A DNA stretch of 33,438 bases from Microcoleaceae cyanobacterium MO_207.B10 (GTDB taxonomy: Bacteria > Cyanobacteriota > Cyanobacteriia > Cyanobacteriales > Microcoleaceae). The first letter of the stretch is position 1. Each line of letters starts with the position of its first letter. The stretch is taken from contig JASJEE010000014.1 in assembly GCA_030064835.1 (NCBI GenBank), positions 1 to 33,438 on the forward strand. Direction: 5' to 3'. Positions 1 to 33,438 of this stretch are shown piece by piece. Below the pieces are notes generated by a model. That model did no database searches. It was not told the DNA's origin and saw only the letters and a list, made by a program, of their open reading frames with translations. The position numbers and the translations under genes were made by a program.

Positions 1-391
1 AACAATTAATAATTAATAATTACCCCTTCTTAAAAGAAGGGGATTGACTAAAAGGAATTTTTTGGATTTATCCCCTTAAAATGGGAGGCTTCAAACCTGA
101 ATTGTTGAATGAATAATTAATTGACTATCAACTCTTAATTCTTAATTATTAACTATTAATTGTTAATTATTGGCTGATGCTTGAGCCAACTTAAACTATT
201 AACTATTTAATGATTTTTCTCCACTTCATTCCTTTTATAACCAGCCTTTTTCTTTGTTTTTCCATTATTTAAGCACATCCAAAACCCCACACCCAAGATT
301 GATAATATTTGTACCAAACATTTATCAAGTTGGTATTAGTGGTATCTTGTAAAGCAAAAAAAATACAATCAAATAATATACTTTTCCAGCT
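1..391. other. AT-rich repeat-bearing intergenic region
   Basis: No gene is seen here. The stretch holds a perfect hairpin at 23-42 (CCCCTTCTT/AAGAAGGGG), runs of AATTAAT-type sequence, and from about 176 onward one copy of a ~170-bp repeat that recurs near 11458-11630. The first 22 bases occur again exactly at 7645-7666. The hairpin lies about 350 bp beyond the stop of the reverse-strand gene to the right, so I do not call it that gene's terminator. Confidence 0.6.
176..345 (+). repeat. Dispersed ~170-bp direct repeat, copy A
   Basis: This aligns by eye with 11458-11630 in the same orientation. Shared blocks include ATGCTTGAG, AACCAGCCTTTTTCTTT, CCCCACACCCAA, ATTGATAATATTT and CAAACATTTATCAA, with small indels between them. 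The match is mid-length and imperfect, with no open reading frame, as expected for an old dispersed non-coding repeat. Exact borders are uncertain by roughly 10 bp. Confidence 0.6.
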
Positions 392-3300
392 TTAATTATA
401 ATTCGCTTTAGCAATTAAACTTGTTGCAGAGAGCATATCCAAAGGTCTAGAAAATAAATAACCCTGACCATACTCACACTGTAAAGCTTGTAATTGCAAA
501 AGTTGCTCAGAAGTTTCTAATCCCTCCGCCACAACATTTATCTTTAAGTTATGACACAAAGTAATAATTGAACGCACAATTTCTGTAGGGTCAATTGAAC
601 TATCATTTATCAAATTAGTAATCCCAATTCTACTTACAAATGAGCGGTCTATTTTTAAAGTATTCATCGGGAAACGATGTAGATAGCTCAAAGAAGAATA
701 TCCCGTACCAAAATCATCAATACATAACTCAATATTCCGACTCCTTAACTGAGACATTTTTTCGGTAACGGACTCGTGATTTTCTATCAAAGCACTTTCT
801 GTAATTTCTAGCTTTAAACAACTGGCATCAAGCTGAGTTTCTAACAAAATTTGGTCGATTTGTGCAATTAAATCTAGTTGAGCAAACTGCTTTACAGAAA
901 GATTAACACTCATTTTTAATGCAGTCAGATGAGGAAACTGCTGCTGCCATTGGCGTAACTGATAACAAGCTTCTCTCAACACCCATAAACCTATCGGTAT
1001 AATAAGCCCTGTTTCCTCAGCTATAGGAATAAATTCCGCCGGAGAAATTAGACCAAGTTCTGGATGTTGCCAGCGCACGAGTGCCTCAAAACCAGTAATA
1101 TTATTAGTAATGAGGGAAACTATTGGTTGATAGTAAAGAATAAACTCACAATCTTGAGAACATGGTTGATTTCTAGCAGTTTTCAGCGCCCGGCGTAGAT
1201 CATTCTCCAACTGTAGGAGTTTGAGCAGTTTCGTGTGCATAGAAGTATAGAAAACTTGGTAATTGCCTCTACCTAAGCTTTTAGCAGAGTGCATAGCAAT
1301 TTCCGCATCTCGCAAAATATGTTCTGCTGGCCCAATACTTGTAGAATTCAGAGCAATACCAATACTAGCAGTAACAAATACCTCTTTGCCATCTAAAATA
1401 ATTGGTGAAGTTAATTCCTCGTGAATACGATTTGCAATATAAGTAGCATCGCTGACTCCAGAAATATCCTCCAGCAAAATAGTAAATTCATCTGCACCCA
1501 GACGCGCTACTGTATCTCCAGCTCGCAAAGATGTTTTTAGCACTTCAGCAATTGCAATAATTAGTTTGTCACCAACATCATGACCAAGACTATCATTCAC
1601 CACTTTAAATCTGTCAAGGTCTAGAAACAGCACTGCAAATAAGAGAGTTGTTCGACGTTCAGCATATTTAATAGTTTGCTCCAGACGATCCATAAATAAG
1701 ATTCGGTTAGGTAGACGAGTCAGTGGGTCATGCAGTGCATCATGCTGCAACTGTTCCTCCACTTGCTTACGTTGGGTAATATTGTGACTGTTAACAATAA
1801 TACCTTCCACTGCTGGATCATCTAAAAGGTTTGTAACTACACTTTCGAGGAAGCACCAATGACCTTGAAGATGCTTAACTCGGTACTCAATAGCAGGCTG
1901 AATTATACCAGGGTTTTCAATCGCTTTATTGATAGTGTCAGTAACTAATGGTAAATCGTCCAAATGAACTAACTCAAAAATGCTACGACCAACTGCTCTT
2001 TCTGGTATATATCCCAAGATTCTTCTCAATGATGGACTCACATAACGAGCAATTCCCTGAGCATCAACAATCAATATTATATCTGTGGCATTTTCAATCA
2101 AAGCGCGAAACCTACGTTCATTATCGCGTAAAGCTTGTTCCGCCTGTTTGCGCTCAGTGATATTGCGGATAATTGCAATCATCACTACAAGTTGCTCTTG
2201 ACTCGCAATAGCAGTCTCCTCAGCTTGGTTATACTTTGTAATATCTGTATCTGTTCCCATCATCTTAATCCCTTTTTCTTGACTATCCCGAATAGCAACT
2301 CCACGACAGATAAACCATCGGTAGCTACCATCCTTATTTTGCATCCGATGTTCAATTTCATACTTAGGTTTCAATCCCGCCAAATGATCATTTATCGCTC
2401 CCATTACCTGCTCTCTATCACTTCGATGCACTAGCTGAGTCCAATCATCCACAATATCTTCATCCTCGTAACCAAGAATTGTTTTCAAAATGGGATCTAG
2501 ATAGATTTCATTAGTTTCTAAGTTCCACTCCCAGATTCCCACATTACCTGCTTCTACAGCTAGAGCATAACGTTCTTGACTTTGACGTACTTCTTTTTCT
2601 ACTCCCTCGTGTTGTCCGATTTCTGCATTAGCTTTTTCATAGAGATCGGCTTGATGAATAGCAATAGCACAATGATCAGCAATTGCTTTTAGTAGGGACA
2701 ATTCACTTTCAGTCCATGCTCTTTTTTGATCGCATTCATGGATAACAATTCCACCCAGGTATATATCCTGATACAACAATGGTGTAATTAAAAGTGAGAC
2801 CACTTGAAACCTATTGAGAGTTTCTTTAACTTGAGGTAATAATGTAGAATCTGATTCATAGATACTTACCTGATCTCCTCTCACCAATGATTCATAATAA
2901 TATTCATCGACATCGTAACAATCCCATACTAAATTTTTACATTCAACCGTAGCATCACTTACATAACACAAATTCATTTGGTTATCAGCATTCGCTCTCA
3001 CAATTAAACATCGACTAACTTTCAGAAATTCATTTAATTGCTCCACAGTTTTTTCTAAGATTTTGTTTAGTAATAAACTATGGAGCATATCTTGAATAAT
3101 TGCTTCTTGTTGAACTTGCTGTTCTAATTTAGTAATAGTAATTTGTTGTTCTTTTTTGAATTTATACTCAGCGATTACCTGCTCCAAAATTATTGTTATA
3201 ATCAACAATCTATCTTTCAAAAGATAATCATTAATTCCAGCTTTTAAACATTCAAAAGCTGTTTGTTCCTGTAAATAGTCTGTGACTAAAATTAAAGGGA

Positions 3301-3556
3301 TTTCTGGCCCAGATTGTTTGAGTAATTCCAGTACCTGGAGTGCATCAAAATCAACTAGATGATAATCTGACAAAACTGCATCATAGATATTGTTTGTGAA
3401 TAATTGTTGGTAATTTAGATAACTATCTGTAATATCGTAAGTAAATTTTCCATCATATGACTTGAAAGTCCTGACTATCAGTTCTACATCTTCTAGAATT
3501 AATAAATGTAGTCCAGATTTAGGTGTAGGTACAAGTTGAGTTTCTAGCTCTGCCAT
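392..3556 (-). CDS. REC-GAF-PAS-PAS-GGDEF-EAL cyclic-di-GMP signalling protein
   Basis: A soluble multidomain signalling protein that should make and/or degrade cyclic-di-GMP. Numbering is from a TTG codon six residues upstream (3574). The receiver domain spans ~22-135, with phosphoacceptor Asp70, Thr98 and Lys120. Then come a coiled segment, a GAF-like domain (~165-310), PAS/PAC (~330-447), PAS/PAC (~485-602), GGDEF (~612-775) and EAL (~808-1045). The cyclase signature reads GADEF (693-697) instead of GGDEF, so cyclase activity is uncertain. The phosphodiesterase side looks intact: EAL at 830-832, DDFGTGYSS at 953-961 and AEGLE at 1016-1020. Residues ~452-478 resemble the start of one PAS joined straight to the end of a PAC motif, suggesting a deleted third PAS. 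I prefer the ATG at 3556 because TTG has no visible ribosome site, but ATG lacks a strong one too. It is transcribed away from its neighbour. Confidence 0.93.
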
Positions 3557-4129
3557 ATAAAAGGAAGTTAACAAATTAAGGGGAATTTATGTCAGCTATT
3601 ATAATCTATGTTTTCTTTAACATAAACTCTGAAATCTCTCAAATGTATCAAAATAAAGAGATAGAGAGGTTGTAAAAATACGGAGTTACTGACATAGGTA
3701 TATTGTGATTGAGAAGTTATACCCATACAGAGTAACTTATATTATATTCTGATTGTTAACATAAATACTTTTTTTTGAATACAGAGAAGAGAAAATATCA
3801 ATTGAAAGTATTTGAATTAAGGTTGAATTTTAGCTAACAATCATTGGAGTAAGTCCAATAGTTAATTAAGATTTTAATTGAGCTTTGAAAAATGACATCA
3901 CATCATTAATACTTAAGGTTGTCAATAGTCAATAGTAGTATATGTCCAACTATTAGATAATTAAGCTCTACAAGTCCAATGTCCCCTAATCAAGGCCAAT
4001 CATTAGGTTAGGTGGATACATAAATAGGCTAAGAAAATGATATATTTGCTAAACTAGAATAGAAATAAAAAGTTGAAATATCAAAATTACCTTCGTGTAA
4101 AAGTTGCGGATAAATCAAGAGTGTATAAA
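3557..4129. other. Intergenic region between divergent genes
   Basis: About 570 bp of AT-rich DNA between the reverse-strand signalling gene and the forward protease gene. It should hold promoters for both. I see no confident -35/-10 pair, no strong hairpin and no plausible gene. Confidence 0.5.
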
Positions 4130-5866
4130 ATGAATTTTCACAGAAAAATACCCACAATTATCATTAGTAATTTGCTAAATTTAAGTATAGTTACTTTCCC
4201 AATTTCTCTATTTACAGTGAGTACAATTATCTCACTCATAACACCTCAAATATGTTTAGGATTAACAGAATCAGAAGTTAACAAAATAGCCGGAGAAATT
4301 ACAGTGAGAATTGACGGACCGAACAGAGGCGGTTCAGGAGTAATAATAGAAAAACAAGGTAATACATATTACACACTCACAAACTGGCACGTTGTCAATA
4401 AAGTAGGAGATTATCAAGTCCGCACACCCGATGGCAAACTGCACCCAGTTTACTATACTTTGATCAAACAAGTGCCAGGAATAGATTTAGCGATCGTACC
4501 CTTTACTAGCACTCAAAACTATCCCATTGCTGAAAAGGGAAACCCCTCCGAATTAGTTCAGGGAAACAGTGTATTTGTCGGTGGTTGGCCTCGTTCTGGC
4601 AGCAACCTCCAGCAACGAATTTTTCTGAGTACACCAGGAGTAGTCAGAGGTCGTCAGCAACCCATGAGTGGGTATACTTTGCTCTATGATAATTTAGTCA
4701 GAGCTGGTATGAGTGGGGGTCCTGTGTTAGACGCAGAAGGTCGCCTAGTAGCTATTAATGGTATTGTCAAATTGCAAGAAAATTCTGATATCATCGTTTC
4801 TGGAGGCATTGAAATAGATACTTTTTGGCAATGGCGACAGCAAGTTTCGTTGCCAGAAGTTCCCACACAACCCCAAACTGCTGAAACTCCCACTACTGAA
4901 AATGCTATAACCGAACCTGTTGCTGCAAATATCCCCAGAAATCAGGGTGTATCAGAAACGGTAATGAATTTTTCTTTAGCTAGAGCGATCGCTTCCGATA
5001 TTAGTGGGGTAGTAAGCTCGGTAGTTGCTTTAAAGTCGAAAATAGTTGCTGGTAGCACTAATGGCATGATTTACCTGTGGAATCTGGGTAACGGCGAAGC
5101 GATCGCTACTTGGCAAGGTCATGCAGAATCAGTCAATTCAGTGGCGGTGACTCCAGATGAGCAGCTAGTAGTGAGTGCTAGCGATGACAAAAGCATCAAA
5201 ATTTGGAAATTGCCTCAAAGTAAAAATACCACAGAAATCACTCTTGTACGAACTTTAACAGGACATTCCGATGTAGTAGATACAGTAGCGATCGCTCCTA
5301 ATGGTCAGATTTTAGCTAGTGGCAGTTGGGATGGCACAATTAAAGTTTGGAATTTGGCTAGCGGGGAGTTACTGCGAACCTTAGAAGGACATTCAGGAGT
5401 GGTAAATGCAGTAGCCATCAGTCCGGATGGGCAATTACTGGCTAGTGGGAGCAAGGATAATACTATTAAACTATGGAATCTGCAAACAGGTCAACTAGTG
5501 CGTAATATTGATACGAATTCACTATCAGTTTTGTCTGTAGTTTTTAGTCCTGACAGACAAATATTAGCTAGTGGTAGTAGCGATGGCAGTATTAATATTT
5601 GGCAGTTAGAAACAGGAAAATTACTCCGTAGTTTGCAGGGACATTTGGATGGTGTTTGGTCGATAGCGATCGCTCCGGACGGCAAAACTCTGATCAGTGG
5701 AAGTTGGGATCAAACAATAAAATTTTGGGATATGAGTACAAGTGAGTTAAAGGGTAGTCTGGGCGGACATTCAGCTTATATTAGTTCAGTTGCCATTAGT
5801 CCAGATGGTCAAACCATAGTCAGCGGTGGTTGGGATCGGAAGATTAATATTTGGAGTATTCCTTAA
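4130..5866 (+). CDS. Secreted trypsin-like serine protease fused to WD40 propeller
   Basis: Predicted exported serine protease with a protein-binding platform. From the ATG at 4130 it is 578 residues. An in-frame TTG at 4073 would add 19 residues but puts a charged stretch before the signal peptide, so I chose ATG. A signal peptide or anchor covers ~1-45. The chymotrypsin-fold protease domain (~50-235) shows a readable triad: His87 (TNWHVV), Asp119 (GIDLAI) and Ser195 (GMSGGP). A Pro/Thr/Glu-rich linker (~240-275) leads to seven WD40 repeats (~290-578), each ending in a xxW or IW strand; seven make one closed propeller. HIP1 octamers occur inside the gene. The protease-WD40 arrangement is seen in filamentous cyanobacteria; substrates are unknown. 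It stands alone, without operon partners. Confidence 0.9.
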   Translation: MNFHRKIPTIIISNLLNLSIVTFPISLFTVSTIISLITPQICLGLTESEVNKIAGEITVRIDGPNRGGSGVIIEKQGNTYYTLTNWHVVNKVGDYQVRTPDGKLHPVYYTLIKQVPGIDLAIVPFTSTQNYPIAEKGNPSELVQGNSVFVGGWPRSGSNLQQRIFLSTPGVVRGRQQPMSGYTLLYDNLVRAGMSGGPVLDAEGRLVAINGIVKLQENSDIIVSGGIEIDTFWQWRQQVSLPEVPTQPQTAETPTTENAITEPVAANIPRNQGVSETVMNFSLARAIASDISGVVSSVVALKSKIVAGSTNGMIYLWNLGNGEAIATWQGHAESVNSVAVTPDEQLVVSASDDKSIKIWKLPQSKNTTEITLVRTLTGHSDVVDTVAIAPNGQILASGSWDGTIKVWNLASGELLRTLEGHSGVVNAVAISPDGQLLASGSKDNTIKLWNLQTGQLVRNIDTNSLSVLSVVFSPDRQILASGSSDGSINIWQLETGKLLRSLQGHLDGVWSIAIAPDGKTLISGSWDQTIKFWDMSTSELKGSLGGHSAYISSVAISPDGQTIVSGGWDRKINIWSIP

Positions 5867-6135
5867 CTAAAAGCATATTTACTTCAAAAGTCGTGGTTAA
5901 AACTGAGTAAAGGAACTTAAGGCAGATCAGATAATTCTTACTTTTTCACTCAATTTTTATTGTGCTAACATAGGAATATTGCATTTATGATTATCCTAGA
6001 TGTCAATAATTGGGCAAATAAATTAAAATTCTATAAATTCAAATTATAATTCCGAAAATTAAGGTAATTTTATTTGGAAATAAAACCAGATATTACCCTA
6101 GTCAACAAATCATAGTATTTCAGGAGTAGTTATTA

Positions 6136-7629
6136 ATGAAAAGAACCTCTAGGTACTGGATTATATCTTTATTATTAGGCTTAATTGTCTGGTTAGGATT
6201 ACCAAGTTGTAGTTATGCTGATAGTCAACTTATTAATTCTACCGAGCAAATTACCCATGTTCTAAATCGTCTGAGTTTTGGTCCTGCACCTGGAGATATA
6301 GAAAGAGTAAAATCAATGGGTGTAGAAACTTATATTCAATCTCAACTGCATCCAGAAACCATTTCAGAATCCCCAAAATTAACACAAAAACTTGCTCAAT
6401 TAAAAACCCTAAATTTAACACCTGTACAAATATTTAATGACTACGGCCCATTACCTCCGAAACAACAACAAAAACTGACACAAAAAGAAAAAAGAGCCAT
6501 AAATAGGCTAATGAATAAAGTAGTACAAGAAACCAAACAATCACGTTTACTCCAAGCAATATCTAGTAATAAACAACTCCAAGAAGTAATGGTAGATTTT
6601 TGGTTTAATCACTTTAATATTAGTATTAAAAAAGGACGAGTAACTCGGCTGTGGCTAGGTACTTATGAACGAGACGCAATTAGACCCTATGTTCTTGGTA
6701 ATTTTCGAGATTTATTAGGAGCAACAGCCCACCATCCAGCCATGTTATTTTATTTAGATAATTGGTTAAATACTGCTCCTGGTAGTAAAGGAAGTCGAGG
6801 TAGATTTAAAGGTTTAAATGAAAACTATGCCCGCGAACTTATGGAACTTCATACTCTCGGTGTAGATGGAGGTTATAAACAAGAGGATATTGTGACTTTA
6901 GCCAGAATTTTTACTGGTTGGGGAATTATACGTCGTCGTGGCGATGGCAGTGGATTTAACTTTTATGCTAACCGCCATGATAATAGTGACAAAATATTCT
7001 TAGGAGTTCCCATCAAAGGTGGTGGAATAGCAGAGGGAGAAAAAGCATTAGATATTTTGGTAAATCATCCATCTACTGCACGTTATCTTAGCTATAAATT
7101 AGCTCAATATTTTCTAGCTGATAGCCCTCCAGAAACTTTAGTTAATCGCTTAACAAAACGCTTTCAAGAAACTAACGGTAATATTCGTTTTGTCTTAGGA
7201 ACTTTATTTGACAGTCCGGAATTTTGGGATACAAATTATTATCACAGCAAATTTAAAACTCCCTATCAATATATTATTTCTGCAGCCAGAGCAACAGGCA
7301 CAGATAATCCTAGATTTGGTAGAATTAATGGAATGTTAAATCAATTAGGAATGCCTCTATTTGGATGTGTTACTCCCGATGGTTATAAAAATACTAAAGA
7401 AGCATGGTTAAATCCAGATGGTATGATGCGAAGAATTAGCTTTGCTACACCAATTTCCCGTGGAGGTTTAAGTCAAGGTAAATCTAAAAATAATCGTGTA
7501 GAATCAGCACAGCTTATGGCTACTTTGGGAAATAATTTATCTCCTAAAACTAGAGAGATAGTCGCAAATAGTCCTAACAATTTACAGCCAGCATTAATTT
7601 TAGGAAGTCCGGAAATGATGCAAAGGTAA
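6136..7629 (+). CDS. DUF1800 domain-containing exported protein
   Basis: A 497-residue DUF1800-family protein of unknown biochemical function. The ATG is preceded by AGGAG (6122-6126) at 9-nt spacing. The N-terminus is a typical export signal: basic MKR, a hydrophobic core at 10-22, then LPSC with Cys25 and SYAD. It is either a lipoprotein with a slightly unusual lipobox (Pro at -2) or cut after SYA. Family hallmarks include the HVLNRLSFG start of the mature part, DFWFNHFNI near 155, the NYARELMELHTLG segment around 235, and FTGWGI. The next gene encodes a DUF1501 protein, and this pairing is common in bacteria, implying one exported complex or pathway. The 243-bp gap leaves open whether they share a transcript. 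Confidence 0.9.
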   Translation: MKRTSRYWIISLLLGLIVWLGLPSCSYADSQLINSTEQITHVLNRLSFGPAPGDIERVKSMGVETYIQSQLHPETISESPKLTQKLAQLKTLNLTPVQIFNDYGPLPPKQQQKLTQKEKRAINRLMNKVVQETKQSRLLQAISSNKQLQEVMVDFWFNHFNISIKKGRVTRLWLGTYERDAIRPYVLGNFRDLLGATAHHPAMLFYLDNWLNTAPGSKGSRGRFKGLNENYARELMELHTLGVDGGYKQEDIVTLARIFTGWGIIRRRGDGSGFNFYANRHDNSDKIFLGVPIKGGGIAEGEKALDILVNHPSTARYLSYKLAQYFLADSPPETLVNRLTKRFQETNGNIRFVLGTLFDSPEFWDTNYYHSKFKTPYQYIISAARATGTDNPRFGRINGMLNQLGMPLFGCVTPDGYKNTKEAWLNPDGMMRRISFATPISRGGLSQGKSKNNRVESAQLMATLGNNLSPKTREIVANSPNNLQPALILGSPEMMQR

Positions 7630-7872
7630 GTCATGTCATTAATTAACAATTAATAATTAATAATTAACAATTGCTTCGTTAGTTTTTTTTACTAGAAGAG
7701 GAGTCAGGAAATGGAGAAAAGGCATAAGGGAATGCTGACCAAGCAGGTTGAAAAATAAATATCAAATATCCATCCCACACTTCCCTCTTTCTTTTTAAGA
7801 TGACGGTAAGATTTTTTCACGCCTGGTATTAACTGGTTCTTACTAACAAATATTCAAAATTTTGGAGACACT
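7630..7872. other. Short intergenic region with AT-rich repeat
   Basis: Contains the 22-mer AACAATTAATAATTAATAAT+TA at 7645-7666, identical to bases 1-22 of the window, and a ribosome site (GGAG, 7864-7867) for the following gene. No terminator-like hairpin was found between the two DUF genes. Confidence 0.5.
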
Positions 7873-9099
7873 ATGAAAAGACGTAAATTTTTACAACTAG
7901 CTAGCTTATTATCAGCTTCCGGAATTATCTCTGTTGGTAGTCATGGTTGGGTAGCAAAGGGATTAGCCCAGACCAATAACCGGAAACGATTAATAGTTGT
8001 TTTTCTCAGAGGTGGAGTAGATGGATTAAACATAGTAGTACCCCATCAAGAAGAAAATTATTATGACGCACGACCAAAAATTGCTATTCCAGTTCCAGGA
8101 GAAGCAGATGGAGTTATCAACTTAGACGACCAATTTGGCTTACATCCAGCCTTAGCTGATATTATGCCCCTATGGAAAAATCGTAGTTTAGCTTTTGTTC
8201 ACGCCTGTGGTTTAAATAACGACACTCGCTCCCATTTTGATGCTCAATACTACATGGAAACAGGAGTTCCCGGTAATAAAAAAACAACCGATGGTTGGAT
8301 GAATAGACTGTTGGGAAATCTCCCCAAAGATAAACCCACTCAAGCAGTAAATTTAGGAGATACACCACCACGCATTCTCGTAGGTGAAATGCCAGTTGCT
8401 AGTCTTCCCACTGGCAGAAAATCAAGTCGTCGTTTACCTATAGACCGCCCCCAAATTAATCAAGCATTTGATAACCTTTATACTGGCAATGATGAACTCA
8501 GTCGAGTTTACCAGGAAGGTCGCCAGGCACGAGATTTATTGCTCGCTGACTTAGAAAAAGAAATGGAAGAAGCTTCTGGTGGCGCACCTCCTCCAAGGGG
8601 TTTTGCTGGTGATGCCAAAAATTTAGCTCAAATTATGGTGGGAGATTCAAAAACTCAGTTAGGATTTCTGGCTCTCGGCGGTTGGGATACTCACGTTAAT
8701 CAGGGAAATAGTCAAGGTCCTTTGGCTAGAAAGTTAAAGCCTTTAGGAGAGGGTTTAGCTACTTTAGTTCAAGAATTAGGCCCCTTGTACTCAGATACAA
8801 TGATTTTGGTAATGTCAGAGTTTGGTCGCACTGTTAAAGAAAATGGTAATGGTGGTACCGATCACGGACATGGAAATGTGATGTGGGTTTTAGGCGGTGA
8901 TGTGCGTGGGGGTCAGGTTTATGGAGAATGGCCAGGTTTAGATGAGTCGGAATTGTATCAAAAACGTGATTTAGCTGTAACGACTGATTTTCGAGATGCG
9001 ATCGCTACTGTTTTAGAGGGGCATTTAGGTGTTAATCAAAATCAATTAGCTCAAATTTTTCCGGGTAATTCTCCTTATCAACGTTTAGCATTACTCTAA
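7873..9099 (+). CDS. DUF1501 domain-containing protein with twin-arginine signal
   Basis: A 408-residue DUF1501 protein, a family related to the alkaline phosphatase/sulfatase fold whose reaction is unproven. Residues 1-33 form a likely twin-arginine signal (RRKFLQ at 3-8, hydrophobic stretch, cleavage near GLAQ), so it would be exported folded. Family features follow: VVFLRGGVDGLNIVVP (~42-57), HACGLNNDTRSHFDAQ (~109-125), LGGWDTHVNQG (~268-278), a segment ending SEFGRTVKENG (~315) and GTDHGHGNVMWVLGG (~329-343). The His/Asp-rich segments could bind metal. GGAG lies 5 nt before the ATG. It follows the DUF1800 gene on the same strand, and the two probably act together. No obvious hairpin terminator follows. 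Confidence 0.92.
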   Translation: MKRRKFLQLASLLSASGIISVGSHGWVAKGLAQTNNRKRLIVVFLRGGVDGLNIVVPHQEENYYDARPKIAIPVPGEADGVINLDDQFGLHPALADIMPLWKNRSLAFVHACGLNNDTRSHFDAQYYMETGVPGNKKTTDGWMNRLLGNLPKDKPTQAVNLGDTPPRILVGEMPVASLPTGRKSSRRLPIDRPQINQAFDNLYTGNDELSRVYQEGRQARDLLLADLEKEMEEASGGAPPPRGFAGDAKNLAQIMVGDSKTQLGFLALGGWDTHVNQGNSQGPLARKLKPLGEGLATLVQELGPLYSDTMILVMSEFGRTVKENGNGGTDHGHGNVMWVLGGDVRGGQVYGEWPGLDESELYQKRDLAVTTDFRDAIATVLEGHLGVNQNQLAQIFPGNSPYQRLALL

Positions 9100-9237
9100 C
9101 ATTTAAGGGTAAGTATTCAGCATTCTTATTTTGTTGAATTTGAAGCAGGAATTAGGATTTAGGTAGTGCGAGAATTCAAAGTCTGGGTAAAAGTGGACAT
9201 CATCAGCTAACTTTAACTATTTAGGTTGATTTTTATT

Positions 9238-9312
9238 GCTGGCAAGCGTAGCATCCCGCAGGGAAGCGTTGACGGCTAATAGCTGTTTGCGTAGCATTCC
9301 GCAGGAAAGGAA
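9238..9312. repeat. GCGTAGC...CCGCAGG(G/A)AA dispersed repeat, two units
   Basis: Two related units, GCGTAGCATCCCGCAGGGAA and GCGTAGCATTCCGCAGGAAA, separated by a TTGACGGCTAATAGCTG-type spacer. The same words return in shorter or inverted form at ~10967-11016 and ~11128-11178. Such short dispersed repeats are common in filamentous cyanobacterial genomes. Confidence 0.6.
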
Positions 9313-9541
9313 ATGCTGATCATTTAAGGTAGGTTTGAAATAAGTAGCAAATAAATATACTTTCAGATTATTTTGCCGGGGTTGATGTAATATTATCTGA
9401 ATATTATATTTACTCCGGTTTCTATTTTTAAATAATCTGAAGTCCCTCATCAAGCAGATTTATTAACATAATTTAACTTTCCCACAACTATCAAACTAGA
9501 AATCCAGTTTTTAATTTTAAGACAAACATAATAGAAATTTA

Positions 9542-9569
9542 TTGACATACTATATATACTGAATATACT
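9542..9569 (+). promoter_or_regulatory. Candidate sigma-70-type promoter of sensor kinase gene
   Basis: A perfect -35 word TTGACA (9542-9547) is followed after 16 bp by TATACT (9564-9569). It points at the sensor kinase gene starting at 9725 and would give a leader of about 145 nt. This rests on motif match only. Confidence 0.4.
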
Positions 9570-9724
9570 AATCAGGTTGACTGAGTAAGAGAAATATTAT
9601 AATTATGTACCAATTTTTGCTATAAAACCAACCTCTAAGTTTTGACACAATAGCTTTTTTATGTTAGCTTCGTTGATTATCCCTAAAGCTAGCCAATTAA
9701 AAATATATCAAAGCCCACCACAAA

Positions 9725-10825
9725 ATGAAACTAGAATCACATCGGTTTATCCGCTATTTTGAACCAGAGCAAGCTGCACAAATATCCCAGATTGCGATTG
9801 TCAAAAAATTTAATCCTCAAGAAATTATTTTTGAAGAAGGTGATGTTTCAGATTCTTTATTTTTGGTTCTTGAAGGTAAAGTAGAGATTAGTAAAAAAAT
9901 CAAGAAAAGTAATCATTATGTTGTGATTACATCTGTTGATGGTAATGGTTATTTTGGGGAAATAGGGATTATAGATAGAAAGCCAAGAAGTGCTAGGGTT
10001 GTTGCAATACAGGAAACAATTTTGGCTCAAATTTATTATGACGATATGGGAGAGATATTAAGCAACACAAGAGGAGATGTAGTTCTGAATATATTAAGTA
10101 TTCTATCTCAACGATTGCGAACTGTGACTTCTGAATACGTGGAACAATTAGTTTATAAAGAAAAAATGACCTTAATTGGAGAAATGGTTAACACTATTAT
10201 TCACGATTTTAGAAGCCCTTTTACAGGAATTCAACTATCAAGCTCAATGTTAAAAGAACTCCACCCTGATGAAGAAAGTCAAGAGTGGTGTGATTTAATT
10301 CAGATCCAAGTTGAGAGAATGTTAATTATGGCAGAAGAAGTTCTCGCATTTTCTCAAGGTAATACACAAGTATATTGTCAGAAAATTAATATTACCAACC
10401 TGTTACAAAATTTTGCCAAATTAAACCAAGTTTATATTCAGTCTAGACAAGTAGAATTAATTATTTCTGTGACAGAAGATTTAATCATTGATGCTGATGA
10501 AAACAAAATTAACCGCGTCTTACAAAATTTATTGGTGAATGCTGTAGAAGCGATTGAAAAATCTGGAGGTAAGATAGAAATTCAAGCTAAAAGGAAAGAT
10601 AAATGGGCTGAAATTACAATTTCAGATAATGGCCCTGGTATTCCTCAAGTAATTCAGGAGAAATTTTTTGAAGCTTTTGTAACTCATGGAAAACAAGGTG
10701 GCATTGGACTAGGTACTGCTATTGTTAAGTCAATTATTGATTCTCATCGTGGGCAGATTAGCTTTGAATCTCATCCTTCAGGGACAACATTTTACCTTCA
10801 TTTTCCTCTAGCTTCAATAGATTGA
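9725..10825 (+). CDS. Sensor histidine kinase with N-terminal cNMP-binding domain
   Basis: A 366-residue cytoplasmic two-component kinase with no membrane segment. Residues ~5-130 form a cyclic-nucleotide-binding beta-roll with a phosphate-binding cassette reading FGEIGIIDRKPRSARV (77-92; Glu79, Arg88). The HisKA-like helix carries His160 in IIHDFRSP. The HATPase domain has an N-box (NRVLQNLLVNAVEAI, 263-277), G1 DNGPGI (301-306) and a glycine-rich GGIGLGTAIV (325-334), so all catalytic boxes are present. The likely input is cAMP or cGMP and the output an unlinked response regulator, since none is adjacent. The gene is alone on its strand, behind a good promoter match. Ligand identity is inference. 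Confidence 0.92.
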   Translation: MKLESHRFIRYFEPEQAAQISQIAIVKKFNPQEIIFEEGDVSDSLFLVLEGKVEISKKIKKSNHYVVITSVDGNGYFGEIGIIDRKPRSARVVAIQETILAQIYYDDMGEILSNTRGDVVLNILSILSQRLRTVTSEYVEQLVYKEKMTLIGEMVNTIIHDFRSPFTGIQLSSSMLKELHPDEESQEWCDLIQIQVERMLIMAEEVLAFSQGNTQVYCQKINITNLLQNFAKLNQVYIQSRQVELIISVTEDLIIDADENKINRVLQNLLVNAVEAIEKSGGKIEIQAKRKDKWAEITISDNGPGIPQVIQEKFFEAFVTHGKQGGIGLGTAIVKSIIDSHRGQISFESHPSGTTFYLHFPLASID

Positions 10826-10966
10826 AAAATAAATTATAGCAAATAATCATAAATAAATTTATAAAATTTATATGCTCTCAATTTAGGTGAAGTTTTTGAC
10901 AAATATACTGATAATTATTATTAATCATCCACCTATTTATACCTGAAAAATATGTAAGCATTCAGC

Positions 10967-11016
10967 CGTCAGCTAGCTTCCTGCGGAGAAACTGCGGGCT
11001 TCAGCTAACAGCTATG
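10967..11016. repeat. CCTGCGGAG/GCGGGCTTC dispersed repeat cluster
   Basis: Carries CAGTCAGCTAG-like and CAGCTAACAGCTATGAG words around CTTCCTGCGGAGAAACTGCGG. These are inverted or degenerate forms of the repeat at 9238-9312. Confidence 0.4.
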
Positions 11017-11127
11017 AGTTATTAACGTATCCTGTTTGTCAGGAGTAATTAATCTCTAAAACGTGAAATATAAAGAAAAAAATCATCAGCTAATTTTAAT
11101 CACTTCTGTACGTTGGATCGGATATTA

Positions 11128-11178
11128 GCAGTCAGCGGTCAGCTAATAGCTGTTAGCTCCGCATTCCGCAGGAAATGT
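11128..11178. repeat. GCATTCCGCAGGAAA dispersed repeat cluster
   Basis: CAGTCAGCGGTCAGCTAATA followed by GCTGTTAGCTCC and GCATTCCGCAGGAAA. The last word nearly duplicates the second unit at 9238-9312. Confidence 0.45.
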
Positions 11179-11379
11179 TTACAAAAATATTGCTTTTACC
11201 TAGTAATAATTCTATTATTAAGACCTACCACCTAAAACCTATAACCAAGGAATATAGCAAAATTTTATGAAAATCGTAAGCTGTTGTGCATTTAAAGTAG
11301 TTATTTGTTATATGCTTAATTAAAATGATAACGCTTATCACTTCCGTAGGAAACCACCCCTACTTCCAACTTCTGAATT

Positions 11380-11408
11380 GCTAAGACGCATTTAAAATGC
11401 GTCTTAGC
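11380..11408. repeat. Perfect 14-bp inverted repeat (palindromic element)
   Basis: GCTAAGACGCATTT, one A, then its exact complement. The stem would be 14 bp with almost no loop, so DNA cruciform or protein binding is as likely as an RNA hairpin. There is no T-tract and no gene ending just before it, so I do not call it a terminator. It is probably a dispersed cyanobacterial palindrome. Confidence 0.6.
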
Positions 11409-11457
11409 TGATGACTCCTGTAAAACAGTTGTCATACCATGCGTGAAAAAAGAATGT

Positions 11458-11630
11458 TATGCTTGAGAAAACTTCAACTATTCACTAATTAATAAAGTTT
11501 TTCCACTTTATCCCTTTGAGAACCAGCCTTTTTCTTTTTTTTTCCTATTATTTAACCACACCCCATACCCCACACCCAACACCCAACATTGATAATATTT
11601 ATAGCAAACATTTATCAATTTGGTATAAAA
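11458..11630 (+). repeat. Dispersed ~170-bp direct repeat, copy B
   Basis: Second copy of the repeat at ~176-345, same orientation, with an extra ACACCCA unit in its CCCCACACCCAA block. It ends about 55 bp before the GTG of the SF1 helicase and may supply part of that gene's upstream region. Confidence 0.6.
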
Positions 11631-11685
11631 CAGTATAAATATTCAATTTTAAATACCTAAAAATTGACTTTTAACTAAAAACAAA

Positions 11686-14091
11686 GTGACTGACGATTTT
11701 AATCAAAATTTTACACCGCCATCTGCTGATTTTGAAACTATTACCACATTAGAATTAAGAGAACAAGCGATTCAGAGAATTCGCTCCCAGTTACGACCGG
11801 GACAACAACAAATGGCTGATTGGCAAGGTGGGCCTTTGGCCGTTTCAGCAGTTCCGGGGGCGGGAAAGTCCCATGGTATGGCAGCAGCAGCAGCATTAGC
11901 GATCGCCCGTTATCAATTACATAGCCGTCGTCAATTAATTGTTGTGACTTTTACCCGTTCAGCAGCCGCTAATATTAGAAGTAAAATTAGAGAACATTTA
12001 AGGCAATTATCTTTACCTCAAGGCAGTTTTGTTGTTCATACTTTGCACGGTTTAGCCTTGAGTATTGCTTTGCGCCACCCCGAATTATCGGAGTTAGATT
12101 TAGAAAATTCGACATTAATTCTTCCCACTCCAAGTAATAGAATAACTCGTGCTTGTGTAGAAAAATGGATTGCAGAAAATCGTCGGTTATATCAACTTTT
12201 AATTGAAGGAATTCAATTTGATGGGGAAGAAACAGAACGTTTAAGAAGACAATCAGTTTTGCGTACAGAAATATTACCTCAATTAGCTTGGAAAGCCATT
12301 CAACAAGCCAAAAGTTCTGGTCTGAAACCGGAAGATTTGTGGCAACTAAAATCACAAAGTAATGATAATTATCAGGTTTTAAATATTGCTGCTAATTTAT
12401 ATCAAACCTATCAACAAATATTACGCGATCGCCAATTAATAGACTACGACGAAATGATTTTGGCTGCTTTGCGAGTATTAGAAAACGAAAGCGCCAGAAA
12501 AATGTGGCAAAATCAAGTATTTGCGGTGTTTGAAGATGAAGCCCAAGATTCTACACCCTTGCAAACTAAACTATTAGAAATACTGGCAGCTTCTAGTGAA
12601 AATCCTGACAATAACTTAGGCTTTACTTTTATTCCCCAGGAGCAAAGATTATCAAAACTAAATAATCTAAATTTGATGCGAGTAGGAGACCCAAATCAAG
12701 CAATTAACTCCACATTTACCCCGGCCGATCCGATAGATTTTCGGCGGTTTTGTGAAGACTGTGAAGAATTAGAAAGACTGGCAACTATGGAACAAGCAGG
12801 ACGCAGTTGCCAAATAATAATTGATGCTGCGAATTTTGTTTTGAAATGGGCAAATAATTCCAGTTTAACTGGTACAGAAAAGCCTTTTCGATACCAAACT
12901 ATTTATCCTGTAACTGTTAAAAATTCAGCCAAAAATTTAGCAAAAAATATTAACCCTTCAGCTTCCGGTCGAGGTTTAGAAATCTATGAACCTAGAGATA
13001 TTTATCACACCCTAGAATTGATGGGTAAACGGATAATTAATTTATTTCAAGAAAACCCAGAAGCTAACTTAGCAGTTTTAGTACGAGAGAATAAACAAGG
13101 CAAATTTATAGCAGATACTTTTGCTAATCCTGGGAAATATGGAGTTGATATTGATTTAGGTAAACATGACATTAAAATATACGACGTTTCTCAAGGTGCC
13201 CGTCACTCTCAAATTCCCGCAGAAATATTAGCATTAATGCAATTTATTGACCGTCCCCACTCTCCAGATTATTTAAAAGCTGCCTTAAAAATTTTAGGCG
13301 ATCGCCGATTAATTCCTAAGTTTGATTATAATACTTTATCTTCTCAGCCAGAACAATTTCTTTATCCAGGGCCTTTAGACCCTTATCAATCAGAAAAAGT
13401 GCGTAAATGTCGTGATTTTTGTCGTACTTTACTCAAAGCAAGATTAGAATTACCTTTATATCAACTCATATTTTTTCTAGCTTTAGCACTAAATTATGAA
13501 CAATCAGATTTAGCAACAGCTGATAAATTAGCGGCAAGAGTAGCTAAACAAATTATCGGAAATACTTCCATGAATTCCATCTTAGAAGTATTAAGTGAAA
13601 TCGTAGGTTCTGAGCGATTTGAACCTGTCGAAGTAGAAGAAGATGCCGAAAAAAATTATACTCGGACTCAGCAACTTACTATTATCACAATGCACAAAGC
13701 TAAGGGTTTAGATTGGGATTATGTATTTCTACCTTTTTTACATGAAGTAATAATTCCTGGTAGCGTTCGAGTCTTACCTCAAGCCAGTTTTTTAGGAGAA
13801 TTTGACTTAGCTGAAGTGGCGAGGGCACAAATTCGCGCTAGTTTACAGCAGCAAGATTTACCAGATATTTCTACTGCTTGGGAACAGGCAGGATATTTAA
13901 AAACAGCAGAAGAATTTCGTTTATTATATGTGGCAATGACACGAGCAAAGCGTTTGCTATGGATGTCTGCCGCAAAATTAGCTCCTTTTACTTGGAATAA
14001 ACCAGAGAATTTACAAGAACAAAAACCTTGCCCGGTTTTTCCTGTTTTAAGAACTGAGTTTCCGGGTAGTGTAATTATTGGGAATGATTAA
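11686..14091 (+). CDS. UvrD/Rep-like SF1 ATP-dependent DNA helicase
   Basis: An 801-residue superfamily-1A helicase that should unwind or translocate on single-stranded DNA. Motifs in order: a Q-motif-like LRPGQQQMADW (~36-46); Walker A AVPGAGKS (55-62); motif Ia VVTFTRSAAANI (~85-96); motif II FEDEAQD (282-288); motif III LMRVGDPNQAIN; motif V TMHKAKGLDWDYVF; and motif VI YVAMTRAKR (748-756). Size and motifs fit UvrD/PcrA-type enzymes, but the sequence is more divergent than housekeeping UvrD. It starts at GTG with no visible ribosome site, so the start is uncertain. At least three HIP1 octamers lie inside. The PIWI-RE island begins 417 bp downstream on the same strand; the gap carries a hairpin and repeat debris, so a separate transcript is likelier. 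Confidence 0.9.
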   Translation: MTDDFNQNFTPPSADFETITTLELREQAIQRIRSQLRPGQQQMADWQGGPLAVSAVPGAGKSHGMAAAAALAIARYQLHSRRQLIVVTFTRSAAANIRSKIREHLRQLSLPQGSFVVHTLHGLALSIALRHPELSELDLENSTLILPTPSNRITRACVEKWIAENRRLYQLLIEGIQFDGEETERLRRQSVLRTEILPQLAWKAIQQAKSSGLKPEDLWQLKSQSNDNYQVLNIAANLYQTYQQILRDRQLIDYDEMILAALRVLENESARKMWQNQVFAVFEDEAQDSTPLQTKLLEILAASSENPDNNLGFTFIPQEQRLSKLNNLNLMRVGDPNQAINSTFTPADPIDFRRFCEDCEELERLATMEQAGRSCQIIIDAANFVLKWANNSSLTGTEKPFRYQTIYPVTVKNSAKNLAKNINPSASGRGLEIYEPRDIYHTLELMGKRIINLFQENPEANLAVLVRENKQGKFIADTFANPGKYGVDIDLGKHDIKIYDVSQGARHSQIPAEILALMQFIDRPHSPDYLKAALKILGDRRLIPKFDYNTLSSQPEQFLYPGPLDPYQSEKVRKCRDFCRTLLKARLELPLYQLIFFLALALNYEQSDLATADKLAARVAKQIIGNTSMNSILEVLSEIVGSERFEPVEVEEDAEKNYTRTQQLTIITMHKAKGLDWDYVFLPFLHEVIIPGSVRVLPQASFLGEFDLAEVARAQIRASLQQQDLPDISTAWEQAGYLKTAEEFRLLYVAMTRAKRLLWMSAAKLAPFTWNKPENLQEQKPCPVFPVLRTEFPGSVIIGND

Positions 14092-14136
14092 ACCACTTAA
14101 TTTTTTTTCATTCATAGAAGTCGGTTTAGCAATAAA

Positions 14137-14173
14137 TATCTCACGGGGTGACAGCCTGCTGTACCGTGAGATA
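14137..14173 (+). terminator. Strong hairpin after SF1 helicase gene
   Basis: TATCTCAC...GTGAGATA forms an 8-bp outer stem continued by GGT-ACAG/CTGTACC inner pairing with small bulges around a CCTG loop. It starts 45 nt after the helicase stop. No T-tract follows, so termination would be weak or factor-dependent. It could instead be a mobile-element hairpin. Confidence 0.35.
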
Positions 14174-14203
14174 AGGGTTTAAAGTATTAAAGCTACGTAT
14201 AAT

Positions 14204-14214
14204 ATCATGTCCGG
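14204..14214. repeat. Solo copy of ATCATGTCCGG MITE end
   Basis: Identical to both terminal inverted repeats of the element at 24411-24512. No partner inverted end was found nearby, so this is a remnant or a chance match. Confidence 0.4.
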
Positions 14215-14461
14215 TAGCATCGGAGTGTGTATGAAATTAAATCATAATTGCAAGAAACCCTTCAGCGTTGATTACTATATGTAGGCGTTTGAATCACAAC
14301 TGTGACAAAAGTGCCGTTAAGGCTAAAAGCGTTGCTTGATAAAGATTTCAGTCATTACAAATGTTTACTATCAAAATCGATAGCAGGCTCTCTCATACTT
14401 TCTTCATTGTGCTTAATCTTGTGGCCAAAAAAATTAAATTTTTATAAAATCCTTAAATTCG

Positions 14462-14505
14462 ATATTTTACATCATATAATGTAAACATATTTAGATGTAA
14501 AATAT
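14462..14505 (+). promoter_or_regulatory. Dyad operator around -10 box of PIWI-RE operon
   Basis: ATATTTTACATC (14462-14473) and its exact complement GATGTAAAATAT (14494-14505) form a 12-bp perfect dyad with a 20-bp spacer. The spacer holds TATAAT (14475-14480), a likely -10 box, and the small palindrome ATGTAAACAT (14479-14488). The right arm ends 3 nt before the first start codon of the operon. The -35 region (CTTAAA) is weak, as in controlled promoters. The first gene encodes a MerR-like DNA-binding domain, so autoregulation is plausible. The dyad is seen; its function is inferred. Confidence 0.5.
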
Positions 14506-14508
14506 TTT

Positions 14509-16056
14509 ATGTATTTTGAAGATGTCCGTCAGTGGCAAGGAACTGCTGATGGTCTGACAAAAGAACTAAAACGACAAGCTGAACAGCTTGGACTATCTGT
14601 TGAACCACCAGCTTTGCGAACTGTCCGACAATGGAGAGCAAAACAGCTCTTATCTCAGGGAAAAGGGGAAAAATTCGGATTTCGTCAAATTTTGGAAGGA
14701 TTGGCCACAACTATTCTATTAAAGCGAGGCTGGACATTAGTAGCGATCGCTGAAGTTTTACCATCATTCTCTAATATGGCTTTAGAACAACAAATTATTG
14801 CGGAGACTAATAATCAAGACCCTACTTGGTCGCCTGCTTTGCAAACAGCTATTCTACCATTACCTACGGGACACGCAAGTAAACCTGACTTGGCTGAAAA
14901 TGCTGTGGTGTTGTTTGCACAGGGAATTATACGACAATATACAAGAGTTCTGAATGAAGAAATTGTCAGTCAAGAGGATAGGATGCCATCAGAACTCCAT
15001 CGAGCAATGTGCAAATTAGGTCGTCTATATATAGAAGAAGGAAAAGCTGACAAAGCAGCTTGCATCCATACAATTCTGGAACGTGCTAGATATCCCCTGA
15101 GTGCTGATGAATGGGAGTTGGAAATTTTTCGTCATCCAGACTTTCGCTTTCGTCAAGCAACTCTCATCGAACCTGAGTTACGAGTACCAACTTCAGATTG
15201 TGCAGAAATTGCTAATTCTACAGGTGCTTTTGGAGAAGACAATGTAATACAACGTAATTTGTACGAACGATTAATTCAAATAACCGAACAATTAGGCAGT
15301 CGTCGCCAACATAAAGCTTATACAGCAATACGAGAAATGTTTGGCAGGCGATCGCTGATTGGAGAATATCAATTACTAGATTATATAGAAGAAAACGAAC
15401 TTACTCCTGTTCAGGGAAAAATTATTGAGGCTTTTTTTGACCGAGTGCAGGATATTTGGTTAATTGACGGACTTGCTCATCGCTGTGGTTATTGTGGCAC
15501 TTTGCTGCGACCTCATCCCAATCAAAAACGGTTTCCATTGGGTCGATGTCCGATTCGCCAATGTGAAAATTATGAGCCGAGGGAAGCAAAAGTTTCGGAA
15601 AAATTAGACCCTAAAAAGGAGCCTTTACTTATTGCTAAACCGCAAATCTTAACATATTGGACTGGACCTGGGATTGATGAAATAGCAATATTTGATGTTG
15701 CTCGAAAAAACGGACTTGATACGGAACTATATCCTGATTCTGACAAATGTGACATAGGGGTAAACGGTCGCAGTATTGGCATTGATGCTAAATCTTACAC
15801 CAGTCCAGTCTCCCTCGGTTTGCGACTTAACCGCAGTATTGGAGGGCTAAAATATTATCGTCGCCGGATTATAGCAGTTAGCGATCGCTTAGTAAGGGAT
15901 AACCCAGATTATCTCTCTAGCTTAGAGTCTACCTTAGAAAAAAAAGGTGATGCTGCGACTTTAGAAGTTTGTACAGTTTCGGAAGTTATTCAGTTATTAG
16001 TAGGACTTACGCAAAGAAACCCGATTTCTACGAGTAATCCTTGTGTTGAACAATAG
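14509..16056 (+). CDS. PIWI-RE island nuclease: MerR-like HTH, zinc ribbon, PD-(D/E)xK
   Basis: First gene of the PIWI-RE island, 515 residues, matching the restriction-endonuclease-fold partner of pPIWI_RE. A MerR-like winged helix spans ~36-90 (RTVRQWRAKQLL, then FRQILEGLATTILLKRGWTL). Zinc-ribbon cysteines are Cys326, Cys329, Cys347 and Cys352. The nuclease core has Glu391, Asp415 (CDIGVNG) and Asp426-Ala-Lys428 (IGIDAKS), a complete E...D...DxK active site, so DNA cleavage is expected. Start: ATG right after the dyad operator; no clear ribosome site. Oddity: from residue 499 the protein reads through a MITE, so its last 17 residues and stop are element-derived. Without the element the frame would end 11 nt inside the helicase gene. 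Three HIP1 octamers inside suggest long residence in cyanobacteria. Function in defence is inferred from the family. Confidence 0.85.
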   Translation: MYFEDVRQWQGTADGLTKELKRQAEQLGLSVEPPALRTVRQWRAKQLLSQGKGEKFGFRQILEGLATTILLKRGWTLVAIAEVLPSFSNMALEQQIIAETNNQDPTWSPALQTAILPLPTGHASKPDLAENAVVLFAQGIIRQYTRVLNEEIVSQEDRMPSELHRAMCKLGRLYIEEGKADKAACIHTILERARYPLSADEWELEIFRHPDFRFRQATLIEPELRVPTSDCAEIANSTGAFGEDNVIQRNLYERLIQITEQLGSRRQHKAYTAIREMFGRRSLIGEYQLLDYIEENELTPVQGKIIEAFFDRVQDIWLIDGLAHRCGYCGTLLRPHPNQKRFPLGRCPIRQCENYEPREAKVSEKLDPKKEPLLIAKPQILTYWTGPGIDEIAIFDVARKNGLDTELYPDSDKCDIGVNGRSIGIDAKSYTSPVSLGLRLNRSIGGLKYYRRRIIAVSDRLVRDNPDYLSSLESTLEKKGDAATLEVCTVSEVIQLLVGLTQRNPISTSNPCVEQ

Positions 16057-16102
16057 ATGTCTACAAGAAACGGGGTTTCTGAGTTCGCCTGTGTAAATCC
16101 TG
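16001..16102. mobile_element. ~102-bp MITE at nuclease/helicase junction
   Basis: Terminal inverted repeats are AGGACTTACGCA (16002-16013) and TGTGTAAATCCT (16090-16101), 10/12 complementary. Inner inverted blocks AGAAACCCGATTTCT and AGAAACGGGGTTTCT give it long hairpin potential. ATTAG directly flanks both sides (15996-16000 and 16103-16107), a likely 5-bp target duplication. The AGGACTTACGCA/AGAAACCC words are typical of small dispersed repeats in filamentous cyanobacteria. It has no transposase. It supplies the nuclease C-terminus and most of the spacer before the helicase start. Confidence 0.75.
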
Positions 16103-16119
16103 ATTAGAAAAGATAAAAC

Positions 16120-19100
16120 ATGAGAATTAAATCTAATTTATGGACGGGAGTAGAGAGAATTTGCTGGCTTTGCGTTTTGATGGAAGAATTTATAGGAATT
16201 AACTCACTAGAAAATATTCCTCTACTGATGTCTGGTATGGCAAGTATCTATAACGCTCCTCGGTTGCAAACTGCTCGTCAAGCACTATTCAATATACGTC
16301 AGATGTCTTTGGCTTATGTTACTAGACCATCATTAATACACGGTGTAGCTATCTACAACGACGAACATTATCGAAACGGAACTGAGGGAGTTTACAGGAT
16401 TAACTTGGAAACACTTGCTTTTGAACGCACCGATCCCTTAGAAGACCCTAGTATTAGTGAAGCACGTCAAATACTCAGTCAACCTTTACGGCAACAAGAA
16501 TACAGCATCAGAGTTGCTAATCCATCTCAACCAATGGTAGTTAGTTTAGGAGAAGCAACAACAGCCGTTAGGATACCAATCGGACCGATTACAGCACCAC
16601 TAGCTCCACGTCGGACTCATTCTCTCAACCGATTACCCAGGGGAAGTATCCAGGTTTCCTTATCAGAATTATACGACCTGGCAGTTGAGATGGATATTCG
16701 CGAAGCAAACTATCCAGAAAGAAGACGGGAAAACTGGGCGGGACGTTTTGAACGTTTTGCTCTGATGGTACCAGAAGCAGATGTAGGGTTGCGTGAGGAC
16801 GACAAAATCGAATTAGAAGCAATCAAACATCTAATTGGATTACCGGGAGCGGGTAAAACTACCTTGCTCATCTTGTTAGCTGTGTGGTTGGGAAGAAACG
16901 GTTATAAAGCGATGTTTGTGTTTCCTTCCATAGCAGTTGCTAGACAATACATGGCAAAATTAGCATTTCACAATATTCGAGTAGGAATGTTGGTTGGTCA
17001 GAGTGATGAAACTCGTCGCCGACACGCGGATAATATTGCCGAAGCGATCGCTGCATCAGGAGGGAATGGCGGTTTTGCTCAGACTCTGGAACAAGCAGAA
17101 ACCTTCAGTCTGAATTGTGTTTTGCCTGCTTTTTCTAATGCTGATAGTTCAATATGGGGTTTTGGTTATGCTCCCTGTGGGCAAATTTTACAAATGGATG
17201 AAAAAAAGGAGGAGATGAGAAATTTCCTTTGCCCAGTTTGGACAATGTGCGGTCGTAACAAAGCTCCACGGGATTTAATAGATGCTGATATTTGGGTCGG
17301 TCATATTTTGTCAATGGATACTAAAGTATCACCCCATGCTATAGATGAGCAAGTTCGATATTTTGAATTGATTGCTAGAACATTTGATGTTGTAGTTTTC
17401 GATGAAGCAGACATGGTGCAGTCTGTACTGGATGATTATGGAGCAGCAACTTTGAAACTTTCAGGAGCGGTAAACTCAATTCATTTAGTTATTCAAGAGC
17501 AAATTCATAATCGTTTTGCGAGGGGAGAAAACTATAGATTATTTGACCGCGCTGTTGAACTTTACAGTCGTGACTTAGCAGAATTTGGCAATCATAATAC
17601 TTCCCTGGTTACTACTGTGCAAAATTTGCAGAACTCATCGCGAGTTGGAAAACGCTATGAAAATCAATTGTTAAGTGTTTTCAGAATTATTTGCGATTTG
17701 TTAGATGGTTTAGGAATAACTTCCAGACGAGAGAAGCTTAACGAACAACAATTTCAACGTGAAACACAAAGAAATCGCGCTCTTAAAGAATTTTGGGAAA
17801 CTGCTGCTTATCATGCTTTTTACGATCGTACTGGGATTGAACCTCACAACCGACTTAATGTAGAATTGTGCGCTCAGAGATTAGAACTTGAGAGGGATAT
17901 TCTCAGAGATAAGTGGGAAAAACTGATTCGTTATTTTTCTCGTTATCTGGCAGAAAATCTCATTCAACGACGGGATAAAATTGTTGAAGAAATTGCCGAA
18001 TTATTTTTATCGGTATGTTTTCCTTGTAGTAAATATCCAGGAGAAGCTGAGAGTGTAATTAAATTACTTATCTGTATTACTTTCGTGATTTTAGGATATC
18101 AAAGAATTGTACCAGGAACGCGGACAATGGTAGCGGAGGGGTTGATTCGGGAACCTATTGTCGAATCAACCGCATCCCCAGAAATGAGAAAAGTAATTTC
18201 TGAGAGTCTTTTAGGTTCTTTTTCTGGAGTGAAATACAGTTTCAGGACAGCCAAAACTACTCGCACTCAAGCACAAAATGTCGAACTATCTTACATTAGA
18301 TTTGTGGGTGCGCCACGATTGCTGATGTACCGCTTTCAGAATTTGTTTGAAGCAGATGGCAGCTCTTCGAGACCTGCTATTTTAATGACTTCAGCTACCT
18401 CATTTTTAGAGGCGAGTCCTGCTTATCACATTAGTTCTGGACCTGATTATTTGCTTAAACCTCGGACAACTACAGGGGAACAAAATCAGAGCGTTTATTA
18501 TTTCAAATGGTTGACAGATTCAGAACAGGGCGATAAACCACTTCGATACAGTGGAGCGGGGGATTTGAGAGACCGCAATTTAATTAAAATGGTGGATGTA
18601 CTTATCAAAGGAGGAATCAAAAAATCAGAAGTATATAAATCTATGCGCAACTTCGACGAGCAACACGGAATATACCGGAAAGCTGCTTTTGTTGTTAACA
18701 GTTACGAACAAGCTCGCGATATCAAGAAACATCTCAATGATTATTATCCCGAAGTCGGCAAAAAAACAAAAGCTATTGTTCGTGCTTTGAAACATGGGGA
18801 AAAAGCAACTGATTTTGTCACAACTTCTCAGTGCGAAGCATTGGGGGATGATGAAACTTGCGACCTGATTATTTTTCCCATGTTAGCAATAGGTAGAGGT
18901 GTGAATATTGTTTTCACTAAAGGAGAGAGAAAACTTGATGCTGCTATTGGTTCAATTTATTTCCTAACTCGTCCTCATCCTACTACTGACGATATGCAGC
19001 TTTTGTATAGTTTAGCTGGTAAAGCAACCTTAGAATTTGACCGACAAATTTTTACCGAAGCTGATGATTTATCTGAAATTTCTGATGCTTTTGAACGGTC

Positions 19101-19548
19101 AAAAAAAGAATTACGAAGAGTAACAAATCGTCTTTTAAGAGAACCTTTAATGGCTAGTCGTTTAGGGGAAGATTTGTTTAAATCATTTACTGCTAATCAA
19201 ATGGTAAATATTTTACAAACAATTGGTCGGGGAATGCGAAATGGTTGTCCGGTGCAAGTTTATTTTGTTGATGCAGCTTGGGCGTATAATTCTACTAATT
19301 CTGATAAGAATAAGCCCGACTCAGGACGAAATAGTATGTTAGTTCAAATGCGAATTATTTTAGAGGAATGTGTTAATCATCCTAATCCTGTAATTCGCGA
19401 AATTTATCAAGAACTTTATGGGGCATTTCTAACACCTTTGCAGGATGTTAGAGGTGTAGTTTATCCTAAAAGTTTTTCTGTTTCTGAAGATTTTACAGAA
19501 ACAGATGAAGATGAATTTGATAACTTTGATGAAATTTTGGAGATGTAA
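16120..19548 (+). CDS. PIWI-RE island DinG/XPD-like SF2 helicase
   Basis: Second gene of the island, 1142 residues, matching the DinG-type helicase that accompanies pPIWI_RE. An N-terminal ~200-residue family-specific region (WTGVERICWLCVLMEE onward) precedes the motor. Walker A is GLPGAGKT (240-247); motif II is FDEAD (427-431); motif V is AIGRGVNI (~923-930); motif VI is QTIGRGMRNG (1033-1042). Between Walker A and the DEAD box lie Cys333, Cys353, Cys371 and Cys377, where XPD/DinG enzymes hold a 4Fe-4S cluster. The expected role is unwinding DNA or R-loop substrates for the PIWI-RE protein. ATG at 16120 is kept because family-like sequence starts at once; no clear ribosome site is present, only A-rich DNA just after the MITE. 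Its 3' end overlaps the ribosome site of the next gene. Confidence 0.87.
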   Translation: MRIKSNLWTGVERICWLCVLMEEFIGINSLENIPLLMSGMASIYNAPRLQTARQALFNIRQMSLAYVTRPSLIHGVAIYNDEHYRNGTEGVYRINLETLAFERTDPLEDPSISEARQILSQPLRQQEYSIRVANPSQPMVVSLGEATTAVRIPIGPITAPLAPRRTHSLNRLPRGSIQVSLSELYDLAVEMDIREANYPERRRENWAGRFERFALMVPEADVGLREDDKIELEAIKHLIGLPGAGKTTLLILLAVWLGRNGYKAMFVFPSIAVARQYMAKLAFHNIRVGMLVGQSDETRRRHADNIAEAIAASGGNGGFAQTLEQAETFSLNCVLPAFSNADSSIWGFGYAPCGQILQMDEKKEEMRNFLCPVWTMCGRNKAPRDLIDADIWVGHILSMDTKVSPHAIDEQVRYFELIARTFDVVVFDEADMVQSVLDDYGAATLKLSGAVNSIHLVIQEQIHNRFARGENYRLFDRAVELYSRDLAEFGNHNTSLVTTVQNLQNSSRVGKRYENQLLSVFRIICDLLDGLGITSRREKLNEQQFQRETQRNRALKEFWETAAYHAFYDRTGIEPHNRLNVELCAQRLELERDILRDKWEKLIRYFSRYLAENLIQRRDKIVEEIAELFLSVCFPCSKYPGEAESVIKLLICITFVILGYQRIVPGTRTMVAEGLIREPIVESTASPEMRKVISESLLGSFSGVKYSFRTAKTTRTQAQNVELSYIRFVGAPRLLMYRFQNLFEADGSSSRPAILMTSATSFLEASPAYHISSGPDYLLKPRTTTGEQNQSVYYFKWLTDSEQGDKPLRYSGAGDLRDRNLIKMVDVLIKGGIKKSEVYKSMRNFDEQHGIYRKAAFVVNSYEQARDIKKHLNDYYPEVGKKTKAIVRALKHGEKATDFVTTSQCEALGDDETCDLIIFPMLAIGRGVNIVFTKGERKLDAAIGSIYFLTRPHPTTDDMQLLYSLAGKATLEFDRQIFTEADDLSEISDAFERSKKELRRVTNRLLREPLMASRLGEDLFKSFTANQMVNILQTIGRGMRNGCPVQVYFVDAAWAYNSTNSDKNKPDSGRNSMLVQMRIILEECVNHPNPVIREIYQELYGAFLTPLQDVRGVVYPKSFSVSEDFTETDEDEFDNFDEILEM

Positions 19549-19550
19549 TT

Positions 19551-22500
19551 ATGAATGAAGAAATTTTTGACGAAATTGAACAAAATGAGGAAGAGGAAAA
19601 TGAAACTCAAGTTGTTCCAGACACTCTTTACATTCAGCAAGCTAATAAAAGTTTTGGAGAAATTCCTCTAGCTTTGACTGTACCAGATAATTTAGAGCCT
19701 GTAAAAGTTGAAGGCTTTACTTTGGCTTGGCAAAAAGTTGCTTTAGGTATTCTGAAAGATATTCAAAAATCAACTCTAACTCAGGATAAATCCCAATCAA
19801 AAAATCTGCCTTATGTTTCTCTCAGGGGTTTATTAGAAATAGGGCTAGATAACGTAACTAGAATTCAGTCAAATTTATCTCTAAGTCAGTATTATTTTAA
19901 TTCTCAAGAACCTCAGCCATTTGCTTATTTAGATGGAGGAGATAAAGACACAATTATCAAATTGCTGCGCCCTATTCTTAATGATTGGATTACAAATCAT
20001 TTGAAACCTTTTACTGAAAGAGAAAATATAGACCCGAAAAAAATTGATGATTTATTAGATTTGTATGAGAAGGATGAATTACTAACAATTAAAGGTTTAT
20101 ACCAATTTCAAATATTACCTTGGGAATGGAACAAAACTGGTACAGCTCAAGGAAAAGGCTATCAATATAGGGTTTTAATAGATTATTTAGCTCGAAAAAT
20201 TGCTGGTAAAGAAATCTTCAAAGATTTAGGACCAATAAAACGAATTATTTCTAGTAGCAGTAGTTTCAGAACTGGCACGACAGAATTAATTACTAATCCG
20301 ATTAGTCTGGAAAATACCAAGGGAAAATTTAGCCTAGTAGTATCCTTAGAAATAGTAACATATCCTTCTGTACATCAGCCTTTATTAAAGATTGATGTTT
20401 CCAAGCGACGTTGGTTATATGATTTAGGAACTCCTAGTTTTAATTCGGGAAAAATTAGTGGTTTTATCTTTTCTGAAAAGTATAGCGACCGCTGTTTTAG
20501 TTATCAGGTACTTTGCCAAAAAGATAAACAGAAAAAAAAGCCAAAAGAAGAGCAAAAACAGAATAATTGGCGTTGGGTACTCAGTTCAGATTTTGAAGCT
20601 TTACGTCGCAAGTTAAAACTGCCATTAACAATCAGTAATCCCCAAGAAATTGCTGTAGGTAAAGCTTCAGATAGTAGTTGTCAAGTGATGTTAACTCACC
20701 GCTATAGATTAGAAAAAGATGACAAGCATGACATAAAAGCAGGCGTACCAGAGATTGATAAATTAGAGGCTTTTGAAGCAATTAAAGAAATTATTCAAGA
20801 GATTGGTTTTGAACCTTTTAATAGTTACTCATCAGTTGATATTAAAGCAATTAAAAGTCATAAACCAGATAAGACAGGCTCCCGGATGATTAACTTTCCG
20901 ACTCTAATAAGTGCTGCTTTAGAACTTCAAGAAAAAGGTAATTGTGACAATTTTGAATTTACAGATAATTATCTGAAAAATGTTGATGAACAACAATTAA
21001 ATAAGTTGCTTAAAAAAAACTTTGAAATTGAGGTAGACAAAATAAGTAGAGGAATAAAAGCGTTTGCATTTAATCAAAAAATTAAACCACAGTTTACTGA
21101 ACTTAAGGATTGGATTCAAACCAACCAAACAGCAATAGAAAGTTTTGATAATCAAGAAAAAATGTTGCTGGTTATTTTCTATGAAAACCAGTTAAAAACA
21201 GAAGTAAAACTGTTAGAAACTCTAATAAAAATGCTTTGTGGTGAAGCCATTGAAGTTATGGCAAATCGTCTGCCAGAAAATACTCATGGACCGAAAGAAG
21301 ATTTGCCTGGATATAACTTAAATGCTAAAGATCGATCGCGTAAACGAATTGAAACATGGCAACCAATAGTCAAACAACTTGCTTTACGCAACCAAAGAAC
21401 TTTTTGTTTGATATTAGCACCAGAATATTACCCAGATAATAAACATGATGACAACGTAAATAAACCTTCAACTCGTCAAGCTTTAGCTCAAGTTGCTAGT
21501 GCTTGCGTCCAGTTTCTGCTGCCCATAGAAACAACAAAAGAAAAACAGCTCAAAAAACTGGAAGACTTTTTTCATCGTTCCCAAGCTGCTCTAAAAGATT
21601 TACTTTTTGCTCACTCTGGTTACGTTTATGGTGTCAAAGAAAAAGTAGATAAATATCTCAAAGATATTCCTGAAGAAAAAAGAGCAAAAGAAATTATTGC
21701 CATTACCATAGTTCGCAAACAAAAAGGTCGAACTCGTGGCAACATTGGTCAGACATTTTTACCAATAGCTGTGCGTCTCAATGTAGAGACAGGAAAATGT
21801 GAACTCTCTTGTGCTTATGAAAAAGGAGAACGTTTAGAAATTACTCCCTGGAGTCAATTTGCTGATGGTATCACCTTAATTTCTAATATTTCTCCCGTGA
21901 AACTAGCCGATAAAAAAGAGGCACGTCAGAAGCGTTTTATGGAATTTATGAAACAGATTATTTCTGATTCTGTTGAAGAAGGCAACCAACCATTAGTCAT
22001 GATCGACTCTTCTAACTGCGTACAACTATGTCCTTGGCTTGCGGATAGCAGGATAAATGCTAAAAAAATTGATTTGATACTCTCAACAGATACTCCTCTC
22101 CATCAACACATGGAACAAGAATGGGAAGGCGCACGAATATTTAGGATTCGTCAAGACCTTGCTCCTGGTATCATAGACAAAAAAGAACGACAACTGGTAG
22201 AAACATCCGTTGAAGATACGCGAAAAAAGGAAGATTTAAAAAAGCAAGACCCAGATTATCGTATTCCTTCAGCTTCTAGCAAAACAGGATTATTTCGACT
22301 GAGCGCAAATAGTGAAACTGGTTGTGTAGCTTATCTGTCGGTAGGACGTAAAACTCTCCAGCAAGAATCACGAGGTCAAAGTTGTTATTCTTCAACAGAA
22401 ATCACAAAAGTTTTGACAGAAACTAACGATTCTAAGGAGAAAGAGACAGTTCTGAATAAGGCAGGTGAAAAAGTGCATCAGCTTGTCAGTCGCGCCCCTT

Positions 22501-22730
22501 TTACAGGACAATATCCCACTCCTAATCCTCTGGAAATAGTTGTCACCTTGCGACAACCAGAAGACGATCCAGATAGACTAGCTCTATTAGTAGAATCTTT
22601 GCGCTATGATTTTGGTCATTATAGTGATTGGTCTAGTTTACCTGCTCCCCTCTTCTTCGAGCGAGTTGTAAGAGATTATATTAGTGACTTTGCTTTTGAA
22701 GATGAGGAAGATAACGAGGAGGGAAGATAA
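19551..22730 (+). CDS. pPIWI_RE family Argonaute-related protein
   Basis: Third gene of the island, 1059 residues, a prokaryotic PIWI-RE protein: a divergent PIWI/RNase H-fold relative of Argonaute lacking a recognisable PAZ. The N-terminal half (~25-480) corresponds to the family-specific X region, the middle (~520-690) to a MID-like domain, and ~710-1050 to the RNase H/PIWI domain. Family signatures are readable: the ARIFRIRQDLAPGI segment (861-874) with Arg862/Arg865, and the C-terminal glutamate in PLFFERVVRDYI (Glu1037). MIDSSN places Asp819 at a core strand; whether a full catalytic set survives cannot be judged by eye. The protein should bind guide and/or target nucleic acid. It starts 2 nt after the helicase stop with GGAG in the helicase tail, so translation is probably coupled. 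The ends are highly acidic. I found no HIP1 octamer in it, unlike its partners. Confidence 0.87.
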   Translation: MNEEIFDEIEQNEEEENETQVVPDTLYIQQANKSFGEIPLALTVPDNLEPVKVEGFTLAWQKVALGILKDIQKSTLTQDKSQSKNLPYVSLRGLLEIGLDNVTRIQSNLSLSQYYFNSQEPQPFAYLDGGDKDTIIKLLRPILNDWITNHLKPFTERENIDPKKIDDLLDLYEKDELLTIKGLYQFQILPWEWNKTGTAQGKGYQYRVLIDYLARKIAGKEIFKDLGPIKRIISSSSSFRTGTTELITNPISLENTKGKFSLVVSLEIVTYPSVHQPLLKIDVSKRRWLYDLGTPSFNSGKISGFIFSEKYSDRCFSYQVLCQKDKQKKKPKEEQKQNNWRWVLSSDFEALRRKLKLPLTISNPQEIAVGKASDSSCQVMLTHRYRLEKDDKHDIKAGVPEIDKLEAFEAIKEIIQEIGFEPFNSYSSVDIKAIKSHKPDKTGSRMINFPTLISAALELQEKGNCDNFEFTDNYLKNVDEQQLNKLLKKNFEIEVDKISRGIKAFAFNQKIKPQFTELKDWIQTNQTAIESFDNQEKMLLVIFYENQLKTEVKLLETLIKMLCGEAIEVMANRLPENTHGPKEDLPGYNLNAKDRSRKRIETWQPIVKQLALRNQRTFCLILAPEYYPDNKHDDNVNKPSTRQALAQVASACVQFLLPIETTKEKQLKKLEDFFHRSQAALKDLLFAHSGYVYGVKEKVDKYLKDIPEEKRAKEIIAITIVRKQKGRTRGNIGQTFLPIAVRLNVETGKCELSCAYEKGERLEITPWSQFADGITLISNISPVKLADKKEARQKRFMEFMKQIISDSVEEGNQPLVMIDSSNCVQLCPWLADSRINAKKIDLILSTDTPLHQHMEQEWEGARIFRIRQDLAPGIIDKKERQLVETSVEDTRKKEDLKKQDPDYRIPSASSKTGLFRLSANSETGCVAYLSVGRKTLQQESRGQSCYSSTEITKVLTETNDSKEKETVLNKAGEKVHQLVSRAPFTGQYPTPNPLEIVVTLRQPEDDPDRLALLVESLRYDFGHYSDWSSLPAPLFFERVVRDYISDFAFEDEEDNEEGR

Positions 22731-22775
22731 TGTTTTAGGATAGGGAAAATTACAAAGTTTTGCCAGACTTTTAGA

Positions 22776-22791
22776 CCGGGTTAAAACCCGG
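22776..22791 (+). terminator. Candidate terminator of PIWI-RE operon
   Basis: CCGGGTTAAAACCCGG, a GC-rich perfect stem, lies 45 nt after the PIWI-RE stop. Only CAATCTTATTT follows, so the T-tract is poor. It could equally be a small dispersed palindrome. Confidence 0.4.
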
Positions 22792-22956
22792 CAATCTTAT
22801 TTCCTCTAACCCTTAACTTAGATGACTTAATTAGTATGCTTAAAACTAGGGAAACTCAATAAGCGTGCTTACTATCCTCAAAACATTTGAGGCTTAATCC
22901 TCATATCTACATCAGTGCATTTTTTAACCCCATACTTTACTATCATTTAATCTTCA

Positions 22957-22973
22957 TTTTGTGCAACAAAGCC
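22957..22973. mobile_element. Possible IS5-family terminal inverted repeat remnant
   Basis: Read on the reverse strand this is GGCTTTGTTGCACAAAA, which resembles ends of IS5/IS903-group elements (GGCTTTGTTG...). No transposase and no matching opposite end are visible in the window, so it is at best a scar just beyond the PIWI-RE island. Confidence 0.25.
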
Positions 22974-23110
22974 GTTGTAGCAAATGAAATTTTGATCAAC
23001 CAACATTTTTAGGCTTAACGACACCTTAGTCATAGTTGGTACTCAAACGCCAAATTTATCAATGCTCTAACTCAGTCAGGGACTAATTCTGACTTGCGCG
23101 TAGTGCTAGA

Positions 23111-23851
23111 TCAACTTCCAAATACACGATTTAAAAAAGGTAATATTTCCGACCAAGCAGAAGTAGTGGCAGCAGAGTCATAACGATAACCATCATCACG
23201 CATAAAAGTATGCTCTGCTTCATATAAGAAAATTTCGTGCTTGACACCAGCTTGCTCCAAAGTTTGTTTCACAGTTTGACGGTCATTTTCTGGTGTATGA
23301 GGATCAAGACTACCAAATATAATCAGTATCTCACCGGAAATTTCATCGAATCGTTTAATTGTATCAGCTACTCCCTTACCTAACTTTCCACTCGGAACAC
23401 CAGTAGGATAACAACAAACTGCTGCCTTAATATCTTTTTCAAAAGCTGCTCGGAAAGCTAAATGTCCACCAATACAAAAACCCATAGCACCTATCTGATC
23501 ATCAGCAACAAAACTTTCTGCCTTGAGATATTCAATTACAGCCCTAGTATCCGCATCATATTCAGCTACTGCCGTTAGACGTGCATTATCATTACCCCGC
23601 ATTCGCCCCAGGTCATCCGGCTCAATAACAAGACCAATTGGCTCCGTTCGATGAAAAATTTCTGGAGCTGCCACCACATAGCCATATCCAGCTAAATAGT
23701 TAGCCAGACGAATTATTGGCCCTCCTAACTGATAAATATCACTGTGGAATACAATACCTGGATAAACTCCTGGTGGTTTAGGAGTTGCTACATATACACG
23801 CATTAAACTATCATCAACTCTTAAATCAACGTTACGTTTAGTAATTTGCAC
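23111..23851 (-). CDS. Dienelactone hydrolase family alpha/beta hydrolase
   Basis: A 246-residue soluble alpha/beta hydrolase of the dienelactone hydrolase family. The nucleophile elbow is GFCIGG with Cys126, the cysteine typical of the family. The acid is Asp183 (GSLDPHTP) and the base His214 (EAEHTFMRD), so the Cys-Asp-His triad is complete. Length matches the family norm (~230-250). It starts at GTG with GGAG 8 nt upstream on its strand. Cyanobacterial members usually have no known substrate; carboxymethylenebutenolide-type lactones are the family model, and a beta-ketoadipate pathway context is absent here. It converges on the PIWI-RE operon and seems monocistronic. Confidence 0.92.
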   Translation of the reverse strand: MQITKRNVDLRVDDSLMRVYVATPKPPGVYPGIVFHSDIYQLGGPIIRLANYLAGYGYVVAAPEIFHRTEPIGLVIEPDDLGRMRGNDNARLTAVAEYDADTRAVIEYLKAESFVADDQIGAMGFCIGGHLAFRAAFEKDIKAAVCCYPTGVPSGKLGKGVADTIKRFDEISGEILIIFGSLDPHTPENDRQTVKQTLEQAGVKHEIFLYEAEHTFMRDDGYRYDSAATTSAWSEILPFLNRVFGS

Positions 23852-24158
23852 CTTTTAATCTCCATTATTCTCTTCAGGACTTTTTCTACAACACAACCTC
23901 ACCTTTTTTAAGCTTATTCTGAACCTTTTTTGAGAATTGACCTACAGACAAAGTTAAATTTTTCATTAATAAATAGGGCTGGCTGATTAAAAATCAAAGC
24001 ATTGACAGATAAAGGTTTTAGCTATTTTAGGTTGTGAAAAAGTACCAGCTTTTCGCTTGAAATTGCTCAAAAACTGAGCCTGAACGGGGTAACACGAGGC
24101 AGAAAAATCTCCGAACAATTATTCCCGCAATTTTCTCTGTCTTCCCACTCTCCCGACA

Positions 24159-24182
24159 GTTCCCAAAGTTCCCAAAGTTCCC
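24159..24182. repeat. Tandem GTTCCCAAA repeat
   Basis: GTTCCCAAA, GTTCCCAAA, then partial GTTCCC, with GTTCC-like words before it. A 9-bp tandem repeat of the short-repeat type common in filamentous cyanobacteria. Confidence 0.6.
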
Positions 24183-24213
24183 ACACTCCCTGTCCTTCTG
24201 TAGGGAGTGTGGG
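24180..24213. repeat. 12-bp inverted repeat hairpin
   Basis: CCCACACTCCCT (24180-24191) and AGGGAGTGTGGG (24202-24213) are exact complements around a 10-nt loop. There is no T-tract and no gene adjacent, so a mobile palindrome is likelier than a terminator. Confidence 0.6.
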
Positions 24214-24260
24214 AGAAACACCAGACACGGAGAGAGGGAGATAGGGTATCACTGACACGC

Positions 24261-24282
24261 CGCGTCTCCGCGTCTCCGCGTC
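24261..24282. repeat. Tandem CGCGTCTC repeat
   Basis: CGCGTCTC, CGCGTCTC, CGCGTC in a row. GC-rich 8-mer tandems of this kind are widespread in Nostoc and Oscillatoria-type genomes and stand out against the AT-rich surroundings. Confidence 0.6.
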
Positions 24283-24410
24283 AAATCTTACACCCTCCCC
24301 AAACTCTGCTTTTTTCAGCCAACCCTAAATAGCTTCCCTTTCCCAAGCAAAAACAGGAGCAAAATTTATTTCCTGAACAAAAGTTCCTTAGTTTCTTGGT
24401 ACATCCTTAT

Positions 24411-24512
24411 ATCATGTCCGGTTAGAATACTTACACTTTAGAGGAAGGAAGGCAGAAGGGAAGAAAAGATTATCAGGGATAAAGTTTTTATCGCTGACTA
24501 TCCGGACATGAT
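24411..24512. mobile_element. 102-bp MITE with ATCATGTCCGG terminal repeats
   Basis: Perfect 11-bp terminal inverted repeats: ATCATGTCCGG (24411-24421) and CCGGACATGAT (24502-24512). CTTA occurs just outside both ends (24406-24409 and 24513-24516), a possible short target duplication. It is non-coding, with a purine-rich interior. A solo end recurs at 14204-14214. Confidence 0.65.
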
Positions 24513-24524
24513 CTTACAAGTGAC

Positions 24525-24552
24525 AACTGATAACTGATAACTGATAACTGAT
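24525..24552. repeat. Heptanucleotide tandem repeat (AACTGAT)x4
   Basis: Four exact tandem copies of AACTGAT immediately after the MITE, a short tandemly repeated repetitive sequence of the kind known from heterocystous and oscillatorian cyanobacteria. Confidence 0.75.
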
Positions 24553-24736
24553 AAGTATTTACACTCTCGTAAATATATAGAAGACTTCAAGAGTCTATAG
24601 CTAATTTCTCCGCAATTTGTCCGGAAATTGATTTTGTCAGAAAAGTTCCGTATTTTCCCGGTGGATATTTAATATTTTTTAGTTGACAATGAAATTGTCA
24701 GAAAAAAATATATTTAGTTGTTTAAAGGAGTTTATT

Positions 24737-25177
24737 ATGAATATGCTTAAGATTAATCAAAAACTTTTAAAATTAGCAGTATTTACACTTAGTACATTTG
24801 TAATTTTAACTTGCTCAGGCAAAGTTTTAGCATCTAGTCCTAATGGAGAAACTGAAAACAAATCTATGTTACTAACTCAAGCATCTCGTCAAGAATGGCG
24901 TATTTGCGAGCAACGAGGAGCAAGTTGGTCGGAAGTAAAATATTTTGAATCTAAAAACTATTTTGCCAATATTTGTCGTGATGGTAATGGTCAATTAACA
25001 TTAGTCGCTGGCGCAAAATCAAATCCTGATGAACTTTTAGAATTACCTGTGAAAGCTGACCAAGGATATTTGGCTGTGGATGGCAATAAAACATTTATGA
25101 TAGACAACAGTTCTTTTAGTATGGCTATAAATGGACTGGTAGTTAAGAAAGAACAATTAACTTACACAGGAGAGTAG
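24737..25177 (+). CDS. Small secreted protein of unknown function
   Basis: I do not recognise a family. From the ATG at 24737 it has 146 residues. I chose this start because AAAGGAG (24724-24730) sits 6 nt before it, and the signal peptide then starts correctly; an in-frame TTG at 24683 would add 18 residues ahead of it. Residues 1-32 form a Sec signal (two lysine clusters, hydrophobic 13-25, cleavage near VLA/S). A lipobox at Cys26 is poor (ILTC). The mature part is polar with two cysteines (Cys57 in WRICEQRG and Cys80 in FANICRDG) that could form a disulfide. It is likely periplasmic or exported. It is alone on its strand, downstream of repeat-rich DNA. Confidence 0.8.
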   Translation: MNMLKINQKLLKLAVFTLSTFVILTCSGKVLASSPNGETENKSMLLTQASRQEWRICEQRGASWSEVKYFESKNYFANICRDGNGQLTLVAGAKSNPDELLELPVKADQGYLAVDGNKTFMIDNSSFSMAINGLVVKKEQLTYTGE

Positions 25178-25308
25178 ATTTATTAATGACATTATTATTT
25201 AGGAAATTTGCGAAGTTTATAAATTTAGCAATTTTTAATTCTGACTTGATCTGAAAAAGTAGTAAATTATTGGGGTGTAACGTGAGATTTTTTCTGCATA
25301 AATACTTG

Positions 25309-25344
25309 AATACAAGCTCCTATGTTTATCTAGGGGCTTGTATT
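25309..25344. terminator. Terminator-like hairpin between convergent genes
   Basis: AATACAAGCTCCTA (25309-25322) pairs with TAGGGGCTTGTATT (25331-25344) at 13 of 14 positions around an 8-nt loop. It lies between the stop of the small secreted protein and the stop of miaB, where a bidirectional terminator is expected. Flanking T-tracts are weak on both strands. Confidence 0.6.
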
Positions 25345-25372
25345 AGTTTGAACCTTTAATAAAGTTTGATTT

Positions 25373-26734
25373 CTAACTATTGACTGCTGCTAAATGTTTC
25401 ACTTCTCCAGTCAAACTAAACGGACGTACTTCAGTAATTTTTACCTCCACTAACTTACCTTTGATCTCATTAATATCCCCCTCAAAAAATGTCAGACGGT
25501 TGCCACGAGTACGACCCATAACTTGATTAGCATTTTTCGGGTTAATATCTTCCACTAAAATTTCTTCCGTGCGACCCATATAACGTAGCGATCGCTCTGC
25601 AGCTTTTACCCCCACCAAATGATTTAAACGTTGCAGTCTATCCGCTTTCACTTCTTCACTAACTTGATTTTCCCATACAGCAGCAGGAGTTCCCGGTCTC
25701 GGAGAATAAGCAGCAGTATTCAACAGATCGAACCCAATATCCTCAACCAATTTCAACGTATTCTCAAACTGTACCTCAGTTTCCCCAGGAAAACCTACTA
25801 TTGCGTCAGCACTGATAGAAGCATCTGGCATCAATTGGCGAATTTTATCAATTATCCGGCGATATTTCTCATGAGTATAACCTCTTGCCATCGCCTTCAA
25901 AAGTTGATTATCCCCAGACTGAAACGGAATGTGGAAATGTTCGCAAACCTTGGGCAACTCAGCACACGCTCTAATTAAACGTTCTGTGAAATAACGGGGA
26001 TGACTGGTAGCAAAACGAATGCGTTCAATACCTGGTACATCATGCACATAATAGAGTAAATCTGTAAATGTATGTTTATTGCGCCCTTCTGCTGTCACTC
26101 CTGGTAAGTCGCGTCCGTAAGCATCAATATTTTGCCCCAATAACGTAATTTCCTTATAACCTTGTTGCCCCAACTCCTCCATTTCAGCGCGAATAGCTTC
26201 CGGGGTGCGAGACTGTTCTACACCACGGACGTTGGGAACAACACAATAAGTGCAATGTTCGTTACAACCATAAATAATATTTACCCAAGCAGTAATTTTA
26301 CTATCGCGCCTGGGTTTAGTAATATCTTCGACAATGTGAATGGGTTCGGTAGCGACTACTTGGTTCCCATCAAATACTTGTTCTAGTAAATCTTGCAAAC
26401 GGTTGGCGTGCTGAGGACCCATAATTAAGTCTAATTCTGGCACCCGTCGCAGTAGAGCTTTTCCCTCTTGTTGCGCCACACATCCAGAAACAATGAGGGT
26501 AATATCTGGTTGTTGGTGTTTGCGTTTTGCTTGTCTGCCAAGATAAGAGTAGACTTTTTGTTCGGCGTTATCGCGAATGCTGCAGGTATTATATAGAATA
26601 ACGTCGGATTCGTTGGGGTCTTCTGAGGAGATGAAGCCCATATTATCTAATATACCTGCCATGCGTTCGGAGTCGGCTTTGTTCATTTGACAGCCGAAGG
26701 TGGTAATGTGATAGCGACGGGGTTTTTTGGTCAT
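25373..26734 (-). CDS. miaB: tRNA-2-methylthio-N6-dimethylallyladenosine synthase MiaB
   Basis: A 453-residue radical-SAM methylthiotransferase that adds the 2-methylthio group to i6A37 of tRNAs reading UNN codons. The N-terminal UPF0004 domain holds the auxiliary-cluster cysteines Cys15 ([11 protein letters not shown]), Cys51 ([11 protein letters not shown]) and Cys85 ([10 protein letters not shown]). The radical-SAM motif is CNEHCTYC (Cys157, Cys161, Cys164), followed by VVPNVRG. A TRAM domain covers ~385-445. Length and all six cysteines fit MiaB; ATG start. The [10 protein letters not shown] and [12 protein letters not shown] sequences favour MiaB over MtaB or RimO. It is a housekeeping gene, monocistronic here, convergent with the small secreted-protein gene. 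Confidence 0.97.
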
Positions 26735-27319
26735 AGTAAGCTATTGGAATAGATAATTGGGTAATTTATAATAAGGATTTAATATTATATCATAGTTAAG
26801 ACTCTGTAGGGTTTGCTGAATAATTATTCAGCTAAAGAAAAGATAGGAGTCAGGAACTAGTAGTCAGGATAAATCAAATTTTACAGGAAAATTATCTGAT
26901 CTTTTTCAGTCTTATGCAGCTCAAAATGTTTGCTAACTTTCGTTAGCAAATCACTTTATTAACTAGAGTTTATACTAGGGCAAACGCATCTTACTTTAAA
27001 GTCCTGACAGAGCAATAATTTCAAAGCTTTGATCATTTATACTCATTACTCTTACAAACCTTAATAGCAAAAGCTTCCATAATTTAGATGCGTTTCATCT
27101 ACTATGTGCGTATTTTTGTCAATAACCTAAAGAGTTAGTTTACAAAAACTTCATATAGTTGATGCTAAATTAAGGTGTTTTTTAAAGATTTGGTAAATTT
27201 TTGGTCAAAACATCAATTTTACTTTTCAGTTTATTTACTATTTGTGTTAATGTTCAACCTAATTACTACGATAAATAGAAATTGTCCGCTAAACATTTGG
27301 AGGTGATAATGGTCAAAAC
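26735..27319. other. Intergenic region upstream of miaB
   Basis: About 585 bp, AT-rich, without a credible gene. It must contain the miaB promoter (reverse strand) at its left edge. One clear hairpin, TTTGCTAAC/GTTAGCAAA (26929-26937 and 26942-26950, 4-nt loop), lies in the middle; its role is unknown. Nothing else stands out. Confidence 0.5.
26929..26950. repeat. 9-bp inverted repeat hairpin
   Basis: TTTGCTAAC, loop TTTC, GTTAGCAAA: a perfect stem without a T-tract. It is ~200 bp upstream of miaB and ~370 bp from the stop of the glycosyltransferase gene, so neither attenuation nor termination is well supported. Confidence 0.45.
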
Positions 27320-28363
27320 TTAACTGTCTATCAAGTCCAGACAAGTTTGAGTAATAACTGGTAAAAAACTTTTGTTCCAAAAAGCAAGATTTTGGGCTTG
27401 AGCTTGAGCCTCTTTTGCCAAATTATAGGCTTTGGTTTGAGATAGCAGCAATTCTTGCCAAGTAAATTTATTAGCAATCTCTGCAACACCTAACTGTGAA
27501 AGTGCGAGGGCATTAAGATTTTCTTCTAAATGTCTGGGAAATAATAACTGGGGAATACCTGCTAATAAACAGGAAACAGCAGTTGTAAGATTACCATGAT
27601 GTATTGCTAATGATTTTCCTGCTAATACTTCCTTTAAAATTGTGAATTCAGTTTGAGGTCTGAAAGTATTAATGATGGTTTGTTTGTACAAATAATCATC
27701 TGCCAGATAAGCCCAACTGGAGCCATTAGCATTATATAGATTAGAAGGAATAGGTGTAATGTGCAGACTAACGTACTGTTTTAGATGGCGTAGGTATCGG
27801 TAGGGATCTAACTCAGGAATACTGAAAATCAAACTAGCATTACCGTTTAAGAGTTGTCCTACAGAAATATCTACTTTGACAACTTCACGAACAGTATCGT
27901 TCACTTGCTGCTGATTTTTAAAAGATTTTGGGGGTGCAGGGAACTCTAAAATCGGAAATTCTGCTACAGGTGGTGGGACTGTAAAACCACCTCCAATGGT
28001 AATCGTAGGGATGATTCCATAAGCTGCCAATACAAGACCTGGTGCGTAATCAGCAATAATTAATTTTGGTTTTACTTCTGTGAATATTCTCCCCCATGCT
28101 TGCAAATGATTCTTTAGCAACTTGGCATTACCAAAACCGAACTTTTCCAATATGTCGGCAAAAGTATAGGACTTAAGTGTTCCCAAAAATGGTAGTGGTG
28201 GTGCAGCTATAGATGACCAAGGAAAATTAATTCCTCTAATCTGATGGGACTTCAAAGCAAAAACTGGTTCAAACCCAAGTGGTTCTAAAATTTGAGCTAT
28301 AGCTGCTAGGCGATGAATATGTGCTTGTCCACTACCTAATTCCCATCCCAGTAATATTTTCAT
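27320..28363 (-). CDS. GT-B fold glycosyltransferase-like protein (UDP-glycosyltransferase type)
   Basis: A 347-residue protein from the ATG at 28363 (a GTG one codon earlier is possible). It resembles GT1/GT28-type UDP-sugar transferases. The N-terminal half begins MKILLGWELGSGQAHIHRL, the usual glycine/His loop, with an FPW...PP...P segment and an IIADYAPG strand. The C-terminal donor half carries LAIHHGNLTTAVSCLLAGIPQLLFPRHLEENLNA in the place of the family HHGG..T...L..G.P....P...DQ..NA signature. HHGN replaces HHGG and HLEEN replaces DQ.xN, so donor binding may be altered. At ~350 residues it is shorter than typical GT1 enzymes (~400). Its sugar and acceptor are unknown. It is divergent from the PEP-CTERM gene. 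Confidence 0.75.
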   Translation of the reverse strand: MKILLGWELGSGQAHIHRLAAIAQILEPLGFEPVFALKSHQIRGINFPWSSIAAPPLPFLGTLKSYTFADILEKFGFGNAKLLKNHLQAWGRIFTEVKPKLIIADYAPGLVLAAYGIIPTITIGGGFTVPPPVAEFPILEFPAPPKSFKNQQQVNDTVREVVKVDISVGQLLNGNASLIFSIPELDPYRYLRHLKQYVSLHITPIPSNLYNANGSSWAYLADDYLYKQTIINTFRPQTEFTILKEVLAGKSLAIHHGNLTTAVSCLLAGIPQLLFPRHLEENLNALALSQLGVAEIANKFTWQELLLSQTKAYNLAKEAQAQAQNLAFWNKSFLPVITQTCLDLIDS

Positions 28364-28489
28364 CACTCATTTGTGTAGTCTAAGATTGCTGATTTAGATT
28401 ATCACACACAATTTAACTCACAACTTGGATCGATTTAGGCAGAGTAAGTCTGTTTTTTATTCAGTAGTATATTGGAGATTCAATAAATA

Positions 28490-29158
28490 ATGTTTAATTC
28501 TTTTTCCAAACAACATACTATTTCTTCACGAGCAGTTAATTCTACTATTGGACTTGCACTTGGTATAGCAACTATTGGTATTAGTCCGGCAAATGCAGCT
28601 TTACTTGATTTTTCTTTTACTACAGATGAAGGTGGAATAGGTTCGTTTACTCTAGATACATCTGTGCCACGATACCCCATTTATGACCCTAATATCTGGG
28701 GTTTATACCCAAATTCTATCTCTAATTTTAATTTTAGTGGTAGTCAACCTGCTGCTTCAGGGGGATATCTTTGGGCTATTAAATATAATGAACGTCTCAC
28801 TTTCAGAATTAACTCAGCTGCTTATGGAGGACCAAGTAATGTACCAGGTATACCTGCACAGGATGATGGGCCAGTATCACAGCTAGCATTTTTCTTTGAA
28901 TTTCCTGAGACCAATGAATTTGTTCCCTCAGAACCAAGTGACTATGTGCCTACTTTCGATTTTGTTGGCTTTACTGGCTACATTATTTTTGATCCAGGTG
29001 CTAGTGAGGGCGAGTATATTAATAGTGTGACAGTTAGTTATAGTTCTCAAGATATTCCAGAACCTACCTCTAGCACTGCAATTTTATCTCTAGGAAGTTT
29101 AGGTGCAGCTTCACTAATTAAGCGTTTACTTAACTTCAAAAAACGAACATCGGAGTGA
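28490..29158 (+). CDS. PEP-CTERM sorting domain-containing exported protein
   Basis: A 222-residue exported protein. Residues 1-36 form a signal peptide ending in ANA. The C-terminus is a PEP-CTERM sorting tag: Pro190-Glu-Pro192, a hydrophobic helix (~195-210) and a basic end (KRLLNFKKR). Such tags direct exosortase-type processing in bacteria that make extracellular matrix. The middle is a Gly/Pro/Asn-rich, beta-looking region with no catalytic motif that I recognise. It starts at an ATG 12 nt after GGAG. A good intrinsic terminator follows at 29227-29251. The 126-bp upstream gap is shared with the divergent glycosyltransferase gene; a shared exopolysaccharide role is possible but inferred only from proximity. 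Confidence 0.88.
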   Translation: MFNSFSKQHTISSRAVNSTIGLALGIATIGISPANAALLDFSFTTDEGGIGSFTLDTSVPRYPIYDPNIWGLYPNSISNFNFSGSQPAASGGYLWAIKYNERLTFRINSAAYGGPSNVPGIPAQDDGPVSQLAFFFEFPETNEFVPSEPSDYVPTFDFVGFTGYIIFDPGASEGEYINSVTVSYSSQDIPEPTSSTAILSLGSLGAASLIKRLLNFKKRTSE

Positions 29159-29226
29159 AAACTTTGATATTATATAGGTTGATCATCATCACGTCATTAG
29201 TTTTTGGGCGTTTGACACCTAGAAAT

Positions 29227-29251
29227 CCTGGCAGTCTAGCCGGGTTTTTTT
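29227..29251 (+). terminator. Intrinsic terminator of PEP-CTERM gene
   Basis: CCTGGC, loop AGTCTA, GCCGGG, followed by seven T residues (29245-29251). One G-U type pair is in the stem. It lies 68 nt after the stop codon, in the right orientation. Confidence 0.75.
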
Positions 29252-29312
29252 ATTGATTAAGCGACAACTTAGGAAAAGTGAACTATTCCTAGTCAAAATT
29301 AAATGCAGTTAT

Positions 29313-29373
29313 GCGGAAGGATTAGAGAGGAATTTGAAAAACGTACTTTTGATAACCGGATTTGGTATCATTT
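29313..29373 (-). repeat. Truncated inverted copy of GATACCAAATCCGGTT MITE
   Basis: On the reverse strand this region reads GATACCAAATCCGGTTATCA, then AAAGTACGTTTTTCAAATTC and CTCTCTAATCC. That matches the left half of the element at 33173-33291 with few changes. The opposite terminal repeat is missing, so it is a decayed copy. Confidence 0.65.
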
Positions 29374-29399
29374 GAAAATTGTATAAATCCAACAAAAAT

Positions 29400-30338
29400 C
29401 TAAGTGCTATAAACATTTCCACAGTCACGATCGCTGACTATCCCATTAGGTAAAATGGTATTGCATAATTGCATTGTTTGCCAGGGGATATTTTCTGCCT
29501 CAATTCCCTGAAAACTTGCACCCTTGAGGTTCGTTTCTTTAAAATTAACCCCGATGAGAGTAATATTTCTAGGAGAAGATGTAACTGAATTTGTTTTCAA
29601 ACTACATTCCTCAGAAGCTAAACAAGCTCTTTCTAGAAACGCCAGCTCCAAATTGGTTTTTTCCAGAATAGCTCCCCCAAGATAAGTGTCAGATAAATTA
29701 GCTTTTTTGAAGTTAGTCAAGTTGAGAAAAGCACCTTGTAAATTAGCCCCTTGCAAATTTGCTTTCTTCAAGTTAGCACCTTGTAAATTTGCTCCCCGCA
29801 AGTTAGCACCTTGTAAATTTGCTCCCTCTAAATGACTATTTGTTAAGTCAGCATTTGCTAAGTTAGCCCCTTCCAAATGTGCATAAGCCAAGTTTGCACC
29901 CTGGAAATTTCCATGAGCTATTTGGGCAGCCTGAAATTTAGTACCCTGAAGATTAGCATTCTTGAGGCGAGCCCCTGTAAGGTTTGCACCTTGTAAATTT
30001 GCCAACATTAAGTCAGCATTTTCCAGCCTCGCATTTGTGAGATTAGCTACTCTAAAATTTGCATACTGAAGTTTAGATTTTTGCCATTGGGTTTCATAAC
30101 AGTTTGCTCCCTCTAAATTGATTCCTTTACCATGAGCATTTTGCAGGTTTGCTCCTTCTAGTTGAGCAAAATGAAAGTTGAATCCCTGTATACTTGCCCC
30201 TTCTAATTGACATTCCCAACATTCAGCCGTATCTAACAAATGCTGTAAAGCTAGGGGCTGAGGAAAATTCAAAGTAGCGATCGCGCTCCCTATATTCAGG
30301 AGTGCTGCTAGAGCTAATAGCAATAATAACTTTTTCAT
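29400..30338 (-). CDS. Exported pentapeptide-repeat protein
   Basis: A 312-residue protein with a Sec signal (MKK plus leucine-rich core, ~1-20). Residues ~45-245 consist of about 40 A(N/D)LxG-type pentapeptides (EGANLQGANLRGANL and similar), which fold into a right-handed quadrilateral beta-helix. A short cap (~265-312) contains two cysteines (LCNTILPNG and RDCG); another Cys pair (ECWEC) precedes the helix, so disulfide caps are likely in the periplasm. Start: ATG with AGGA ~9 nt upstream. The pgsC stop is only 13 nt upstream, so it is very probably the third gene of the pgsB-pgsC operon. Its role is unknown; a scaffold or partner for the exported polymer machinery is inference. The repeats are visible in DNA as 15-nt periodicity. 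Confidence 0.9.
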   Translation of the reverse strand: MKKLLLLLALAALLNIGSAIATLNFPQPLALQHLLDTAECWECQLEGASIQGFNFHFAQLEGANLQNAHGKGINLEGANCYETQWQKSKLQYANFRVANLTNARLENADLMLANLQGANLTGARLKNANLQGTKFQAAQIAHGNFQGANLAYAHLEGANLANADLTNSHLEGANLQGANLRGANLQGANLKKANLQGANLQGAFLNLTNFKKANLSDTYLGGAILEKTNLELAFLERACLASEECSLKTNSVTSSPRNITLIGVNFKETNLKGASFQGIEAENIPWQTMQLCNTILPNGIVSDRDCGNVYST

Positions 30339-30351
30339 CTTACCAGTCCTT

Positions 30352-31353
30352 TTAAATTAACACTTGAAGTTGGTTTATATAAGTTGCGAGGATATTGAGA
30401 GCGATCGCTACTAATCCCAAAAACGTCATATACTTCAAACCGCCTTGTTTCCAATACAACAGAGAATCATTCACCAGTGTAATCATCGCAATCACAACTA
30501 ATAAATTCAGACCTCTAAAAGGAACCAACGTCGGATTAAACATCAGTAACAACAACTCAACGCCCCAAACATAAACCACACTCATAAATAATACCAAAGC
30601 ATAACGATTTAGTCCTATGGTCAGGCTATAGCGACAAGTTAGCCAACTCAAACTCCCGACCAAAAGACACCCTAATAAAAAGCATACAGCACTAAGGGGC
30701 TGCATTAACAAAGCTGCCGCTGCTGGAAGCACAATATAGCCTCCAGGACGTACTGATGATTTTTGGTAAATCAAGTATCCCAACAGGAGTATAATACCAA
30801 ATTGAAGCAAAGGATAATTAAATTCAATATCTAGTTGGTCTGCATAAGCAGGATGAACAATGTTAAAGTCAAGATCGAGCCAAGACCAACCTAGCCAATA
30901 AATTGTTGCCACCATTCCTCCTGTAAATAGAGTAGTAATACTTATACCCTCCAAGACTTTTAAGCGGTCTTGTTTAGTCCAATTAAAAGCAATAATCGCC
31001 GGAATCAAACTTCCTGTGAGACCCTCCTCAGAAAATTCCATCCAGCCCAGATAGTCGTATAGAAAGGCAATAGGATAAACCACAAATAGAGACATCATTG
31101 CCAGAATATACATAGGTGTTCGAGGTTTCGACGAATGTTGAAAATAGCGTTGATACAGAGGGTACAAGACAAAAGCCAAGCCAATTAAACTAATACCCCA
31201 AATCGGCGATAATATTAGAGTTACTACTATAAGTCCGGGAACAATAATACCTCCAGGAATTACACCTTCACTATTTTTATAATGAACCGCTGCATAGGCA
31301 CCAATGAGTAATGCTAAACGGGTAATTTCTGAGGTGTTGAGTGATTCAAGCAT
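30352..31353 (-). CDS. pgsC: PgsC/CapC-family poly-gamma-glutamate synthesis membrane protein
   Basis: A 333-residue polytopic membrane protein of the PgsC/CapC family, the membrane partner of the ligase PgsB. The characteristic segment GVIPGGIIVPGLI (~29-41) follows the first helix. About eight to ten hydrophobic helices are visible. It is twice the length of Bacillus PgsC (~150). The second half repeats the signature in weaker form (SSVRPGGYIVLPAAAALL, ~204-220), suggesting an internal duplication. It starts at ATG inside the 3' end of pgsB (40-nt overlap), without a ribosome site, just after the A-rich pgsB repeat, so translation depends on coupling. No pgsA/capA gene is in view. The product may be poly-gamma-glutamate or a related amide-linked polymer. 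Confidence 0.85.
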   Translation of the reverse strand: MLESLNTSEITRLALLIGAYAAVHYKNSEGVIPGGIIVPGLIVVTLILSPIWGISLIGLAFVLYPLYQRYFQHSSKPRTPMYILAMMSLFVVYPIAFLYDYLGWMEFSEEGLTGSLIPAIIAFNWTKQDRLKVLEGISITTLFTGGMVATIYWLGWSWLDLDFNIVHPAYADQLDIEFNYPLLQFGIILLLGYLIYQKSSVRPGGYIVLPAAAALLMQPLSAVCFLLGCLLVGSLSWLTCRYSLTIGLNRYALVLFMSVVYVWGVELLLLMFNPTLVPFRGLNLLVVIAMITLVNDSLLYWKQGGLKYMTFLGLVAIALNILATYINQLQVLI

Positions 31354-32651
31354 ACTTTTTGTTTGTTTTTTTTCGGTTTGTTTTTTTTCGGTTTGTTTTT
31401 TTTCGGTTTGCTTTTTTTCCTTTTGGTTTTTTGTCGTGTTTCCAAGGTGGGACTCTGGGCTAAGGTTTGGAATAAACTGAGAAGTTCTTGTGCTTGTGGA
31501 GTATGGATGTTGACAGCTCCCACTAATAGAATATTTTGCTCTTTTATTGTTTGGGTAATTTGGCTGAGTAAAGTCGTTGCTGGAGCATCTTTAAACTGAG
31601 TCGAATCACCTAGTAACAATAAATTCTCTGGTTGATTAACGAATAATTGTTTGACTTCTGTCTCGCAACTTCCGATAGTGACAACTCGTTGGAAGTTTAA
31701 ACTTTGCGCAAGCTCCGCAAATAAGGCTACCCGTGGCAGTCTATCGGAACGGTTATTGAGTAAAACAACTTTAGCGTACTGAGGATATTGGGCAAAAATA
31801 CGCTCGCACAGAAGGATAAAGCTTTCCCGATCATTGACGGCAAACATATTAGCCCAAACTATCTTATGACCTTTCCAATTCATGGATTCAAGTTTAAGAG
31901 CGCTTTCATCATTGAGAGTCTGCCACATGGCTTGAAGCGCCCTTTTCCGAGGAACTGCTAATAGCTTTGCAACTTCAAGAGCGATCGCCACATTATCTTC
32001 GAGAGCAACTGCGCTAAACCCATTCAGGTCTTGAGCCATGACTTGACTTGAGTTGGCCACAATAAGTTTAGTGCCCTTTTTTTTTGCCTGGTTCTGGAGA
32101 ATATTGAGTAATTCAGGATTTGACTCACTTGTAATCAGAGTGCCGTTTCTAGGAATAGTGACTGCTAGAGAATGAGCAATCTCTTCGAGGGTTTCTCCTA
32201 GATATTCTGGATGGTCATAGCGAACATTAGTGATAATGCTAAGATTAGACCGCATAACTTTTCTTTCTAGCCATTCTGCATAGACAGGGTTAATGGCCAT
32301 ACATTCCATAACAACTGCTTCTGCTTGCTGACGAAAAAAGTTCCGCATTACTTTTACTTGTTCGTTAACGTTAGGATAACCTTTTCGTGGCCAAACAGAC
32401 TCTTTACCATTGGGATGAAGAATATGGGCTGTACTACCAGTAATCTTACCAAAAGTTTTATAACCCCCTGCTCGCAAAACTGCTGCTACATAGCGGGTAA
32501 CGGTTGATTTTCCCCGAATCCCATTTACATGAACTCGATAGAGAAGGCGATCACGTTTTTGACTAAATTTGTGATAAGAGATAAGTAAGTAGAAGATATA
32601 AGCGCCCAAGCTGGCTAGGGTGAGTAAAAAAGGCAGACTCTCTGTTAACAT
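31314..32651 (-). CDS. pgsB: PgsB/CapB-type Mur-ligase-like amide ligase
   Basis: A 445-residue ATP-dependent amide ligase of the Mur-ligase superfamily that would elongate gamma-linked polyglutamate or a similar polymer at the membrane. One N-terminal helix (~7-27) anchors it. The P-loop is NGIRGKST (43-50). PgsB-type motifs follow: FGKITGSTAHILHPNG, an NVNEQVKVMRNFF helix, AVVMECMAINP and TNVRYDHPEYLG. The C-terminus (~405-437) is an unusual lysine-rich tail with three KPKKN units encoded by 15-nt DNA repeats. The last 13 codons overlap pgsC. It starts at ATG, 44 nt from a divergent small gene. GAGG lies ~12 nt upstream of the start. Confidence 0.9.
   Translation of the reverse strand: MLTESLPFLLTLASLGAYIFYLLISYHKFSQKRDRLLYRVHVNGIRGKSTVTRYVAAVLRAGGYKTFGKITGSTAHILHPNGKESVWPRKGYPNVNEQVKVMRNFFRQQAEAVVMECMAINPVYAEWLERKVMRSNLSIITNVRYDHPEYLGETLEEIAHSLAVTIPRNGTLITSESNPELLNILQNQAKKKGTKLIVANSSQVMAQDLNGFSAVALEDNVAIALEVAKLLAVPRKRALQAMWQTLNDESALKLESMNWKGHKIVWANMFAVNDRESFILLCERIFAQYPQYAKVVLLNNRSDRLPRVALFAELAQSLNFQRVVTIGSCETEVKQLFVNQPENLLLLGDSTQFKDAPATTLLSQITQTIKEQNILLVGAVNIHTPQAQELLSLFQTLAQSPTLETRQKTKRKKSKPKKNKPKKNKPKKNKQKVCLNHSTPQKLPV
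31361..31418. repeat. 15-bp in-frame tandem repeat in pgsB 3' end
   Basis: Three copies of GGTTTGTTTTTTTTC (period 15, three T8 tracts) plus a degenerate fourth. On the reverse strand they encode KPKKN repeats of PgsB and lie 7 nt ahead of the pgsC start. Whole-unit changes keep frame; a slip in a T8 tract would shift it. Confidence 0.85.
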
Positions 32652-32695
32652 TTAAAAATCAAGCCTCGAAATTATCTACAATTGGTCAAGTACCC

Positions 32696-33018
32696 ATGAG
32701 CAAATACTGTTTACAGTTAATTTTGGGTATTGTTGCCGTTGCCTTTTTATGCTTGCTACATATTGGTCTTACACAGCATCTAGTAGTTGCAAGCAACCTC
32801 GATCTGTTATTGGACAAAATCAACGCACTCACCCGCCAAACGCCAGGCTCAAAAATGCTTGATTTGATTTGTTTCTTAGTTTTACGGCCACATTAGCATC
32901 GACTCAATCATTCCGTGGCTTTAATGATTCCCTGGTCTGGAGCCAATTTTTAACTGATTTTTGGCAGACCTTACCGCCTACATACTTTATAGCCAAAGCG
33001 TTGCCTATAAGTCTATGA
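32696..33018 (+). pseudogene. Small frameshifted gene divergent from pgsB
   Basis: An ATG at 32696 opens a 66-codon frame with a hydrophobic start (LQLILGIVAVAFLCLLHIG) that looks like a signal peptide or anchor, ending at 32896. The frame shifted by one base continues from ~32862 to a stop at 33016-33018 with protein-like sequence (TQSFRGFNDSLVWSQFLTDF, then WQTLPPTYFIAKALP). Joined, they would give ~107 residues, suggesting a single-base indel between 32862 and 32895. I recognise no family. It is divergent from pgsB with only 44 bp between starts. It may instead be a real 66-residue protein or chance. Confidence 0.35.
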
Positions 33019-33172
33019 GGCGGACTAGGTTTTTATAACTGCTTCTAACTAGCTATTAGCATTTATCTAAGTAGTAATTTTGTATCCAGTTGAACAGTTA
33101 TCATTAAGAGATTATAAAAAATTTAGTCGAATCAAAACTCAGTATTTTATTGCTTAGTAATCATTTAGAAAT

Positions 33173-33291
33173 GATACCAAATCCGGTTATCAAAAGCTCG
33201 TTTTTTAAACTCCTCTCTAACCTTTCTGCCCTCTCTCTGCCTCCTGCTTACCTTTATCATAAAGGTTCTTTGTAAACCGGATTTGATATTA
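33173..33291. mobile_element. ~119-bp MITE with GATACCAAATCCGGTT ends
   Basis: Terminal inverted repeats GATACCAAATCCGGTT (33173-33188) and AACCGGATTTGATATT (33276-33291) match over most of 16 bp. AGAAAT flanks both sides (33167-33172 and 33292-33297), extended to TTAGAAAT if the right border is at 33289, a likely target duplication. The interior is pyrimidine-rich and non-coding. A decayed inverted copy lies at 29313-29373. Confidence 0.7.
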
Positions 33292-33369
33292 GAAATAAAT
33301 TGGATAATTGAAAAACATAATTCAGATATTTATATCTGATTACAGCGGTTTTCATTTCAGGAGACCAGA

Positions 33370-33397
33370 GTAGGGACGTTGCATCCAACGTCCCTAC
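33370..33397. repeat. 12-bp stem hairpin repeat (GTAGGGACGTTG)
   Basis: GTAGGGACGTTG, loop CATC, CAACGTCCCTAC, a perfect stem. Hairpins of this TAGGGACGTTG type are widespread dispersed palindromes in cyanobacterial genomes. No T-tract follows. Confidence 0.65.
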
Positions 33398-33438
33398 AAG
33401 GTTTTGGTTATGGCTCCGGTGGTTCATCAAGAGCGAAA

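Follow-up and report, generated by a model that had tools for sequence, protein, structure and literature searches.

A pPIWI-RE three-gene island in a Microcoleaceae cyanobacterium, with a predicted non-slicing PIWI protein and a putative operator for its own nuclease

The window, that is the whole stretch of 33,438 nucleotides of Microcoleaceae cyanobacterium MO_207.B10 DNA that was analysed, contains three consecutive genes on the + strand, each with an ATG start and without an internal stop, separated by gaps of 63 and 2 nt (Table 1). They encode a nuclease protein (RE), a DinG-like helicase and a PIWI-RE protein, and all three are matched by PADLOC profiles (PprRE, 6e-113; PprDinG, 1.7e-302; PprPIWI, 2e-85). 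Amongst the Pfam pPIWI_RE models, REase, Z, X, MID and RNaseH lie above cut-off, and Y below it. The trio is an ordinary pPIWI-RE three-gene island of the kind described by Burroughs, Iyer and Aravind in 2013 (PMC3702460; Ppr in PADLOC) and a further member of an already described family, sharing its domain content, gene order, patchy distribution and, plausibly, the MerR-type HTH found on some REases; what differs here is that catalytic loss is counted across cyanobacterial islands. The order REase-DinG-PIWI, with close spacing, is the same in every relative whose whole island lies in the retrieved DNA. A preliminary description, made from the letters alone, had recognised a complete island with three open same-strand genes: the genes were found with identical boundaries, and the profile matches bear out the assignment, with RNaseH_pPIWI_RE and MID_pPIWI_RE both over cut-off in 19551-22730 and matches for the partner genes too.

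Table 1. Features of the pPIWI-RE island and its surroundings (positions in the window).
Feature	Position	Strand	Basis or remark
Island-bearing, window-specific segment at the junction of two chromosomal blocks	14071..23108		Nucleotide homology to relatives
Operator-like dyad TTTACATCATATAATGTAAA (TTTACA-N8-TGTAAA), with a TATAAT -10-like hexamer inside (14475-14480)	14466..14485		Motif conservation
Half-site 3, ATGTAAA, lying 16 nt downstream of half-site 2	14495..14501		Not present in L035, L088 and L089, the members that diverge most
Gene 1 (RE), 515 aa: MerR-like HTH, Y domain, zinc ribbon and PD-(D/E)xK nuclease	14509..16056	+	
MerR-like winged-helix domain at the N-terminus (residues 1-100), which probably binds the operator	14509..14808	+	AF2 helices, weak MerR fold matches
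pPIWI_RE_Y domain, partial match, residues 183-277	15055..15339	+	Below Pfam cut-off in this copy
Zinc ribbon C326, C329, C347, C352	15484..15564	+	28-sequence alignment
pPIWI_RE REase domain, catalytic E391, D415, D426-x-K428	15670..15993	+	Pfam and alignment
Gene 2 (1142 aa), DinG-like SF2 helicase carrying a Z domain at its N-terminus	16120..19548	+	
pPIWI_RE_Z domain, residues 5-169	16132..16626	+	Pfam
Fe-S cysteine region C333, C353, C371, C377	17116..17250	+	Invariant in 30 helicases
Gene 3, PIWI-RE protein, 1059 aa, predicted slicer-inactive	19551..22730	+	
pPIWI_RE_X domain, residues 41-441	19671..20873	+	Pfam
MID domain, residues 551-693, conserved K638, R642, Q654, R676	21201..21629	+	Pfam and 44-member comparison
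RNase H (PIWI) domain, residues 715-1045: R865/R867, E995 and D819 kept, first catalytic Asp absent, DEDX X = R1038	21693..22685	+	
Terminator-like hairpin, downstream of the operon	22776..22791	+	Consensus scan only

For the first gene, a PD-(D/E)xK nuclease with a zinc ribbon and a MerR-like HTH had been proposed. The nuclease and the ribbon are borne out by the pPIWI_RE_REase match (5.5e-16, over cut-off; pPIWI_RE_Y, 3.2e-4, falls below it) and by the zinc (C326/C329/C347/C352) and REase (E391/D415/D426/K428) residues, which are invariant in an alignment of 28 sequences from close relatives. The HTH is plausible, but its fold matches are weak and a Pfam search gave it no match. Compared with the PDB, the AF2 model of the protein (pLDDT 77.0, pTM 0.54; helices of the N-terminal domain, pLDDT 74-92) returns weak matches throughout, with XPF/Hef/Mus81 nucleases and MerR-family regulators among them; for the HTH region, Foldseek found the MerR regulators HiNmlR and Tn501 MerR (E 1.9-2.8, prob 0.66-0.69). 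These matches are consistent with the PD-(D/E)xK and MerR-like assignments, short of proof. Sequence searches of the PDB using the PIWI and RE proteins gave chance matches only. The second gene is, as had been suggested, a DinG/XPD-like helicase: it carries the Z domain (pPIWI_RE_Z, 1.1e-27) in addition to its PprDinG match, and Walker A K246, the DEAD box (428-431) and the four Fe-S cysteines are all invariant in the helicase alignment.

Purifying selection acts on the island genes, with dN/dS values against the nearest relative of 0.14 for RE, 0.20 for DinG and 0.33 for PIWI (overall range 0.12-0.37). Together with the intact REase and helicase motifs, this supports an active system. The earlier verdict of an 'intact and functional' copy is not supported in the form given: open frames are no proof of function, one of the motifs cited for it was wrong, and PIWI catalytic residues have been lost.

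The PIWI-RE protein is matched by RNaseH_pPIWI_RE (7.8e-49), pPIWI_RE_X (8e-47) and MID_pPIWI_RE (2.7e-18). A structural comparison with Argonaute had been proposed, and all seven PDB matches to the AlphaFold2 model (mean pLDDT 76.7) at E<=0.001 are indeed Argonautes, the best at 5.8e-9, with modest TM-scores (0.3-0.5). In a comparison of 44 distinct members, most of them from cyanobacterial islands and two proteobacterial, 41-43 retain the MID residues K638, R642, Q654 and R676, at a spacing (+4, +12, +22) similar to that of Y463/K467/Q478/K506 in the guide pocket of RsAgo, the pAgo Y-K-Q-K pocket (PMC6299218). Such conservation implies that a free 5' end is anchored, and this counts against the guide-free R-loop sensor of Burroughs 2013, in which PIWI-RE would see RNA-DNA hybrids on transcribed invader DNA and recruit DinG and the REase without stored small guides. 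That DinG-type helicases act on R-loops (PMC3702460), and that the islands share neither a neighbouring gene for making guides nor an array, would both suit such a sensor; considering the kept pocket, we find it fairly improbable.

In the RNase H domain, the conserved Arg and Glu are R865/R867 (43/44) and E995 (41/44). Of two segments cited in the preliminary description, ARIFRIRQDLAPGI does hold the conserved R-x-R, but the Glu of PLFFERVVRDYI (E1037, in PLFFERV) is a subclade feature, present in 29 of the 44 members, and not the family Glu, which is E995. The first RNase H strand spans residues 714-722 in the model, and its mid-β1 position, 719, is Asp or Glu in no member (in three, a Glu stands at 721); the position of D819, where strand 4 ends, is occupied by Asp in 33. 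Argonautes carry the last DEDX residue in the motif P-A-P-x-Y-Y-A-[H/D], and by alignment to it we take R1038 to be the last (X) position, where Arg occurs in 28 of the 44 members and D or H in none. With neither the first catalytic Asp nor a D or H at the DEDX X position, the protein is predicted not to slice, the catalytic positions having been mapped by fold topology and not by direct alignment to PsPIWI-RE. The latter, from Pseudomonas stutzeri, belongs to the same family, and its gene is reported beside a DinG helicase; it is a guide-binding protein that acts on RNA/DNA pairs, and it is enough to mutate either of two residues, in D525A or D610A, to abolish its cleavage, with R and E mutants still cleaving (PMC10991935). 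PsPIWI-RE keeps D525 and D610 and cleaves, whereas the protein here, on the topology mapping, is without the first Asp (as are 44/44) and keeps D819.

Could the PIWI-RE itself nonetheless be the active slicer, with the REase as an accessory? The slicing by PsPIWI-RE and the retention of D819 would speak for this, and, as D819 is retained in the clade, some residual activity may persist. Yet the complete absence of suitable residues at the mid-β1 and X positions, set beside the abolition of PsPIWI-RE activity by the loss of either Asp, makes an active slicer highly improbable in our estimation. Uniform loss of the first Asp in these islands was not found in the literature searched, which took in little subscription literature and few preprints.

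A second line of evidence comes from the DNA ahead of the first gene, where the outer arms of the operator-like dyad (14462-14505) make up an extended, imperfect palindrome. Allowing no more than one mismatch, the dyad is found ahead of gene 1 in 19 of 20 independent contexts (related islands grouped by upstream sequence), against a mean of 0.07 and a maximum of 1 in dinucleotide shuffles; its half-site columns carry 1.5-2.0 bits versus mostly 0.1-0.8 in the flanks, and only the last ~60 nt 5' of gene 1 are common to islands at unrelated positions. TTTACA-N8-TGTAAA has a single exact match in its own 6.24-Mb genome. In relatives it usually sits downstream of TTGACA, across the -10 region; in the window the dyad includes TATAAT, the TTGACA -35 box of the relatives is absent, and a generic promoter scan gave a score not above shuffles. 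Where the REase is without this N-terminal HTH (18 islands compared), the dyad always has at least three mismatches, and the MerR-like N-terminal domain is present only in the clade with the operator. On the simplest reading, the dyad is probably an operator for autorepression by the nuclease's own HTH. Autoregulation by the REase HTH was among the options raised by Burroughs et al. (PMC3702460); neither the layout of the operator nor its link to a single type of HTH is described in the pPIWI-RE papers PMC3702460 and PMC10991935.

A conserved repressor-type operator would also fit a dangerous product, such as an abortive-infection effector whose REase degrades host DNA on sensing an invader and kills the cell, a mode known for some inactive long pAgo systems (stated in PMC11096173). 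We regard this as very unlikely, given that there is no sign of toxicity here and that the analogous ApsAB is without evidence of killing (PMC11096173).

Elsewhere in the family, the region ahead of the REase takes other forms. Long palindromes unlike the cyanobacterial dyad lie 5' of HTH-bearing REases in two genera of other phyla, Hymenobacter (L109, from about 52 to 8 nt ahead of 6482) and Cupriavidus (L107, from about 59 to 12 nt ahead of 6493). In three alphaproteobacterial islands, a divergent WYL-domain gene is found directly 5' of an HTH-less REase (L106 5917-6735, L108 5949-6800, L129 3959-4867).

As for the genomic setting, nucleotide homology to relatives runs out at the stop codon of UvrD (about 14070) and restarts at that of DLH (about 23109), and in the relatives the UvrD-side and DLH-side blocks are either on separate contigs or some 395 kb from each other; the 9-kb segment therefore sits at a junction. 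Beyond the trio, no neighbour gene is common to more than 3/18 contexts. The UvrD helicase (11686-14091) was considered as a fourth component and rejected, being a near-universal host gene (59/60 family genomes) that is not beside other islands. Near both ends of the window-specific segment are imperfect inverted repeats (14284-14360 and 22975-23051; 67 nt at 81%, 77 nt at 78%), and a genome search with the left copy (14284-14360) gave no other significant match. Direct repeats of 41-124 nt, which differ between loci, flank some other islands (L033, L036, L037, L031, L050). As a common attachment site the flanking repeats were rejected: the window has them inverted, some relatives have them as direct repeats and most relatives lack them, so that they offer no shared signal. 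No guide RNA or array near the island was found as an Rfam match in the window.

Across relatives the family is patchy, with a PIWI-RE RNase H match in 38/149 genomes. Related islands are found on plasmids of Microchaete, Tolypothrix, Calothrix, Bradyrhizobium and Cupriavidus, some of them conjugative, and several relatives hold broken copies; a helicase-profile search of viral contigs confirmed no relative on phages. This distribution bears upon a housekeeping or replication/repair role, in which the trio would resolve R-loops or help complete replication. Deletion of the P. stutzeri PIWI-RE does lead to greater ciprofloxacin sensitivity and filamentation (PMC10991935), and the relatives of DinG are repair helicases; however, the patchy presence, the plasmid carriage, the repeated decay and the rearranged, non-syntenic site all tell against such a role, and we consider it unlikely.

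Several further observations concern related islands and the surrounding DNA. The same genome carries a remnant of a second pPIWI-RE island (L065 7805-9367; G000:C158), consisting of a REase of 375 aa that looks intact and a helicase reduced to its Z domain; no second PIWI was found. On alphaproteobacterial plasmid islands of Azospirillum, Microvirga and Bradyrhizobium, PIWI-RE proteins are annotated at about 3100-3400 aa (L106 11404-19405, L108 11410-19393, L129 9378-15366); in the Azospirillum protein, Pfam covers the first ~1000 aa only, and the remainder is thus an extension without an assigned domain. A GDP-mannose dehydratase-like gene (L065 3525-5807) has an apparent intein (Intein_splicing domain). 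In the window itself, 4073-5866 encodes WD40 repeats fused to a trypsin-like protease domain, and CapC-like and Mur-ligase/CapB-like genes adjoin a pentapeptide-repeat protein (29400-32651).

We hold with moderate confidence that the island is a pPIWI-RE DNA-interference operon in which the PIWI aims, DinG opens, the REase cuts and its own HTH represses. The pairing of an intact nuclease and helicase with an inactive PIWI that has kept its guide pocket points to just such a division of labour. The MID pocket of PIWI-RE would hold the 5' end of a short guide, or perhaps the RNA strand of a hybrid, and the loaded protein would pair with invading DNA without cutting it; the DinG-like Fe-S helicase would then open the target or translocate along it, and the zinc-ribbon PD-(D/E)xK protein would cleave it, so that plasmids or phages are destroyed. 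Meanwhile, the MerR-like domain of RE would sit on TTTACA-N8-TGTAAA over the promoter and keep the operon repressed. We infer the type of guide, the target, the order of steps, the operator occupancy and the defence role, the last by analogy with family precedent. In the founding paper, too, invader restriction by pPIWI-RE was a prediction only (PMC3702460), and the only tested PIWI-RE, that of P. stutzeri, slices and has a ciprofloxacin and cell-division phenotype, not one of defence (PMC10991935).

Parallels to the proposed interference operon exist outside the family. In ApsAB, an Argonaute-like guide-pocket protein and a helicase/PD-(D/E)xK nuclease remove plasmids, and the pocket Lys is required (PMC11096173). 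What is shared, by analogy and as judged from its description, is a guide-pocket protein without a slicer site, an SF2 helicase and a PD-(D/E)xK nuclease; ApsB, however, is without the PIWI RNase H fold, and in ApsAB a single protein combines the helicase with the nuclease. DdmDE of Vibrio cholerae likewise combines an Argonaute-like protein with a helicase-nuclease partner (PMC11096173). The PADLOC scan of the island returned no match to ApsAB or DdmDE subunits.

Perhaps the HTH-REase also serves as its own switch. It would occupy the three-half-site operator until PIWI and DinG, on engaging invader DNA, draw it off and derepress the operon, making target engagement and induction one event; in other island types, LexA-like or other HTH fusions and divergent WYL regulators would replace this switch. 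We offer this idea as speculation, with our expectation leaning against it.

Complete pPIWI-RE three-gene islands were predicted in 2013, and in the literature we found neither an experimental test of one nor a functional test of a cyanobacterial island. The island described here offers testable handles, namely a defined candidate operator, a predicted split of labour between PIWI and REase, and specific residues. If the proposed mechanism is true, PIWI-RE would join the defences that couple an inactive Argonaute to a helicase-nuclease, such as ApsAB and DdmDE.
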